Shown one piece after another: positions 1-64,000 of a DNA stretch of 64,000 nucleotides. The DNA comes from Helicobacter sp. 16-1353. Its GTDB lineage: Bacteria > Campylobacterota > Campylobacteria > Campylobacterales > Helicobacteraceae. The notes beneath the pieces were generated by a model that was not told the origin of the DNA, ran no database searches, and was given only the letters and a program-made list of their open reading frames with translations. The stretch lies in NCBI RefSeq assembly GCF_003288815.1, contig NZ_NHYM01000003.1, forward strand, positions 1 through 64,000. The letters are read 5' to 3'. How positions within the stretch are numbered: position 1 is the first letter of the stretch; each line of letters starts with the position of its first letter. The position numbers were made by a program, and so were the translations under genes.

Positions 1-60
1 CTAGTTTTTTAAAGATTCTAGTTTTTCTTTAAAACTAAAGTTTATTGAAATATATTTGGA

Positions 61-200
61 GATTCTTATCCTAGTAATTAAAATAGAAGAATCCCACTTA
101 CTATAATAAGAAATATTAAGATTTAATTACAACTTTAAGATTAATTTTTAATTTTAAGATTCTAGATAAAGATGGCTGGAATCTTAAAGTTATTTTTGAT
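61..200. repeat. Intergenic direct repeat, copy 1
   Basis: The copy begins gattcttatcctagtaatt and is repeated nearly identically from 317. The first 85 bases differ at only a few positions. The distal part, including the tttaagattc...gaatcttaaa hairpin at 153-188, is also shared but has small insertions or deletions. No protein is encoded. Confidence 0.85.
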
Positions 201-316
201 TATTAGAATCTTAGCTTATGGGATAAATCTTTTAATTTTATATATTAATCTAATGTTAGGATTCTATTATCAACTCTTTTAGCTCTAGTGAACTAATTCT
301 ATTTTATGTAATAATA

Positions 317-454
317 GATTCTTATCCTAGTAATTAAAATAGAAGAATCCCACTTGCTATAAATAAAAAATATTAAGATTTAATTACAACTTTAAGATTA
401 ACTCAAACTTTAAGATTCTAGATAAAGGCTGGAATCTTAAAGTTATTTTTGATT
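317..454. repeat. Intergenic direct repeat, copy 2
   Basis: This is the second copy of the repeat at 61-200, in the same orientation. It starts at the same gattcttatcctag motif and ends after the hairpin 406-444 in gttatttttgatt, as the first copy does. The unit ends about 20 bp before the stop codon of gap. Confidence 0.85.
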
Positions 455-473
455 GTGGAGCAATAATTTGATA

Positions 474-1442
474 TTATGCATTAATTATTTTTGCCATATC
501 AATTAATCTCATCGCATATCCACTTTCATTATCAAACCAAATGCTTATACGACATAGATTGTGATTTATTTTTATCAAATCACTAGCTATAACAGCACTT
601 CTAAGCTCACCGATAAAGTCGCTTGATACGGACATTTCATTATCAAATCCAATAATATCATTATTAAAATCTATACCTAAAATATCATCTTTTGATATAT
701 GCTCCCTAAGCAATAAATCAATATTACTAAAAGCCACGATAGAAGTTGGAATCCTTATTGAATCGCCATAGAATTTCCCATTAAGTTCATTAAATAATTT
801 CCCTAAAACCTTACCAATGGAGCTTGTAGTTGGGATAATATTTAAAGTAGCATTTCGACTAAGCCTAATATCTTCCCTATGTGGAGAATCCAGCAAGGAT
901 TGGTCGTTATTAAAAGGGTGGATAATGCTTATATTCCCACCTATGATATGATATTTTTCTTTTATCTTTTTTATTATTGGGGCAATTGCATTTGAGGTGC
1001 AAGATGCATTTGATATTATTTTTTCACCTTTGTAAGAATCCTCATTTACACCACAAACATAAATAGGCATTTCATCTTTTGGCGGTGCACTTAAAATAAC
1101 CTTTGAAGCACCATTTTTAATATAAGATTCTAGACTTTTCATATCTAGGAATTCACCGCTACATTCTAATACTAAATCCACATTTTCAAATGTAGAATCT
1201 TTTGGATTCTTAAATGAACTTAGAATAATTTCTCTATTATTGATTATTAATTTATTATTATCAATCTTGCAATCTCTACCAAATCCGCCAAATACAGAAT
1301 CTTTTTTTAACAAATATATTAATTTATCAAAATTCGCAGTATCGTTGATATGCGTGATTTGCAAATCATTTGATGGAATACTCTCTAGAATCCTAAAAAA
1401 TGCTCGTCCAATACGACCAAATCCATTAATAGCTATTTTCAC
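474..1442 (-). CDS. gap: Glyceraldehyde-3-phosphate dehydrogenase
   Basis: The protein (322 aa) is a type I GAPDH, which converts glyceraldehyde-3-phosphate, phosphate and NAD(P)+ to 1,3-bisphosphoglycerate in the cytoplasm. The N-terminal NAD-binding motif INGFGRIGR is at residues 5-13. The catalytic cysteine is Cys148 in SNASCTSN, and His175 in SIIHPFNNDQ fits the catalytic histidine. The C-terminus WFDNESGYAMRLIDM is typical. The start is GTG, with AGG eight bases upstream. The protein is slightly shorter than common GAPDHs (about 330 aa). Helicobacters can carry more than one GAPDH paralogue, so which pathway direction this one serves is not decided here. It follows the secreted lysozyme-like gene on the same strand with a 9-bp gap. 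Confidence 0.95.
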   Translation of the reverse strand: MKIAINGFGRIGRAFFRILESIPSNDLQITHINDTANFDKLIYLLKKDSVFGGFGRDCKIDNNKLIINNREIILSSFKNPKDSTFENVDLVLECSGEFLDMKSLESYIKNGASKVILSAPPKDEMPIYVCGVNEDSYKGEKIISNASCTSNAIAPIIKKIKEKYHIIGGNISIIHPFNNDQSLLDSPHREDIRLSRNATLNIIPTTSSIGKVLGKLFNELNGKFYGDSIRIPTSIVAFSNIDLLLREHISKDDILGIDFNNDIIGFDNEMSVSSDFIGELRSAVIASDLIKINHNLCRISIWFDNESGYAMRLIDMAKIINA

Positions 1443-1451
1443 CTAAAAAAC

Positions 1452-2243
1452 CTACTTATTTGTATAGAATGGCTGTAATGTTATCGTTTTTTCATGTGTA
1501 ATTGTTTCTTCATCATTTTTATTATAGATACTAATTATGGCTTTTTTATCTTTTTTTGCTTGTTTTATAGCGGAAGTATCATCACTTTTTAAGGTTGCTA
1601 CTTCTATTCTTCTTATTTTTTCAATAACATCATTCTCTTGTTTTTTTAGTTTTATATTGCTCGTATTAGAAAAGCTTGACAACATAGGCTCTCTTTTTTT
1701 TAGTTTAATATTACTCAAATATTTTGGAATATAGCTCTCTAAAATATCTTTTTTCTCTTTGATACTTCTATAATAGTTTTCGGCTAATTCATTCATTCTA
1801 GGGCTTTTTTCCCAACTAAAACCTTTATTATATGATTTTACTATATTTTTCCAATTCCCATCTCTAACCTTATCCCAATACATCAATTCATCAATAGCCA
1901 CTTTTGAAGCAAATTCATCATCTCTTACTAAAAGCTCCCCAATTACATTTCTATTAAATCCAGTATCTTTTAGCATTTTATATCTTCTTATTACGCCGGG
2001 GATTAATGCATGATAGATTCCAGCACTTGGGTCGGCAAAATTCATTCTATATTCACCTGCACAAGATTCGTGCCACGCAATAGCTGCTAATGTAAAACCT
2101 AAATCATATTGTTTGCCATAATTATAAGCATATGCGATTATTTCTTTCTGTGATTGACTAAATTCATCTACGCTTACACATTTATTTATCGGTGTAGCAA
2201 AAAGAGCAATAGAAAAAAGCAAAAAAACTAAAACAAAACGCAT
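1452..2243 (-). CDS. Secreted lysozyme/transglycosylase-like protein
   Basis: The protein (about 263 aa) has an N-terminal signal peptide (MRFVLVFLLFSIALFA). A region near residues 50-75, ending AIAWHESCAGEY, resembles the SLT/lysozyme-like fold with a candidate catalytic Glu in WHES. The C-terminal 80 residues are Lys-rich, contain two similar NIKLKK motifs and look disordered. The ATG at 2243 is preferred over the TTG two codons upstream because AAAGG sits six bases before it. The likely place of action is the periplasm, on peptidoglycan. The fold assignment rests on a short motif only. The gene is divergent from glyS with an 84-90 bp intergenic region that must hold both promoters. Confidence 0.6.
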   Translation of the reverse strand: MRFVLVFLLFSIALFATPINKCVSVDEFSQSQKEIIAYAYNYGKQYDLGFTLAAIAWHESCAGEYRMNFADPSAGIYHALIPGVIRRYKMLKDTGFNRNVIGELLVRDDEFASKVAIDELMYWDKVRDGNWKNIVKSYNKGFSWEKSPRMNELAENYYRSIKEKKDILESYIPKYLSNIKLKKREPMLSSFSNTSNIKLKKQENDVIEKIRRIEVATLKSDDTSAIKQAKKDKKAIISIYNKNDEETITHEKTITLQPFYTNK

Positions 2244-2333
2244 ATCCAACCTTTAGGCTTATTTTGGTAGAATTCTACTTCATTTTTAATAAATCAAGTG
2301 TTAAACGAATTAAAATTATAAGGAAAATCTACA

Positions 2334-4352
2334 TTGAATACATCGTCATTAATAATAGAAATATTTATAGAAGAACTGCCATTTAGCGGGGTAAAAAAAG
2401 AGATAGCAAATGTTTTGCCAAAATTTAATAAGATATTACAAGCCAATAAAATCAATGCTAAGATTGATTTTTTTTGGACGCCAAGACGATTAATATTGCA
2501 TTCTTTGGATTTTCCACTTTTTTTAAATGATGAAATTGTAGAATTTTTTGGTCCGCCATTAAGTATTGCTTATAACGATGGAGAGCCTAGCATAGCGACA
2601 AATAGTTTCCTAAAAAAACTAAATATAACAAAAGATGAGGTTCAAATCAAACAAAAAAATGGCAAGGATTTTCTTTATTACTCAAGCACATTAAAAGGCA
2701 AACAAACCTCCATTTTATTGCAAGATATTGTGATGGAATTTCTAGCTTCTCTTAATTTTGGTAAAAGTATGAAATGGGGCATTAATGATACTCTTTTTAT
2801 TCGTCCTATTAGAAATATTTTTATATTATTAAATGATAATTTTATAGAGATTCCAAGTCTTGCAAGTAAATATCACTTTACCCAAACAAATTATATTATC
2901 CCACATAGAAGCAAAGATAAAAAAGCCATCTCTAACTACAAAGAATATTTTGATTTTTTGATTCAAAATGGTGTGATTTACTCACAAATGGAGCGTAAAA
3001 AACTTATTGTAGAGCAAATCAAAGATATAGAAACAAAATTAAATATAAAAGTGGAAATTGATAATAATTTGCTTGATGAAGTAGTGGCAATTACTGAATT
3101 TCCAACAGCTTTATATGGCGAGTTTGAGAGTAGATTCCTAACTTTACCAAAAGAAGTTATTATAACCTCTATGAAGATTAATCAAAAATATTTTGCGACA
3201 TATAAAAATAATAGCTTAAATAATGGCTTTATTGTTGTTTGTAATATTTTAGATACGAATAGTTTTAGCGATGTTGTAAAAGGAAATGAAAGGGTTTTAA
3301 AAGCAAGATTCGAGGATGCTCTATTTTTCTATCAAAATGATTTGAATACTTTTAATCAAATAAATACGGATTTGCGATTAAAAAATATTGAGTTTATACA
3401 AGATTCTGGTAGCATTTTTGATAAGGTCCAAAGAGAAAAAGAAATAGCAAAGATTCTTATATCACAAATAGATTGTAATAGCGATGTGGTGCTAAAAGCA
3501 TTGGATATAAGTAAGAATGATTTGCTTAGTGAAATGGTTGGGGAATTTGGCGAGTTGCAGGGCATTATGGGGTCGTATTATACAAATAATGATAAGCTAA
3601 GAATCCCACTCAAAGAGCAGTATTTGCCACTTCAAGAGGACACAGAGTTGCCTACAATGCCAGAATCTGGAATTATTGCTATCGCAAATAAATTAGATTC
3701 CATTATTAGTATTTTTGCGATAAATAAGATTCCAAGTGGCTCAAAAGACCCTTTTGCACTTCGTAGGGCTTGTAGTGGCATAATTAAAATCATTATAAAA
3801 TTTAACATTCCTTTTAATCTAAAAGATATATTACATTTGCTAAAACCACAATATAAGCAAATTGACACAATAGCGATAATTAACTTTTTTTATGAACGAT
3901 TAGAAAATACACTAGAGATGAATCAGTCCATTATTAATGCCGCTTTAAAATCCAATCAAGATGATTTATTGCAGATTTGTTTGCAAATAGAGGCATTGAA
4001 TAAAATTATAAAAAGCGATGATAAAGACGCATTTAAAAGCTTATTTAAACGCGTTGCGAATATTCTCAAAAATACAAATATTAATGCAGAATCTATTAAT
4101 AAAGATTTATTGCTACAAATAGAGGAAAAAAATCTATATAAAGCTTTGCAAGATTTTAGAAATCTTGATTTAAAAACACCAATGGAGAGAGTGGAGAATC
4201 TACTTAGATTTAAAGGATTATTGCAAGATTTTTTTGATAATGTGATGATTAATGCAGAAGAAAAAAATATAAGAGAAAATAGAATCCTCCTCGTAAAGGG
4301 AATTTACGAGGAGTTTTTTAAAGTGGGAGATATAAGGGAAATTTCATTTTAA
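2334..4352 (+). CDS. glyS: Glycyl-tRNA synthetase beta subunit
   Basis: The protein (672 aa) is the beta subunit of the bacterial alpha2-beta2 glycyl-tRNA synthetase, which charges tRNA-Gly. Recognisable segments are the N-terminal IEIFIEELP, FFWTPRRLILH, the central WGINDTLFIRP, the PLKEQYLPLQEDTELP region, and the LPTMPESGIIAIANKLDSI block with KDPFALRRA shortly after it, all of which are beta-subunit signatures. The C-terminal part is the DALR-type anticodon-binding region. The start is TTG with aaGGA about ten bases upstream. The alpha-subunit gene glyQ is not in this window. An intrinsic-terminator hairpin lies inside the last 70 bases of the coding region (see 4287-4319), which is odd for an essential gene. 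Confidence 0.96.
   Translation: MNTSSLIIEIFIEELPFSGVKKEIANVLPKFNKILQANKINAKIDFFWTPRRLILHSLDFPLFLNDEIVEFFGPPLSIAYNDGEPSIATNSFLKKLNITKDEVQIKQKNGKDFLYYSSTLKGKQTSILLQDIVMEFLASLNFGKSMKWGINDTLFIRPIRNIFILLNDNFIEIPSLASKYHFTQTNYIIPHRSKDKKAISNYKEYFDFLIQNGVIYSQMERKKLIVEQIKDIETKLNIKVEIDNNLLDEVVAITEFPTALYGEFESRFLTLPKEVIITSMKINQKYFATYKNNSLNNGFIVVCNILDTNSFSDVVKGNERVLKARFEDALFFYQNDLNTFNQINTDLRLKNIEFIQDSGSIFDKVQREKEIAKILISQIDCNSDVVLKALDISKNDLLSEMVGEFGELQGIMGSYYTNNDKLRIPLKEQYLPLQEDTELPTMPESGIIAIANKLDSIISIFAINKIPSGSKDPFALRRACSGIIKIIIKFNIPFNLKDILHLLKPQYKQIDTIAIINFFYERLENTLEMNQSIINAALKSNQDDLLQICLQIEALNKIIKSDDKDAFKSLFKRVANILKNTNINAESINKDLLLQIEEKNLYKALQDFRNLDLKTPMERVENLLRFKGLLQDFFDNVMINAEEKNIRENRILLVKGIYEEFFKVGDIREISF
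4287..4319 (+). terminator. Intrinsic-terminator hairpin inside the 3' end of glyS
   Basis: An 11-bp perfect stem (ctcctcgtaaa, 4287-4297, with tttacgaggag, 4303-4313) closes a five-base loop and is followed on the + strand by a run of six T. This is the textbook form of a rho-independent terminator. It lies wholly inside the glyS reading frame, over codons for LLVKGIYEEFF, and about 33 bases before the stop. On the minus strand no T-run follows. It is more GC-rich and more perfect than other hairpins nearby. Confidence 0.7.
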
Positions 4353-4418
4353 CCAAAAACATACAGGAGTTTGTCAATTAAAATCTAAAATGTTGCTTGT
4401 TTTATACTTTTTTAATTA

Positions 4419-4494
<76 letters not shown>

Positions 4495-4807
4495 ATTACT
4501 TAAATTTACTTAAAAATAAAGTTTCGCATTCTAGTATACAAGTTTTTAAATTTTACTTAAAATTATTCAAATATTCACTTTATCATAAATAAAGAAAACC
4601 TTAGTAAATACAAAAATCTTTAAAATTTGATTCTAAATGAGATTCAAAAAAATCAAAAAAGATAAAATAATTTTTGGATTGTATCTCTAAAATGCAATCC
4701 TTTAAAAAGCTATCTTATTTTTTTGCAAATTTATAGAAAAATCGATAAAAAAAGATTTGTAGTTTTTAAAAAATCACTATAAATATCATTTTTTTTAAGC
4801 AGAATCT

Positions 4808-5160
4808 TTATTTTGTTAGTGCTTCTTTGGGATAATTTATTAGTATTACTACAACTTCCTCTAGCAAGATATATGTTTGCTCTATGATTTTTTGAAAGTT
4901 AGCCAATATTATAAAAACATCAAATAAATCTCTAGGTTCATTTCTATTATAAACACTCTAATTTATTTGACAAGATATTCCAAGCTATCAATCTAAATTC
5001 CACATTTTTTATTAGCTGGAATGTGGTTTTTCGTGGCAATATCATTTACTAGCTCAATTTTTAACATATCAAAAACCACTATATCTGTATTTTTCATCAA
5101 AGTAAAATCTATGTAGTGCAATGCCACCAGTAAGATAAAATTTCAATTCACTTTTAGCAA
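4808..5160 (-). pseudogene. Degraded AbiEii-type nucleotidyltransferase toxin
   Basis: No open frame survives, but pieces in different frames match the AbiEii/AbiGii family. Around 5150-5080 the minus strand reads FYLTGGIALHRFYFDEKYRYS, close to the FYLTGGTAL.RFY..HRYS nucleotidyltransferase signature. The segment after it, KIELVNDIA, is in another frame. At about 4940-4870 RNEPRDLFDVFIILANFQ matches the conserved R..RDL.D motif of the C-terminal half, which reads on to a stop at 4808. At least three frameshifts or in-frame stops separate these pieces. The family transfers nucleotides onto tRNA or similar targets and acts as the toxin of abortive-infection modules. The locus is now dead by this sequence. 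The assignment is from motif recognition, without alignment. Confidence 0.75.
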
Positions 5161-5184
5161 TTGTCAAAAATAATATCTTGCCTT

Positions 5185-5381
5185 TTATATAGCTCTAAAA
5201 ATCTCTTTTCCATAGCTTTTTACCTCTTCGTTTTCTATATAAATAGAAGTTTCTTTGCTATTAAATTTATTCATTAAAAGCATTTCATTCATCTTTTTAA
5301 GGTCTATGATTTGCTCCTTAAAAAACTCGCCATCATGTATCTTGTTTTAGATTCTTTGATATTATCTGCAATATCATTCAT
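5185..5381 (-). pseudogene. Decayed small gene upstream of the AbiEii remnant
   Basis: The minus strand from the ATG at 5381 reads MNDIADNIKESKT and then, after a one-base shift, continues open as IHDGEFFKEQIIDL...ENEEVKSYGKEIFRAI to a stop at 5185. The span is 197 bases, not a multiple of three, so one indel breaks it. Small proteins of about 65 residues often precede AbiEii-type genes and may act as the cognate antitoxin; that role is an inference from position. I do not recognise the family. Confidence 0.5.
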
Positions 5382-5449
5382 TAAAATCAATTCTTTTTAT
5401 GCTTAGGTTTAATATTTTTATATCCTTAGAATATCTCTTCGTTTTATAT

Positions 5450-6658
5450 TTATAAACTTAATGCATATAGTTTAAAGAATTCTCCCCTTTGTTTGTATGA
5501 AATAAATTGGTCTAAACTCGCACAAGCTGGGGAAAGTAGGCAGACGCCATCATCTATAAAATCCTTATTTATCGCATTTAATGCACTTTTTAAATCCCTA
5601 GAATCCTCGCATAAAATGCAGTATTTCCTACATAAATCTATTATATGATTTGTGCTTTTTCCTATAGCAAAAACCTTGACTTTATATCGCTTTAATTCCA
5701 CTATTAAGGGTTCTAAACTCACGCCTTTATTATCTCCGCCAAGTATCAATCGTATATATTTATCGCTATAAATTTTCAATGCTTGTAATGTCGCATCAAT
5801 ATTTGTAGCTTTGCTATCATCTACAAAAAGCCTACCTTTAGCATCGAAAAATTCCTCAATCTTATGTGCATCTATGCGAAATGAATTTATTTTATGGTAA
5901 TCAATCTTATTTGTGATAATCTTGGCAATGCTTAAAGCCATTATAGAATCTAGCAAAAAAGCACCTTTAAATTTAATCTTATTTATATCTATATTAAATT
6001 TTTTTGCTAATTCAAGGGCAGAATCATAGAAATAAATTGTTCCTTTAAAATCCTTAATTTGGGGAAAGTCTTTATATTTATCTGGGATTATCGCATAGCT
6101 TTTTTCTTGCATTAATCTTAGTGGTTTTAGCTTTGCATTTGTGTATTCCTCAAAACTTCCGTGCCAAGAAATATGGTCTGGAGTAATAGGCAATAGTGCA
6201 TAAATATCTGGTTTCGCTTTGTTTGTGTAATGAAGTGTAAATGAGCTTGTTTCTAGAATCCACATTTTGGCATTTTTATTTAGCTCACAAATGGGATTAC
6301 CTATATTCCCACCACTTAGGCTTCCAGAATCTTCTAATAACATTTGTGCCATTTGCGTTGTGGTTGTTTTGCCATTTGTCCCGCTAATCCACACACTAAA
6401 AGGAGAATCTTTGCTATAAAAATAATCATAATCACTAATGAGATTTTTTGCCTTTTGTATCAATTCCCATTGTGGCGGAATCCCCGGACTAACAATCTCT
6501 AAAGTAGAATTATCCGCATTAAATAAGTTTGGCGGAAGTAGGTTGTTGTTATATTTATCTTTGCTTGGGGTAGTAAATTTATCATCATAGATATTGCAAG
6601 GGGCTAGAATCTTACCCAAAGATTGCATTGTTTTGCCATAGCCAAATAAACTAATCAT
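5450..6658 (-). CDS. murD: UDP-N-acetylmuramoylalanine--D-glutamate ligase
   Basis: MurD (402 aa) adds D-glutamate to UDP-MurNAc-L-Ala in the cytoplasmic stage of peptidoglycan synthesis. The ATP-binding motif GTNGKTTTT is at residues 93-101, followed by GGNIGNP, which is typical of MurD. The central [15 protein letters not shown] and the C-terminal VDDSKATN and [11 protein letters not shown] blocks are also MurD signatures. It is shorter than the E. coli enzyme (about 438 aa), mainly through a reduced N-terminal domain, as in other helicobacters. Its ATG overlaps the mraY stop (ATGA), so the two are translationally coupled, in the order mraY-murD. Confidence 0.96.
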
Positions 6659-7710
6659 CGTATTTTTACACTTAAAATTGCTAAAAGATTGCTAAGGAGT
6701 GCGATAATCCAGAATCTTATTATTATCTTATTTTCACTCCAGCCCTTAACCTCAAAATGATGGTGAATAGGTGCCATAAGGAATATTTTTTTATTGCGTA
6801 TTTTATAGCTTCCAATCTGCAAAATAACGCTCAATGTTTCAATAACAAAAATAGAGCCAATTAAAATAAGTAGAATCTCATTATTTGATACAATTCCCAT
6901 ATATGCGATAAATCCTCCAAGTGCGAGACTCCCACTATCTCCCATAAAGATTTGTGCAGGGTGGCAGTTATACCATAGAAAGCCAAATAATGAGCCTAAA
7001 AGTGCCGAAGATAATATGAAAAGCTCCCCACTATTTGTTATTTTTGGTAGTAAAAGATATGAGCTAAATACGGCATTCCCTGAAATATAGATAAAAATAC
7101 TTAATGTCGTAATAGCACAAATACTAGGCACAGTAGCTAATCCATCTAATCCATCTGTGATATTTACTGCATTGCTCGATGATATAAAGATAATTGTCCA
7201 AAAAATAATCGCAAAATATCCCATATTAAAGATTGGATTTTTAACAAATGGGATATGCAAAAAGCTATTATGCTCCACTAATGCTAAACAAATTGAGATA
7301 ATTATAGATGCAAAAATAAGTAGGATAAATTTTCGTTTTGCTGAGATTCCTTGATTTTTACGATGGGATATTTTCGTGTAGTCATCGCGGATTCCAATAA
7401 GACAAAATAAAAATAAAACTAGGATTCCAAATAGCACATAATAATTGAAAATATTTGCACATAATAAGCTTGCTAAAACGCTACAAGACACAAATACAAC
7501 GCCACCCATTGTGGGCGTATTTGACTTTATTTTATGTGTTGGAATAAAGGTTGAAATGGGCTGTGAAGCTCGTTTAAGTTTTGCCCAAATAATAAATCGT
7601 GGTAAAAAGAACATAGAGAGGCAAAAAGCAAGCATAAAGGCAATTCCGCCACGAAAAGAAATATACTTAAATATATTTATTCCAAATTCAGTATATAGAT
7701 AATATAGCAT
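6655..7710 (-). CDS. mraY: Phospho-N-acetylmuramoyl-pentapeptide-transferase
   Basis: MraY (351 aa) is the integral membrane enzyme that moves phospho-MurNAc-pentapeptide onto undecaprenyl phosphate, giving lipid I. About ten hydrophobic segments are visible. Catalytic and signature motifs are present: IRDDYTK near residue 108, [13 protein letters not shown] near 180, [12 protein letters not shown] near 255 and PIHHHFE near 316. The ATG at 7710 is preceded by AAGGC in a reasonable position. It heads the mraY-murD pair and is divergent from gpmI with about 90 bp between them. Confidence 0.97.
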
Positions 7711-7799
7711 TAAAAAGCCTTCAAATTTTGAAATTATTGTGTAATTTTTTGGTAATATTTGCGAAATTATACTTTAAAAGTTTGAACTAGGATTCTAAA

Positions 7800-9275
7800 A
7801 TGAAAAAAAAAGTAGTATTAGTTATAACTGATGGCATTGGATATAATGAAAATAACGAGTGGAACGCATTTGCAAATGCTAAAAAGCCAAATTACGAGTG
7901 GTTATTTAAAAATGCTCCATATTCATTTCTAAGCACTTTTGGCACAGATATTGGGCTACCAGAGGGACAAATGGGAAATAGCGAAGTGGGGCATATGTGT
8001 ATTGGCTCTGGGAGAGTGCTATATCAAGATTTAGTTAAAATATCTATGGCGTTAAATAATGGCACTTTAGCGAAAAATCCCGCATTAAACGAGTTTGCAA
8101 AAGATTTAGAGGTAGTGCATTTATGCGGATTAGTTAGCGATGGTGGGGTGCATTCGCATATTGAGCATATGATTGGATTGGCAAAGATTCTGGATTCTAT
8201 GGGGAAAAAGGTCTATATCCACGCAATTACTGATGGACGCGATATAGCACCATTTACCGCCCCAAAATATATAAAAGAAATACTTAGTATAGAATCTAAA
8301 AATATCATATTAGCTACGATAAGCGGAAGATTCTATGCAATGGATAGGGATAATCGCTGGGAGCGGATAAAAGTGGCGTATGAGTGTATCACAAGCGGGG
8401 CAAATCCGCAAAATAATCCATTAGAATACATTCAATCTCAATATGATGAAAACATTACTGATGAGTTTATCATTCCTGCTAGTTTTAATGGCTATAGTGG
8501 AATGAAAAATGGCGAGGGTTTGATTTTTACTAATTTTAGGAGTGATAGAGCAAGGGAAATATTAAAAGCATTAGGATTCGATGATTTTAATGAATTTAAG
8601 CGAGATGTAAAGCCAAATATTAAGATTCTAACGATGTGTGAGTATGATGCGACTTTTGACTTTCCTATTTTATTCCCAAAAGACAAGGTTGCAAATACAT
8701 TAGCAGAAATCATAAGTAAAGCTAATCTAACACAAGCCCACATCGCAGAAACCGAGAAATACGCACATGTTACATTTTTCTTTAATGGCGGAAATGAGGA
8801 GATATTGCCAAATGAAGAGCGGATTTTAATCCCATCGCCAAAGGTGAAAACATATGATTTAAAGCCAGAGATGAGTGCATTAGAGGTTTGTGATGCAGTT
8901 TTAGAATCTATGGAAAAAGATAAAGATTTTATAATAATAAATTTTGCAAATGGCGATATGGTCGGGCACACAGGTGATTTTGAAGCGGCAATTAAAGCAG
9001 TGGAGGCAGTAGATAGTGAGCTTGGGCGGATAATCGCTAAGGCTAAAGAGAAAGATTATTCATTAATCATCACAAGCGACCACGGAAATTGCGAGAAAAT
9101 GAAAGATGAAAATGGGAATATTTTAACCAATCACACTGCGGGATATGTGTGGTGTTTTGTTATCGATAAAGATGTCAAAAAAGTTAATGATGGCGGATTG
9201 GATAATCTCGCTGCAAGTGTTTTAAAACTGCTTGATATTGAGATTCCAGAATCTATGTCAAAGCCACTTTTTTAA
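7800..9275 (+). CDS. gpmI: 2,3-bisphosphoglycerate-independent phosphoglycerate mutase
   Basis: The protein (491 aa) interconverts 3- and 2-phosphoglycerate in glycolysis/gluconeogenesis using two Mn2+ ions. Metal-binding [11 protein letters not shown] starts at residue 8. The phospho-accepting Ser61 lies in [30 protein letters not shown] and [11 protein letters not shown] (metal ligands) follow in the expected order. Length is usual for the family. The ATG has AGGA ten bases upstream. It is followed by pglB after 28 bp on the same strand, but no functional link is known. Confidence 0.97.
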
Positions 9276-9303
9276 AGAATAAGATTTCAAGGAAGTAAAC
9301 ATA

Positions 9304-11490
9304 ATGTTTCAAAAAATCATAAATTTTAAGTATTTTAATATCTGCGTTGATGTTTTTTTTATATTAATTGCCATTTTTATATCAATCTACGCACGAGAAG
9401 CGTTTGTGTATTATAGTAGTGCTTTTGGATATTACTTTTTTGATGGTAATAGAATACTTACTACAAATGATGCTTATCATTTCGCCACTGCAACAAAGGA
9501 TTTAATACAAGGGCATATAAAAGATGCTTTTTATCCTATTGCTTCACTTGAGATGCCATCAATATTAAGTGCATTTTTTTATTATATTCTGCCTTTTTCT
9601 TATGATGATTTATTTTTCTATCTACCTATTGGGCTTTCAAGCTTAGTTGCTATTCCCATTTATTTATTTACAAAAGATATAACAAATCGATATTTTGGTT
9701 TATTTGCCGCTATTTTAACGCCACTTAGCATTGGCTATAGCAATAGAAGCGTTGGCGGATATTATGATACTGATATGTTGGTTTTGACCTTTCCTATGTT
9801 TGGTTTATATTTTTTATATAGAATCCTAAAAAACTATCATTTTAAAGATTTAATATTTGCCATTATATTTTTCATTTTATCACTTTTATGGCATAAAGTA
9901 AGTGCGACATATATACTTACAGCTGGGATTTTTATAGCATTATTTTATACTATTATAAAAGATAGAACAAATCTTAAAATATACGAAGCACTAGGTATTT
10001 TAATCATTTCTATTTCGTATATAAATATTATTATTAAATTAATTTTGATTGCTATATTATTGCACTTTATAGCCCCTAAGCCACTATTATTTGACAATAT
10101 AACTACCAAAATAAAATCTAATCTAAGATATAAAAGTTTGCTTATTTTGCTAATAGGATTTGCTGTTTTTATCATTGCAAATGGGGATTTGATACTATCG
10201 CGTTTATCGACCTATATTACGGATAATATGGTAACTTCTAATTCCATTGTATTACATAGCACCGTTGGAACGATAATGGAGCTAAAGCCATTGGATTTCT
10301 CAAATCTAGCAGAACGAACTATGGGAGATAGTGCCACATTTGTGATAGGATTGGTTGGGATTCTTGTTATGTTTATTAAGATTCCAAAAACTTTAATCCT
10401 ACTTCCATTTCTACTTTTATCATTAGCAAGTTTGAAACTTGGGCTTAGATTCTCAATGTTTGGTGCTACTATATTTAGTATGGGATTTTTTTATTTTATT
10501 TATACGATATTAAATGTTCTAAATTTTGCTTTTAAGGATAGGATTTTTTTAAATATTACAAAATTAATTATAGCTTTCTGTTTTGCTTTATTTGCTATTC
10601 TACCTAATTATTATCACACTAAAAATTATATCGTGCCACCTGTTGTGCTTGGAGTTGAATTAAATGCACTTAATGCGATAGATAAAGATTCTAATAGCAG
10701 AGATGATATAACCATATCTTGGTGGGATTATGGATTTATGATTCCATATTATTCGCATACTAGGGCAATTATACAAGGCACGGATTTAGATGGGGTGAAT
10801 CACTTTCTTTCAAGTTTTGTTTTGGCTTCTACGAATCAATTTGCTTCATATAATATGGCAAAATTAATAGCAGAAGCAATAGACACAAAGGATAAAAATC
10901 TACAAAAATTACATAGCATTGATAGGATTCTACATAAATATAATGCAGATTCTAATCCAAAAGCCTTTATGGAATCGCTAAAAAACCCTGATTTTAAAGC
11001 ACCAGAATTACAACATAATATTTATATTTATCTACCATTTAGTATCCTTCCTATTCAAACGGCATTAGATGAATTTAGCGATATAGATTATAGTAGCGGA
11101 GAGGTAATACATAAAGAGGAGAGTAAAACACTAGCACAATACTTAAATATACAAAAAGATGGGGATTCCTATATACTTGATGGCGAATATACATTTTTCC
11201 CAAATAATGGGACATTTAAAAGTAATGAGCTTAAAAAATCTATTCAAGTTCAAAAGTTTCACATCATAGAAAAAACCCCATTGGGGCTAAAAACCACGAC
11301 AAAAACCTATACAAATGATAAAACAAAATTACATATTATTTATTCCAAAGAATTAGATATATTTTTTGCTATAGATGATAGGACGAATGATTCCCTAACT
11401 GTGCAGTTATTTGTATATGAAAACTATAATAAAGATTTATTTACTTTGATTTATAGCGATAAAAACGCCAAAGCATATAAATTGAAATAA
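9304..11490 (+). CDS. pglB: PglB-type oligosaccharyltransferase
   Basis: The protein (728 aa) belongs to the STT3/PglB family, which moves a lipid-linked oligosaccharide onto Asn in periplasmic D/E-X-N-X-S/T sequons. The N-terminal two thirds hold about 11-13 membrane segments. The acidic motif NDAYHFATATKD near residue 55 fits the first-loop metal-binding site, and the STT3 signature SWWDYGFMIPYYS has WWDYG at 473-477. A soluble periplasmic domain makes up the last third. Length is close to Campylobacter jejuni PglB (713 aa). Here it stands alone, next to gpmI, without the pgl glycan-synthesis genes. Enterohepatic helicobacters such as H. pullorum also carry pglB outside a pgl cluster. AAGGAAG lies well placed before the ATG. 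Confidence 0.93.
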   Translation: MFQKIINFKYFNICVDVFFILIAIFISIYAREAFVYYSSAFGYYFFDGNRILTTNDAYHFATATKDLIQGHIKDAFYPIASLEMPSILSAFFYYILPFSYDDLFFYLPIGLSSLVAIPIYLFTKDITNRYFGLFAAILTPLSIGYSNRSVGGYYDTDMLVLTFPMFGLYFLYRILKNYHFKDLIFAIIFFILSLLWHKVSATYILTAGIFIALFYTIIKDRTNLKIYEALGILIISISYINIIIKLILIAILLHFIAPKPLLFDNITTKIKSNLRYKSLLILLIGFAVFIIANGDLILSRLSTYITDNMVTSNSIVLHSTVGTIMELKPLDFSNLAERTMGDSATFVIGLVGILVMFIKIPKTLILLPFLLLSLASLKLGLRFSMFGATIFSMGFFYFIYTILNVLNFAFKDRIFLNITKLIIAFCFALFAILPNYYHTKNYIVPPVVLGVELNALNAIDKDSNSRDDITISWWDYGFMIPYYSHTRAIIQGTDLDGVNHFLSSFVLASTNQFASYNMAKLIAEAIDTKDKNLQKLHSIDRILHKYNADSNPKAFMESLKNPDFKAPELQHNIYIYLPFSILPIQTALDEFSDIDYSSGEVIHKEESKTLAQYLNIQKDGDSYILDGEYTFFPNNGTFKSNELKKSIQVQKFHIIEKTPLGLKTTTKTYTNDKTKLHIIYSKELDIFFAIDDRTNDSLTVQLFVYENYNKDLFTLIYSDKNAKAYKLK

Positions 11491-11494
11491 TGTA

Positions 11495-11522
11495 AAATCT
11501 TAGATTCTAGATTCTAAGATTT
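11495..11522. terminator. Bidirectional hairpin between pglB and the TRL lipoprotein gene
   Basis: A perfect 10-bp inverted repeat (aaatcttaga, 11495-11504, with tctaagattt, 11513-11522) sits between the stop of pglB and the stop of the convergent lipoprotein gene. The position suits a shared terminator. The stem is AT-rich and lacks a strong T-run, so its strength is uncertain. Confidence 0.4.
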
Positions 11523-11531
11523 ACTATGGAC

Positions 11532-11913
11532 TTATTCGCCAATTACGATAGTTGTATATGAGGCGTAAAAGCCAAGAACGCTAAAAGATTCCACATCGAC
11601 ACTATGCACTTTTGTGATATTGCCATTTTTTTTCGCTGCTTGTATAGAGCAATCTCCACTGGCAACTATGCCTAAAACAGACGAGCAAACAGCTTCACCT
11701 CGTTTTAATGTTTTTGCTGGATTATTAGAGTTTTTGGTTATTCTTCTATTTCTTGCTGTATTTTCTTTAGTTTCATCTATGGAAGCTTCTGTAGCAGTTA
11801 TGGGTGATGTTACATTGGTATACCATATGCCAACTAATGGAGATTGCACACCCGAACAACCAATTAGCATAAAAATACTAAATACCCCCCCCCAATAATA
11901 GAGCTTTCATCAT
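11532..11913 (-). CDS. TRL-like lipoprotein, phase-variable, OFF in this sequence
   Basis: Translation from the tandem ATGs at 11913/11910 gives MMKALLLGGG and then meets TAG because a poly-G tract has nine G. With eight or eleven G the frame continues as a perfect lipoprotein signal peptide (VFSIFMLIGC, lipobox LIGC) into a 126-aa protein. The mature part contains KRGEAVCSSVLGIVASGD, an Ala-Ala-Lys segment, VHSVDVESFSVLGFYASYTTIVIGE, and matches the TRL-like family (small secreted proteins of unknown function). The rest of the frame has no damage, which argues for slipped-strand switching and not decay. AAGGAG lies at a good distance before the ATG. The product would be an outer-membrane lipoprotein. 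Confidence 0.8.
11885..11893. repeat. Poly-C/G tract (9 bp), translational phase switch
   Basis: Nine C on the + strand (nine G in the coding strand) lie inside the signal-peptide region of the TRL-like lipoprotein gene. Eight G restore the full frame; nine put a TAG directly after the tract. Tracts of this length in Campylobacterota are known hotspots of slipped-strand mispairing. Confidence 0.85.
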
Positions 11914-12002
11914 TTCTCCTTTAAAAATAAATTATCAATTAAAAGCCAAGAATTATAAAATTTTTTAGCTTAATTGGCGTTTATTTGAAATAATGTAGAT
12001 AA

Positions 12003-12347
12003 AAGGTGTAGCTATAAGCCGGATTCTGTCGTGTGCGATTATTTATCTAAGGATTATTTCACAATAATCTTTAAGCGAAGAGCTAAAAATATGGAGCTTA
12101 TAACCTGCTCTTCTTGCTACGAATTGGGTTTACATTGCGACTTTAATTGCTTAAAATCCGGTGAGCTCTTACCTCGCCCTTTCACCCTTACCAAGCCATA
12201 GAATTCTTTTTGTGAATCTTATGTTGGCGGTTTGCTTTCTGTTGCACTTTCCCTTATCTTACGATAGCCATCTGTTAGATGGAATCCTGCTCCATTGTAG
12301 TCCGGACTTTCCTCTTAAAATTTTTAAGCAATCGCACGCTACACCTT
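12003..12347 (-). ncRNA. rnpB: RNase P RNA
   Basis: This is the catalytic RNA of RNase P, which trims tRNA 5' ends. On the minus strand the 5' end AAGGTGTAGC (12347 downward) pairs with GCTACACCTT at the 3' end (P1 helix, near 12003-12012). The conserved GAGGAAAGTCCGGACT core segment and the 3' GACAGAATCCGGCTTA segment, which form P4 and its neighbours, are both present. Length is about 345 nt, usual for a type A RNA. Ends are estimated from the P1 pairing. Confidence 0.93.
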
Positions 12348-12355
12348 GTGGGATT

Positions 12356-12361
12356 CTAATA
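12356..12361 (-). promoter_or_regulatory. Candidate -10 box of rnpB
   Basis: The minus strand carries TTTTGTATTAGAATC, with TATTAG about eight bases before the estimated RNA 5' end. Helicobacter sigma-80/70 promoters depend mainly on the -10 box with an AT-rich upstream part, which fits here. Confidence 0.4.
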
Positions 12362-12457
12362 CAAAATTATTAATTAAAGATTTAATTATATGCTATTAGA
12401 TTGTTTTTTAGAAATTTTAGTGATAAATCTCTTTGGTTTTTTATGGATTTTTCTTGC

Positions 12458-12463
12458 TATAAT
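12458..12463 (+). promoter_or_regulatory. Candidate extended -10 promoter of the thioredoxin gene
   Basis: TATAAT preceded by TGC gives an extended -10 (TGnTATAAT), with a T-rich stretch upstream. It lies 36 bases before the thioredoxin ATG and downstream of nothing else on this strand. Confidence 0.6.
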
Positions 12464-12498
12464 ATGCTCTTGTAATGAAATTATAAAAGGATATAAAT

Positions 12499-12792
12499 AT
12501 GGAAGTTTTAGAAAATTTTAAAAAAGAAATTGCAAGTGGTTTTGTGATTGTGGATTTCTATGCTCCTTGGTGTGGAGATTGTGCTAGGATTGCCCCGATT
12601 TTAAAAGAATTAAAAAATGATTACAACATACACGAAATAAATATTGATGAAAATGAAAGTATTTCAAGTGAATTTGGGATTAGAAGGATTCCAACTTTGA
12701 TATTTTTTAAAGATGGTAAAGAAGTGGGAAAACGCCTTGTAGAGCCAAAATCTAAGAAAGAAATAGTCGATGAAATCGAAAAGATTAAATGA
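12499..12792 (+). CDS. Thioredoxin-family protein (WCGDC active site)
   Basis: The protein (97 aa) is a single thioredoxin fold. The active-site motif is WCGDC (FYAPWCGDCARI, residues 22-33), in place of the classical WCGPC, with the conserved cis-Pro region GIRRIPTLIFFKDG. It likely acts as a cytoplasmic disulfide reductase. No signal peptide is present. Helicobacters carry a classical Trx1 and a divergent Trx2; this one looks like the divergent type, but the pairing is an inference. AAAGGAT precedes the ATG. Its stop overlaps the ATG of the META-domain lipoprotein gene, so both form one transcript. Confidence 0.88.
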   Translation: MEVLENFKKEIASGFVIVDFYAPWCGDCARIAPILKELKNDYNIHEINIDENESISSEFGIRRIPTLIFFKDGKEVGKRLVEPKSKKEIVDEIEKIK

Positions 12793-13205
12793 AAATATAT
12801 CTATTAGCATTAGTAGTTTTATTGAGCGTAGGTTGTGCAGATATAGCAGAATCTAACACACAAAATAAAACCAATTTAAGTGATGGAGAATATAAGATTA
12901 TCTCTATCACAATCAATAATGATATTTTAGAGATTCCACAAAAAGCGACATTTAACATAAAAGATAATAGAGTTTATGGAAATGCTGGGTGTAATAATTA
13001 CTTTGGCGGATTTGTAAAAAATGATGATGGAAGTGTTTCATTTTTTACTATCGGTTCTACTAGAATGCTTTGCCCTGATGGATATGCAAATCAATTTGAG
13101 TATAAATATCTAAGAAGTCTAGATAGCACTTTTCGCTTGTCAAAAAATGGTAAAGATATTATTTTAGAGAATCCTTCGAGTAAGATTATTGTGAATAAAA
13201 ACTAA
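12789..13205 (+). CDS. META-domain lipoprotein (HslJ-like)
   Basis: The protein (138 aa) begins with a lipoprotein signal peptide (MKIYLLALVVLLSVGC, lipobox SVGC at 13-16). The rest is a META/HslJ domain: a short beta-rich repeat with GNAGCNNYFGGF and the STRMLCPD motif containing the second conserved Cys. The family is found in the periplasm or outer membrane of bacteria and its biochemical role is unknown. It overlaps the thioredoxin gene by four bases (ATGA), and the two Cys residues make a redox link with its neighbour plausible, though unproven. Its 3' end overlaps the convergent membrane-protein gene by four bases. Confidence 0.85.
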   Translation: MKIYLLALVVLLSVGCADIAESNTQNKTNLSDGEYKIISITINNDILEIPQKATFNIKDNRVYGNAGCNNYFGGFVKNDDGSVSFFTIGSTRMLCPDGYANQFEYKYLRSLDSTFRLSKNGKDIILENPSSKIIVNKN

Positions 13206-13597
13206 TTAGATTTTCTACTCATAGCAAATGCCATAGCAAAGCTACAAAGTAGCACTCCAAATAAAAATGGAATAATAAAAAATAATTTATTATTAATCAA
13301 AGATATAATCCCAATAGCAATAAAAGCATAGGCTAAAAGTCTAAAAATCCCAAAAGAAAGTCTAAATCCTATAAAAAATCTATGTTTTTTTGGAATATTA
13401 AAATCATCACTTTCTTCTTGTTGTGTTTTTTGATTTATATCTACGAATGATTGAACCTTTTTTAACATCGATTTATAAGAGCTATAAACAACTGCCATTG
13501 AGCCTAAAAAAGCCACTTCAAAACTATATAAATAATGTATATCAAAAAATACTAAAATAACTACACCAATGATATTTGCTAGGAAAACGATTAGCAT
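13202..13597 (-). CDS. Small integral membrane protein, function unknown
   Basis: The protein (131 aa) has hydrophobic segments at about residues 2-16, 22-40, 80-96 and 100-128 and a charged middle loop (KSMLKKVQSF...EESDDFNIPKKHRF). I recognise no catalytic motif. It is read directly after the AtpZ-like gene and meets it end to start, so the pair is likely co-transcribed. Helicobacters have a similar small membrane protein beside an AtpZ-type protein, and a role with the ATP synthase or ion handling is only a guess. Confidence 0.7.
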   Translation of the reverse strand: MLIVFLANIIGVVILVFFDIHYLYSFEVAFLGSMAVVYSSYKSMLKKVQSFVDINQKTQQEESDDFNIPKKHRFFIGFRLSFGIFRLLAYAFIAIGIISLINNKLFFIIPFLFGVLLCSFAMAFAMSRKSN

Positions 13598-13896
13598 TAT
13601 TTATCATTTTTATAGTTATATTTTGGGTCATTTGCTAATTTATCAAAATCTTTTAATTGACTTTTATATGCTTTATAGACATTTAAAATCGCCGCACAAA
13701 CTCCCCAAAAAACGCCAATCCAAAAAACCCAAAAAACATCAAAAATATTTTTTAATAAGATTCCAATGCCAATCCCAAGTAAAAGTGCTACAACAATAGA
13801 GATTCCAAGTGATAGACCTTTTATGCCTACTAAAATACCTTGTAATTTAGGCTCTTCTTTATCTTTTTTATTAGTATTATTATCTTGATTATTCAT
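13597..13896 (-). CDS. AtpZ/AtpI-family membrane protein
   Basis: The protein (99 aa) has a charged, Asn/Lys-rich N-terminus followed by two membrane helices (LGISIVVALLLGIGIGILL and a Trp/Gly-rich second helix near WIGVFWGVCAAILNVYKAY). This is the AtpZ/AtpI (PF09527-type) pattern. Members are thought to assist ATP synthase assembly or Mg2+/Ca2+ handling in the membrane. No atp operon lies in the window. It heads a two-gene unit with the following membrane-protein gene. Confidence 0.75.
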   Translation of the reverse strand: MNNQDNNTNKKDKEEPKLQGILVGIKGLSLGISIVVALLLGIGIGILLKNIFDVFWVFWIGVFWGVCAAILNVYKAYKSQLKDFDKLANDPKYNYKNDK

Positions 13897-13963
13897 ATTT
13901 AATTCTATATAATTGCCCTAGCAGATTCTTAAGTTTATTCAGTTGGAACATTGAATCTGCCAT

Positions 13964-15259
13964 TTATTGACCTTTCATCTCGCTAAATACAACTTCGCAA
14001 TCCTCTATAACTTTATTGATAATTTCCTTATTCATAGCAGCACAAATAAATCCACTCTCAAATGCAGATGGTGCAAAATAAACGCCCCTCTCCAGCATTT
14101 TTTGATGAAAACTCGCAAAAATCTTTGTATTTGAAAGCTTTGCATCATCAAAATTACGAACCTCTTTGTCATTAAAGAAAAATCCAAACATACTTCCTCG
14201 AACACAAGTCTTTAAACTAAATCCATAATCTTTAGCTTTTTGCTTCATTCCCTCTGTGAGTAATATGGCTAATTCTTCTAGGTTTGCATATAGATTTTTA
14301 TTTTGTTTGATTTTGATTAATGTCGCATATCCAGCGGCAACAGCGATAGGATTCCCACTTAATGTTCCTGCTTGATATACATTTCCAACAGGGGATAATA
14401 AATCCATAATATCACTTCGTCCGCCAAATGCCGCCAAAGGAAGCCCACCACCGATAACCTTTCCAAATGTTACTAAATCTGGAATCACATTATAAAATTC
14501 TAATGAACCCCTAAAAGACGCCCTAAATCCACTCATAACCTCATCAAAAATCAATAATGCATTGTATTTCTCGCATATTTTTTTTAATCCCTCGATAAAT
14601 TCTTTTTCTCCGGGGACTAATCCCATATTTCCAGCGATTGGCTCTATTATCACACAAGCGACATCACCACTTGCTTTAAAACAGGATTCTACAGAATCCA
14701 AATCATTATATCTAGCAACCAAAGTATGTTTGCTAAAATCATTTATTACACCCGGAGAGCTAGGGCTTCCAAATGTCGCACAGCCACTCCCAGCACTCAC
14801 AAGTAATGAATCACTATGTCCGTGATAGCAACCTTCAAATTTAATAATATCATTTTTTCCACTAAAGGCACGCGCTAAACGCAATGCACTCATAGTGGCT
14901 TCAGTCCCGCTACTAACAAGTCTAATCTTATCAATGCCATCGTAGATTGAGATTATTTCTTTAGCAAGTTTTGTTTCTCCAACAGTTGGTGCACCATATC
15001 CAACCCCTCGCTCTAAAGCACTTTTTATGGCATTGATAACATCAAAATCTTTATGTCCTAAAATCAAAGGTCCCCAACTTTGGATAAAATCGATATATTT
15101 ATTATTATCCTCATCGATTAAGTAGCACTCATAAGCATTTTTTATCATTCTAGGGTATCCACCAACAGATTGAAATGCCCTAACAGGAGAATTCACCCCA
15201 CCGGGAATGACACTTTTTGCTTCGTTAAAATCATTGATACTATTTAGTAGATTCATCAT
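13964..15259 (-). CDS. hemL: Glutamate-1-semialdehyde 2,1-aminomutase
   Basis: HemL (431 aa) is a PLP enzyme that turns glutamate-1-semialdehyde into 5-aminolevulinate, the first tetrapyrrole precursor in the C5 pathway. The N-terminal [45 protein letters not shown], and PLP-lysine motif [11 protein letters not shown] (Lys267) are all present. Length is usual. Two tandem ATG codons begin the frame. The gene stands alone, with intergenic regions on both sides. Confidence 0.97.
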
Positions 15260-15346
15260 TTGCCTTATTGATTGTATGGAGATAAGATGAGAAATAGAAA
15301 CTACAAAATTTTAAATTTTTATAGTTTCTATTAATTTTATATAGAT

Positions 15347-15703
15347 TTAATATGCCCTATTGCTTACACATTTTAACTCTATTTCGGAAGCCACATAGCC
15401 AACTGCTGGATTTGTTGTTGCATTTACTTGGTTTTGCACTGCTTGATTTGGCCAAGCTTCTATTTCGACAAATGAGCCCATTGCTAAATCTACAAATTTA
15501 CCATTCATATCCATTCCAAAGATTCCGCAATCATCAAGTTTAATATGAGTTTGTGGTAAAACCTGAACTACGATATTATTAACAGTGATTGTTTTTGTAT
15601 TATTATCTATGCTGTTTATAATACCTTTAATCTCAAAACCATCTGCACTAAGGCTACTTAAAAACAAGCTTGCAATTACTGCAATAAAGCTTATCTTTTT
15701 CAT
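15347..15703 (-). CDS. Exported DUF5666-like protein
   Basis: The protein (118 aa) has a signal peptide (MKKISFIAVIASLFLSSLSA) followed by a compact beta domain of the DUF5666 pattern: FEIKGIINSIDNNTKTITVNNIVVQV, then VDLAMGSFVEIEA. Two Cys lie in DDCGIF and LKCVSN. It is likely periplasmic; function is unknown. AAGGAGAA precedes the ATG. The 3' end lies about 90 bp before hemL. Confidence 0.7.
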   Translation of the reverse strand: MKKISFIAVIASLFLSSLSADGFEIKGIINSIDNNTKTITVNNIVVQVLPQTHIKLDDCGIFGMDMNGKFVDLAMGSFVEIEAWPNQAVQNQVNATTNPAVGYVASEIELKCVSNRAY

Positions 15704-15764
15704 AAATGTTCTCCTTATTATTTAATTAATTTTTAGCATTTGATTATATCTCAAAAAAACTAAA

Positions 15765-16217
15765 TTAAGAATTATTTTCATTCAATAATTCTTTTGCAAT
15801 CTTACTAATCCTGCCCCCATCTGCAACTTGCAAGAGATTCTTTGCTTCGCCCATAACCTTACCTAAATCTTTTATACCATTTGCATTTATGGATTCTATT
15901 ATTTCTTTTACTTTTATTTTTAGCTCATCATCATTTAATTGCTTAGGTAGATATTGCAAGATTATTTCTAATTCTTTTTCTTCTTTTTGTGCTAAATCAT
16001 CTCTATTTGCTTTTTTATAAGCTGTAATAGAATCTAATCGTTGTTTTTTTGCATTAAGTAGTATTTGTATGACATTTTCATCGTTTAATTCTATTCGTTT
16101 ATCGACTTCCACTTGTTTTAATGCAGCGTTTAAAAGTCGTATTGTATCGCGTCTAAAAATATCATTTGTTTTCATTGCAGTTTTTAAATCATCATTTAAT
16201 TGTTGTTTGATGCCCAT
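15765..16217 (-). CDS. GatB/YqeY-domain protein
   Basis: The protein (150 aa) matches the YqeY family: LNDDLKTAMKTNDIFRRDTIRLLNAALK at the start, IQILLNAKKQRLDSITAYKKANRDDLAQKEEKEL in the middle and a helical QLNDDELKIKV...GKVMGEAKN tail that resembles the tRNA-binding tail of GatB. The family may help glutamine-type tRNA amidation or tRNA quality control; its role is not settled. The gene is divergent from flgH, with about 80 bp between starts. Confidence 0.88.
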   Translation of the reverse strand: MGIKQQLNDDLKTAMKTNDIFRRDTIRLLNAALKQVEVDKRIELNDENVIQILLNAKKQRLDSITAYKKANRDDLAQKEEKELEIILQYLPKQLNDDELKIKVKEIIESINANGIKDLGKVMGEAKNLLQVADGGRISKIAKELLNENNS

Positions 16218-16299
16218 TTTTATCCTTTGTGTTTATTGTTTGTGGAATAAACTTTGCTTTAATTATATAGTTCAAAGTATATCAAATATGGATTTAATA

Positions 16300-16995
16300 A
16301 TGATAAAAAAAGTATTTTTTTTACTAATATTTACTTTAGTTTATGCTGACCCTATAATGGATTTTAGCCCACCAAAATATGTAGAGGAGCTACCAGAAAA
16401 AGATTTTGTAGAAGAATTTCCAAAATTAGGCTCATTATTTGGGCAAGGTGAGCGACCTATGTTTGCTGATAGACGAGCAATGCGTGTGAATGATATTTTG
16501 CTAGTTCAAGTAAGTGAGAGTTCCACTGCCGCATTTACCACGCAAAAAACATATAATGGCACACAAGGTGGGAATCTTAATGCACCAATATTAAATTATA
16601 ATGGAAATGATGAGGGAATCTCACAAAGTGTGCAGGAATTTCAAAGTGGCAGTGCATTTGATATGACATTAAGCAATTCTAATTCTAATTTCAATGGTGG
16701 CGGCACACAACATAGAAATGAAAATGTAGAGCTTGAGATAACTGCTAGGGTTATAAAAGTGTTAAATAACGGAAATTATTATATTGAGGGGACAAGGCAG
16801 ATTATGGTAGATGGAGAGAAAAAGATTATTTTATTAAGTGGTGTTATTCGCCCTTATGACATTACTTCAAATAATACGATTGAATCGAAATTTATCTCCG
16901 AGTTAAAGCTCAACTACACAAGCGAGGGCGATATAAGTAATAAAAGACATAAAAAATGGGGAAGTGCGGAGCTAGAACAGGCTTGGCCTTATTAA
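16300..16995 (+). CDS. flgH: Flagellar L-ring protein
   Basis: FlgH (231 aa from this start) forms the outer-membrane L ring of the flagellar basal body. Signature segments are GSLFGQGERPMFADRRAMRVNDILLVQVSESSTAAF, the beta-rich ITARVIKVLNNGNYYIEGTRQI and SGVIRPYDI. I choose the ATG at 16300 because TGGA lies about ten bases upstream and it starts a clean signal peptide (MIKKVFFLLIFTLVYA); the ATG at 16288 is the alternative. Unlike most FlgH proteins no lipobox Cys follows the signal peptide (YADPIMDF). It is followed after six bases by pseF, linking flagellar structure and flagellin glycosylation. Confidence 0.93.
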   Translation: MIKKVFFLLIFTLVYADPIMDFSPPKYVEELPEKDFVEEFPKLGSLFGQGERPMFADRRAMRVNDILLVQVSESSTAAFTTQKTYNGTQGGNLNAPILNYNGNDEGISQSVQEFQSGSAFDMTLSNSNSNFNGGGTQHRNENVELEITARVIKVLNNGNYYIEGTRQIMVDGEKKIILLSGVIRPYDITSNNTIESKFISELKLNYTSEGDISNKRHKKWGSAELEQAWPY

Positions 16996-17001
16996 AAAAT
17001 A

Positions 17002-17676
17002 ATGAAAATTGCAATAATACCTGCTAGAGGCGGAAGTAAAAGAATTAAAAATAAAAATATTAAGGATTTTTGTGGAAAACCAATAATCTCTTATGCGATA
17101 GATTCTGCGATAAATTCTAATATTTTTGATAGGGTTATTGTTAGCACAAATAGCAAGGAAATAATGGATATTGCCATAGAGTGCGGAGCAGAAGTCCCGA
17201 ATCTTAGAAGTGAAAGCTTAAGTGATGATTTCGCTACAACACTTGATGTTATGAGCTATGAGGTTAAAAAACTAGATTTAGATGATGATACTATTGTTTG
17301 TTGCATTTATCCTACTACCCCACTTCTAAAACCTGAATTTTTAAGATTAGGATTAGAGAAAATCCCAAAAAATGCTTATTGCTTTAGTGCTTGTGCTTTT
17401 AACTCGAATCCTTTGAGAGGTTTTTTTATAAAAGATAATAAATTGATTTTATTAGATAGGAAATTTGAATTCTCACGCACACAAGATATTGAAGCGATGT
17501 ATTATGATGCAGGGCAGTTTTATTTTGGATATGCGGTAAATTTTGCAAATAAACAATCGATTTTTAGCGAGGATTCTACCTTAGTTGTTCTTCCTGAAAT
17601 AAGTGTAGTGGATATAAATACAAATGATGATTGGGAAATTGCGGAGATAAAATATAAGATATTATGCAAGCAGTAA
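17002..17676 (+). CDS. pseF: Pseudaminic acid cytidylyltransferase
   Basis: PseF (224 aa) activates pseudaminic acid with CTP to CMP-Pse, the sugar donor for flagellin O-glycosylation. The CTP-binding loop IPARGGSKRIKNKNI is at residues 6-20, followed by SYAIDSA, VIVSTNS and the CCIYPTTPLLKPE block of CMP-sialate-like synthetases. It is read in the cluster flgH-pseF-pseG-pseH-pseI and overlaps pseG by 13 bases. In H. pylori the corresponding F and G parts are joined in one reading frame or gene; here they are separate. Confidence 0.95.
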   Translation: MKIAIIPARGGSKRIKNKNIKDFCGKPIISYAIDSAINSNIFDRVIVSTNSKEIMDIAIECGAEVPNLRSESLSDDFATTLDVMSYEVKKLDLDDDTIVCCIYPTTPLLKPEFLRLGLEKIPKNAYCFSACAFNSNPLRGFFIKDNKLILLDRKFEFSRTQDIEAMYYDAGQFYFGYAVNFANKQSIFSEDSTLVVLPEISVVDINTNDDWEIAEIKYKILCKQ

Positions 17677-18608
17677 TATTTACGGAAGCTGGAAGTAATT
17701 TTGGATTAGGGCATTTAAGTAGATGTGTGGCATTAAAAGACTATCTAGTAAATGCTGGATTTGAAACTACTATTTATAGTAGAGGCAGTTTTTCTTCCAA
17801 TGATTGCGTATCTTTGGAATGGTTAGCAGAATCCTCAAAGGAGAATCTTAAAAATATCTTACACAATAAACCGCTTGTATTTGTGGATTCATATTATGCG
17901 GATTTTGCACTATGTGAATATATCAATAAAATGGCGAAAGTTTGCGTATTTTTTGATGATTTTAATAGAATGCAATACCCAAAAAATTCCATTATACTAA
18001 ACGGAGCACTCAACGCACAAAAATATTATATCGATGTTTGTAATGAGATGTTTGTAGGTATTGAGTATTTTTTATTAAGAAAAGAATTTAGACAAAAAGA
18101 ACATAAAATAATCAATAAAGATATAAGTAGAATCCTAATTACTTTAGGTGGAAATGATGAAGCAAATAATAATCAAAAAGTATTAGAAATACTAGAAAAA
18201 GAATGTTATTATGCAATGATTGATATTGTTATTGGGGAGATTCACAAGCCACTAAGTTATGGTTTTAACACAAATGTGCATAAAAATCTCAGTCCAAATG
18301 TGCTTAAGAATCTAATGTTAGATTGTGATATAGCCATAAGTGGTGGCGGTGTAACGATGGTTGAGCTACAATCTATGAAAACCCCGACAATAGCACTACA
18401 AATCGCTCCAAATCAAGCATATCAACTTAGAGCTTGGCAAAAAGAAGGTCTTAGATTAGCAGAGAATGTATATCAAATAAAAGGTTTGTTGAAAACACTA
18501 AAAAAATTCAAAGATAGAAAAAAGCTCTTTAATCGCCTATCAAAGATAGAAATAGGGGCAAAAGTGCCAGATTTTATAACAATAATAGTAGATAAATATA
18601 ATGCCTAA
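17664..18608 (+). CDS. pseG: UDP-2,4-diacetamido-2,4,6-trideoxy-beta-L-altrose hydrolase
   Basis: PseG (314 aa) removes UDP from the altropyranose intermediate of pseudaminic acid synthesis. It has a GT-B-like fold. The signature EAGSNFGLGHLSRCVAL (residues 6-22, with catalytic His in GLGH) and the nucleotide-binding C-terminal ISGGGVTMVELQSMKTPTI are present, as are ILITLGGND and FFDDFNR. It overlaps the end of pseF by 13 bases. Confidence 0.94.
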   Translation: MQAVIFTEAGSNFGLGHLSRCVALKDYLVNAGFETTIYSRGSFSSNDCVSLEWLAESSKENLKNILHNKPLVFVDSYYADFALCEYINKMAKVCVFFDDFNRMQYPKNSIILNGALNAQKYYIDVCNEMFVGIEYFLLRKEFRQKEHKIINKDISRILITLGGNDEANNNQKVLEILEKECYYAMIDIVIGEIHKPLSYGFNTNVHKNLSPNVLKNLMLDCDIAISGGGVTMVELQSMKTPTIALQIAPNQAYQLRAWQKEGLRLAENVYQIKGLLKTLKKFKDRKKLFNRLSKIEIGAKVPDFITIIVDKYNA

Positions 18609-18620
18609 TAAAGAATATTA

Positions 18621-19157
18621 ATGAAAAATACTTTTATATTGGATAATATAAGCGTGATTAATTTTATTCATCTAAATGAAGATGATTTATTGGAGATTCT
18701 AAAAATGCGAAATAATCCAAAGATTTCACAATGGATGCTTGTAGATAGGCAAATAAGCCGAACCGAGCATTTTAATTTTATTGAGAATCTAAAACTACAA
18801 AAAAAACAAATATATTTTGCACTAAAACATATGGATATGATTTTGGGTGTTATCTCGCTAACTAATATTGATTTATACAACAAAAACGCATTTATTGGAA
18901 TCTACGCAAATCCAAATCTTTTGCAACCTAATAATAAAAGCAAAAGCGTAGGACATAGGATAATGAAGGTTTTAAAATATATTAGTTTTGATGAATTATC
19001 GTTGCATATTATCTTTGCAAAATGTCTTAGCACAAATATGTCGGCACTAAGATTCTATGAAAAAGAAGGTTTTTTGAAATGTGGAATCCTACCTCAATCT
19101 ATTAAGAAAGCAGATGGATTTATAGATACGATTTTATTATCGTTTAAAAAGGATTAA
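18621..19157 (+). CDS. pseH: UDP-4-amino-sugar N-acetyltransferase (PseH)
   Basis: PseH (178 aa) is a GNAT-fold enzyme that acetylates the 4-amino group of the altrosamine intermediate, before PseG acts. Motifs include ILKMRNNPKISQWML near residue 25, the acetyl-CoA loop region SVGHRIMKVLKYISF and the C-terminal FYEKEGF seen in this subfamily. It lies 12 bases after pseG and ends three bases before pseI. Confidence 0.92.
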   Translation: MKNTFILDNISVINFIHLNEDDLLEILKMRNNPKISQWMLVDRQISRTEHFNFIENLKLQKKQIYFALKHMDMILGVISLTNIDLYNKNAFIGIYANPNLLQPNNKSKSVGHRIMKVLKYISFDELSLHIIFAKCLSTNMSALRFYEKEGFLKCGILPQSIKKADGFIDTILLSFKKD

Positions 19158-19160
19158 ATT

Positions 19161-20216
19161 GTGGGAGTTTTTATCGTAGCGGAGCTAAGTGCTAACCATA
19201 ATAAAGATTTAAGCCTAGCAAAAGAAAGTTTATATGCGATAAAAGAATGCCAAGCAGACGCTATAAAGTTGCAAACATATACGCCAGATAGCTTGACTTT
19301 GAATTGCAGAAATGATTTCTTTAAGATTAAATCAAATACTATTTGGGATAATAAATATCTTTATGATTTGTATAATGAAGCGTGTATGCCATTGGAATGG
19401 AATGAAGAACTTTTTAGCTTAGCAAAGAAGATTGGATTAACTTGCTTTAGTAGTGCTTTTGATATTAGCGGAGTAGATTTATTAGAATCTCTAGATAATC
19501 CAATATATAAAATTGCAAGTTTTGAGATTACTGATATTCCATTGATTAGCTATATAGCAAGTAGGAATAAACCTATTATTTTATCGAGTGGTATTGCTAT
19601 GGGAGATGAGATAAAAGAAGCAGTAAATGTTATAAAAGCACAGAATAACACAGATATAACACTATTAAAATGCACTAGCGCTTATCCTGCACCGATAAAT
19701 GAAATGAATCTACTTCAAATGGTTAAGGACGCAAAAAAATATAATATAAAATATGGTCTATCCGACCATAGTTTAGGATTTAATGCAAGTATTATAGCCA
19801 CTACTTTAAAGGCTAGTATTATCGAAAAACATTTTGTTTTAGATAAGAAAAAAGGCGGTTTAGATTCTGCTTTTAGTATGGATTGTAAGGAATTTAGAGA
19901 GCTAGTAAGGCTCATTAGAGAAAGCCAAGATGCAATTGGTAGTAGTGATTACAAAATAGAAACATTAATAGACATAAACACGGAATCCAACCCAAAAGGA
20001 AGGGAATTTGCTAGAAGTTTATTTGTATCTAAAGATATAAAAAAAGGTGAAAAACTAAGCTTAGATAATGTGCGTTCGGTTCGACCAAGTAATGGCTTAT
20101 CTCCAAAATATTTATATAAAATCATAGGAAAAACCGCAAAAAGGAATCTTGAATTTGGCAAACCACTTGAGTGGCAAGATATTGAGATAAGTGATATTGA
20201 AATGGCTGATATATAG
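19161..20216 (+). CDS. pseI: Pseudaminic acid synthase
   Basis: PseI (351 aa) condenses the free 6-deoxy-altrose with phosphoenolpyruvate to give pseudaminic acid. The NeuB-like barrel shows IVAELSANHNKDLSLAKE at the N-terminus, KIASFEITDIPL, LSSGIAMGDE, LKCTSAYPAP, YGLSDHSLG and the C-terminal antifreeze-like SAF domain (ARSLFVSKDIKKGEKLS, VRPSNGL). The start is GTG at 19161. It closes the cluster. pseB and pseC, needed for the first two steps, are not in the window. Confidence 0.95.
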   Translation: MGVFIVAELSANHNKDLSLAKESLYAIKECQADAIKLQTYTPDSLTLNCRNDFFKIKSNTIWDNKYLYDLYNEACMPLEWNEELFSLAKKIGLTCFSSAFDISGVDLLESLDNPIYKIASFEITDIPLISYIASRNKPIILSSGIAMGDEIKEAVNVIKAQNNTDITLLKCTSAYPAPINEMNLLQMVKDAKKYNIKYGLSDHSLGFNASIIATTLKASIIEKHFVLDKKKGGLDSAFSMDCKEFRELVRLIRESQDAIGSSDYKIETLIDINTESNPKGREFARSLFVSKDIKKGEKLSLDNVRSVRPSNGLSPKYLYKIIGKTAKRNLEFGKPLEWQDIEISDIEMADI

Positions 20217-20463
20217 TTTTATAAAATATTAAGATTCTAAAAAAGTTAAAGTTTTTAAAAAAGAATCTTTGAAATTTAGTTGAAGATTCTACTTAAAGGT
20301 GTAGAGATAAAAAATTCTGTAATTTTTTAAGAAAGTTTTAAGAACTTTGGCTTTAGAGCATAGAAATTCAAATTTTAATTTCTCTCACAAAACTTAAATT
20401 AGTTTTAAAAAATATTAGAATCTAACATTATTTAAGGATTGAAAAATCTATTAATTAGATAAA

Positions 20464-20949
20464 TTAATAAATTTTTTGCTCTTTTTGACATTTATTGCAA
20501 ACTACAAAAAGTCGTAAATTATCACTCACAAGCTGACATTGCAAACTATGTGCAATTTGTAATTGTTTATCTTTAATCTCATCATCAATAAATTCTGTTA
20601 TTTTTCCACAACCAAGACATATAATATGATAGTGATGCTCTTTTGCTGCAATCTCATATCTTTTACCATTTTTATCCACATCTATTGAGGTTACAAAGCC
20701 ATAAGTTTCTAAAAATTGCAGGATTCTATAAACAGAAGAAATCGAACTATCTTTATTATTTTTTTTCATAATTGCTGCTATTTCTTCGCTATTTAGATGA
20801 ACTTTACTATTGTAGATTAAGGATAAAATATCTTCTCTTTGCTTTGAGGTTTTAAGTTTTTTTGCTGATACAACTTGTTTTAGTTTTGATAAAACAGAAT
20901 TTAGAGATTCTACTTTTTTAATCTCTTGGTTATTTAGTTTTAATTCCAT
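20464..20949 (-). CDS. fur: Ferric uptake regulator
   Basis: Fur (161 aa) is a metal-dependent transcription repressor of iron uptake. It has a winged helix (KLKTSKQREDILSLIYNS, HLNSEEI, SSISSVYRILQFLE) followed by a dimer and metal domain (YEIAAKEHHYHIICLGCGKITEF, CxxC at about 121-124, and a second CNKC near the end). It has the N-terminal extension typical of epsilonproteobacterial Fur, and KRYEIAAKEHH is the same as in H. pylori Fur from memory. PerR is a less likely alternative. The upstream region (20950-21128) is very AT-rich and has several A/T-rich dyads that could be Fur sites, but I cannot define one. Confidence 0.9.
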   Translation of the reverse strand: MELKLNNQEIKKVESLNSVLSKLKQVVSAKKLKTSKQREDILSLIYNSKVHLNSEEIAAIMKKNNKDSSISSVYRILQFLETYGFVTSIDVDKNGKRYEIAAKEHHYHIICLGCGKITEFIDDEIKDKQLQIAHSLQCQLVSDNLRLFVVCNKCQKEQKIY

Positions 20950-21068
20950 AATTTCCCTTTTTTATTTTTATTTATATTCCCAACTTATCCAAGCTATTAC
21001 TTTAAAATACAAAATTATAACTTATATTGTAGCAATATAATATAGTCAGCATACATAATCATCTATTT

Positions 21069-21074
21069 TATGAT
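21069..21074 (+). promoter_or_regulatory. Candidate -10 box of the tlpD-like gene
   Basis: TATGAT in tttTATGATagaat lies 55 bases before the ATG, with T-rich sequence upstream. The ribosome-binding site AAAGGAG (about 21117) is strong and well spaced. Confidence 0.45.
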
Positions 21075-21128
21075 AGAATTCTAAGGATAATTGCAAATAT
21101 TACTTAAAGTATTGTAAAGGAGAAAAAT

Positions 21129-22442
21129 ATGTTTGGTTCGAGGGCTAATAATAATACAGAAGAGCTTTTAAACTCATACAAAAAAGAAATTCAAGAGTTA
21201 AGACAAGAATGCAATCTCTATAAAACGATAGCAGGATTCTCGCAAGATGAGGCTATTGTAGCTTTGAAAAATGGAGAGGTTATTTTTAAAAATGAGAAAG
21301 TCGCAGCATTAAAAAATTTTGAAGATATTAGAGTGGCATTAAAAGATGGAGTTAGTAAAATAACCACAAATGACCACGATATGTTAGTCAAATCAAAAAG
21401 AGTAGATGATATACTTATATTTTCTTTGGTTGAAGAAAGCCCTAGATTAGCATCGAAACAAGGACTTGACTTATTACATTCATATGACAATAGTATCAAA
21501 ACAGGGACGATTTTCACACAAGCTACATTGGTTAAATTAGTAGAAGAATTGCGTGAGATATTTGAAGCAGCTGCTAATAGCGAAGAGGGAATGAAAAAAG
21601 GGCTTAATATCTCAAATTCCTCATCGCAAAAAATTAATATATTATATGAAAAAATGCAAAATGCAATTAGCCTTGTAAGCTCTCTAATCCAGCGAAGTAA
21701 CGAGATTACAAATGTAATTTCGCTAATTGATGATATAGCCGAGCAGACGAATCTTTTAGCACTAAATGCGACTATTGAGGCAGCTAGAGCAGGGGAGCAT
21801 GGAAGAGGATTCGCTGTTGTTGCAGATGAGGTGCGAAAATTAGCAGAAAAAACTCAAAAAGCTACAAAAGAAATTGCTATTGTTGTTAAGTCAATGCAAC
21901 AAGAGGCAAGCGATATACAAACTAGCACAGAAGAGATTAATGAAGTAACAGAGGGTGTAAAAAATAATATAGATGAATTACATGGTATGATAAAATTATT
22001 CAAAGATGATGCAGGTATAGCGAAATTAAAAGTATCTTGTGCCAATGATAGGGTTTTCTGTGGATTAGCAAAAATAGACCATGTGTTATACAAACAATCT
22101 CTATACTCACTTATATTTAGAATGTCTAATGAATTTAATCAAGTGGATAGCCATTCTTGTCGCTTTGGTAAATGGTATTATGAGGGAATCGGCAAGAAAG
22201 AGTTCTCCCATACATCAGGTTATAAAAAAGTTGAATTCCCTCACAACACAGTTCATAATGAAGCAAATTCTCTCGCTAAATTCCTACTTGATACTAGCAA
22301 ATCAACACCTAAAAATATCATAGATGAAAAAGTAGGAGCAATAGAGGATGCTAGTTCTCAAGTATTTGCTGCTATCGATGAAATGCTAAATGAAAAAATT
22401 GCAGGGACTGTAGCAGAAATGTCTTCATTGAATAAAAACTAA
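21129..22442 (+). CDS. tlpD: Cytoplasmic methyl-accepting chemotaxis protein, TlpD-like
   Basis: The protein (437 aa) has no membrane segment. It starts with a coiled coil, then a poorly conserved sensing region, then the MCP signalling domain with the hairpin tip [41 protein letters not shown] at about residues 200-240. A C-terminal CZB zinc-binding domain follows ([36 protein letters not shown]), with the expected His, Cys and His ligands. H. pylori TlpD, with the same architecture, senses energy and reactive-oxygen or metabolic stress and controls tactic behaviour. The next genes, bioF and PBP1A, match the H. pylori order after tlpD. Confidence 0.92.
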
Positions 22443-22449
22443 GGCATAT

Positions 22450-23544
22450 ATGTTTTATACCAAAGAACTAAAGGTATTAGATAAAAGCAATCTACTTAGG
22501 GTTAGAAAGATTTTTTCTAACTCTTATCTTGATTTTGCCTCAAATGATTATTTGGGGCTTTCTTACAATAAAAAACTTCTAAAAAAAGCCTATAAATTAG
22601 CAAAAACTATACAATGGAACGCTCCACGAGCTTCAATGCTTGTAAATGGATATTCGAAATTGCATTTATTGTTAGAGCAAAAATTAGCAAAAATTAATGA
22701 TTTTGAAAGTTGTATTATATTTGGCAGTGGATTCTTAGCAAATATCGCATTATTTGAGAGTTTATGTAGAAAAAATGATTTTCTATTTATTGATGAAGAA
22801 TACCACGCAAGTGGCATTTTAGCCACGAAATTATTGCAAGATAGAGTGGTTTTTTTCAAACATAATGATGAAAATGATTTAATAAATAAGATGAAAAATA
22901 TCACTTTGAAAAAAGATTCTAGAATCCTAATTGCAATTGAGGGAATCTACTCTATGAGCGGGGATATTGCAAGTGATAGATTCGCAGATATTGCACTTAG
23001 TAATAATGCCATATTAATTGTAGATGAAGCCCATAGTAGCGGAACTTTGGGGGAGAATCTACTTGGATATTTTGATTACTACAAGATTCCAAATTCACCA
23101 AATTTTATAAAATTAGGAACTTTTTCAAAAGCCTATGGAAGCTATGGAGCATATGTTTTATCAAGTAATCATATAGCACAATATTTGCAAACTAGGGCAA
23201 AACCGCTGATTTACTCAACTGCATTATCTACTTTTGATACGGCTTTGGCTTTGGTGAATCTAAACTATATCATTAAAAATAAGAAATTTTTATATAAAAA
23301 AATTCAAAATAATAAAAAAATCATTTTAAAACAATTTAAAGTAAAATTAGATTCTCAAATATTTTCAATACAATTTAACAATCAAATGGATATGATAAAT
23401 AAAGCAAATTTACTACAAAAACATAATATTTTAGTAGGTGCAATTCGCAAACCAACAGCTAAGTATCCGCTGCTTAGGATTATTTTATCAACCAAACACA
23501 AAAAAAAGGATATTAAGAAATTATGCAATTTATTAAAAAGCTAA
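22450..23544 (+). CDS. bioF: 8-amino-7-oxononanoate synthase-like PLP enzyme
   Basis: The protein (364 aa) belongs to the alpha-oxoamine synthase family. BioF joins pimeloyl-ACP/CoA and alanine in biotin synthesis. Signature segments are LDFASNDYLGLS, GFLANIALFESL, DEEYHASG, IVDEAHSSGTLGE and the PLP-lysine motif LGTFSKAYGSYGAYV (Lys227). 2-amino-3-ketobutyrate CoA ligase is the closest alternative, but the genomic order tlpD-bioF-pbp1A is the one known from H. pylori. It overlaps the next gene by 22 bases. Confidence 0.88.
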   Translation: MFYTKELKVLDKSNLLRVRKIFSNSYLDFASNDYLGLSYNKKLLKKAYKLAKTIQWNAPRASMLVNGYSKLHLLLEQKLAKINDFESCIIFGSGFLANIALFESLCRKNDFLFIDEEYHASGILATKLLQDRVVFFKHNDENDLINKMKNITLKKDSRILIAIEGIYSMSGDIASDRFADIALSNNAILIVDEAHSSGTLGENLLGYFDYYKIPNSPNFIKLGTFSKAYGSYGAYVLSSNHIAQYLQTRAKPLIYSTALSTFDTALALVNLNYIIKNKKFLYKKIQNNKKIILKQFKVKLDSQIFSIQFNNQMDMINKANLLQKHNILVGAIRKPTAKYPLLRIILSTKHKKKDIKKLCNLLKS

Positions 23545-25601
23545 ATAAAAAAGTTATATTAGCAATTCTATTACTTGTAGTGTTTTTTATTATAGGTTTC
23601 ATTGCAATAGTTGTTTATGATACGCAAAGTAAGGTTTCTACGATTATAAATTATAAGCCCGGAATTGCCCTTAAAATCCTAGATAGAAAAGATAGACTTG
23701 TAGCAAATGTATTTGAAAATGAATTTAGATATTACACTACTTTTGAGCAGATTCCACCAAAAATCATTGAAACATTATTAGCCGTAGAAGATACAATGTT
23801 TTTTGAACATAATGGAGTAAATTTTGATGCCATTTCAAGGGCGATGTTGAAAAATATTAAAAGTGGTGGATATATCGAGGGTGGAAGCACGATAACACAG
23901 CAATTGGTTAAAAATGTAGCACTTTCAAGGGAAAAAACTATTGATAGAAAGCTTAAAGAAGCCGTCCTTGCGATACAAGTTGAAAATATATTATCAAAAG
24001 AAGAGATTCTAGAAAAATATCTAAATTATATTTATTTTGGACACGGATATTATGGTGTAAAAACAGCAGCACACGGATATTTTAATAAAGAATTACCAAA
24101 TCTAAGCCTAAAAGAAATCGCAATGCTTATGGCACTTCCTCGTGCTCCATCATATTATGACCCTGTGAAGAATTTTGAATTTTCACTCTCAAGGGCAAAT
24201 AGCATTTTAGAGCGAATGTTTTCTTTGGGCTGGATTAATAAAGATGAGTATGAAACTGCAATAAATGAAAAGCCAAAGGTGTATGACCAAACATTAACGC
24301 AGAATCTAGCTCCATATGTTGTAGATGAGGTTTTACGACAATTAGGACATATCAAAGACTTAAAAACGGGCGGATATATAGTTAGACTAAATATTGATTT
24401 AGATTATCAAAAAGTAGCACAAGATGCGTTAATCTATGGTTATGAAAATATTCAAAAAAGATTAGATTCTCTAAATAAAAAAGATAAGAATAAGGAAGAA
24501 ATACAAGAAGAAGCCGATGATTTACTAAATGGTGCTATTGTGGTTACACAAAGTAGAACGGGAAATGTTTTGGCACTTGTGGGTGGAGTTGATTATGCAA
24601 AAAGTAATTTTAATCGCGCCACACAAGCACAAAGACAATTTGGAAGCACAGTAAAACCTTTTATATATCAAATTGCTTTTGATATGGGATATTCTTCTGC
24701 AAGCACTATTTCTGATGTGGCACGAAGCTTTAAGGAAATAGAAAATATTAAAAGTGATATGGAAGGTGATGAAGAAATCGAAGAAGAGAGAATCTGGAAG
24801 CCAAAGAATTATACGCAAAATTTTAGTGGCATAGTTACCCTAAAAGATGCTCTAAGAAGGTCTCTAAATCTTGCAACTGTGAATCTTGTGGATTTAATAG
24901 GATTCCAAAATATATACAATAAAATGCTTGAATATGGATTTAAGAATATCCAAAAAGATATGTCGATTATATTAGGAAGTTTTACTCTCTCGCCAATGGA
25001 TGCCATAAGGCAATATTCCTTATTTGCAAATTATGGAACGATAAATGAACCAAAACTAATAAGAAGCATTGTAAATGATAATAATGAAGAGATATTTGCA
25101 ATATCAAATGAGATGGAAAGTGTAGAGGAAAATAATATAAATGAGATTCTAGAAAATATCGAAAAAAATCCACTTGAATTCACAACCCCAAGTCAGGCGT
25201 ATATAACCATTGATATACTAAGAAGTGTAATAACACACGGAACGGGACGAAGAGCACATGTAAATGGCATAGAATTAGCCGGCAAAACGGGAACATCAAA
25301 TGATAATGTAGATGCTTGGTTTAGTGGCTTTTCCCCGACACTACAAGTTGTAGTTTGGTATGGTAGAGATGATAATACCCCAATTGGTGAGCATCAAACA
25401 GGTGGCGTTGTTGCCGCTCCTGCATTTGCTAATTTCTTTAGGAATATTCTAAAAGTAGAACCCGGCTTAAAGCGAGTTTTTGATATACCAGAAGGCGTTT
25501 GGAAACAAAATATTAATGGCGAAGATTATTATTACACAGAAACCTCAAAAATACCAAAACAACGAGGTATAGATAAGATTGACGATAATCTTCTTTTTTA
25601 G
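23523..25601 (+). CDS. pbp1A: Penicillin-binding protein 1A
   Basis: This bifunctional peptidoglycan synthase (692 aa) has one N-terminal membrane anchor (KVILAILLLVVFFIIGFIAIV). The GT51 glycosyltransferase domain has LLAVEDTMFFEHNGVNF, EGGSTITQQLVKN and ILEKYLNYIYFG. The transpeptidase has FGSTVKPFIYQIAF (catalytic Ser in STVK), LRRSLNLATVNL (SLN) and AGKTGTSNDNVDAWF (KTG). An acidic insert rich in Glu (MEGDEEIEEERI) lies between the first two transpeptidase motifs. It acts at the periplasmic face of the membrane. It starts inside bioF, so the two are co-transcribed. Confidence 0.95.
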   Translation: MQFIKKLNKKVILAILLLVVFFIIGFIAIVVYDTQSKVSTIINYKPGIALKILDRKDRLVANVFENEFRYYTTFEQIPPKIIETLLAVEDTMFFEHNGVNFDAISRAMLKNIKSGGYIEGGSTITQQLVKNVALSREKTIDRKLKEAVLAIQVENILSKEEILEKYLNYIYFGHGYYGVKTAAHGYFNKELPNLSLKEIAMLMALPRAPSYYDPVKNFEFSLSRANSILERMFSLGWINKDEYETAINEKPKVYDQTLTQNLAPYVVDEVLRQLGHIKDLKTGGYIVRLNIDLDYQKVAQDALIYGYENIQKRLDSLNKKDKNKEEIQEEADDLLNGAIVVTQSRTGNVLALVGGVDYAKSNFNRATQAQRQFGSTVKPFIYQIAFDMGYSSASTISDVARSFKEIENIKSDMEGDEEIEEERIWKPKNYTQNFSGIVTLKDALRRSLNLATVNLVDLIGFQNIYNKMLEYGFKNIQKDMSIILGSFTLSPMDAIRQYSLFANYGTINEPKLIRSIVNDNNEEIFAISNEMESVEENNINEILENIEKNPLEFTTPSQAYITIDILRSVITHGTGRRAHVNGIELAGKTGTSNDNVDAWFSGFSPTLQVVVWYGRDDNTPIGEHQTGGVVAAPAFANFFRNILKVEPGLKRVFDIPEGVWKQNINGEDYYYTETSKIPKQRGIDKIDDNLLF

Positions 25602-25644
25602 ATTATTGTTAAAACAAAATAGGGCAAAAATATAGGGGCAAAAT

Positions 25645-28485
25645 ATGAGTGAGAATCTTTCAAAGGAAATAAATAAGCAGTATTTGGAGTTTTATAACCA
25701 AGCACAAGGAATCTTTGGGAATAGAATCTATATTGATTATCTAAGGCGATTTGCATTTGGGACAGATGCATCTTGCTATAGATATGTGCCAAAAATCGTT
25801 ATTAAAGCATTTAGCGAAGATGAGATTATAAAAATCTTACATCTAAGCGATAAATTTAATCTAGCCGTTACATTTAGGGGTTATGGAAGTTCATTATCTG
25901 GACAAGCTTTAAGTGATAGTATTTTGGTAATAACAACACTAAATTGGCGTAATATACTAGCCAATAAAGATTCCATTAGGCTTTCTTGTGGTGTTATTGG
26001 CAGTGATGCAAATATGGCATTAAAGGATTTTAATAAAAAAATTGGTCCAGACCCAGCAACACTTGCGATGGCTTCTATTGGCGGAATTATCTCAAATAAT
26101 TCAAGTGGAATGTGTTGTGGTGTAAAGCAAAATAGCTATCAAACGATTAAATCTATTCGTGTTATATTGCAATGTGGAACTATCCTTGATACAGGAGATA
26201 GGGCAAGTGTAGAATCTTTTTTAAATATACATAAGAATCTAGTCAAATCCATTCTTGAGCTAAGAGATGAGATTCTAAGTGATGAGCCACTTTTAAATCT
26301 AATTAAACGCAAGTATAAAATCAAAAATACCACTGGATATTCTATTAATTCTTTGGTTGATTTTAGTGATATTGTAGATATTTTAAATCATATTTTTGTT
26401 GGCAGTGAAGGGACTTTGGGATTTATTTCTAGTGTTGAGCTTTTTAGCGTTGATGATTATAAATTTAAAGCTTGTGGATTGTTGTTTTATAATGATATAT
26501 TAGATGCAGCAAAAGCAGTTAAGATTCTATCCCAAAATGATGAAATAATATCTAGTGCGGAGATTATGGATTATTGGTCGCTAAAAAGTGTGCAAAATAT
26601 AAATGGGATTCCAGATATTATAAAAGAGATAAAAGAGGGCAATACCTGCATTTTAATCCAAACAGAAAGTAATGTTAAATCAATTGTAGAGCAGAATCTA
26701 GCTCAAATAAAAGATTCCCTAAAAGACACAAATATGGCATTTGAGCCACTATATAGCCAAGATGAAGCAGTATTTAATCAATGGTGGAATATTAGAAAAG
26801 GCATTTTACCTATTAGCTCATCATTACGCGAAGATGGTAGTTCGGTGATAACAGAAGATATTTGCTTTGAGATTGATAATCTTGGTGCTGGGATACAATT
26901 CATACAAGATTTATTTAAAAAATATCAATTCAAAGGCATTATATTTGGACACGCACTTAGCGGAAATATACATTTTATTATTACGCCTAATTTAGATGAT
27001 AGTAAGCAAAGAGAGAATTTTGAAAACCTAGTTTTTGATATGGCAGAAGGCGTATCAAATATGGGAGGAAGCATCAAAGCAGAGCATGGCACTGGACGAA
27101 TGGTCGCTCCTTTTGTGGAAATGGAATGGGGTAAAAAAGCATATAGTATTAATCGTAAAATTAAAAATATTTTTGACCCCAAAAATTTACTAAATCCTGA
27201 TGTGATAATCACAAATGACCCATTAATACATACAAAAAATATTAAAGAAATGGCTAAAATCGATGATTTTATAAATAAATGTATGGAATGCGGATTCTGC
27301 GAAAAAGCTTGTCCTAGTAATCATCTAACACTTTCACCACGACAAAGAATAGCTGTAGTTAGAGAAATGCAGAGATTAAAAAATCTAAATACAAAAGATT
27401 CCAATCAACTTTTTAATGAAATGCAAGAAGAATATCAATATTTAGGTGATGAGACTTGTGCGGTTTGCTCTATGTGCTCTACCTTATGTCCGCTTGAGAT
27501 AGATACCGCTAAAATCGCATTAAACCTGCGATTAAAACAAGCAAAAGGCAAACATCTAGCAAAACATATCCTAAACCATATGGGCTTTTATGTCAAAAGT
27601 GCTTCATTTGGATTAAAAATAGCAAATATGTTTAGTGTGAAGTTTCTAAATAAGCAGTCTTCTGCCATTAGAAAAATAAGCTCATATTTCCCATATATTC
27701 CATTAAATTTACCACAAGGCAATAGTTTTCATAAACATCATAATACAGAATCTAATATGGATTCACAACACTCTGTAATCTACTTTACTACTTGTATGAA
27801 TCGTGCTTTTGCTCCATCTAAAAATATCGCAAAAAATGCCGATAAAAGACCGCTTGATATGGTTGTTACCTCACTTTGTGAAAAAGCAAATATAAATATC
27901 ATTTATCCGCCAAATATTGAGGGTTTATGCTGTGGAAAAGCATTTGTTAATTATGATGATTTGCAAAAAGAAAATATATCAAAACTAACTCAAATATTAC
28001 TTAGCACAAGCCAAAATGGCAAGATTCCCATTATTTTAGACCATAGTGCGTGTAGTATGCATTTAATAAAAGCCCTAAAAGATTCGCCTTTGTTGATATA
28101 TGATTTGCCGATGTATATTTATGATGTTTTAATGCCACGATTAAATATCGTCCCAAAAGATGAAAATATCGCAGTTTATGCGATGTGTGCGTTAAAAAAA
28201 TCAAATAAAGATTATTATATAGAATCTATAGCAAAATGTTGCACAAATGGTAAAATCATAAAAAATAACTCGTTGTTTTGTTGTGGATTCGCAGGTAATA
28301 AAGGCTTTTTCACGCCCCAATTAAATAAAAATGCACTTCAATCTTTAGATACATTTTATGATGATAAAGATGTCAAAAGAGGATTTGGAAGTTCCATTAC
28401 CTGTGAGATTGGATTAAATGATTATAGTCCGCTTATCTGGCAGCATATCGCATATTTGGTCGATGAAGTCGCAGTAGAAAAGTAG
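25645..28485 (+). CDS. dld: FAD/Fe-S D-lactate dehydrogenase-like protein
   Basis: The protein (946 aa) fuses a VAO-type FAD-binding domain (VTFRGYGSSLSGQAL, DPATLAMASIGGIISNNSSGM), an FAD-oxidase C-terminal domain (FGHALSGNIHFII, KAEHGTGRMVAPFVE), a pair of [4Fe-4S] clusters (CMECGFCEKACP near 546, CAVCSMCSTLCP near 605) and a CCG-type domain (GLCCGKAF, LFCCGFAG). Such proteins oxidise D-lactate or other 2-hydroxyacids and pass electrons to the quinone pool. H. pylori has a protein of this architecture just before uppS, as here. The exact substrate is not shown by sequence. Confidence 0.88.
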   Translation: MSENLSKEINKQYLEFYNQAQGIFGNRIYIDYLRRFAFGTDASCYRYVPKIVIKAFSEDEIIKILHLSDKFNLAVTFRGYGSSLSGQALSDSILVITTLNWRNILANKDSIRLSCGVIGSDANMALKDFNKKIGPDPATLAMASIGGIISNNSSGMCCGVKQNSYQTIKSIRVILQCGTILDTGDRASVESFLNIHKNLVKSILELRDEILSDEPLLNLIKRKYKIKNTTGYSINSLVDFSDIVDILNHIFVGSEGTLGFISSVELFSVDDYKFKACGLLFYNDILDAAKAVKILSQNDEIISSAEIMDYWSLKSVQNINGIPDIIKEIKEGNTCILIQTESNVKSIVEQNLAQIKDSLKDTNMAFEPLYSQDEAVFNQWWNIRKGILPISSSLREDGSSVITEDICFEIDNLGAGIQFIQDLFKKYQFKGIIFGHALSGNIHFIITPNLDDSKQRENFENLVFDMAEGVSNMGGSIKAEHGTGRMVAPFVEMEWGKKAYSINRKIKNIFDPKNLLNPDVIITNDPLIHTKNIKEMAKIDDFINKCMECGFCEKACPSNHLTLSPRQRIAVVREMQRLKNLNTKDSNQLFNEMQEEYQYLGDETCAVCSMCSTLCPLEIDTAKIALNLRLKQAKGKHLAKHILNHMGFYVKSASFGLKIANMFSVKFLNKQSSAIRKISSYFPYIPLNLPQGNSFHKHHNTESNMDSQHSVIYFTTCMNRAFAPSKNIAKNADKRPLDMVVTSLCEKANINIIYPPNIEGLCCGKAFVNYDDLQKENISKLTQILLSTSQNGKIPIILDHSACSMHLIKALKDSPLLIYDLPMYIYDVLMPRLNIVPKDENIAVYAMCALKKSNKDYYIESIAKCCTNGKIIKNNSLFCCGFAGNKGFFTPQLNKNALQSLDTFYDDKDVKRGFGSSITCEIGLNDYSPLIWQHIAYLVDEVAVEK

Positions 28486-28542
28486 CTTTTATGAGATTTT
28501 AGGATTTAAGTTCTTAATAAATATGCGATAGAATCTTTTTTA

Positions 28543-29262
28543 ATGAATAAATCTAAGAGGAATATATTGGAATCTCCAAATGCATTAAATCATCTTGCAA
28601 TCATAATGGACGGCAATGGTCGTTGGGCAAAAGAGCGGAATTTTAATCGCACAGAAGGGCATAAAGAGGGTGCAAATGTAGTTCGTGATATTACCAAATG
28701 GTGTGCGAAAAATCATATTTCATATCTTAGCCTATATGCTTTCTCAACGGAAAATTGGTCGCGTCCAAAGATTGAGGTGGATTTTTTGATGAAATTACTA
28801 GAAAATTACCTTATAAAAGAGGCAAAAACATACAAAGAGCATAATATTAGATTTAAAGTCATAGGCGATATAAGCGATTTTTCAAATAAATTAAAAGATT
28901 TGATATGTAATTTAGAGGATTCTACTTCTAAAAACTCGTCTTTAACGCAGATTCTAGCTTTAAATTACGGCTCAAGAGATGAGATTGCTAGAGTATTTTT
29001 AAAACTTAAGATTCCAAAAAATAGCACAAAACAAGAAGTATCAAAGCTAATAGAATCTAATCTCGATACATTTGATATTCCCGATGTGGATTTACTTATC
29101 CGCACAGGGGGCGAAATGAGATTGTCAAATTTCTTGCTATATCAAAGTGCATATGCGGAGCTTTATTTTAGTGATACGCTATTCCCAGATTTTACAAGTG
29201 ATGAATTAGAAAATATCATAGATATTTATAAGCAACGAAATCGCCGCTTTGGTGCTATATAA
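28543..29262 (+). CDS. uppS: Undecaprenyl diphosphate synthase
   Basis: UppS (239 aa) is the cis-prenyltransferase that builds the C55 lipid carrier used by MraY and by glycosylation. Conserved blocks are AIIMDGNGRWAKERNFNRTEGHKEG, LYAFSTENWSRPK, RFKVIGDIS, LNYGSRDEI and the C-terminal DLLIRTGGEMRLSNFLLYQSAYAELYF. The ATG at 28543 follows an AT-rich promoter-like segment (atgcgatagaat). It could instead start a few codons later (the first block begins at residue 17). It lies after dld, as in H. pylori. Confidence 0.95.
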   Translation: MNKSKRNILESPNALNHLAIIMDGNGRWAKERNFNRTEGHKEGANVVRDITKWCAKNHISYLSLYAFSTENWSRPKIEVDFLMKLLENYLIKEAKTYKEHNIRFKVIGDISDFSNKLKDLICNLEDSTSKNSSLTQILALNYGSRDEIARVFLKLKIPKNSTKQEVSKLIESNLDTFDIPDVDLLIRTGGEMRLSNFLLYQSAYAELYFSDTLFPDFTSDELENIIDIYKQRNRRFGAI

Positions 29263-29312
29263 ATCTTAGGAATCTCCACTTAAAATACTAGATTCCATAA
29301 TCTAAATTAATA

Positions 29313-30026
29313 TTATGAAATATTTATCCAAATATTTTGCACATCGTCATCTTCCTCGATTCTATCAAGTAGCTTTTCGATTTCTTCGCTCTCCGTTTCA
29401 CTTAGATTTATAGGGGAGTTTGCGATATATCTTAGGCTAGAATCTAGTGGCGAAATATTTAGTTTTTTTAGTCCATTTGATAAACTTCCAAAATCCTTAT
29501 AATCGCCATAGATATAGATTTTATCATCATCAATTTCTAAATTTTCTAATCCAAAATCAATTAGCTCTAGCTCGATTTCTTCGAGATTCCGCTCATTTAG
29601 CTCACTAGATTCTATCTCAAAAACCGCTTTTCGCTCAAACATAAATTCCAATGAACCATTTGGGATAATTTGTGCATTGTGCTTATTGCAATAGCTCTTT
29701 AGATTGGCTATCGTGCGAGTTGGGTTATCTGTGGCACATTCTATTATCATCATTGTTCCAAATGCCGCTTTAGCCTCATATGTTACTTCATTTAGATTCG
29801 AGTCTTTTCCACTAGCTCGTTTAATCGCCGCTTCGATATTATCTTTTGGGAGATTTTGGGCTTTGGCATTTAATACCGCCGCCCTTAGCTTAGCATTCAT
29901 TTCTGGGTCGCTTCCGCCCTCTTTTGCTGCCATAGTTATTGCTTTGGCGAGTTTGGGAAAGAGTTTTGACATCTTATCCCATCTTTTTTCCTTACTTGCT
30001 CGTCGATATTCAAAGGCTCGTCCCAT
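29313..30026 (-). CDS. YebC/PmpR-family regulator
   Basis: The protein (237 aa) begins with the conserved [28 protein letters not shown]. The [13 protein letters not shown]-like block reads here as [17 protein letters not shown], and the later [33 protein letters not shown] segments are characteristic. YebC-type proteins act as transcription regulators, and some resolve ribosome stalls at proline runs. The acidic C-terminus is usual. It is convergent with uppS. Confidence 0.93.
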
Positions 30027-30117
30027 ATAGATTCCTTAAAAAATTTTCAAAATTATAACAAATTAAGATATTATATATTTTGCCGATTTTAAGATAATTT
30101 TCAAAAAGGATTAAAAT

Positions 30118-30723
30118 ATGAAAAGGATTTTAATTTTATTGCTTTTATGTGGAAGTGGCTTATTTGCTGCAAGTTTAAAACAAACGACCGTTGGATATTC
30201 CTATGTGATATTAGGAGATGCGGATTACCAAGCAATTGAGATTGGGACTTCGATTGTTGCTATTACAAAAAAAGGCATAGTTAGACCTTATACAGGTGTG
30301 GAGGTAAGTGTGCCTTTATTCTTCGATTCCAAAGGGAGTAATATACAAAATGCCGATAATAAGGGCTCTGGATTTGGCGTCGCATTACAAGTGCCACTTA
30401 TATTTGGACTTGAAATAGGTGGATTCTATATCCAAGCGATGGGCGGATATAATCTAAGCTGGTTGAATGACGCATTACGATATATCCCATCCGGTGCGAA
30501 TGTCTCAGCCCTAAAAACCGCAAAGACAAAAACCATCTCACAAGGCTTTATCTATGGCGGAGGAGTGGGATATAACTTTAGTGTAAATTTTACAATGGGG
30601 CTTAGATTTATAAAAGGCTCTATGAATAACGAAATCATAAACGACCCATCAGCCGATGCAATCGACAAAAAATATAAGACAAACTACACAAAGATAATGG
30701 CACTTATAGGATATAGCTTTTAG
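30118..30723 (+). CDS. Small outer-membrane beta-barrel protein
   Basis: The protein (201 aa) starts with a signal peptide (MKRILILLLLCGSGLFA) and consists of alternating hydrophobic strands with Gly/aromatic ends (IRPYTGVEVSVPLFFD-like, GSGFGVALQVPLIFGLEIGGFYIQAMGGYN, FIYGGGVGYNFSVNFTMGLRF), ending MALIGYSF with a terminal Phe expected for BAM recognition. This is an OMP barrel of about eight strands. Its role is unknown; a porin or adhesin is possible. AAAAAGGA lies before the ATG. Confidence 0.8.
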   Translation: MKRILILLLLCGSGLFAASLKQTTVGYSYVILGDADYQAIEIGTSIVAITKKGIVRPYTGVEVSVPLFFDSKGSNIQNADNKGSGFGVALQVPLIFGLEIGGFYIQAMGGYNLSWLNDALRYIPSGANVSALKTAKTKTISQGFIYGGGVGYNFSVNFTMGLRFIKGSMNNEIINDPSADAIDKKYKTNYTKIMALIGYSF

Positions 30724-31066
30724 ATTGATTTTTAGGAATCTATATTGATTCCTAAGATTCTAAATAGTATTTTAATCAAATCTTATAGAAATCTATAGAT
30801 TCTCCACTAAACTAAATCCCAAAAATCGCAAGAATCCCAATCCAATAATTGTAAAAATTTGAAGTATCTAAATACCAAATAATCTTTATCCAAAAATCGC
30901 AAGAATCCTAAAAACCTAAATCCCAAATAATCTAAACTTTATAAGATTCTCACTCAAGCCCAATTCTCTCAAATCCGCCCAAATCCGCAAGAAACCCACG
31001 AGAATCCCACGCCACGAGAATCCCACGCCACGAGAATCCACGCGAATCCAAAACAGCCCAAAAGCC
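30724..31066. other. Non-coding region rich in GAATC repeats
   Basis: No gene is supported. The left part has an imperfect repeat of ccaaaaatcgcaagaatcc (near 30811 and 30889). The right part carries a 16-bp tandem repeat (30995-31050). The whole stretch abounds in GAATC. It lies between the outer-membrane gene and the end of the type I restriction operon, and may mark the edge of that block. Confidence 0.6.
30995..31050. repeat. 16-bp tandem repeat with GAATCCCACGC units
   Basis: The unit gagaatcccacgccac is repeated two full times and partly a third and fourth time (ending ccacgcgaatcc). No spacers separate the units, so it is a minisatellite-type repeat and not a CRISPR. It lies just past the 3' end of hsdM. 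Confidence 0.8.
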
Positions 31067-32482
31067 CTAAATCTCCTCCAACACTTTTAGCGCACTTTTT
31101 AGATTCGCCTTTATCTCACTTAGCAGAATCTCCGGAGTCGGCAAGTTCTCCGCATCTTCTAGGCTCTCATCTTTTAGCCATAAAATATCTAAGTTCGTCT
31201 TATCCCTTTTTAAAATCTCATCAATGCCAAATTTTCTAAATCGCTCATTTTCCGCTCCCTCGCCACTTTTTCGCATCTCATAGCATTTCTCAAAGTCGCT
31301 TAAATGCCCCTCATTTAGCGTATTTGTAACAAGGCTTAGATTTACATTCGTCCTTAGGTCATACACCCACACTTCTTTCGTCCTATATCCACTCTCAAGC
31401 GGCGGATATTTATCAAAAAATAGGACATTTGCCTTCACCCCTTGCGCGTAAAATATCCCAGTAGGCAGTCGCAAAATCGTATGCAGGTCAAACTCACTCA
31501 AAAGCCGCTTTCTCACTCGCTCCCCAGCATTCCCCTCAAATAGCACATTATCCGGCACCACCACTGCGGCTTTGCCATTCATTTTTAAAATACTCATTAT
31601 GTGTTGTAAGAAATTTATCTGCTTATTTGAAGTCGTGGAGATGAAGTCCTCTCTGGCGTATTCGCCCTTTTCTACGACGATATTTCCGCCCTCGCCCATT
31701 ATTTTCGTGCTGGATTTCTTGCCAAATGGCGGATTTGTCAGCACCATATCATATCGCTCAGCCCCTAAGCTCACAAGCGAATCACCAGTTTTCACCAGCT
31801 CCTTTTCTCCGCCTAGCCCGTGCAAATATAAGTTCATCGCACATAGGCTAACTACAAGCGGCGTTATATCCACGCCACTCAAATTTTCCTCCCTTAGCCT
31901 TTTTAGCGCTTTTTTATCTTGCGTTTGGGTTTTCATATATTCATACGCACCGATTAGAAAGCCCCCAGTCCCACACGCTGGGTCGCATATACTCATATCA
32001 AATCGTGGCTTCATAACGCTTATGATAGATTTTATCAGCACTCTTGGGGTGAAGTATTGCCCAGCTCCAGCTTTGGTCTCAGTGGCGTTTCTCTGTAGTA
32101 AGCCCTCATATATCGCTCCCTTGACATCGCCTAGTCCCAGCCAGTTTTCGCCATCTATTAGGGCGATTAGCCTTGAGAGTTTGGCGGGCTCAGTTATTTT
32201 ATTTGCGGCTTTTTGGTAGATTTGCCCGATTATTCCGCTTTGCTTGGATAGCTCATTTAGCGTTTTAGAATAGCTAGATTCCAGCTCCTCGCCACTAAGA
32301 CTTCGTAAAACTTCCCATGAGTATTTTTCATCAATTTTAGAATCTAAGCCGATTTCCCTTGCCTCGCTATCCATTTTTAAAAATAAGAGATAGCTTAGCT
32401 GTGCCACATAGTCCGTGTAGCTCACGCCACTATCGCGTAAAATCGAAGCGTAATTCCATACTTTATTTACTAGATTATGCAT
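31067..32482 (-). CDS. hsdM: Type I restriction-modification methyltransferase subunit
   Basis: HsdM (471 aa) methylates adenine in the recognition sequence when joined to HsdS. An N-terminal helical HsdM_N domain (residues 1-110) precedes the Rossmann methyltransferase with SAM-binding DPACGTGG (167-174) and catalytic NPPF (250-253). The TFTPRVLIKSI-like region reads QYFTPRVLIKSIISVM. It is the last gene of the hsdR-hsdS-hsdM operon and overlaps hsdS by eight bases. GC content is visibly above the surrounding genes, in line with acquisition by transfer. Confidence 0.96.
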   Translation of the reverse strand: MHNLVNKVWNYASILRDSGVSYTDYVAQLSYLLFLKMDSEAREIGLDSKIDEKYSWEVLRSLSGEELESSYSKTLNELSKQSGIIGQIYQKAANKITEPAKLSRLIALIDGENWLGLGDVKGAIYEGLLQRNATETKAGAGQYFTPRVLIKSIISVMKPRFDMSICDPACGTGGFLIGAYEYMKTQTQDKKALKRLREENLSGVDITPLVVSLCAMNLYLHGLGGEKELVKTGDSLVSLGAERYDMVLTNPPFGKKSSTKIMGEGGNIVVEKGEYAREDFISTTSNKQINFLQHIMSILKMNGKAAVVVPDNVLFEGNAGERVRKRLLSEFDLHTILRLPTGIFYAQGVKANVLFFDKYPPLESGYRTKEVWVYDLRTNVNLSLVTNTLNEGHLSDFEKCYEMRKSGEGAENERFRKFGIDEILKRDKTNLDILWLKDESLEDAENLPTPEILLSEIKANLKSALKVLEEI

Positions 32483-33674
32483 TTTTCTTAACCCCTCTTT
32501 TTTGGCTTAATCCTCCGCTAAATGCGGACTTTAAAAGCGATTTTTTGCTCTTAGATATATTTGCTAGATTATCACCCACTAGCTTTTCAACTTGCTCTAT
32601 TACTTTAAAATAATGCTCGATTCTTTGGACGATTTTTTCTTGGATTTTAAGTGGTGGCAGGGGAATCTTTTCATTTTTATAATCTTTAAAATAAATATGT
32701 GGAATCGCAGAGCCGGAAATATATTTAGTAAAATTTATAGTTTTCATAAAATAATATAGATATTTTAAATACACATTATCATTATTTACCAAATAATGCA
32801 AAGTTCCTATAACTGATGATTTTTCCGGTAACAATAAGATTCTGCCAACTCCAGCTCCGTCTTTAAGCACCGCTAAACATTCTTTTTCTTGTTTGTAAAA
32901 ATCAACATACGAAACAATTCCCTTAGCCCCATAAATGGGATATTTGCCATTTTTGTCTTTAATATCTTTTAAAGCTATGTTTGAGCTTATAGATTCGCAG
33001 ACTTCCCCAAGTGTTTTTATTTCCCAGTTTGTGGAATCTAGATTCGTGGAATCTAAGCCCATAGAATCCAAGTTTTTAGAATCTAGATTCGTGGAATCTA
33101 AGTCAAAAGAAGCCGGATTGAGAAGGGAGCCATTAAAGGCGGATTTTAGGACGGATTGCTTTAATCGCTTTAAATCCTTTTTCACACATTCCAGCAAATC
33201 CCTCGCCCTATCCAGCCTAGCAAATCTACTCTCCAAAATCCCCACGATTTCCTTTTGCTCCCCAAGTGGTGGTAAGGGAATCTCTAGCTTTGAAAATTCT
33301 CCAATCCAATATCTTTTATGCGTGTCGCTTCTGTGTTGTATCGTCTGCATAAAATAATATACAAATTTGATATTTGCTATTTCTGTGGGGTGTAAAATTT
33401 TCATAGCGGACGATTTAACCTTAAAATTAAAATCTACAAATTTCGTAGCGGTTGTAAAATCATCAAAAATTATTACAGGAATCTTGCTAAAAATTCCCTC
33501 TGTTTCATTTGTATATCCAAGTATAAAACTTTTTCCAGCGGTTAAAACGGGGGTTTTATAGCTATTGCTATAATGCGTAGTTTTTACAATATATTTAGTG
33601 GGTTGTTCGTATTCTAAACATTCCCCAAGCCTTTTAACTTCCCAATTTGCCGGTAGATTCTCTATTTTTCCCAT
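32475..33674 (-). CDS. hsdS: Type I restriction-modification specificity subunit
   Basis: HsdS (399 aa) has the two-target-domain layout. The first target recognition domain spans about residues 5-135 and ends at IPLPPLGEQKEIVGILE. A coiled-coil spacer follows (FARLDRARDLLECVKKDLKRLKQSVLKSAF). The second domain spans about 217-350, ending IPLPPLKIQEKIVQRIE and the second coiled coil ending SVLKSAF-like SLLKSAFSGG. Between them five tandem five-residue units (LDSTN, LDSKN, LDSMG, LDSTN, LDSTN; 192-216) extend the spacer, like the TAEL repeats of EcoR124-type HsdS that set the distance between half-sites. The target sequence cannot be read from the protein. Confidence 0.95.
   Translation of the reverse strand: MGKIENLPANWEVKRLGECLEYEQPTKYIVKTTHYSNSYKTPVLTAGKSFILGYTNETEGIFSKIPVIIFDDFTTATKFVDFNFKVKSSAMKILHPTEIANIKFVYYFMQTIQHRSDTHKRYWIGEFSKLEIPLPPLGEQKEIVGILESRFARLDRARDLLECVKKDLKRLKQSVLKSAFNGSLLNPASFDLDSTNLDSKNLDSMGLDSTNLDSTNWEIKTLGEVCESISSNIALKDIKDKNGKYPIYGAKGIVSYVDFYKQEKECLAVLKDGAGVGRILLLPEKSSVIGTLHYLVNNDNVYLKYLYYFMKTINFTKYISGSAIPHIYFKDYKNEKIPLPPLKIQEKIVQRIEHYFKVIEQVEKLVGDNLANISKSKKSLLKSAFSGGLSQKRGVKKNA
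33027..33101 (-). repeat. Five 15-bp repeats in the HsdS spacer
   Basis: Five units of 15 bp, each of the type ttagattccacgaat, encode L-D-S-x-N/G. Two units are identical at DNA level and the others differ by a few bases. As multiples of three, gains or losses of a unit would keep the frame and change the HsdS spacer length. Confidence 0.85.
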
Positions 33675-36557
33675 TTATGCCACCAAAGTTGTATTTAAAT
33701 CTAAAATTATGGAATCTAATCGCTCTCCAAAGAGCATTTTTGCCTTATAGATTCCGCCTAAATCGTCCGCGCAGTCTTGCAAATCGACCTTTTTTATACA
33801 CGCATTAGAGAGTATATAATCGCGGATTTTTAGTAAAAATGCGTCTTGTTCGGCAGTGAAAACTACGCCCTTTTTTATCTCTCGCCCACGCCATAGATTA
33901 AAGCGAGTGATTCCCACGCTTTCAAAGTCGCTTAGCTCGGTATCAATGTCTATGGCGAAGCGCACGAGCTGGATTAGATTTGTCAATCTTTCTTTGCTTT
34001 TAAGTGGCTTGACCTTATCGCCGCAAGTCGCCGCATAGGCTTTCCAAAGCGACTTTATATCAAAAAGTGGATTAGAATCTAGCAGCTTTTTATATAGCTC
34101 ATCGATTAGCTCATAGGTCAAAAATCGGTTTTTATAGGAATTGTTGTAGATAATTGATAGGGCGGTAATCTCGTCCTTGTGCTTTTCAATGTAGTTTTCA
34201 AAGTCCGCTATAACCTCGCTATCTTCGGGATTTGGCACATTTCCGGTGGAGATGACCTCATCTGGAGTCCAGTCAATATACATTTTGCATTTTTTGGCTA
34301 AGTCTATGAGCTTTTGGCGGAAAGTGGGGTTATTAAAAGGGGATAGAATCTGCTCTTTTATTGCTTCAAAAATGGCGTTGGATTCCGGCGTGGAATGTGT
34401 GGCGGATTCTGCGGATTCTGTGGCAGATTCCGGATTAGATTCGGCTTGGGATTCTGCGTTAGATTCTGCGGATTCTCCGGATTCCACGCTGGATTCCACT
34501 CCGGATTCTTTGCAAGATTCTATAAAATCCGGGTCAGTTAGATTCAGCAATTCATTTGCGATAGTTCGCAAGGTTTTATCGTTGGTTAATTCTAAGATTT
34601 CTTTCAAGTCCTCTTTATCTGCTTTGCGCTCTATTTGGGTGATTCTACGAGCTGTTGTGATGAGCGTATCATCGTCCGGATTGCCCTTTGCGATGATTTC
34701 TAATAGCTTTTTAAGCGAGATAGATTTTTTAGTATCCAGCGGACGAGAATCGTTATCCTTCCATTGACGCTCACTTACGCCCACAGCGTCGATTATATAA
34801 AACTTCTCTTTGCTAATCGCATTTGGCGTAACTTCTCGTAAGCTAGTGGAATCTATCGTTCGCACGCCTCGCCCTTTCATTTGAAAATAATAGCTTTTAG
34901 ACTTCACATCACGCATAAAAATCAGCACTTCAAGCGACTTTATATCCGTGCCGGTGGCTATCATATCCACAGTTACGGCAATGCGGAATTTAGGGTCGGT
35001 GCGAAATGCATTTATACGCATTTCCGGCTTTGCATTGCCGATATTGTAGGTGATTTTTTGTGCGAATTCATCGCTTTTGCTAAAAACTTCCCTTGTTGCA
35101 TTTACGATTTCATCGGCGTGGGCGTCATCTTTGGCAAAAATTAGCGTTTTGGGTATCCACTCGCCCTCTTTATGATTTTTCCGCTCCGGGAAAAGCTGGG
35201 TAAAAAGGGCGTTTTTATAGGCTTCAATTACGGCTCTAATTTGATTTTTAGCTACCACACTTCTATCCAAGTCGCTTTTGGAATACTCAATATCGTCCTC
35301 CAAAGTCTCATAAATAAGCTTTTTAGTGCGTTTATCTCGCACTGGGATTTTGCCGGCTTCTAAGATTCCGCCTTGTTCGCCGATTTTAGTTTTTATGCGG
35401 TAAATCTCGCAATCCACATTTACACCATCAATTATTGAGCGCTCCAGCGGATACTCTGCGACTATATTTTTATTAAAAAAGCCTAGCGTATGCGTTGAAG
35501 GCGTGGCAGATAGCCCAATGATAAATGCGTCAAAATACTCCAAAACCGCTCTCCACTCGCCATAAATGCTCCTATGGCACTCATCTACGATTATAAAATC
35601 AAATGTTTCAATGGGGATTTGGGGATTGTATTTGACCTCCTTTTTTGGCTCTTTATTTGCATTTTCATAGCTGGATTTTTCCTCATTTATCGCCTCAAAC
35701 TCGCTCTCCCCACAAAGCATGGAATAAAGTCGCTGAATGGTGGTGATGATAACTTTTGCGTCTTTATCAATGGCGTTACTAACCAAGTGGCTAGTGGTAT
35801 AAACCTCGCTAAACTTGCGATTAGCGGAATCTGCTAGGATAAAATTATCAAATTCCTTTTTTGTTTGGCGACCTAGATTATTCCTATCCACTAGGAATAA
35901 AATCCGCTTTGCTTTAGCGAATTTTAAAAGGCGATAGGTGAAATTACACGCTGTGTAGGTCTTACCAGCACCAGTTGCCATTTGTATAAGGGAGCGTGGG
36001 CGGGAGCTTTGAAGCGAATTTTCCAAGCCCAAAATCGCCTCACTTTGACACGCCCTAAGATTTGCATTTAGCGGACTTTGGGAGATTGGTGGGATAGGTT
36101 TAAGGCGATTTCGTAAAGTGCTAGTTTCTAGCAAGATTTCTTTTAAAAATTCCGGTTTATGAAAGCTAAAAAGATTCCTACTAGGGACATTTATATCCCT
36201 AAAATCCCTGAATCTAAGCTCATTTCCATTGCTCTCATAGGCAAAAACCAAATCGCTATTTATATTAAAATGCTCCGCCCAAGATTTGGTATCTTTTGGG
36301 AGATTTCTAGCGTAATTACTAGCTTGAATCTCCGCTCCGCCAAGCGAAATCCCCTCTTTTTTTGCCTCGATTACACCACAAGCCTTGCCATCGATAAATA
36401 AGATATAGTCCGCAAAGCTCCCATCGCGCATTGCAAACTCCCTAACCGCCACGCCAAGCGAAGCAGTGCGATTAAACTCCGCTCTATCTTGCACGACAAA
36501 TCCGGCATTTTGTAGCATTTCATCGATTTTTATTCTAGTGCTTTGCTCTGGGGTCAT
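33675..36557 (-). CDS. hsdR: Type I restriction endonuclease subunit R
   Basis: HsdR (960 aa) translocates DNA and cleaves it when unmodified sites are met. The N-terminal nuclease shows FADYILFIDGKACGVIEAKKEG (residues about 46-67, catalytic D...ExK). The SF2 helicase has Walker A QMATGAGKT, DECHRSIYGEW (DEAH-type box) and IGLSATPS, then FAKDDAHADEIV and DMIATGTDIKSLEVLIFMR and MKGRGVRT. The C-terminal part resembles the EcoEI-type R subunit. Between about residues 690 and 725 a low-complexity segment of Glu-Ser repeats (encoded by repeated gattctgc-like DNA) interrupts the domain join. The gene starts the operon and directly abuts hsdS. Confidence 0.95.
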   Translation of the reverse strand: MTPEQSTRIKIDEMLQNAGFVVQDRAEFNRTASLGVAVREFAMRDGSFADYILFIDGKACGVIEAKKEGISLGGAEIQASNYARNLPKDTKSWAEHFNINSDLVFAYESNGNELRFRDFRDINVPSRNLFSFHKPEFLKEILLETSTLRNRLKPIPPISQSPLNANLRACQSEAILGLENSLQSSRPRSLIQMATGAGKTYTACNFTYRLLKFAKAKRILFLVDRNNLGRQTKKEFDNFILADSANRKFSEVYTTSHLVSNAIDKDAKVIITTIQRLYSMLCGESEFEAINEEKSSYENANKEPKKEVKYNPQIPIETFDFIIVDECHRSIYGEWRAVLEYFDAFIIGLSATPSTHTLGFFNKNIVAEYPLERSIIDGVNVDCEIYRIKTKIGEQGGILEAGKIPVRDKRTKKLIYETLEDDIEYSKSDLDRSVVAKNQIRAVIEAYKNALFTQLFPERKNHKEGEWIPKTLIFAKDDAHADEIVNATREVFSKSDEFAQKITYNIGNAKPEMRINAFRTDPKFRIAVTVDMIATGTDIKSLEVLIFMRDVKSKSYYFQMKGRGVRTIDSTSLREVTPNAISKEKFYIIDAVGVSERQWKDNDSRPLDTKKSISLKKLLEIIAKGNPDDDTLITTARRITQIERKADKEDLKEILELTNDKTLRTIANELLNLTDPDFIESCKESGVESSVESGESAESNAESQAESNPESATESAESATHSTPESNAIFEAIKEQILSPFNNPTFRQKLIDLAKKCKMYIDWTPDEVISTGNVPNPEDSEVIADFENYIEKHKDEITALSIIYNNSYKNRFLTYELIDELYKKLLDSNPLFDIKSLWKAYAATCGDKVKPLKSKERLTNLIQLVRFAIDIDTELSDFESVGITRFNLWRGREIKKGVVFTAEQDAFLLKIRDYILSNACIKKVDLQDCADDLGGIYKAKMLFGERLDSIILDLNTTLVA

Positions 36558-36908
36558 TGACTATCCTTTGTGAATCTTTGCCGCGAAAATTTGCGAAAAT
36601 TCTTATTAAATTCCTTGTGGATTCTATGGGATTTTAAAGATTTAATTATAACAAAATGGGGCTTATTAAATTGGAGATAGAATTTGCTCTTTGATTGCTT
36701 TGAAATATCTTTTGGATTCTTTGAAATCCTTCTATTTTCTAGTAGATGGCTTTATTGGGAAATTTTGCTTATAGAAAGCTAATGCTTTTTGGAAGTTGAA
36801 AATGAAGCACCGCTTAGTTTCCCAACAAGAGATTGGTGTGAAGTAAAGTAAAATAAAAAGAGTTTCCCTTTAAATCCACCAAAATGCAAATTTTTAGATT
36901 CTTTAAAG
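36558..36908. other. Intergenic region with an hsdR-like scar
   Basis: About 350 bp lie between the convergent/divergent hsdR start and the outer-membrane protein stop. Apart from the hsdR-like segment at 36661-36725 I see no coding sequence. The hsdR promoter should be here, but no clear -10 was picked. Confidence 0.5.
36661..36725 (-). pseudogene. Short duplicated fragment of hsdR
   Basis: The DNA at 36661-36720 aligns with 34328-34385 inside hsdR at roughly 80 percent by eye. On the minus strand it reads YFKAIKEQILSP then stop, against IFEAIKEQILSP in HsdR, at the edge of the Glu-Ser repeat segment. The segment is too short to function and lies upstream of hsdR itself. It is best read as the remnant of a second, diverged hsdR copy left by recombination. 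Confidence 0.65.
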
Positions 36909-37970
36909 TTAGAATGTATGCGTAAATCTAATTCCATAGTTCATAAAACTTGCCTTAGAATTAAACATAGTTTTTAGCGTTAATTCAACTCTATTTTTAT
37001 GAAAAAATAGGAAAGATACCCCAAAACTAGCATTAAGATGCCCTCCAGAAAGCTTCCCTTCGAAAAGATATAGAGGGTTTGCTATATAGGCTTCATTATC
37101 TGCACTATAGCTAATATACCCATACCCAATTCCTAAAATAAGCCCTACTGCCATATGCCTATTTTCCCCAAATGGCAAATCTATCAGCAAGTCAATATTA
37201 CCCGCTATATCAAAAGCATTTGAGTTAATGTCCGTAGTATATGTATATGGGTAGTTTAGTTGCGTAGCAGTTCCGTATCCGTAAAATGCGTATAATAAAT
37301 CTAAATAAACCCTAGCTCCAAAATATGGATTCAAAAATCGTTGAAAGCCTAGCTGAAGTTCAAAGTCATTCATAATTGATGAAAACTCATATTCATTTAT
37401 TACATTTCCAATTGTAAGATTAGAATATATAATAGAAGTTCCAAGTCCAAGTAAAAATCCCGTTTTTTCCGCTGCTACATCATCGTTTGTCATAGTTGTA
37501 GGTTTTGCATTAGCATTTTTTATATTGCTAGATTTTTGGGCTGGATTCTCCTGCACGAATAAGTCATTATATTGATTATTGTCGTAATACTCGTCATAAG
37601 TTTCATTATATTCTTGTGTTTGTCTAATTTGTGATTGTTGGGTTTGTGGATTCTGGCGGGTTGATTTCCTTGATTTTGTAGTGGGTTTTCTCTCCCTAGT
37701 TTGCGGATATTCATATTCCTCGTAATATCCATCGCTTACCTCCCTATCTCTCCTCTTTTGCGGATTTCTATCCCTTGCATTCCTATCTCTTAAATCATCA
37801 TCGTCCTCATAGTTATCAAATCCTGTGTTAGAATCCGATTTTGCATCCTGCTTTTGCTTCCGCATTTCCATTATCTGCATAATCTCTTCTGGGGTTAGCT
37901 CGATTGTGATATTATTCGCCCATACTCCGCTAATAAGCCCACAAAACATAAAAACCATTATTTTTCTCAT
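36909..37970 (-). CDS. Outer-membrane protein with charged N-terminal domain
   Basis: The protein (353 aa) has a signal peptide (MRKIMVFMFCGLISGVWA), then a long charged, low-complexity part (residues 30-150) rich in Asp, Arg, Gln and Tyr (RDRNARDRNPQKRRDREV, YDEYYDNNQYND), then a C-terminal beta-barrel of about 200 residues with strands such as GFLLGLGTSIIYSNLTIGN and a last strand NYGIRFTHTF ending in Phe. The barrel fits Helicobacter OMP style. The charged part may be exposed in the periplasm or at the surface. An eight-base poly-C tract lies 38 bp upstream of the ATG (see 38008), so expression may be switched. Confidence 0.8.
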   Translation of the reverse strand: MRKIMVFMFCGLISGVWANNITIELTPEEIMQIMEMRKQKQDAKSDSNTGFDNYEDDDDLRDRNARDRNPQKRRDREVSDGYYEEYEYPQTRERKPTTKSRKSTRQNPQTQQSQIRQTQEYNETYDEYYDNNQYNDLFVQENPAQKSSNIKNANAKPTTMTNDDVAAEKTGFLLGLGTSIIYSNLTIGNVINEYEFSSIMNDFELQLGFQRFLNPYFGARVYLDLLYAFYGYGTATQLNYPYTYTTDINSNAFDIAGNIDLLIDLPFGENRHMAVGLILGIGYGYISYSADNEAYIANPLYLFEGKLSGGHLNASFGVSFLFFHKNRVELTLKTMFNSKASFMNYGIRFTHTF

Positions 37971-38007
37971 ATTACGCCCTTAAAGTAAAATTAAAAGATA
38001 TATTCTG

Positions 38008-38015
38008 CCCCCCCC
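38008..38015. repeat. Poly-C/G tract (8 bp) upstream of the outer-membrane gene
   Basis: Eight C on the + strand (eight G on the coding strand) lie between two AT-rich hexamers (TTAATATA before and AATATATC after on the minus strand), 38 bp before the ATG at 37970. A change of tract length would change promoter spacing or the 5' leader and so modulate transcription. Confidence 0.75.
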
Positions 38016-38111
38016 TATATTAAAATTTGCTTAATATGAAAATTTATTTTTGCTTTTTATGCTTTTGTGCCAGTTTAGATTATAATTATTCATAAAAGTT
38101 AAAGGATAATT

Positions 38112-38729
38112 ATGGATAAGAAAAATATATCAACACCAAGTAAAGATAAAGTTGAATATTATTTAAAAGAATGGTTGAAAAAGGCAAACTATGTAGCACA
38201 AGAAAATGCCCTAAATAAGCTCTTTTGGGACACTTTTCCAAAAAATGATAATTTAGATGAGATTCTTATAAAAGTTAGTTGTTTAAATGACTTTTACAGC
38301 ACGAATATTCGCTGGGTTTTCGATGTGGCAAGGCATATAAAAAAGCTAAATGTCGATGAGCGATTAAAAGATAATGATATGTCGCTGGTTCAATCCATCG
38401 CAAGAGTTGAGGTTAGTGGCAAAAATGATAAAAATGATAAAAAAATAATAAATTTCTATTCTTTTGCTAGTAAATACTGCTCCCACCACAAAGATAAAGC
38501 AAAGGAATTTCCAATCTATGATAGCTATGTGAAGAAAGTTTTGCTTTACTTTGCAAAAAGGGATGGATTCTATGATTTCAAAAAAGCGGATTTAAAGGAA
38601 TACGCCACTTTTAAAGATGTATTAATAAAATTTAGTGCCTTTTATGATATTAAACAATACGATTTAAAGGAGATTGATAGGTATCTTTGGCAGTTGGGGA
38701 AAGAATGTTTTAAGAAACAAAAGTCCTAA
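38112..38729 (+). CDS. Orphan cytoplasmic protein, function unknown
   Basis: The protein (205 aa) has no signal peptide or membrane segment and is very Lys-rich. The central part FYSFASKYCSHHKDKAKEFPIYDSYVKKVLLYF (residues 117-149) recalls small helix-rich proteins related to the OGG-type DNA-glycosylase fold, where an S/T-K-LH-x(n)-P-I-Y-D-S-x-V pattern occurs, but that is an impression only. It stands alone between the phase-variable OMP gene and ung, with AAAGGA before the ATG. Its neighbours do not tell its role. Confidence 0.6.
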   Translation: MDKKNISTPSKDKVEYYLKEWLKKANYVAQENALNKLFWDTFPKNDNLDEILIKVSCLNDFYSTNIRWVFDVARHIKKLNVDERLKDNDMSLVQSIARVEVSGKNDKNDKKIINFYSFASKYCSHHKDKAKEFPIYDSYVKKVLLYFAKRDGFYDFKKADLKEYATFKDVLIKFSAFYDIKQYDLKEIDRYLWQLGKECFKKQKS

Positions 38730-38755
38730 AATTTTATTATAGATTCTGTTTGGAT

Positions 38756-39463
38756 TCACTCCAAAGCCCAATTGATTTCTTTAAGATTATTTTTAGCCAA
38801 GATTTCATTGCATTTGCTAAAGTGTGAACAGCCGATAAATCCCCTTGAAAGTGGCGATGGGTGCGGGGCTTCTAAGATAAAATGCCGCCTTTCATCAATC
38901 AATTTTCTTTTTCCTTTCGCGTAATTTCCCCAAAGCATAAAAACGATATTTTCCCTTTTAGATGAGATAATTTCGATGATTTTATCCGTGAAAATCTCCC
39001 AGCCAAAAGCCTTGTGAGAAAGGGGCTTATTAAGCTCTACGCTCAAAATGGAATTTAGTAGCAAAACGCCTTGTTTCGTCCACGAGGTCAAATCCCCACT
39101 TTTGGGAATCTTAATCCCCAAATCGCGATTTATTTCCTTAAATATATTTTTTAGCGAGGGAGGCGGAGTTAGATTAGGCGAAACGCTAAAGGCTAGTCCA
39201 TTTGCCTGTGGCGTGGAATTTTCGATATTGTGATATGGGTCTTGCCCTATGATTACGACTTTAACACTATCAAATTGCACCAAATTAAAGGCGTTAAAAA
39301 GTAGATTCGGAGGCGGAAGAACTGCATTCTTTGGATTCTGCCTTGCTTTGTTGATTGCATTATGGTAATTTTCTCGCAAAATCAAAAAATATTCTTTTTG
39401 AAACTCGCCCTCAAGCTCCCTTTTCCACGAGGATTCTATTTTTACATCAAATGTTTTATTCAT
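38756..39463 (-). CDS. ung: Uracil-DNA glycosylase
   Basis: Ung (235 aa) removes uracil from DNA to start base-excision repair. The catalytic water-activating motif VVIIGQDPYHN is near residues 69-79, ANGLAFSV follows, and the second motif HPSPLSRGFIGCSHF lies near 196. VLLLNSILSVE is a family signature. Length is usual. It ends 27 bases past the stop of the orphan gene on the opposite strand (convergent). Confidence 0.96.
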   Translation of the reverse strand: MNKTFDVKIESSWKRELEGEFQKEYFLILRENYHNAINKARQNPKNAVLPPPNLLFNAFNLVQFDSVKVVIIGQDPYHNIENSTPQANGLAFSVSPNLTPPPSLKNIFKEINRDLGIKIPKSGDLTSWTKQGVLLLNSILSVELNKPLSHKAFGWEIFTDKIIEIISSKRENIVFMLWGNYAKGKRKLIDERRHFILEAPHPSPLSRGFIGCSHFSKCNEILAKNNLKEINWALE

Positions 39464-39498
39464 ATTAAAAAAATCTATTTTCTAGTATTTTTGCAAGT

Positions 39499-39777
39499 TT
39501 ATTCTACGATTTTTGGCACGATGAAAAATCGCTCTTTTGCATTTGGAGCATTCTCTAGGACAGATTCGGCAATCCCTGCATTACTTGGAGTATCCTCTCT
39601 TAAAGGCGTTGGCAGATTCCTATGTGGAATCTCGCTTGGCAAATCAAGGCTATTTAGATTCTCCACAAAGTTCAAAATCTCGCTTAACTGCGACTTTATC
39701 TCCTCTTTTTTATCCTCACCAACTTCAATGGCACTTAGATTCTCTAATCTTTTTAGTAATTTATCATCAATTATCAT
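39499..39777 (-). CDS. gatC: Asp-tRNA(Asn)/Glu-tRNA(Gln) amidotransferase subunit C
   Basis: GatC (92 aa) is the small subunit that stabilises GatAB, which amidates Glu-tRNA-Gln and Asp-tRNA-Asn. Signature segments are LLKRLENLSAIEV, QLSEILNFVENLNSLDL, and the C-terminal TPLREDTPS...VLENAPNAKERFFIVPKIVE, which are conserved in the family. Length is normal. gatA and gatB are not adjacent. Confidence 0.93.
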   Translation of the reverse strand: MIIDDKLLKRLENLSAIEVGEDKKEEIKSQLSEILNFVENLNSLDLPSEIPHRNLPTPLREDTPSNAGIAESVLENAPNAKERFFIVPKIVE

Positions 39778-39826
39778 TTTATTCCTTTTAGTTTAACTTC
39801 GTGTATAGCGGACGATAGTTTCAAAT

Positions 39827-41089
39827 CTATTTTCGTGGGTCAAATATTCTCCCCTCTAAGGCACTTCTAGCCACTACAGCGGAGTTTGCAAGATAGACTT
39901 CCGAGCTTTTTGCACCCATTCGCCCAACAAAGTTTCGATTGGTGGTCGATACACATCGCTCCTCATCGCCCAAAATCCCCATATATCCGCCTAGGCACGC
40001 CCCACAAGTTGGATTGCTGATTAAGGCTCCAGCTTCTAGCAAAATATCCATTAATCCCTCTTCTTGGGCTTGTTTGGCGATTTGCTGTGTTCCGGGGGTA
40101 ACTATGAGGCGGACATCGCTGTGGATTTTTTTACCTTTTAAGATTTTTGCCGCAATTCTTAAATCGCTAATGCGCCCATTAGTGCAGCTCCCAATAAAGG
40201 CTTGGTCGATTTTTAGATTATCACTCATCGCCACGCTCACGGGCTTTCCATTTGATGGCAAGTATGGATATGCCACGACTGGCTCTAGCTTGGAAATATC
40301 AATGGTGATTTTTTGCTTGTATGTGGCATTTTCGTCGCTATGGTAGATTTTTGGTGTGGCTCTAAGTGATTTACGGCTTTTTAAAAAATCCTCTGTAACC
40401 TCGTCATATGCGATTATCCCGGACTTTGCTCCAGCTTCGATTGCCATATTGCAGATTGAGAATCTATCGTCCATTCCAAGATATTTTATCCCCTCGCCGC
40501 AAAATTCTAAGGCATTGTAAAGCGCCCCATCGACGCCGATTTGGCGGATTAGCTCTAAAATCAAATCTTTTCCATAGATATGCTCGGCGGGCTTGCCTAT
40601 GAACTCGACTTTTATGCTTTTTGGCACTTTAAACCAATTTCGCCCAGTAACCATCGCATAGGCTAAGTCCGTGCTTCCCATTCCCGTGGAAAATGCCCCC
40701 AAAGCCCCGTGCGTGCAAGTGTGGGAATCTGCACCAATTATCACATCGCCGGGCATTACAAGCCCTTTTTCTGGCAAAAGCGCGTGTTCTATCCCCATAT
40801 CACGCTCATCAAAGAAGTATTTTAGATTCTGCTCTTTGGCAAAGATTCTGCTTTTTTTGGCTTGATTTGCTGATTGAATGTCCTTGGCTGGGATAAAGTG
40901 GTCTAAAACGAGAAAGAAATTATCGGGCTTTGCGAGTTTTTTAGCTCCCGCATTATAAAAAGCCTCGATAGATAGGGGCGTGGTGATGTCGTTTCCCACC
41001 ACCATATCAATATCGCACTCGATTATATCATCAGCATAGACTTTTTTTCCAACATGGGCGGAAAATATCTTTTCAGTTATAGTTTGCAT
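39827..41089 (-). CDS. leuC: 3-isopropylmalate dehydratase large subunit-like aconitase-family protein
   Basis: The protein (420 aa) belongs to the aconitase superfamily, short LeuC/HacA type. LeuC with LeuD isomerises 2- and 3-isopropylmalate in leucine synthesis. The [4Fe-4S] ligands are in GSCTNGRISDL (first Cys) and NPTCGACLGGY (second and third). The VMPGDVIIGADSHTCTHGALGAFSTGMGSTDLA block is characteristic. HacA (homoaconitase) is the main alternative, as the two cannot be told apart from sequence alone. leuD is not adjacent. The gene is about 50 percent GC in places, well above its AT-rich flanks. Confidence 0.88.
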   Translation of the reverse strand: MQTITEKIFSAHVGKKVYADDIIECDIDMVVGNDITTPLSIEAFYNAGAKKLAKPDNFFLVLDHFIPAKDIQSANQAKKSRIFAKEQNLKYFFDERDMGIEHALLPEKGLVMPGDVIIGADSHTCTHGALGAFSTGMGSTDLAYAMVTGRNWFKVPKSIKVEFIGKPAEHIYGKDLILELIRQIGVDGALYNALEFCGEGIKYLGMDDRFSICNMAIEAGAKSGIIAYDEVTEDFLKSRKSLRATPKIYHSDENATYKQKITIDISKLEPVVAYPYLPSNGKPVSVAMSDNLKIDQAFIGSCTNGRISDLRIAAKILKGKKIHSDVRLIVTPGTQQIAKQAQEEGLMDILLEAGALISNPTCGACLGGYMGILGDEERCVSTTNRNFVGRMGAKSSEVYLANSAVVARSALEGRIFDPRK

Positions 41090-41270
41090 TTTTGCTCCAA
41101 TAAGGCTTTATAGAATGCGAAATTATACATTTATTTTTCTTTATTCATTTATATTGCTTTATAGAAATATTATTTTTCAATTTGGATTTACATAGTTAGG
41201 TAGATTTAAGTTTGACTTTTGAATTGTTTTATATTATATTTTGCCTCATTTTAAAATTTAAGGAGTAAAA

Positions 41271-41939
41271 ATGAAAAAAATTATTTTAGGTCTAGCAATT
41301 ATTGCTGGGGGGGGGTTATTTAGTTTTCTTCCTGCAGCTCAAAATAGCGGACTTCTCTTAGGTGTAAATGTGGGCGTTCCTATCACATCGCCAAGCTATG
41401 GTGGTGCTTTAAATAGTATGAAAAGTGGATTACCAAGTAATGGAATAGGCTGGGCGGCTAGTATAGATATAGGATATAAACAAGCCCTAAGTAATAATAT
41501 GGGATTAAAATATTATTTAGAATATAACTATAATGCATCCTATGGCAACAAAGAGGGCGGTAGTGTGATGTTTAGTAAGGTTAAGGCTGATATAAAACAA
41601 CAATTAATTACACTAAATGTAGATTATTATTTTAATCCAACAGATTTATTTGGCGTGTATGTAGGACTTGGAGTAGGCTACCAAACCTTTAAGCCGACTT
41701 GGACTCCAACGATGGCTGGTGGAGTAACTACTATGACTTTTGGTGGAGAGAATAAAGGCGGACTTGCCGTGCCATTAAATCTAGGACTTACATTTAATGT
41801 AAATGAATCTAATCAAATCCTAATTGGAGCTAAGATTCCACTTGTGGCATATGACTATAAAACAACTGTCTTAACCCAAGCAGCAAATGTAAAACTAAGC
41901 ACTTATATCGTCCAAGTGGGATATAACTATACATTTTAA
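41271..41939 (+). CDS. Phase-variable outer-membrane beta-barrel protein, ON in this sequence
   Basis: The protein (222 aa) has a signal peptide (MKKIILGLAIIAGGGLFSFLPAA) in which the triple Gly is encoded by a nine-G tract (41307-41315), here in frame. The mature part is a beta-barrel of about eight strands (GLLLGVNVGVP, IGWAASIDIGYKQAL, LKYYLEYNYN, LITLNVDYYF, FGVYVGLGVGYQTF) ending STYIVQVGYNYTF, the C-terminal pattern of Helicobacter OMPs. Eight or ten G would stop the frame soon after. AAGGAG precedes the ATG. Confidence 0.88.
   Translation: MKKIILGLAIIAGGGLFSFLPAAQNSGLLLGVNVGVPITSPSYGGALNSMKSGLPSNGIGWAASIDIGYKQALSNNMGLKYYLEYNYNASYGNKEGGSVMFSKVKADIKQQLITLNVDYYFNPTDLFGVYVGLGVGYQTFKPTWTPTMAGGVTTMTFGGENKGGLAVPLNLGLTFNVNESNQILIGAKIPLVAYDYKTTVLTQAANVKLSTYIVQVGYNYTF
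41307..41315. repeat. Poly-G tract (9 bp) in OMP signal peptide
   Basis: Nine G in the coding strand encode Gly-Gly-Gly of the signal peptide. Length nine keeps the frame; one more or less breaks it. This is the ON counterpart of the OFF tract at 11885. Confidence 0.9.
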
Positions 41940-42388
41940 TCCTATTCTTAAAATAGATTCTTTTGGGGGATTCCCCCCCCCCAAAAAAAAACATAATCAT
42001 AGAAATTACTAATTTTTAGCTTGGAATCTATAATCTTTCTTATAAACTAACTTTATAAAATTAAAGAATCTCAAAATTCGTTATTGTTTCTAATGCAGAC
42101 TTTTTTAATATTAAATCTTTCAACATTCTTAAAATCACTAGCTTTAGCTAATAAAGGGCTTAAAGTAGAGATTGTATTACTTTAACTTTTAAATTTGGAG
42201 AATTAGGCAAGAAAATTATAGATTTTATTCTACCTAGTTTTTTATGATGTTTTTTATAATTATATTACTTAGATGGCTTTTTAAGCACATTCTATGAAAT
42301 CTATAGAAATCTATGAAATTTTAGAATCTTTAAGAGAATCTTAAAATATCCATAAAAAGCAAGGAATCTGCTATTTAAAGGAATTGTG
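41940..42388. other. Intergenic region with a poly-C/poly-A tract
   Basis: About 450 bp. Right after the outer-membrane gene lie five G, then ten C and nine A (41965-41991). No gene is supported beyond it. Fragmentary frames around 42090-42240 are broken by many stops. The region is AT-rich and contains the promoter of the RND adaptor. Confidence 0.6.
41973..41991. repeat. Intergenic C10-A9 homopolymer tract
   Basis: Ten C at 41973-41982 are followed by nine A. Five G just before (41965-41969) can pair with the C-run to form a small hairpin, but no T-run follows on either strand in a terminator position. The tract may be a slippage-prone relic or affect the 3' end of the outer-membrane gene transcript. 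Confidence 0.6.
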
Positions 42389-43786
42389 ATGAAAAGTATA
42401 AAAATAATAATCTTTTTTATCTTTACTCTATTTTTTATCGCCTGTGGGTCGAGCGAAAAAGCGCAAATAACGCAAGAGCAAGAAAGCCCAAAAGTGGCTG
42501 GAATCTTGGTAGAAAATAATGATGTAGATATAGTTTTGGAATATCCAGCGAGATTTAAGAGTATCCAGCAAAGCGAGGTTTATGCCCGTGTGGAGGGCAT
42601 TTTAATGGAGCAGTATTTTAAAGAGGGAGCGTTGGTAAAGAAAGACGATTTACTTTTTAAAATCGAGCCGAGTGCCTATTTAGCGGAGGTTGAGCGACTA
42701 AATGCAGAGATAAAATCCGCCGAGGCGAACTTGGATATGATGACTAGGGATTTTAATCGAATTGAGAAATTATACGCACAAAAGGTCGTTACAATCGATG
42801 TTTTTGACACTTCGCATTTTAATTTTAGGAGTGCAACAGCTAGATTAGATTCGCTTAAAGCAAGTCTTAAAAATGCCAAGCTAAATCTAGCCTATACAGA
42901 GGTTAAAGCCCCAATTAGCGGGAAAATTGGTGCAAGAAATATCGATATTGGGAATATGGTGGGAAATGGCAATAATATTTTGGCGACCATAACCCAACTA
43001 AGCCCGATATATGCGGACTTTTCAATTCCGCCGGGCGATATTGATATTATTCGAAATAGCGATTTGGAGGATATAAAAGTGGATTTTATCTTGCAAAATG
43101 GGGCGTTAAATAATGCATTAAATGCCAAGAATCCGCAAAATCCACAGAATCTAAATGGGTCGCAGAATCCAAACACTGCATTAAACACGCAAAATCCACA
43201 GAATCTAGGTGTGAATCTTGAGCGATTTAAGCCTAAAAATTCCAGCGGTAAAATCGACTTTTTGGATAGCACACTAGATGAAAATACCGCTACGCTAAGG
43301 GCTAGGGCGATTTTTGATAATAGCGATAATTTCCTAATTCCAAATGAGTTTTTGCAAGTTCGGCTTAGTGGCTTGGAGCTTAAAAATGTCGCTACAATAC
43401 CGCAAACGGCGATTTTACAAGATTCCAATGGGAGTTTTGTGTATGTGGCAAATCCGACGGAATCTAAGGAATCTATAGAATCTATAGAATCTATGGAATC
43501 TGCTAACTTAGATTCTGCGGAATTCGTCGAATCTGTGGCGAATCTAGCGGATTCTACGACGAATCTAGATTCAAGTGAATCTATAAAAATCATCAAAAAA
43601 GTCTATATCAAAATCGCCCAAAGAAATACGAGCGAGAATCTGGCAATTATCGAGAGTGGCTTAAATGTGGGCGATGTGGTGGTTACGAATAATCTTGTGA
43701 AGCTAGTCGAGGGAATGCAGGTGGCTCTCAAGCTAGATTCTAGCAATCTAGCGAATGCACCTTTGCCTAAAAATCCCACTTTGTAG
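42389..43786 (+). CDS. RND efflux periplasmic adaptor lipoprotein (HefB/CmeA-like)
   Basis: The protein (465 aa from the ATG at 42389) is a membrane-fusion protein of tripartite RND efflux. It is a lipoprotein (MKSIKIIIFFIFTLFFIACGSS, Cys20). The lipoyl and hairpin parts show YPARFKSIQQSEVYARVEGILMEQYFKEGALVKKDDLLFKIEP, the alpha-hairpin AEIKSAEANLDMMTRDFNRIEKLYAQ and LAYTEVKAPISGKIG. Two low-complexity inserts are unusual: Asn/Pro/Gln repeats (NPQNP..., near 43110-43215) and Glu-Ser-rich DNA-repeat derived SKESIESIESMES and later (43459-43590). The GTG just upstream is less well spaced from AAAGGA. It needs a TolC partner, not found here. Confidence 0.9.
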   Translation: MKSIKIIIFFIFTLFFIACGSSEKAQITQEQESPKVAGILVENNDVDIVLEYPARFKSIQQSEVYARVEGILMEQYFKEGALVKKDDLLFKIEPSAYLAEVERLNAEIKSAEANLDMMTRDFNRIEKLYAQKVVTIDVFDTSHFNFRSATARLDSLKASLKNAKLNLAYTEVKAPISGKIGARNIDIGNMVGNGNNILATITQLSPIYADFSIPPGDIDIIRNSDLEDIKVDFILQNGALNNALNAKNPQNPQNLNGSQNPNTALNTQNPQNLGVNLERFKPKNSSGKIDFLDSTLDENTATLRARAIFDNSDNFLIPNEFLQVRLSGLELKNVATIPQTAILQDSNGSFVYVANPTESKESIESIESMESANLDSAEFVESVANLADSTTNLDSSESIKIIKKVYIKIAQRNTSENLAIIESGLNVGDVVVTNNLVKLVEGMQVALKLDSSNLANAPLPKNPTL

Positions 43787-43847
43787 GGCTTAAAATGGGG
43801 TTTTAATATGCTTGTTTTAAAGGCTTTACCTAAAGATTTTTTATTGA

Positions 43848-44340
43848 CCCGCCCACCACCCTTTTTTATGTGAGGCTATGCCTCACACGAGATTTAAAAA
43901 ATCGCTAAAGCGATTTTTAGATGAACTTCTTAAGTTTCCGTGCGTAGCACGGACACCGCAAGAAGCGTCATCGGGGGTTGGCAAGGAAATTGGCTAAAGC
44001 CAATTTTGGGGGAGATTGCGATAGGTATGGGGAGCGATTTCGCCTTTGCCTTTGGCAAATCACCATTCAAGCCCCTTGTCCCCCCTTTGCTAAACAAAAC
44101 GCTCAAAAAATAAAAAATAGCGTTTTTGTGGAAAAGTGATTCAATAAAGGCTTTGCCTTGAATCTAAATTTATATGGGATTTTTAAGCGGTAGAGGGCTT
44201 CGCCCTCTTTCTTTATCTTTTCCCGCCCACCGCCCCTATTTTACGAATTACCAAAAACTTAAAGTTTTAATAATTCGCTTTTTCGGGTGCTACTGCACGG
44301 GATTTTAGTTTACAAAAAATCGCTAACGCAATTTTTATAA
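43848..44340. other. Hairpin-rich non-coding island A
   Basis: This region between the RND adaptor and pump has no supported gene. It is an ordered chain of short palindromes. Examples are tgtgaggc-tat-gcctcaca, aaatcgctaaagcgattt, ccgtgcgtagcacgg, aattggctaaagccaatt, gagggcttcgccctc, gtgctactgcac and aaatcgctaacgcaattt. Two copies of a C-rich box (cccgcccaccrcccy, at 43848 and 44222) lie among them. The opposite strand of the box reads GGGyGGTGGGyGGG and could form a G-quadruplex. A related set occurs at 52908-53215. Confidence 0.7.
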
Positions 44341-44490
44341 ATTTTGTGGATTTGGTTTCACACAATAAAAAGGTGGTAGAAAAAAACGCCTTAAATAAAG
44401 CTTTCCGCAAGGAATAGAATCTTTAAAAATTAAAGGCTTTAAAGCCCATTTCACGCGGAATCTAGTTAAATATTTTTTTAAAGGAATTTC

Positions 44491-47400
44491 ATGCTTTCTA
44501 AATTTTTCATCAATCGCCCGGCGTTTTCTGCGGTGATTTCGATTATTTTGGTGATTGCTGGGGCGATTTGCATTCGCATTTTGCCAATCGAGCAGTATCC
44601 CCAGCTCGTGCCAACGCAAGTTATGGTGATAGCACAATACCCGGGGGCGAGTGCGGAGACCATTTCTACGAGTGTGGCGAGCGTAATTGAAAATAGCATA
44701 AATGGCGTCGAGGGTATGATTTATATGCAAAGCTCGGCTAGTTCGAGTGGTAGGCTTACTACGAGCGTATTTTTTAATAATGATGTGAATCCAGATATGG
44801 CGTTGGTAAATGTAAATAATCGCGTCCAATCCGCCATAAGTCAGCTCCCAAGTGAGGTGCAGCGACTAGGCGTAACCGTGCGGAAGCGCTCCACGGCAGT
44901 TATTGGCACATATCATTTATATTCAGATAACCCAAATCACAATCAGCTTTATATCGCAAATTACGGGCTTTTGAATGTGCTTGATGAGCTAAAGCGGATT
45001 CCGGGCGTGGGCGATGTGGCGTTTTGGAGTAGCCAAGATTACGCGATGAGAATCTGGCTAAACCCCCAAAAGCTAAGCTCTTATAATCTCTCCCCACTTG
45101 AGGTAATAAATATTATCCAATCTCAAAACGCACAATTTGCCCCGGGTAGCTTTGGGGGTCAGCCCACAGAAAATACACAATTTACTTATACTATTACCAC
45201 AAATGGCTTATTTTCTAGCGTAGAGGAGTTTGAAAATATCATAATCCGCTCTAACATTGACGGCTCAAGTCTAAGGCTAAAAGATATGGCAAGAGTGGAG
45301 CTAGGGGCGCAAGAGTATCTAAACGAGCATTATTATAACGACATCGTTTCCACCCCATTTCAAGTATTTTTACAGCCGGGGGCGAATATGGTCGAGGTGG
45401 CAGATAGAGTGGAATCTACCCTAGCCGAGCTATCCAAAAGCTTCCCAGAGGGAATGCAATATTCCAGTCCGTTCCGCCCTACGGAGTTTATTCACGCTTC
45501 GATTAATGAGGTTTTGAAAACATTTATTGAGGCGATTATCTTGGTTGTGCTTGTGATTTATGTATTTTTGGGGAATCTTAGGGCGACTATTATCCCAGTG
45601 ATTGCTATTCCAGTGTCTATCATTGGGACTTTTGTGGGGCTGTATCTATTTGGATTTTCTATTAATCTTTTGACCCTTTTTGGGCTAATTCTAGCAATTG
45701 GGATTGTGGTCGATGATGCCATTATCGTTATTGAAAATGTCGAGCGGATAATGCATACAGAGCATTTGAGTGCCAAAGAAGCCACGATAAAATCGATGAG
45801 TGAGATTAGCGGGGCGATTGTGGCGATCGTCTTGGTGCTAAGTGCGGTGTTTATCCCCGTGGCGTTTATGGGTGGATTTAGTGGGGCGATTTATCGGCAG
45901 TTTGCTATAACACTTGTGATTTCTGTGGTGATTTCTGGGGCGGTGGCACTCACACTCACTCCGGCACTTTGTGCGATATTTTTGAAAAAGAAAGAATCTA
46001 AGCCATTTTATTTGATTGCCAAATTTAATTCATTTTTTGATTGGCTTACTGCTAGATTTTCCGCTGGAGTGGCGAAAGTGCTTAGGAGGGGAATCTTATT
46101 TGTGATTTTATTTATTGGGCTAGTTGGAATCTCATATGATTTATTTCAGCGTCTGCCTACTTCGCTTGTCCCGGCTGAAGATATGGGATTTATCCAGCTT
46201 CATACGATTTTGCCAGAGGGTGCGTCGATTGAGCGGACGGATAAGGTGCAGAGGGATGTGATTAAGATTCTGCTAGAAGAAGAACCGCTAGTTAGCGAGA
46301 TGACTACGGCAGTGGGCTTTAGCGGACTTCAGGGGAGTTTTAAGAGCAGTGCTGGAGTTGGATTCCACCGATTAATCGACTGGAGTGAGCGAAAAGGCGA
46401 GGGAGAGGGCATAGATGAGATAATCGAGCGATTGCGAAATCGTTTGAGTGATTATCCGGAGGCAAGATTTATCATCAATCAAACGCCGACAATTATTGGA
46501 ATGGATTCCAGTGGTGCGAATGTGTGGCTACAAAACCGCATTGGTGCGAGTATGGAGGAGTTGCAAAGATTGGCTAATCTAATCGTAGAGGAAGCCGGGA
46601 AAAGCCCGGCGATTTCGCAAGTTTTCACCAATATCGCAGTGAATACACCGCAATACAAGGCGAATCTAAACAGAGAAGCCGCAAGTGCCTTAGGCGTGAA
46701 TATTAGCGATGTGTTTTCGACTATGCAAGTTACTTTTGGAAGCTATTATGTGAATAATTTCGAGCTGTATAACAAAATCTATCAAGTTGTAGCCCAAGCC
46801 GACTGGCGGTATCGCCAAAGCCCTAGCGATTTAAGCGATGTGTTTGTAAAGTCAAATAATGGCAATTTAATTCCGCTTAGTTCGCTTGTGAGCGTGGAGC
46901 GAGTAGTGGGGGCGGAGGTCGTCAATCGCTTTAATGTTTTCCCAGCCGCACAGATTATGGCGTTCCCAAGTATGGGCTTTTCTAGCGGTGATGTGCTAGG
47001 AGCGATTGAGGAAGCAGCGAATAAAGTCTTGCCAGAGGGCTTTAGCCTAGCATATGCAGGCTCAAGCTACCAAGAAAGGGCGAATGCCAACACAGCACCA
47101 ATCGCATTTGCATTTGGGCTAATCTTTGTATTTTTGATTTTGGTGGCTCAATATGAAAGGTGGCTTATGCCCCTAGCCGTGCTTACTGCCGTGCCTTTTG
47201 GGATATTTGGGGCGGTTTTGGCGACCTTTATTCGAGGGCTAGAAAATGATATTTATTTGCAAGTGGGGCTTTTGATATTAATCGCGCTCTCAGCAAAAAA
47301 CGCCATTTTGATAGTGGAGTTTGCCACGCATTTAAGGGAGCAAGAAAAGCAAAGTATAATCCAATCCGCCATAAACGCCGCAAAGCTCCGCTTCCGCCCA

Positions 47401-47616
47401 ATCGTAATGACTTCTTTAGCCTTCTCAATGGGCGTTTTGCCACTGGCAATTAGCTCTGGGGCTGGGTCGCTCTCACGGCATGCAATAGGCACTGGGGTAA
47501 TCGGCGGAATGCTCTCAGCGACCTTTATGGCGATATTTTTCGTGCCATTATTCTATGTGTATTTGGCAAAATTAAGCGAATGGATAAAATCTAAACGAGA
47601 TAAGATTGAAAAGTAG
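44491..47616 (+). CDS. RND multidrug efflux permease (HefC/CmeB/AcrB-like)
   Basis: The protein (1041 aa) is an inner-membrane proton-driven drug exporter of the HAE1 RND family, with twelve membrane helices and two large periplasmic loops. Seen are the N-terminal FINRPAFSAVISIILVIAGAICIRILPIEQYPQLVPTQV-like start, the central helix-4 GIVVDDAIIVIENVERIM with the proton-relay Asp pair, and the second-half [22 protein letters not shown] and LPLAISSGAGSLSRHAIGTGVIGGMLSATFMAIFFVPLFYV. It pairs with the adaptor encoded before the hairpin island; AcrB-type pumps prefer bulky amphiphilic drugs and bile salts, relevant to gut helicobacters. Confidence 0.95.
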   Translation: MLSKFFINRPAFSAVISIILVIAGAICIRILPIEQYPQLVPTQVMVIAQYPGASAETISTSVASVIENSINGVEGMIYMQSSASSSGRLTTSVFFNNDVNPDMALVNVNNRVQSAISQLPSEVQRLGVTVRKRSTAVIGTYHLYSDNPNHNQLYIANYGLLNVLDELKRIPGVGDVAFWSSQDYAMRIWLNPQKLSSYNLSPLEVINIIQSQNAQFAPGSFGGQPTENTQFTYTITTNGLFSSVEEFENIIIRSNIDGSSLRLKDMARVELGAQEYLNEHYYNDIVSTPFQVFLQPGANMVEVADRVESTLAELSKSFPEGMQYSSPFRPTEFIHASINEVLKTFIEAIILVVLVIYVFLGNLRATIIPVIAIPVSIIGTFVGLYLFGFSINLLTLFGLILAIGIVVDDAIIVIENVERIMHTEHLSAKEATIKSMSEISGAIVAIVLVLSAVFIPVAFMGGFSGAIYRQFAITLVISVVISGAVALTLTPALCAIFLKKKESKPFYLIAKFNSFFDWLTARFSAGVAKVLRRGILFVILFIGLVGISYDLFQRLPTSLVPAEDMGFIQLHTILPEGASIERTDKVQRDVIKILLEEEPLVSEMTTAVGFSGLQGSFKSSAGVGFHRLIDWSERKGEGEGIDEIIERLRNRLSDYPEARFIINQTPTIIGMDSSGANVWLQNRIGASMEELQRLANLIVEEAGKSPAISQVFTNIAVNTPQYKANLNREAASALGVNISDVFSTMQVTFGSYYVNNFELYNKIYQVVAQADWRYRQSPSDLSDVFVKSNNGNLIPLSSLVSVERVVGAEVVNRFNVFPAAQIMAFPSMGFSSGDVLGAIEEAANKVLPEGFSLAYAGSSYQERANANTAPIAFAFGLIFVFLILVAQYERWLMPLAVLTAVPFGIFGAVLATFIRGLENDIYLQVGLLILIALSAKNAILIVEFATHLREQEKQSIIQSAINAAKLRFRPIVMTSLAFSMGVLPLAISSGAGSLSRHAIGTGVIGGMLSATFMAIFFVPLFYVYLAKLSEWIKSKRDKIEK

Positions 47617-47652
47617 TTTTAGGATAATATTGCAAATTCTATTTTTCAGCAA

Positions 47653-47680
47653 AAGCAAGAATCTTAAAAGATTCCTGCTT
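47653..47680. terminator. Hairpin between the RND permease and MOMP genes
   Basis: Inverted repeat aagcaagaatctt / aagattcctgctt with one mismatch lies between the two convergent genes. It could end both transcripts. On the minus strand (porin side) it is followed by ttttgctgaaaaa; on the + strand by no T-run. Confidence 0.5.
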
Positions 47681-47686
47681 GTAAAA

Positions 47687-49039
47687 CTAGAATCTATAAA
47701 TCATTTCAAGCCAAATTCTATTTGCTTGAACTTGCCCAATAGTTAGAGCGTAATACGCCCATAACTTCGTGCTTTTGGTTAGATTATATGAAATCGATGG
47801 GCTAAATTCGGTTAACGTGGCATTTCCCATTCGATAGTCTTGGATTCCGCCTACCTTTGTGCCATTCTGCATTCTTGCGAAAGTTACAAAGTCGTTTTTT
47901 CCACTAATACCCGAAATATCCAAATTTACCATTAAATCTTGTATTATCTTATAATCTATCGCAAAATACCAGTGATTTATATGGGAGTTTTCATTCGCTC
48001 CAGCACCAAATAGCCCAAGTCCATTTCCGCCAAGCCCAGAGTTAAAGTTCCACCATCTGCCACCTGTCATAATTGCATTAGGCTCTAAGCCCACGCCATA
48101 TCCAGCTCCAAAGCTTCCCGTATATCCCACTCGCAAATTTAGCGAATCTAGTGGCTTTGCACTAATTCTAAAGGCGTAGATTCCCCGTGATTTGGCGACA
48201 TTATCGCTTATTTTTCTATTTCCATTAATTCCTACAAATCTGCCACTTCCATCATTGATAAAATACCCGAAAGGCTGGGAATGTGGATATTTAACCCCAT
48301 TTACACTAACACCTTTGTAGGTTGGCGATTTAAACATATCATTATATGCGACTTGTGCGGTGAATGCGTATTCCTTGCCTACTTTAAACTCCCCAAAAAC
48401 GCCATTTGTGATTTTATCAAAATTAAAATACCAAAGCTTAAAGCCAAATAAATCATAATTGCCATTTACGCCCAAAATCCCTAGATTATTTCCCCAGCTA
48501 AGTGAGTAATTATATAGAGCATTTTCTAATGCTACGCTATCATAATACCCAGCAAAAAGCATAATATTTGAAATATCATTTGATATTAGTGTCCCACCGA
48601 CTGCCCTATCGTTTCCGGGGTCTGTGAATGGTGAAATAAGGCGATTTACGCCAAGTGTGATGGAGGTTTTGGAGAATTGATATTTTCCCCAAAGTGTGTT
48701 TATACTAAAGGCATTTCCGCCTGTTATAAATAAATCTCTAGTCGCTCTAGAGCCACCTACCGCACCATCAGTTGTGAATCCTTGCACGGGAACAGCACTA
48801 TAGTGATAGAGAATTCCCGCATTAAAACTAAAGCCATTAATATCATGTAATGTTAAACCCGGAGCAATCCTAAAAATCCACGATTGACCGCCTGCATTCT
48901 GCCCACTATCAGTAACATAGCGAATGAAAGCCATTCCATCTAGACTTAGTTTGCTAATCAAAGATTCTGCATCCTCTGCGAATCCTTGTTGTATTAAAAG
49001 TCCAAATGCAAGTAACATTGTTGTTAGTTTTTTAAACAT
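47687..49039 (-). CDS. MOMP-like outer-membrane porin
   Basis: The protein (450 aa) has a signal peptide (MFKKLTTMLLAFGLLIQQGFA) and a long beta-barrel of about 16-18 strands rich in Gly/Tyr/Trp/Phe. Segments such as LSLDGMAFIRYV, GVNRLISPFTDPGNDRAVGGTLISNDISNIMLFAGYYDSV, FGAGYGVGLEPNAIM and the last strand RIWLEMIYRF ending in Phe fit the Campylobacter MOMP/Helicobacter Hof family (Campylo_MOMP). It likely forms a general porin. Convergent with the RND permease. Confidence 0.88.
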   Translation of the reverse strand: MFKKLTTMLLAFGLLIQQGFAEDAESLISKLSLDGMAFIRYVTDSGQNAGGQSWIFRIAPGLTLHDINGFSFNAGILYHYSAVPVQGFTTDGAVGGSRATRDLFITGGNAFSINTLWGKYQFSKTSITLGVNRLISPFTDPGNDRAVGGTLISNDISNIMLFAGYYDSVALENALYNYSLSWGNNLGILGVNGNYDLFGFKLWYFNFDKITNGVFGEFKVGKEYAFTAQVAYNDMFKSPTYKGVSVNGVKYPHSQPFGYFINDGSGRFVGINGNRKISDNVAKSRGIYAFRISAKPLDSLNLRVGYTGSFGAGYGVGLEPNAIMTGGRWWNFNSGLGGNGLGLFGAGANENSHINHWYFAIDYKIIQDLMVNLDISGISGKNDFVTFARMQNGTKVGGIQDYRMGNATLTEFSPSISYNLTKSTKLWAYYALTIGQVQANRIWLEMIYRF

Positions 49040-49320
49040 CTAACCCCTCCTAATCATTAAAATCATTATGTGTAATACACATTTATGAATTTAATTAATT
49101 TTAGTAACAAATATATAACTTAATATTATTTGTATGCAAAGATGATTTAGTAAGATTAGGGTTAATTAAATATTGAAAAATATTGGAGTTGGGAAAATAT
49201 AGATGAGCTATTGAGGTAAAATTTAAGAAACTCGAAAGTTGGTTTTTATAAGAATATTTAGGTTTTGAAAATAAAAATATATCTTAAAATATGCAACATC
49301 TTTATAAGATGTCGCATTTA

Positions 49321-50262
49321 TTATTTTTTATCAATAAAGGTTTTAATATTATTTTGTATGCCCTCTAATAGCCTTTTTCTTGCTTCTTTGTAAGCCCACG
49401 CAATATGTGGCGTTAATAGTAGTTTATTTTGTATTTTTTTATCCAAAAATGGGTGATTTTTTGCCATAGGTTCTACTTCTAAAACATCACAAGCAAAATA
49501 AAAATCTTTCTTTTTAATAACTTTTGCTAAGTCTTTTTCATTTACTATTCCACCGCGTCCCATATTGATTAAAATAGCGTCTTTTTTGAGTAACGAAAGC
49601 TCTTTTTTTGTTATAAGATTCTTTGTTTTTTCATTTAATGGAGCGTGGATTGAGATAATATCACTATTTTTTAATAATTCTTGTAGATTCTCCTCTTGTT
49701 CCCATCCTTTAACCACATTTTTGCCACTTGTGGAATAGTATTTCACATTTGCACCAAAGGCTTGTGCTAGTTGTGCGACTTTCTGCCCGATATTGCCAAA
49801 GCCGATTATTCCCCAATTTTTATTTTCTAATTCATAAAGCTCATTTTTAGAGCAAATATAAGTGAAAATATCATTTTTAGCCCATTTACCTTTTTTGACA
49901 TATTTATCATAATAATTTTGTTTGCCAAGTAGATTTAATGCAAACATTAATGTATGTTGAGCTACAGCTTGAGTGCTATAGTTAGCTACATTTTTTACTT
50001 CAATCTTTAATTTTTTTGCTGCTTCTAAATCAATATTATTCATTCCTGTGGCTGTTACGCATATTAGCTTTAGGTTTGGAAGCTTTTTTAATGTGTTAGC
50101 ATCTAATATAACCTTATTTGTTAGTATAATATCTGCATCTTTAGCTTTTTTTATCACATCTTTTTGATTTGTTGTTTGATAGATTGATATTTTTCCTAGC
50201 TTTGCAATACCATCTAAATTACTATTTCCAAGTGTTTTTGCATCAAGTATAACTATATTCAC
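49321..50262 (-). CDS. D-2-hydroxyacid dehydrogenase
   Basis: The protein (313 aa) is an NAD-dependent 2-hydroxyacid dehydrogenase. The NAD motif WGIIGFGNIGQKVAQLAQAFGANV is near residues 149-172. Catalytic Arg (VTATGMNNID block), Glu (DVLEVEP), and His (LLTPHIAW) blocks are present. Glycerate or hydroxypyruvate reductase is likely, but the substrate cannot be fixed. AT-rich like its neighbours. It is divergent from argB. Confidence 0.88.
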   Translation of the reverse strand: MNIVILDAKTLGNSNLDGIAKLGKISIYQTTNQKDVIKKAKDADIILTNKVILDANTLKKLPNLKLICVTATGMNNIDLEAAKKLKIEVKNVANYSTQAVAQHTLMFALNLLGKQNYYDKYVKKGKWAKNDIFTYICSKNELYELENKNWGIIGFGNIGQKVAQLAQAFGANVKYYSTSGKNVVKGWEQEENLQELLKNSDIISIHAPLNEKTKNLITKKELSLLKKDAILINMGRGGIVNEKDLAKVIKKKDFYFACDVLEVEPMAKNHPFLDKKIQNKLLLTPHIAWAYKEARKRLLEGIQNNIKTFIDKK

Positions 50263-50380
50263 AAAATCCCCCTTTTCTTTTGTAGTGTTTAATTTTATGT
50301 GTGAAAAAAGATATATTTAATATATATCTTAAGATATAATAACAAAATTTATATTAAGAATTTATTTTTTAGGATTTAAC

Positions 50381-51250
50381 TTGCTTGGTAAAATAAAAAT
50401 TGCAAATATTCTAGTAGATTCTATACCTTTTATACAGGAATTTAGAGGAAGCACTATTGTAATCAAATATGGCGGTTCAGCCCAAGAGAATCTAAAGCTA
50501 AGAGAAAATTTTGCACTTGATATTATACTTTTGTATATGCTTGGTATTAGACCTATAATTGTCCATGGTGGAGGCAAGAAAATAAGTCAAATGCTAGAAT
50601 CTCTAAATATTGAAAGCAGATTTATAGATGGCATTCGTGTAACTTCCAAAGAAGCTATGAAAATCGTTGAAATGGTATTAAATGGCGATATAAATAGGGA
50701 ATTAACATTTTTCTTCGGTTATCACGGCGTAAAAGCAGTAGGCATTAGCGGAAAAGATGCAGGATTGCTAAAGGCAAAACCTAAGGATTTTGATACTTTT
50801 GGTTATACTGGGGAAATTACAGATGTTAATATTGAGATATTAAATAAATTATTAGATGATGGATTCGTGCCGATAGTCGCTCCAATCGCTTCTGGTGATA
50901 GCATAGAACATCCGGGCTTTAATATAAATGCAGATAGTGTGGCTTGTGAGATTGCAAAGGCGATAAATGCAAATAAGGTCATATTTTTAACCGATATAAA
51001 AGGTGTTTTGGATGCAAATGGAGAGCTTTTATCCACTATTACTTCCAAAGATGCTAAAAAATACAAAGATTCTGGCGTTATCACAGGTGGAATGATGCCA
51101 AAGATAGATGCCTGTGTGTCTTGCGTTGAAAATGGTGTTAAAAAAGTGCATATCATAGATGGCAGAATCTTACATGCAATACTACTTGAGCTTTTCACAA
51201 CAAAAGGCATTGGAACACAGATATTCTATGAAAAATTAGAGAAAGAATAA
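50381..51250 (+). CDS. argB: Acetylglutamate kinase
   Basis: ArgB (289 aa) phosphorylates N-acetylglutamate, the second step of arginine synthesis. The amino-acid kinase fold shows VIKYGGSAQ (phosphate loop), IIVHGGGKKISQML, RVTSKEAMKIVEMVLNG, AVGISGKDAGLL, INADSVACEIAKAI, FLTDIKGVL and GGMMPKIDACVSCVENGVKKVHIIDGRILHAILLELFTTKGIGT. The start is TTG at 50381, with AGGA seven bases upstream; no ATG lies near in frame. Other arg genes are not in the window. Confidence 0.95.
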   Translation: MLGKIKIANILVDSIPFIQEFRGSTIVIKYGGSAQENLKLRENFALDIILLYMLGIRPIIVHGGGKKISQMLESLNIESRFIDGIRVTSKEAMKIVEMVLNGDINRELTFFFGYHGVKAVGISGKDAGLLKAKPKDFDTFGYTGEITDVNIEILNKLLDDGFVPIVAPIASGDSIEHPGFNINADSVACEIAKAINANKVIFLTDIKGVLDANGELLSTITSKDAKKYKDSGVITGGMMPKIDACVSCVENGVKKVHIIDGRILHAILLELFTTKGIGTQIFYEKLEKE

Positions 51251-51255
51251 AATCA

Positions 51256-51738
51256 ATGTTTAATCAAACGACTTTAGCATTGCGGGATTTTTATAAATAT
51301 AGCTTCATTGATAGAATCTTTATCAAGCTTCAAACAAGGGCATTGGGTGCTAAATTTGAGAGATTGTTTATATTGCTTCCTATTTTAATCTATATGAATA
51401 CCATAAATCAACAAAAAGTCCTTGATAATACAAAAGCATTTTTACTTAAGAATATAGAGCCTAAGAATCTAGCCCTAAAGGTTTATGATAGGGTTATGCT
51501 AAAGCTATTTTCTTATAAAGATGATAATTCTTTGTATATCCAAGATAGAAAGAAAGCATTTGATATTCTAAGACAAAATATCCAGCTTTATAATGTAGTT
51601 GATGAAATCTTAGGCGATGAATTTATAGAGCAGAAAAAAATGATAGAAGATATTGTTAGAAAACAATATGATGAAGCCTATTCTATAAATGAGCATAATT
51701 CTAAACTGCTTAGATTCCAAGAACAACATTATTCATAA
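51256..51738 (+). CDS. Conserved hypothetical protein
   Basis: The protein (160 aa) is Lys-rich with one possible hydrophobic segment (FERLFILLPILIYMNTI, residues 34-51) and a helical charged C-terminus (VRKQYDEAYSINEHNSKLLRFQEQHYS). I do not recognise a domain. It starts five bases after argB and precedes rplM; a hypothetical gene at the same place before rplM-rpsI exists in H. pylori as I recall. It may be a membrane-associated protein. Confidence 0.7.
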   Translation: MFNQTTLALRDFYKYSFIDRIFIKLQTRALGAKFERLFILLPILIYMNTINQQKVLDNTKAFLLKNIEPKNLALKVYDRVMLKLFSYKDDNSLYIQDRKKAFDILRQNIQLYNVVDEILGDEFIEQKKMIEDIVRKQYDEAYSINEHNSKLLRFQEQHYS

Positions 51739-51791
51739 TAGTATAATTTTTAAGAAAAACTTAAATTAAGTTATTATTAAGCTTATTGCTA

Positions 51792-51797
51792 TATAAT
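51792..51797 (+). promoter_or_regulatory. Candidate -10 box of rplM-rpsI
   Basis: TATAAT in gctaTATAATtct lies 35 bases before the rplM ATG in an AT-rich region with T-rich upstream. Good match to Helicobacter -10 consensus. Confidence 0.55.
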
Positions 51798-51831
51798 TCT
51801 AGCTTTTAAATCAAATATAAAGGCAATTACT

Positions 51832-52266
51832 ATGAATCTAACTTCTACGCTTAAAAAGAATGATATACAAAGAGATTGGATTGTATTAGATGCAAAGGAC
51901 GAGATATTTGGTAGATTGATAACAAAAACTGCAATATATCTAAGAGGCAAACATAAGCCAAGCTATACGCCGAATGTTGATTGTGGTGATTTTGTCGTCA
52001 TTATCAATGCTAAAGAAGTTAAATTTAGTGGATTGAAATTAAATTCTAAAGAATACTTCACCCATTCAGGCTATTTTGGTAGCACAAAATCGAAAACATT
52101 AGCAGAAATGCTTGAAAAAAGCCCAGAGAAATTATTTAGACTTGCTGTTAGGGGAATGTTGCCAAAAACAAAATTAGGCAAAGCGATGATTGGAAAACTT
52201 AAGGTTTATAGTGGTAGCGAACACCCACATACCGCTCAAACAAACAAAAAAAGCAAAAAGGACTAA
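51832..52266 (+). CDS. rplM: 50S ribosomal protein L13
   Basis: L13 (144 aa) is an early-assembling 50S protein. LDAKDEIFGRLITKTAIYLRGKHKPSYTPNVDCGDFVVIINAKEV and the C-terminal MLPKTKLGKAMIGKLKVYSGSEHPHTAQ are conserved L13 blocks. Length is normal. rpsI starts six bases after its stop, the usual bacterial L13-S9 operon. Confidence 0.98.
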   Translation: MNLTSTLKKNDIQRDWIVLDAKDEIFGRLITKTAIYLRGKHKPSYTPNVDCGDFVVIINAKEVKFSGLKLNSKEYFTHSGYFGSTKSKTLAEMLEKSPEKLFRLAVRGMLPKTKLGKAMIGKLKVYSGSEHPHTAQTNKKSKKD

Positions 52267-52272
52267 TAAAAT

Positions 52273-52662
52273 ATGACAAAAATTTATGCAACTGGTAAAA
52301 GAAAAAGTGCAGTAGCAAAGGTTTGGATTAAGGCTGGAAAAGGGAATCTAAGTGTTAATGGTAAAACATTAGATGAATGGCTTGGCGGACACGAAGCTAT
52401 TAAGATGAAAGTTACTCAGCCATTAGTTTTAACAAAACAAGAAAAATTATTGGATATTGTTGCTATCACATTTGGAGGCGGATATAACGCCCAAGCAGAG
52501 GCATTAAGACACGGAATCTCAAAAGCACTAAATCTATATGATATTTCATTTAGAGCCATTTTAAAACCTGAGGGATTATTGACACGAGATTCTAGGGTTG
52601 TTGAGCGGAAAAAATACGGCAAGCGAAAAGCACGACGAAGCCCACAATTCTCAAAGAGATAA
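52273..52662 (+). CDS. rpsI: 30S ribosomal protein S9
   Basis: S9 (129 aa) binds the 30S head near the P-site t[26 protein letters not shown] at the start, [20 protein letters not shown] in the middle and the C-terminal [29 protein letters not shown] with the conserved SKR tail are present. It is co-transcribed with rplM. Confidence 0.98.
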
Positions 52663-52705
52663 ATTATTTTATTTCTTATCTCATCGAAATTTTAGGATTT
52701 TTTAT

Positions 52706-52751
52706 GGGCGAATGAAGTCAATTTTATGTGATAAATGGCTTTCGCCCTTTT
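52706..52751 (+). terminator. Possible terminator after rpsI
   Basis: Inverted repeat gggcgaa (52706-52712) and ttcgccc (52741-52747) with a long loop of 28 bases is followed by tttt. It lies 44 bases after the rpsI stop. The large loop lowers certainty. Confidence 0.4.
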
Positions 52752-52907
52752 ACAAAGAATCTAAAATACGGAATCTAGCTTTTTAAAACATTTTTAAAAT
52801 CTCATAAATCTTGCAATTAGAGTTTTGCAATCATAGGAATCTAAAGGTTTAAAATCTCGTAAAATCCACACTTTACGGAATCTAAATTTGCCTAGAAATA
52901 TTTTTTA

Positions 52908-53215
52908 TTCGGTTGGAGGGCTTCGCCCTCATCTTAAATCTATTCCCGCTTTAATCTAATCCCGCCCACCGCCCCTATTTGGTGCCACCACACGGAGTTT
53001 TATTTAATAAAAAATTGCTTTAGCGATTTTTAAAGATTCATGTGAGGCTCACGCCTCACACACAAAAAAGGGCTAGTAAGCAAAAACAATAATTATTGAA
53101 AACTGGCTTTAATATTTCACATAAAAAGGGTGGTGGGTGGGAAAACGAGCGTAGCGAAGTTTCCTGTAAAAGATTAGATGTATTGTAAAGGCTTTAGCCT
53201 TTACAATTAACAAAT
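52908..53215. other. Hairpin-rich non-coding island B
   Basis: It holds the same modules as island A (43848-44340), in order: gagggcttcgccctc, the C-rich box cccgcccaccgccccta (52961), a cac/gtg dyad, aaattgctttagcgattt, tgtgaggctcacgcctcaca, then the inverted C-rich box ggtggtgggtggg (near 53130), cgagcgtagcgaag and aaaggctttagccttt. No gene is supported. It lies between rpsI and the convergent lepA. Confidence 0.7.
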
Positions 53216-53803
53216 TAGAATCTCTTAAAGTTTTACGAGAATTTAAAGTTTTAGAATCTCACAGATTTCATGTTTTTAAACTTTAAGATTCCATAGATTC
53301 TGCGAAAATCTGCAGAATCCTAGAATTATAAAAGTTTGGATTCTCGCAGATTCCGCCTTAGAATCTAACTTCCCACATTCCAACAGAATCTAGATTCTTA
53401 AAACTCTCGCGGAATCTCTGCGGATTTTTTAAGTTTAGATTCTTTCAAACTTAGAATCTTGCTTAAATTATAAAAGAAAAGTAAAAACCACGATGATGTT
53501 TTAAAATGCTTATGCTAATGCAATTTAAGAATCTTTTTTAAGTAAAAGTGGGGAAAACAAGACTTCTATATTTAAAGCTTAAATTTCTAGGATTCTAATG
53601 GATTTCATCTCAAACAAATCAAGCAAATGCAATTTCTTAAAATCCCAAATCTTTAGCCAAATAATTCCACCGCCATTTCTAAATTTTCTTTAGCAAAATG
53701 AATAGTAAAGTTTTCTAGTAAAACAAAGTTTCTTGCAAAAGATTTATGGGCTTGGGCTATTTTAAAGAAAATAAAGTCTATTAGATTCTATAGAATCTAG
53801 CCC
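53216..53803. other. Non-coding region rich in GAATC/GATTC
   Basis: About 590 bp between island B and lepA with no supported gene. Many GAATC/GATTC words occur, for example near 53340-53460, along with purine-rich stretches. I see no hairpin of terminator form for lepA. Confidence 0.6.
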
Positions 53804-55594
53804 CTAATCAATCTTTAACACCGCTAGGAATGCATCTTGCGGGAGTTCGACCTTGCCTATTGCCTTCAAGCGTTTTTTGCCCTCTTTTTGCTTCTCTAGC
53901 AGCTTCCGTTTTCTAGTTATATCCCCTCCGTAGCATTTTGCCGTTACATTTTTTCCCATTGATTTTATGGTCTCCCTTGCGATGACCTTATTGCCGATAC
54001 TAGCCTGAATCGCCACCTCAAAAAGCTGTCGCGGGATAATCTCTTTCATCGAATTTACTAGATTCTTGCCCTTTTGATACGCCTTTTCACGCGCCACAAT
54101 GATACTTAACGCATCGACGATTTCCCCTGCTACACGGATATCTAGCTTTATCAAGTCGCCCTTTCTATACCCAGCATTCTCGTAGTCAAAGCTCGCATAG
54201 CCCTTTGTGGAAGATTTCAGCTTGTCATAAAAGTCCATAATTATCTCATTTGTAGGCATTAGATACACCAGCAAGACCCGCTGCTCTGTGATGTATTCCA
54301 TTTTTTCTTGAATCCCACGGCGATTTGAGAGTAGCTTTATCACATTGCCTAGAAACTCGCTGGGCGTGATTATCGTGGCTTTGACATATGGCTCTTCGAT
54401 ATGCGTGATGTTCTGCTCTGGGGGGAGTTCGGCGGGATTCTGCACTTCGGCGATTTCGCCATTACTCAAATATGCGTGATACAGCACCGTTGGGGCAGTA
54501 GCAATCAAATCAAGGTCAAATTCTCTCTCCAATCGCTCCTTAATCACCTCCATATGCAACAACCCCAAGAATCCCACGCGGAAGCCAAATCCAAGTGCCA
54601 CAGAGCTTTCCGGCTCAAACTCCAGCGAAGAATCATTTAGCTTTAGCTTATTCAGTGCATCGCGCAAATCCTCGAATCTATCCGTTTGAATGGGGTAGAT
54701 TCCAGCAAAAACAAATGGCTTTGCCTTAGTGAAGTTCCCCACTGGGCTTTGTGCTGGAGCATTTTTGTGCGTCATCGTATCGCCCACGGAAATATCATCA
54801 ACTTGCTTTAGCCCCAAGCAGACAATGCCGATTTCACCGCATTTTATGGCATTCGTTTTCTTTTGATTTATGGGGTGCGGATAGAGTAGCTCAAGCACCT
54901 TGTGGCTTTTCCCACTCCCCATTATCAAAATCTCATCATCGATTTTTATCGCCCCATCGATTATTCTAACAAGTGCCAACGCCCCCAAATAGTTATCAAA
55001 CCACGAATCATAAATCAAAGCCTTAAGGGGAGCAGACGGATTCCCACTTGGCGGGGGAATAGTGTAGATTATAGATTCTAGCAATTCACTTATGCCAATG
55101 CCATTTTTCGCACTAACCAAAATGGCGTTTTTGGCAGAAAGCCCAATGGTGCTTTCAATCTCGCTTTTGGCGTTCTCCACATTTGCAGCTGGCAGGTCGA
55201 TTTTGTTAATCACTGGGATAATTTCCAAGTTATTTTCTAATGCAATATAGACATTTGCGATAGTTTGCGCCTCCACGCCTTGACTTGCATCGACTACGAG
55301 CAACGCCCCCTCGCACGAGCTAAGAGAGCGAGAAACCTCATAGCTAAAGTCCACATGGCCGGGCGTGTCGATTAGATTTAGGATATATTTTTTGCCCTCG
55401 AGCATGTATTCTAGTCGCACACTCTGGGCTTTTATAGTGATACCACGCTCCTTTTCAATATCCATCGTATCCATCACTTGTGCACTCATCTCTCGCTCAC
55501 TCACCGCCCCGCACTCTTGGATAAGCCTATCTGCGAGCGTGCTTTTTCCGTGGTCGATATGGGCGATAATGGAGAAATTCCTAATGTTTTCCAT
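53804..55594 (-). CDS. lepA: Elongation factor 4
   Basis: LepA/EF4 (596 aa) is a ribosome-associated GTPase that can back-translocate tRNAs. The GTP-binding motifs are AHIDHGKST (residues 11-19), DTPGH (77-81) and NKID (about 131-134). The C-terminal domain ([83 protein letters not shown]) is unique to EF4 and excludes EF-G. Length is normal. The gene is far more GC-rich than its AT-rich neighbours (62 percent in 55261-55320 by my count). Confidence 0.97.
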
Positions 55595-55710
55595 AAAATT
55601 TCCTATGTTTTTAAGTCGCTTTTGGCGTGGTTTTCTGTGCTAGTTTGACGCCGCTTTAATGCAGATTCCGCCGTTTTTCTGCGATTTTTGTGCCGGTTTT
55701 AGTGCAAATT

Positions 55711-57228
55711 TTAATGCAAAAAGTGGCGGATTCCAGTGAAATAAAGGGCGATTTTATGCGTATTAGCCGCCTCTATTACCTCGCTATCTCTAATACTTCC
55801 TCCGGGCTGGATTATCGCTTTCACACCCACACTAGCAGCCAAATCAACGCTATCCCTAAATGGGAAAAACGCCTCACTTGCCATACTTGAGCCTCTTAGG
55901 CTTAGCCCCATATCCTTTGCTTTTAGGGCAGCAAGCTTAGCGGAATCTACCCTGCTTGTAAGCCCCATGCCAATCCCCACAAGTGCGGAATCTTTCACAT
56001 AAGTAACGCAATTTGACTTGGTGAATGCGGCTAGTTTATAGGCGATTTCTAGGTCTTTTAGCTGGGATTCGTTCGCTTTTATATCGCCACAAAGTTTTGC
56101 CTCCAAAATCTCGCTCTCCTTAACCTCATCTTGGGTTTGTAGCAAGAATCCTCCGCTAATATGGCGAAAATCGACCTTGTCTTTTGCGCTAGATTTTAAT
56201 GTGAAAATCCTAACGCGCTTTTTCCCACTCAAAATCTCTAGGGCTTTTTCTGTGATATTTTTTGCCACAATCGCCTCAAAAAAGGTCTCATTCATAAGCT
56301 TTGCCAAATCCTCGCCAATCTCGCCATTTACCGCTACAACGCCACCATAGGCAGATAGCGTGTCGCACTTTAGGGCATTTTCATATGAGCTAAGGGCATT
56401 TTCTTTCACCGCAAAGCCACAAGGATTCCCGTGCTTTACGATACAAATGGCATTTTTACTAAAGGCATTCACCACCCTAAACGCCGCATTTATATCAAGC
56501 ATATTATTAAAGCTACACTCGCCTTTTAGCACCTTAAAATGCTTGCTCCAGTGGCTTTCAAACTCATAAAACGAAGCCTTTTGGTGGGGATTTTCCCCAT
56601 ATCGTGTGTCGCAGTATTTTTTCCCCACGATAAAGCTTTTTTCGCCAAATCCGCCATTAAATCGCTCATTCATATAATTTGCGATAAATGCGTCGTAACT
56701 CGCGGTATGTTCGAACGCCTTTATCATCATATTTCGGCGAAATTCTAGGGAATCTGCCCCATTTTTTAGCACCACAATTACGCTTTTGTAATCGCCCGGA
56801 TTTACTACCACAAGGACATTTTGGAAGTTTTTTGCAGCCGCTCGAATAAGGCTTGGACCGCCAATATCGATATTTTCGATAATCTCAGCGAAATCCTCCG
56901 TATTTTGCGTGGTTTCCTTGAATGGATATAGATTCACGCACACCAAGTCAATCGCCTTTATCTCGTGGCTTTTGGCGGCTTTTTGGTCGCTCTCATTGTC
57001 TCTACGAAAGAGGATTCCGCCGTGGATTTTGGGGTGGAGCGTCTTTACCCGCCCATTAAATAGCTCCTCTGCCCCAGTGTAGGTGCTAATATCAAGCGCC
57101 TTAATATTGTGTTTTTCCAAATGCCGCAAAGTCCCACCAGTGCTTAAAATCTTAAAGCCAAGAGATATTAGCTCGCTTGCAAAAACCTCGATATTTTGCT
57201 TATCACTCACACTTAAAATCGCTCTCAC
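55711..57228 (-). CDS. purH: Bifunctional AICAR transformylase/IMP cyclohydrolase
   Basis: PurH (505 aa) performs the last two steps of IMP synthesis. The N-terminal IMP-cyclohydrolase/MGS-like part has [63 protein letters not shown]. The transformylase has [31 protein letters not shown] and [51 protein letters not shown]. The start is GTG at 57228 with AGG upstream. It abuts aroK (two bases). Like lepA it is GC-rich. Confidence 0.97.
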
Positions 57229-57230
57229 AA

Positions 57231-57728
57231 TTAATAACCTTTCACATAATTATAAATTTTTTCTGCTATTTCATTTGCAGAATCTAAGGCATTTAGCGTA
57301 TAATCAGCCATATTTTTATAGATTTTTACCCTACTTTGATATAAATCATCAATAGCACTAAATTGCTCAAACATTGGACGCTTTTGTATCCCATCTTTTA
57401 TAATCCTTTTTGAGAGCTCATCAAGTGGTGCTTCGAGATAAAAAACATTACCAATATCGCGTATATCATACCTCATAGGCATACCTCCGCCGGTTGATAT
57501 GATGGCATTATTGACATTATTTTTAATCCAATCACATAGCGAAATCTCTATCTCACGGAATCTTTCCTCGCCAAAATTCGTAAAAATATCATTCACTTGC
57601 ATATTATAATTTGTTTCAATAATGCTATCAGTATCTAATAAAACATTCTCAAAAAGCCGTGCTAACTCCCTCCCAATAGTTGTTTTCCCAGAACCCATAA
57701 AGCCGATTAGAACGATATTATTTAACAT
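57231..57728 (-). CDS. aroK: Shikimate kinase
   Basis: AroK (165 aa) phosphorylates shikimate in aromatic amino acid synthesis. The P-loop [11 protein letters not shown] (residues 8-18) and [24 protein letters not shown] and KRPMF are family motifs. Length normal. Its start overlaps the AMIN gene stop by 11 bases. The order recA-eno-FtsB-like-AMIN-aroK is as in H. pylori. AT-rich, unlike purH next to it. Confidence 0.96.
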
Positions 57729-58329
57729 TTATATTAACTCCATTTTGTGTTTGCTTAATATCATAAATATAGCTTCCATCAAGCTCAACTACAATTCGCA
57801 AAAAATCATCGTGTAATCCGTATTTAATCGATGTAAAATAAGGATTATTTATATCAATTTTATTTTTCTTATAATATTTCATATTTATATCAAAATCAAG
57901 CACAATCCTATCAGGATTCTTCATTATAAAATCCCGCAAAAGCTTACCTTCATAGGCTATAAATATGTTATTATTGTCTATTTTATAGACATTCGCCATA
58001 CTAGAATCTTTAGAATCTAAAGTAGTGTTAGTGGAAATAGGTTTATCTAAGATTTGTGAAACAACCAAAGGCATTCTCCAATCTATTTTACCACTTACAG
58101 CAACACTTTTAGTTTCTATCGAGCCATCGATATTTTGATAAGTTATTTCTATTTTTTTAATCAATCTAGCATTGCTAGGCAAACTTATTTCTTCTTTATC
58201 AAATACACTTGTCTCGCCATAATACGGACGAATAGAATCTTTTGGCACGACTAATGGGACAAATGGATCATCTCTAGAAAAAAGCAAACTTACAAATAAC
58301 ATAATGCAAAATATAATTCTTTTATTCAT
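57718..58329 (-). CDS. Exported AMIN-domain protein
   Basis: The protein (203 aa) has a signal peptide (MNKRIIFCIMLFVSLLFS) and a C-terminal AMIN-like domain: PDRIVLDFDINMKYYKK, then SIKYGLHDDFLRIVVELDGSYIYDIKQTQNGVNI. AMIN domains bind peptidoglycan in the periplasm and target amidases or pilus and secretion parts to the wall. It starts the small envelope pair with the FtsB-like gene and overlaps aroK. Confidence 0.82.
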   Translation of the reverse strand: MNKRIIFCIMLFVSLLFSRDDPFVPLVVPKDSIRPYYGETSVFDKEEISLPSNARLIKKIEITYQNIDGSIETKSVAVSGKIDWRMPLVVSQILDKPISTNTTLDSKDSSMANVYKIDNNNIFIAYEGKLLRDFIMKNPDRIVLDFDINMKYYKKNKIDINNPYFTSIKYGLHDDFLRIVVELDGSYIYDIKQTQNGVNINVK

Positions 58330-58351
58330 TGATTATTAAGCCTTATATATT

Positions 58352-58603
58352 TTATTTTCCACCGCTTATCTCAAAAATCTCTTTTTGTAGAAATGCATTC
58401 TGTCGCTCGTAGAATTTCACACTAGTTTCTAGCTCTTTTTTCTCTTCTCGTAGCTCAAGTAAAACAAAAACGGATTTATTGCCAAAAATTAATATAAAAA
58501 TATAAACAAACAACATCATTAAAGCAATAATAAGCAAAATATAAGGGCGATAAAGTCGTATCTTATCCCATATACTTAGCTTTTCTTCAAATAATTTTGC
58601 CAT
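58352..58603 (-). CDS. FtsB/DivIC-like septum protein
   Basis: The protein (83 aa) has one N-terminal membrane helix (YILLIIALMMLFVYIFILIFG, residues 21-41) followed by a coiled coil (ELREEKKELETSVKFYERQNAFLQKEIFEI). This is the FtsB/DivIC layout of small divisome proteins that join FtsQ and FtsL. It sits between eno and the AMIN gene, as its H. pylori counterpart does. Confidence 0.75.
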   Translation of the reverse strand: MAKLFEEKLSIWDKIRLYRPYILLIIALMMLFVYIFILIFGNKSVFVLLELREEKKELETSVKFYERQNAFLQKEIFEISGGK

Positions 58604-59878
58604 TTACTTAAATAGATTCCAGCCTAAATATTCCGGGCAATCCAGCTCATTTTCGATTTCTAAAAGGCGATTATACTTTGCGATTCTCTCACTCCTTGCG
58701 GTGCTACCAGTCTTTATCTCGCCTGTATTTAGCCCCACAGCGAAGTCCGCGATGAAGCTATCCTCGCTTTCCCCGCTCCTGTGGCTCATAATGCACTTAT
58801 ATTTGTGTCGCCCAGCCAGTCGCACGGTCTGCATAGTCTGCGAAACGGAGCCGATTTGATTTGGCTTTACAAGCACGGCGTTTGCGATATTTTTGCCAAT
58901 GCCCTCACGCAAAATTTTCTCATTTGTCACAAACAAGTCATCGCCCACAAGCTGGATTTTATCGCCTAGCTTTTTAGTTAGCTTCGCCCAGCCCTCCCAA
59001 TCGTCCTCACTCAAGCCATCTTCAATCGAAACTATTGGGTATTTCGCACAAAGATTCTCATAATATTCAATCAATTCCTCGCCACTTAAAGATTTATTTT
59101 CAGCTGCTAAAACATACTTGCCCTCGCCATTTACAAACTCGCTACTGGCGACATCAAGGGCGATTGCGATTTGTTCGCCCTCTTTATATCCAGCCTGTTT
59201 TATCGCTTTTAAAATCACCTCGATTGGCTCTTCATTATTTTTCAAGTTCGGTGCAAAGCCTCCCTCATCGCCGATACTCGTAATATGCCCTTGTGATTTT
59301 AAGATATTTTTAAGATTCCAATACACCTCGCTACTTGCCCGAAGCGCCTCCCTAAAGCTAGAAAAACCAAGTGGCATTATCATATACTCTTGGAAATCCA
59401 CCGTATTGTCAGCGTGGCTTCCGCCATTGATAATATTTAGCATTGGCACTGGCAGGATATTTGCATTAATGCCACCGATGTAGCGATATAGCGGGATTTC
59501 TAGGGCTTCCGCACTTGCCTTTGCAAGAGCCATAGAAGTGCCTAAAATCGCATTTGCCCCTAGCTTGGAGTAATTCTCCGTGCCGTCTAACTCAGCCATA
59601 ATCTTATCAAGCTCATTTTGATTAAATGGCGAAACCCCGATTAACGCCTCCGCAATGGTCGTATTGACATTCTCACACGCTTTAAGAACGCCCTTGCCAA
59701 GGAATCTCGCCTTATCGTCGTCGCGTAATTCCAATGCCTCTCTTTTCCCAGTGGACGCCCCGCTTGGCACGATTGCATTGCAAGAAAGCCCATTATTTAG
59801 CCCAATGGTAACCCTAATAGTTGGATTCCCTCTGCTATCTAGCACCTCATCGGCAAATACATCATCTATATAAATCAT
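58604..59878 (-). CDS. eno: Enolase
   Basis: Enolase (424 aa) converts 2-phosphoglycerate to phosphoenolpyruvate. [101 protein letters not shown] and [10 protein letters not shown] are the classical blocks, with metal-binding Asp/Glu and catalytic Lys in LVKPNQIG. Its ATG overlaps the recA stop (ATGA). The gene is GC-rich in parts (50-53 percent in 59101-59160 and 58741-58800 by count). Confidence 0.98.
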
Positions 59879-60933
59879 TTTTTCTCCTCGCTATTATCAG
59901 TATCATCTACATTCTCATCTACAAACTCGATTATCTCGCTACTTGCACCGATTTGCTCTTTGATTTTTGCCTCGATTTCATTGGCGATGTCTGGGTTTTC
60001 TTTTAGGAAAATCTTGGAATTTTCCTTGCCTTGTGCGATTTTCTTATCTTTATAGCTAAACCACGCACCACTTTTATCGATAATATCAAGCTTCACGCCG
60101 TAGTCTACCAACTCGCCTAGCTTAGAAATTCCCTCGCCAAACATAATGTCAAACTCAGCCTCTCTAAATGGCGGAGCAACCTTGTTTTTTACCACTTTTG
60201 CACGAACGGTATTTCCTATGGCTTGTTCGTTTACTTTTAATGTTTTTATTCGTCTAACATCAATCCTAACACTAGAATAAAATTTTAAAGCATTACCGCC
60301 AGTTGTTGTTTCTGGATTACCATAGCCTATATTTCCTATTTTCATTCTAATTTGATTAATGAAAATAACAGTAGTATTCATTCTATGCAAAATACCTGTT
60401 ATTTTACGCAATGCTTGGCTCATAAGCCTTGCTTGAAGCCCTACATGTGCATCGCCCATATCGCCATCTATTTCAGCTTTTGGTGTTAGGGCTGCTACAG
60501 AATCTACAACTATTAAATCAACTCCACCGCTTCTAGTTAATGTTTCTAAAATCTCTAATGCTTGCTCACCATAATCTGGTTGGGAAACATAGAGATTCTC
60601 CACATCGACGCCGAGTTTTTTGGCGTAATACACATCTAATGCGTGTTCTGCGTCGATAAAAGCACAGATTCCACCTTGTTTTTGACACTCTGCGGTTATT
60701 TGCAAACTTAATGTGGTTTTGCCGCTGGATTCTGGTCCATAGATTTCAATAATTCTACCTTTTGGGATTCCACCTATTCCAAGTGCCAAATCAAGCCCAA
60801 GTGAGCCTGTGGAAATGCATTCTATTTTTTCACTTTGCTTATCACCAAGTCGTATCAAAGCCCCCTTGCCAAAGGCTTTATCGACTTGTTTTAGTGCTAA
60901 TTCAATCGCTTTTTGTTTATCTTTATCAATCAT
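59875..60933 (-). CDS. recA: Recombinase A
   Basis: RecA (352 aa) drives homologous recombination and is central to uptake and repair of DNA. Walker A GPESSGKT is at residues 66-73. Walker [54 protein letters not shown] and the acidic C-terminal tail ([14 protein letters not shown]) are present. Base composition changes inside the gene: 45-48 percent GC at 60061-60180 against 27-32 percent at 60241-60420 by count. It heads the operon with eno. Confidence 0.97.
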
Positions 60934-61018
60934 ATATACCTCTTAAAATGTAAAAATAATGCAAATTCTATCTATTTTTTAGTTAAAATAAATTCAAATT
61001 CTAAATAAAGAGTTATTT

Positions 61019-61876
61019 ATGAGTAAAATTGTTGTTGCACATTCGCCCGATGCAGATGATATTTTTATGTATTATGCGATTTATTTTGGCTGGATTGGTT
61101 CAAAAAATATTAAATTTAGTAATATCGCACTTGATATTGAGAGCTTAAATGAAGGGGCATTAGATTCAAAATATCTAATCTCTGCTATTTCATTTGCTTT
61201 ATATCCATTTATAAAAAATAATTATGCCCTACTTAGCACAGCTATGTCCTTTGGAGAGGGATATGGACCTAAGCTTATTAAAAAAAGAGGTAAATCTTTA
61301 AAGGATAATTTTAAGGTCGCTTTAAGTGGCAAATGGACTACAAATGCAATGATTTTTAAGATTAAATATCCAAATGCAAGAATAGTTTATAAAAACTTTT
61401 TGGAGATTGAAAATGCCGTTCTTACGGGTGAAGTCGATGCAGGAGTTTTGATACACGAATCTATACTAAATTTTGATGATAGTCTTGAAGTTGAGGCAAA
61501 ACTTTGGGATATTTGGATTGATTTAGCGGGGGATTCTCTACCGCTACCGCTCGGTGGAATGGCAATATCTCGTTCGATTCCCCTACTTCGTGCAATTGAG
61601 TGTCAAGAGATATTGACAAATGCCGTTAGAGTCGCTGTCAATAATAAAAAGATTCTATCTACAATGCTTGAAAATTATGTTAGAGTAAATCAAAATAATC
61701 TAGAAAAATATCTAAATATGTATGCCAATAATAACTCAATAACATTAAATGAAATACAAATAAAGGCATTGGATAGGCTTTTTAAAATAGGATATGATTT
61801 TGGAGTATATAAGAATCTAATAGAAACAAAGGACTATCTACTGCCTGTGGATTATAAGGATTTGCGATTTTGCTAA
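61019..61876 (+). CDS. mqnD: Menaquinone-pathway protein (1,4-dihydroxy-6-naphthoate synthase-like)
   Basis: The protein (285 aa) is a periplasmic-binding-type fold without a signal peptide, as in MqnA/MqnD of the futalosine pathway. It begins IVVAHSPDADDIFMYYAI, a variant of the SPCPNDTF-type MqnD start. ESLNEGALDSKYLISAISFALYPFI, SFGEGYGPKLI, LTGEVDAGVLIHESILNF and SLPLPLGGMAISRSIP (substrate pocket) fit MqnD more than MqnA. It would open cyclic de-hypoxanthine futalosine to dihydroxynaphthoate. H. pylori has a similar gene beside recA. It is divergent from recA. Confidence 0.88.
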   Translation: MSKIVVAHSPDADDIFMYYAIYFGWIGSKNIKFSNIALDIESLNEGALDSKYLISAISFALYPFIKNNYALLSTAMSFGEGYGPKLIKKRGKSLKDNFKVALSGKWTTNAMIFKIKYPNARIVYKNFLEIENAVLTGEVDAGVLIHESILNFDDSLEVEAKLWDIWIDLAGDSLPLPLGGMAISRSIPLLRAIECQEILTNAVRVAVNNKKILSTMLENYVRVNQNNLEKYLNMYANNNSITLNEIQIKALDRLFKIGYDFGVYKNLIETKDYLLPVDYKDLRFC

Positions 61877-61884
61877 CCTAAAAA

Positions 61885-62385
61885 TTAATATTGCATAGCA
61901 TTTGATGATTTAAGATTTATTTTTGTTTCAGAATTTTGATTATAGCTATTGCGAAATATTTTACAGAAATTAGAAGCATTGGCATTAATGTTACTTGGTA
62001 TGAAATGCAACACTCCATCGATTAAATCAATATATAGATATTCTCCATCACATAATACTTGATTGGAATTATTGTTATTATTGACATACGATATTGCTAC
62101 TACGCCATTTTCTGTTGATTTCCATCGTGCTTTATCCAAAGCTCCAACATACATAAGCCATTCTCCCCAAGTAGAAAAACCTTCGGGTGCTGCAGTATCA
62201 ACATCAATATTCCCTGCGACTATTTCAGCAGGAACTTGCGTTAATAAAGTAGCCACATCGCTTTTTAATGTCGCTACTTGAGAATCCATTCTAGTTTCAA
62301 ATAGCCAAGTTGTTGCCAACCCAGCCAAAGCACCAATTATTACGATAACAAATACTAATTCAACCAAAGAAAAACTTTTTCTCAT
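61885..62385 (-). CDS. Type IV pilin-like pseudopilin
   Basis: The protein (166 aa from ATG 62385) carries a prepilin N-terminus, MRKSFSLVELVFVIVIIGALAGLA, with a very short leader, Glu at the fifth mature position and a long hydrophobic helix. The rest, with one Cys pair in the C-terminal half (VLCDGEY, NFCKIF), is small and globular. The ATG at 62385 is preferred over the longer frame because AAGGA lies ten bases before it and it yields the classical prepilin start. Substrate of a prepilin peptidase such as PilD; no pilus or secretion gene is near. Uptake or secretion pseudopilin are both possible. Confidence 0.85.
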   Translation of the reverse strand: MRKSFSLVELVFVIVIIGALAGLATTWLFETRMDSQVATLKSDVATLLTQVPAEIVAGNIDVDTAAPEGFSTWGEWLMYVGALDKARWKSTENGVVAISYVNNNNNSNQVLCDGEYLYIDLIDGVLHFIPSNINANASNFCKIFRNSYNQNSETKINLKSSNAMQY

Positions 62386-62471
62386 TATGTTTTTTCCTTT
62401 ATATACTACGATAAAATGTGCCATTATATTATATTTATTTTTTATTTACAATTATGTTTATAATTCGATTT

Positions 62472-63206
62472 TTAAACTTCCAAATCAAGAATGCCATCAT
62501 TATATAGATTAAAAAATATGTTAATATTTTCATCGAAAATTATTCTAATCTCATCAAATTCATCAAAGCCTTCTAAATTTTTTATATTATTTTCTAATAT
62601 ATTTCTAACATTTTTATATTGTGTTTTTATAATCAACGATTGATTATTATATATAACCCCATTTATCAAACCAAGATTATTGAAAATAGCACTAAATTCG
62701 ATTTTGCCATCTTTTGGTTTTTTAATCTGCAACAATATATCCTTTTTATTATCGTTTATAACAATATTAAGAATTTTTTTATTCAATGCAATCAAAGAAT
62801 TAGTAAGAAATAAAAAATCATCTTTTGTGCTAGAGGCTATAGATTTTTCAATCAAATTGTCGCTAAATTTTTCAATAAATCTAGAATCTTTTAATAAGCT
62901 TTCAAACTCATTTATATCAAATTTAAGGCTGGATTTTTTTGCGTTATCAAATATTTTTGGTTGCTTTATTAGATTAGAAATAAGGATTTCATTAACACTA
63001 GAATCTTTAACTATTGCCCAATATTTGCTACCAATTTGTAGATTATTCATACTTTTTGCTTCAATTATATTATTGCCAAGTTTTAATAAATATCCCATTC
63101 TAGTTTTTTCCATAACCTGAAGCAATATAGGCAGAGTAGTATTGTAATGCTTTGTTTGTGATAGATTCTGTGATATTTTAGAAATATTAAGAATCTTGCT
63201 AATCAT
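62472..63206 (-). CDS. Hypothetical protein next to coaBC
   Basis: The protein (244 aa) has no signal peptide or membrane helix. The N-terminal third (GYLLKLGNNIIEAKSMNNLQIGSKYWAIVKD) resembles a small beta-barrel; the rest is helix and strand, rich in Lys, Asn and Ile. The shape reminds of FliK-like flagellar hook-length proteins but I cannot support it. The start overlaps the end of coaBC by four bases (ATGA), so both are probably co-transcribed. Confidence 0.65.
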   Translation of the reverse strand: MISKILNISKISQNLSQTKHYNTTLPILLQVMEKTRMGYLLKLGNNIIEAKSMNNLQIGSKYWAIVKDSSVNEILISNLIKQPKIFDNAKKSSLKFDINEFESLLKDSRFIEKFSDNLIEKSIASSTKDDFLFLTNSLIALNKKILNIVINDNKKDILLQIKKPKDGKIEFSAIFNNLGLINGVIYNNQSLIIKTQYKNVRNILENNIKNLEGFDEFDEIRIIFDENINIFFNLYNDGILDLEV

Positions 63207-64000
63207 CTTGATTGAAGCTCTTTTTCCATTATATTTGCTATTTCAAAACTTATGCTAAATTTATCCTTTTTGGATAAAAAAATCTTAGAATCTTTGCTAA
63301 AAATGGTGATTTCATTATCATTTGAACCAATTTTATTATTATCATTTATGATATTTAATACAACCAAATCGCAATCTTTCCCACCTAAAGTTTTTGGTTG
63401 TAGCATTTTCCTAGCTTTAGATTCTGCGATATTTTCATTACTCTCAGCTTTAAATCCAACTTTAAACGCACAATTTATATTGCTTAAAATATCTTCATCT
63501 TGAATTAATTCTAGATTCCACGATTTGCCTATATCTTCTTTTTTTATTTTTTCATTCTTAGGATTCTGCACTATAAAATCACTAATCGCAGCCGCCATTA
63601 TGAGTATAGAATCTTTTTTGCAATACTTTTTTAGTGCATTTCTAAAATCATTATTTGATTTAACATTAGTAATATTTATATCAAGTGGTAATGTTAGCGG
63701 GAATTTAGATGAAATAAGCCTAACTTTTGCCCCTAAGAGATAGAAAATCAACGCTAAATTTGATGATTGTAATCCGCTTGAATTATTTGAAATATGGCGA
63801 ATATTATCTATTTGCTCTATGCTACCTCCACCTGTTATTACAATATCTTTATTTATCCAAAAATCTTTTTTTATAAAACTCTTTTTTATATGAAAAATTA
63901 TTTCATCTATAGTAGCCATCGCACCTTTTGCGACTATATTACAAGCTAAAAGCGTCTCACGCGGTGGAATTATTGTATAACCCATTTTAGATAAATCTTT
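63203..64000 (-). CDS. coaBC: CoaBC phosphopantothenate ligase part, cut by window end
   Basis: The frame is open to the window edge and continues upstream of the first visible ATG (63985) for at least five more codons, so the gene is partial at its 5' end. The visible part covers the end of the CoaC (decarboxylase) half (MGYTIIPPRETLLACNIVAKGAM) and the CoaB (phosphopantothenate-cysteine ligase) half: DIVITGGGSIEQIDNIRHISNNSSGLQ, ILIMAAAISDF, KVGFKAESNE and CDLVVLNIIND. CoaBC makes 4'-phosphopantetheine for coenzyme A. Confidence 0.92.
   Translation of the reverse strand, partial: KDLSKMGYTIIPPRETLLACNIVAKGAMATIDEIIFHIKKSFIKKDFWINKDIVITGGGSIEQIDNIRHISNNSSGLQSSNLALIFYLLGAKVRLISSKFPLTLPLDINITNVKSNNDFRNALKKYCKKDSILIMAAAISDFIVQNPKNEKIKKEDIGKSWNLELIQDEDILSNINCAFKVGFKAESNENIAESKARKMLQPKTLGGKDCDLVVLNIINDNNKIGSNDNEITIFSKDSKIFLSKKDKFSISFEIANIMEKELQSR

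Follow-up and report, generated by a model that had tools for sequence, protein, structure and literature searches.

Why should the words GATTC and GAATC recur so often in an ordinary coding segment of Helicobacter sp. 16-1353? The stretch under study, hereafter the window, comprises bases 1–64000 of one contig (C26) of a 1.91-Mb draft genome, and the segment lies within the translated pglB open reading frame (ORF; 9304–11490, + strand). The sole named relative found for its product, PglB, came from an uncultured member of the Helicobacteraceae (59% identity). The RNase P RNA gene adjoins pglB (11999–12347, − strand), and a tRNA-Phe lies at 4419–4494. A preliminary description of this DNA had reported ten GATTC or GAATC words in 660 bp of pglB (10321–10980), and direct counting returned the same ten, seven GATTC and three GAATC (at 10359, 10380, 10448, 10687, 10740, 10797, 10833, 10926, 10948 and 10972). 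The expectation of about one word for such a segment also holds, as the segment's own composition with independent bases gives 1.23; the GC content of about 30 percent assumed there has to be replaced by 34.1% for the whole window.

Across the window, GATTC and GAATC occur 417 times, compared with 133 expected for independent bases or 255 under a maximal-order Markov model. A genome-wide count against a Markov model demonstrated that the excess is neither near expectation nor restricted to the window. AGATTC is present 8,766 times genome-wide, and its reversed word 1,543 times. In 0.64 Mb of the genome, no other 6-mer is as over-represented as AGATTC, whether in genes (3.33-fold relative to synonymous-codon shuffling) or between them (11.8-fold relative to a first-order Markov model). 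When intergenic GATTC words were aligned, a purine preceded 96% of them and a pyrimidine followed 90%, with little signal further out. Neighbouring words in intergenic DNA showed no comparable enrichment (CGATTC 0.81, TGATTC 0.44, AGATTT 1.95, AGACTC 0.11, AGAGTC 0.22), indicating that the signal is a degenerate 7-bp palindrome, RGAWTCY. The excess first described is therefore real and was understated, and the true word is longer and narrower: RGAWTCY, not GANTC.

RGAWTCY was found at 9,288 sites in 1.82 Mb, or 1 per 195 bp. Genes contain 7,248 sites, compared with 1,876 in synonymous, codon-preserving shuffles (3.86-fold), and the signal in genes goes beyond codon and amino-acid choice. The excess that had been claimed for intergenic DNA as well is borne out genome-wide, with 1,271 sites between genes against 96.5 under a Markov model (13.2-fold). 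Both in genes and between genes, RGAWTCY ranks first of the 128 comparable odd palindromes. The window as a whole (1–64000) holds 328 sites where a first-order Markov model predicts 39.4 (8.3-fold), and its ORFs show a 4.1-fold excess relative to synonymous-codon shuffling. The four GANTC words behave unlike one another, GAWTC being enriched and GASTC depleted; in the window, GAGTC and GACTC together occur 6 times against 35.7 expected, while GAATC and GATTC are in excess. Taken together, the RGAWTCY excess is real, genome-wide, exerted at the DNA level and clade-specific. No earlier report of RGAWTCY was found in the open-access literature; with subscription papers outside that scope, its novelty is provisional.

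One explanation is that the excess is a by-product of restriction-site avoidance, the loss of GATC, AATT and other words inflating the counts of similar ones. The near-absence of GATC, GTAC, ACGT, GGCC, CATG, GCGC and CCWGG and the lowered count of AATT speak for this. However, such displacement cannot plausibly yield a 13-fold excess between genes or the sharp purine and pyrimidine edges, and three genomes (G001, G003 and G087) are enriched though few methylases of those tested turned up in them. We therefore disfavour this explanation and consider it very improbable. As a separate matter of composition, GATC occurs 4 times in the window against 534 expected, and GATATC and words of the TCNGA and GTSAC types are also avoided in the window and the genome. 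Poly-C runs of at least 6 are over-represented genome-wide (CCCCCC 15-fold), as expected for phase-variable tracts.

The distribution of the word was assessed across the class, in the Helicobacteraceae (f1, genera g1–g13) and in other families, including one (f2) that we take to be the Campylobacteraceae. Genus g2 probably corresponds to gastric, H. pylori-type Helicobacter; both assignments follow from gene content, genome size and the numbers of species. The ratio of AGATTC to its reversed control was approximately 2 to 13 in most genomes of g1, g3–g7, g12 and g13, and the excess was weak or variable in g8–g11. In none of the 34 g2 genomes did AGATTC exceed its reversed control, the word being either depleted or level with it, and in one g6 genome (G086) the two were likewise level. 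Other families of the class showed no AGATTC counts of the size seen in the Helicobacteraceae, and the high ratios in some of their genomes arise because the reversed control is rare there. RGAWTCY itself, in 20-kb samples, was 4- to 18-fold in excess in most, about 2-fold in g8 and g9, and about 1-fold in G086, g11 and g2. In g13 the GATTC core is present with different flanks, and no other dialect stood out in g11, G086 or g2.

A codon-preserving test of 32 palindromes with purine and pyrimidine edges placed RAATTY first or second in five f2 samples (1.4- to 2.6-fold). RAATTY is not enriched in the Helicobacteraceae, at 0.73-fold in Helicobacter sp. 16-1353. By the same test, RGAWTCY reached 3.1- to 4.3-fold in the window and in samples of g3, g4, g5 and g7, and 0- to 0.7-fold in f2. 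Related lineages carry different words, RGAWTCY in f1 and RAATTY in f2, the putative Campylobacteraceae. Several further patterns were seen beside these. In Campylobacteraceae-like sequences (L162–L171), RAATTY is over-represented and YAATTR depleted; the RAATTY excess is strongest in genus g14, where AAATTT is the top 6-mer, and in g23 as GAATTC. Relative to synonymous shuffles, RAGCTY is moderately over-represented in many f1 and f2 genomes (20-kb samples).

RAATTY has a known role. In C. jejuni, DNA uptake requires m6A methylation of the word by CtsM, in the account of Beauchamp et al. 2017 given by two later papers that cite it (PMC8468864, PMC10046745). We propose that RGAWTCY may be its Helicobacteraceae counterpart, acting as a "self" label: DNA bearing the word would be taken up preferentially, via a receptor, and the word would accumulate through this biased uptake. 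Among the three options offered in the preliminary description, namely an uptake-like word, a methylation-linked GANTC-type motif and a mutational bias, the first is the best supported, through the clade pattern, the Cts-type operon described below and the reciprocal distribution of RAATTY; the uptake function itself we infer. The reciprocal pattern is the main argument, and it is correlational. The uptake reading is further supported by an excess at the level of the word both in genes and between genes, and by the recurrence of this one word across most Helicobacteraceae genera with nothing comparable in other families.

The genome of Helicobacter sp. 16-1353 carries dprA and a Cts-type operon (C4:23182–28987) encoding a secretin, a TPR-like protein, a T2SSE ATPase and T2SSF. 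T2SSF is present throughout the Helicobacteraceae except in every g2 genome and in one genome that is 67% complete, and its absence from g2, the genus without the excess, which thus lacks the type II secretion-like (Cts) apparatus, supports the uptake reading. This association probably represents a single evolutionary event. In G086 and g11, T2SSF is present and the RGAWTCY excess absent; these exceptions count against the uptake reading and hold our confidence in it near one half.

A HIP1-like process, in which a methylase for RGAWTCY or GANTC and methylation-directed repair make and preserve sites with no role in uptake, would also account for a word that is built like a methylase site. In cyanobacteria, HIPs follow their methylases (PMC4390886), and nearly all GANTC sites carry m6A in H. 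typhlonius, whose genome (1.92 Mb, 38.8% GC) has 20,546 motif positions (PMC4705304). In H. pylori 26695, GANTC is equally near-fully methylated (5,570 positions; PMC3936762), yet g2 lacks the excess. If the tables count both strands, H. typhlonius has about 10,270 GANTC sites where roughly 6,800 are expected. On the same condition, H. pylori has about 2,790 where roughly 5,900 are expected from general values for its genome size and GC content. That full methylation coincides with too many sites in H. typhlonius and too few in H. pylori indicates that methylation alone does not yield the excess.

No RAMA-domain methylase of the CcrM/HinfI kind was found in the Helicobacter sp. 16-1353 genome, and RAMA-type GANTC candidates, which were considered as a driver and rejected, occur mainly in g2. 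Eight other methylases of this genome do not track the word. Among them, an orphan methylase (L052, 215 aa) beside dprA is patchily distributed and has no close copy in the strongly enriched G004, G046 and g12. Six other PF01555 methylases are absent from the enriched G003, G054 and G087, with one weak match in G001. A 461-aa D12 methylase, considered as a CtsM orthologue, is of a widespread type that is present in g2 and G086. No methylase among those tested tracks RGAWTCY as a cognate orphan enzyme would. The suggestion of a GANTC methylation motif is accordingly less likely, as H. pylori, whose lineage is probably the one without the excess, methylates GANTC and the enriched word is narrower than GANTC; we judge the HIP1-like process unlikely. 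The set of DNA methylases in this 1.9-Mb genome is very large, with 14 PF01555 matches and several genes of the D12 class (on contigs C2, C6, C11, C22, C26, C27 and C29); in another genome (G097), a D12 methylase gene at L180:16554–17048 appears truncated after about 164 codons and is followed by prophage-like genes.

The sites are not evenly spaced, as one site per fragment would have them; that arrangement was rejected. Gaps of 7–30 bp, mostly multiples of 3, are in excess, and 21% of RGAWTCY sites fall in runs of at least three. Coding runs, of up to 13 sites, encode ES/DS-rich stretches, and other runs are non-coding. In the window, a non-coding array of 11 sites in 174 bp (53286–53459) lies between listed ORFs and has stops in all six frames. 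An in-frame array of 11 sites (34380–34521) lies in an HsdR-like type I restriction protein (ORF 33675–36557, − strand; NCBIfam match to type I restriction endonuclease). Six sites (43459–43516) fall in frame in the C-terminal end region of an RND efflux periplasmic adaptor (ORF 42386–43786, + strand), whose NCBIfam RND_mfp match spans residues 42–357 of 466, and five sites at 15-bp spacing (33033–33099) lie inside ORF 32475–33674 (− strand). Some arrays are ES/DS-rich stretches inserted into conserved proteins. The D12 methylase of Helicobacter sp. 16-1353 has 461 residues, and its full-length relatives (64–70% identity) mostly have about 335–345; the extra block is an array, which is clearly an insertion there. 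Adjacent spacers are 48% alike, compared with 34% for random spacer pairs, indicating that arrays grow partly by duplication. Runs of up to 11 sites were also found within 20 kb of a genome from another genus (G046). A scan of viral contigs for arrays was set aside as a lead, the contigs among the matches listed being mostly unrelated; two viral contigs of unknown host (L238 and L206; IMG/VR) have a 7- to 10-fold RGAWTCY enrichment, a biased figure as they were picked by array pattern.

Dense arrays in coding and non-coding DNA, together with a palindrome that fits a dimeric protein and is identical across genera, could also point to the binding word of an abundant chromosomal protein, serving nucleoid organisation, segregation, or end protection and recombination, and directly selected for many copies. 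No candidate protein was identified, the intergenic gaps peak at 7, 9 and 12 bp with no obvious 10–11 bp helical periodicity, and, in contrast to Chi, a palindrome lacks an orientation. A binding word of this kind seems rather improbable, and slightly more so than the HIP1-like process.

Turnover of the word bears on whether a mutational or repair bias might create or protect RGAWTCY without any function. Such a bias would explain why every sequence class is affected genome-wide, and turnover is high, with approximately 65% of sites differing between congeners. The 52 single-step differences observed, a small sample, involve 6 of the 7 positions and 11 of the 12 kinds of base change; changes of nearly all kinds argue against a single-base repair bias, and Vsr-like repair was rejected as a cause on this ground. 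Words one step away, AGATTT for example, show no depletion, and the arrays keep RGAWTCY intact while their spacers have diverged. The mutational bias raised in the preliminary description is thus the less likely option, and we hold it to be distinctly unlikely. In aligned orthologous genes within the genus of Helicobacter sp. 16-1353, RGAWTCY sites were shared in 35% of cases (114/326), compared with 16% (652/3998) for permuted control words. This roughly twofold greater sharing of motif sites between congeners supports the uptake reading.

Against that reading stand one site per 195 bp and dense clusters, which exceed what one site per fragment needs; the short, palindromic form of RGAWTCY, unlike the uptake sequences of Neisseria and Haemophilus; and the failure to find a CtsM counterpart that tracks the word. 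On the comparative evidence, we consider the chances evenly balanced that RGAWTCY is a self-recognition word for DNA uptake. More tentatively, and with rather less than an even chance, biased uptake in non-gastric Helicobacteraceae may be strong enough to build and keep RGAWTCY arrays inside functional genes and so reshape proteins, a bacterial form of molecular drive.

Should RGAWTCY prove to be an uptake word, transformation with self-recognition would be more widespread in the Campylobacterota, with words differing by lineage, and H. pylori, which takes up DNA indiscriminately, would be a derived exception tied to a changed uptake machine. It would also help to explain the poor entry of foreign DNA into enterohepatic Helicobacter, and the arrays would be a striking DNA-level drive that alters proteins. 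Should it not be one, an undescribed word that is shared by many genera and present in nearly ten thousand copies would still need explaining.

Among known systems, Chi-like sites are asymmetric with a replication-oriented bias, whereas RGAWTCY is a palindrome without orientation. The DUS of Neisseriaceae and USS of Pasteurellaceae resemble it in their genome-wide excess and in dialect-like differences between related families. They are asymmetric sequences of 9–12 nt with hundreds to about two thousand copies, whereas RGAWTCY has 7 bp, is palindromic and has nearly ten thousand. The GANTC sites of HinfI, CcrM and M.HpyAIV type, methylated in H. typhlonius and H. pylori, share the core GAWTC, but the RGAWTCY excess is limited to the W centre with R/Y edges, and methylase presence mismatches it. 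HIP1 and the alternate HIPs (PMC4390886) are likewise highly iterated short palindromes in coding and non-coding DNA, shared within clades and lost in some members; they differ in tracking specific methylases, whereas RGAWTCY tracks none tested, and in a density of about 1 per 1000, against 1 per 195 bp and dense arrays. RAATTY of C. jejuni differs in its core (AATT in 6 bp, against GAWTC in 7 bp) and its smaller excess, in having CtsM, of which no counterpart tracks RGAWTCY, and in an uptake role and methylation dependence that are published for C. jejuni, as cited above, and putative for RGAWTCY. The two words nevertheless share a short palindromic form, AT-rich at the centre and bounded by R and Y, in lineages of related order (for RAATTY, PMC8468864, PMC10046745), a Cts-type apparatus, and over-representation of each in its own family by the same test.
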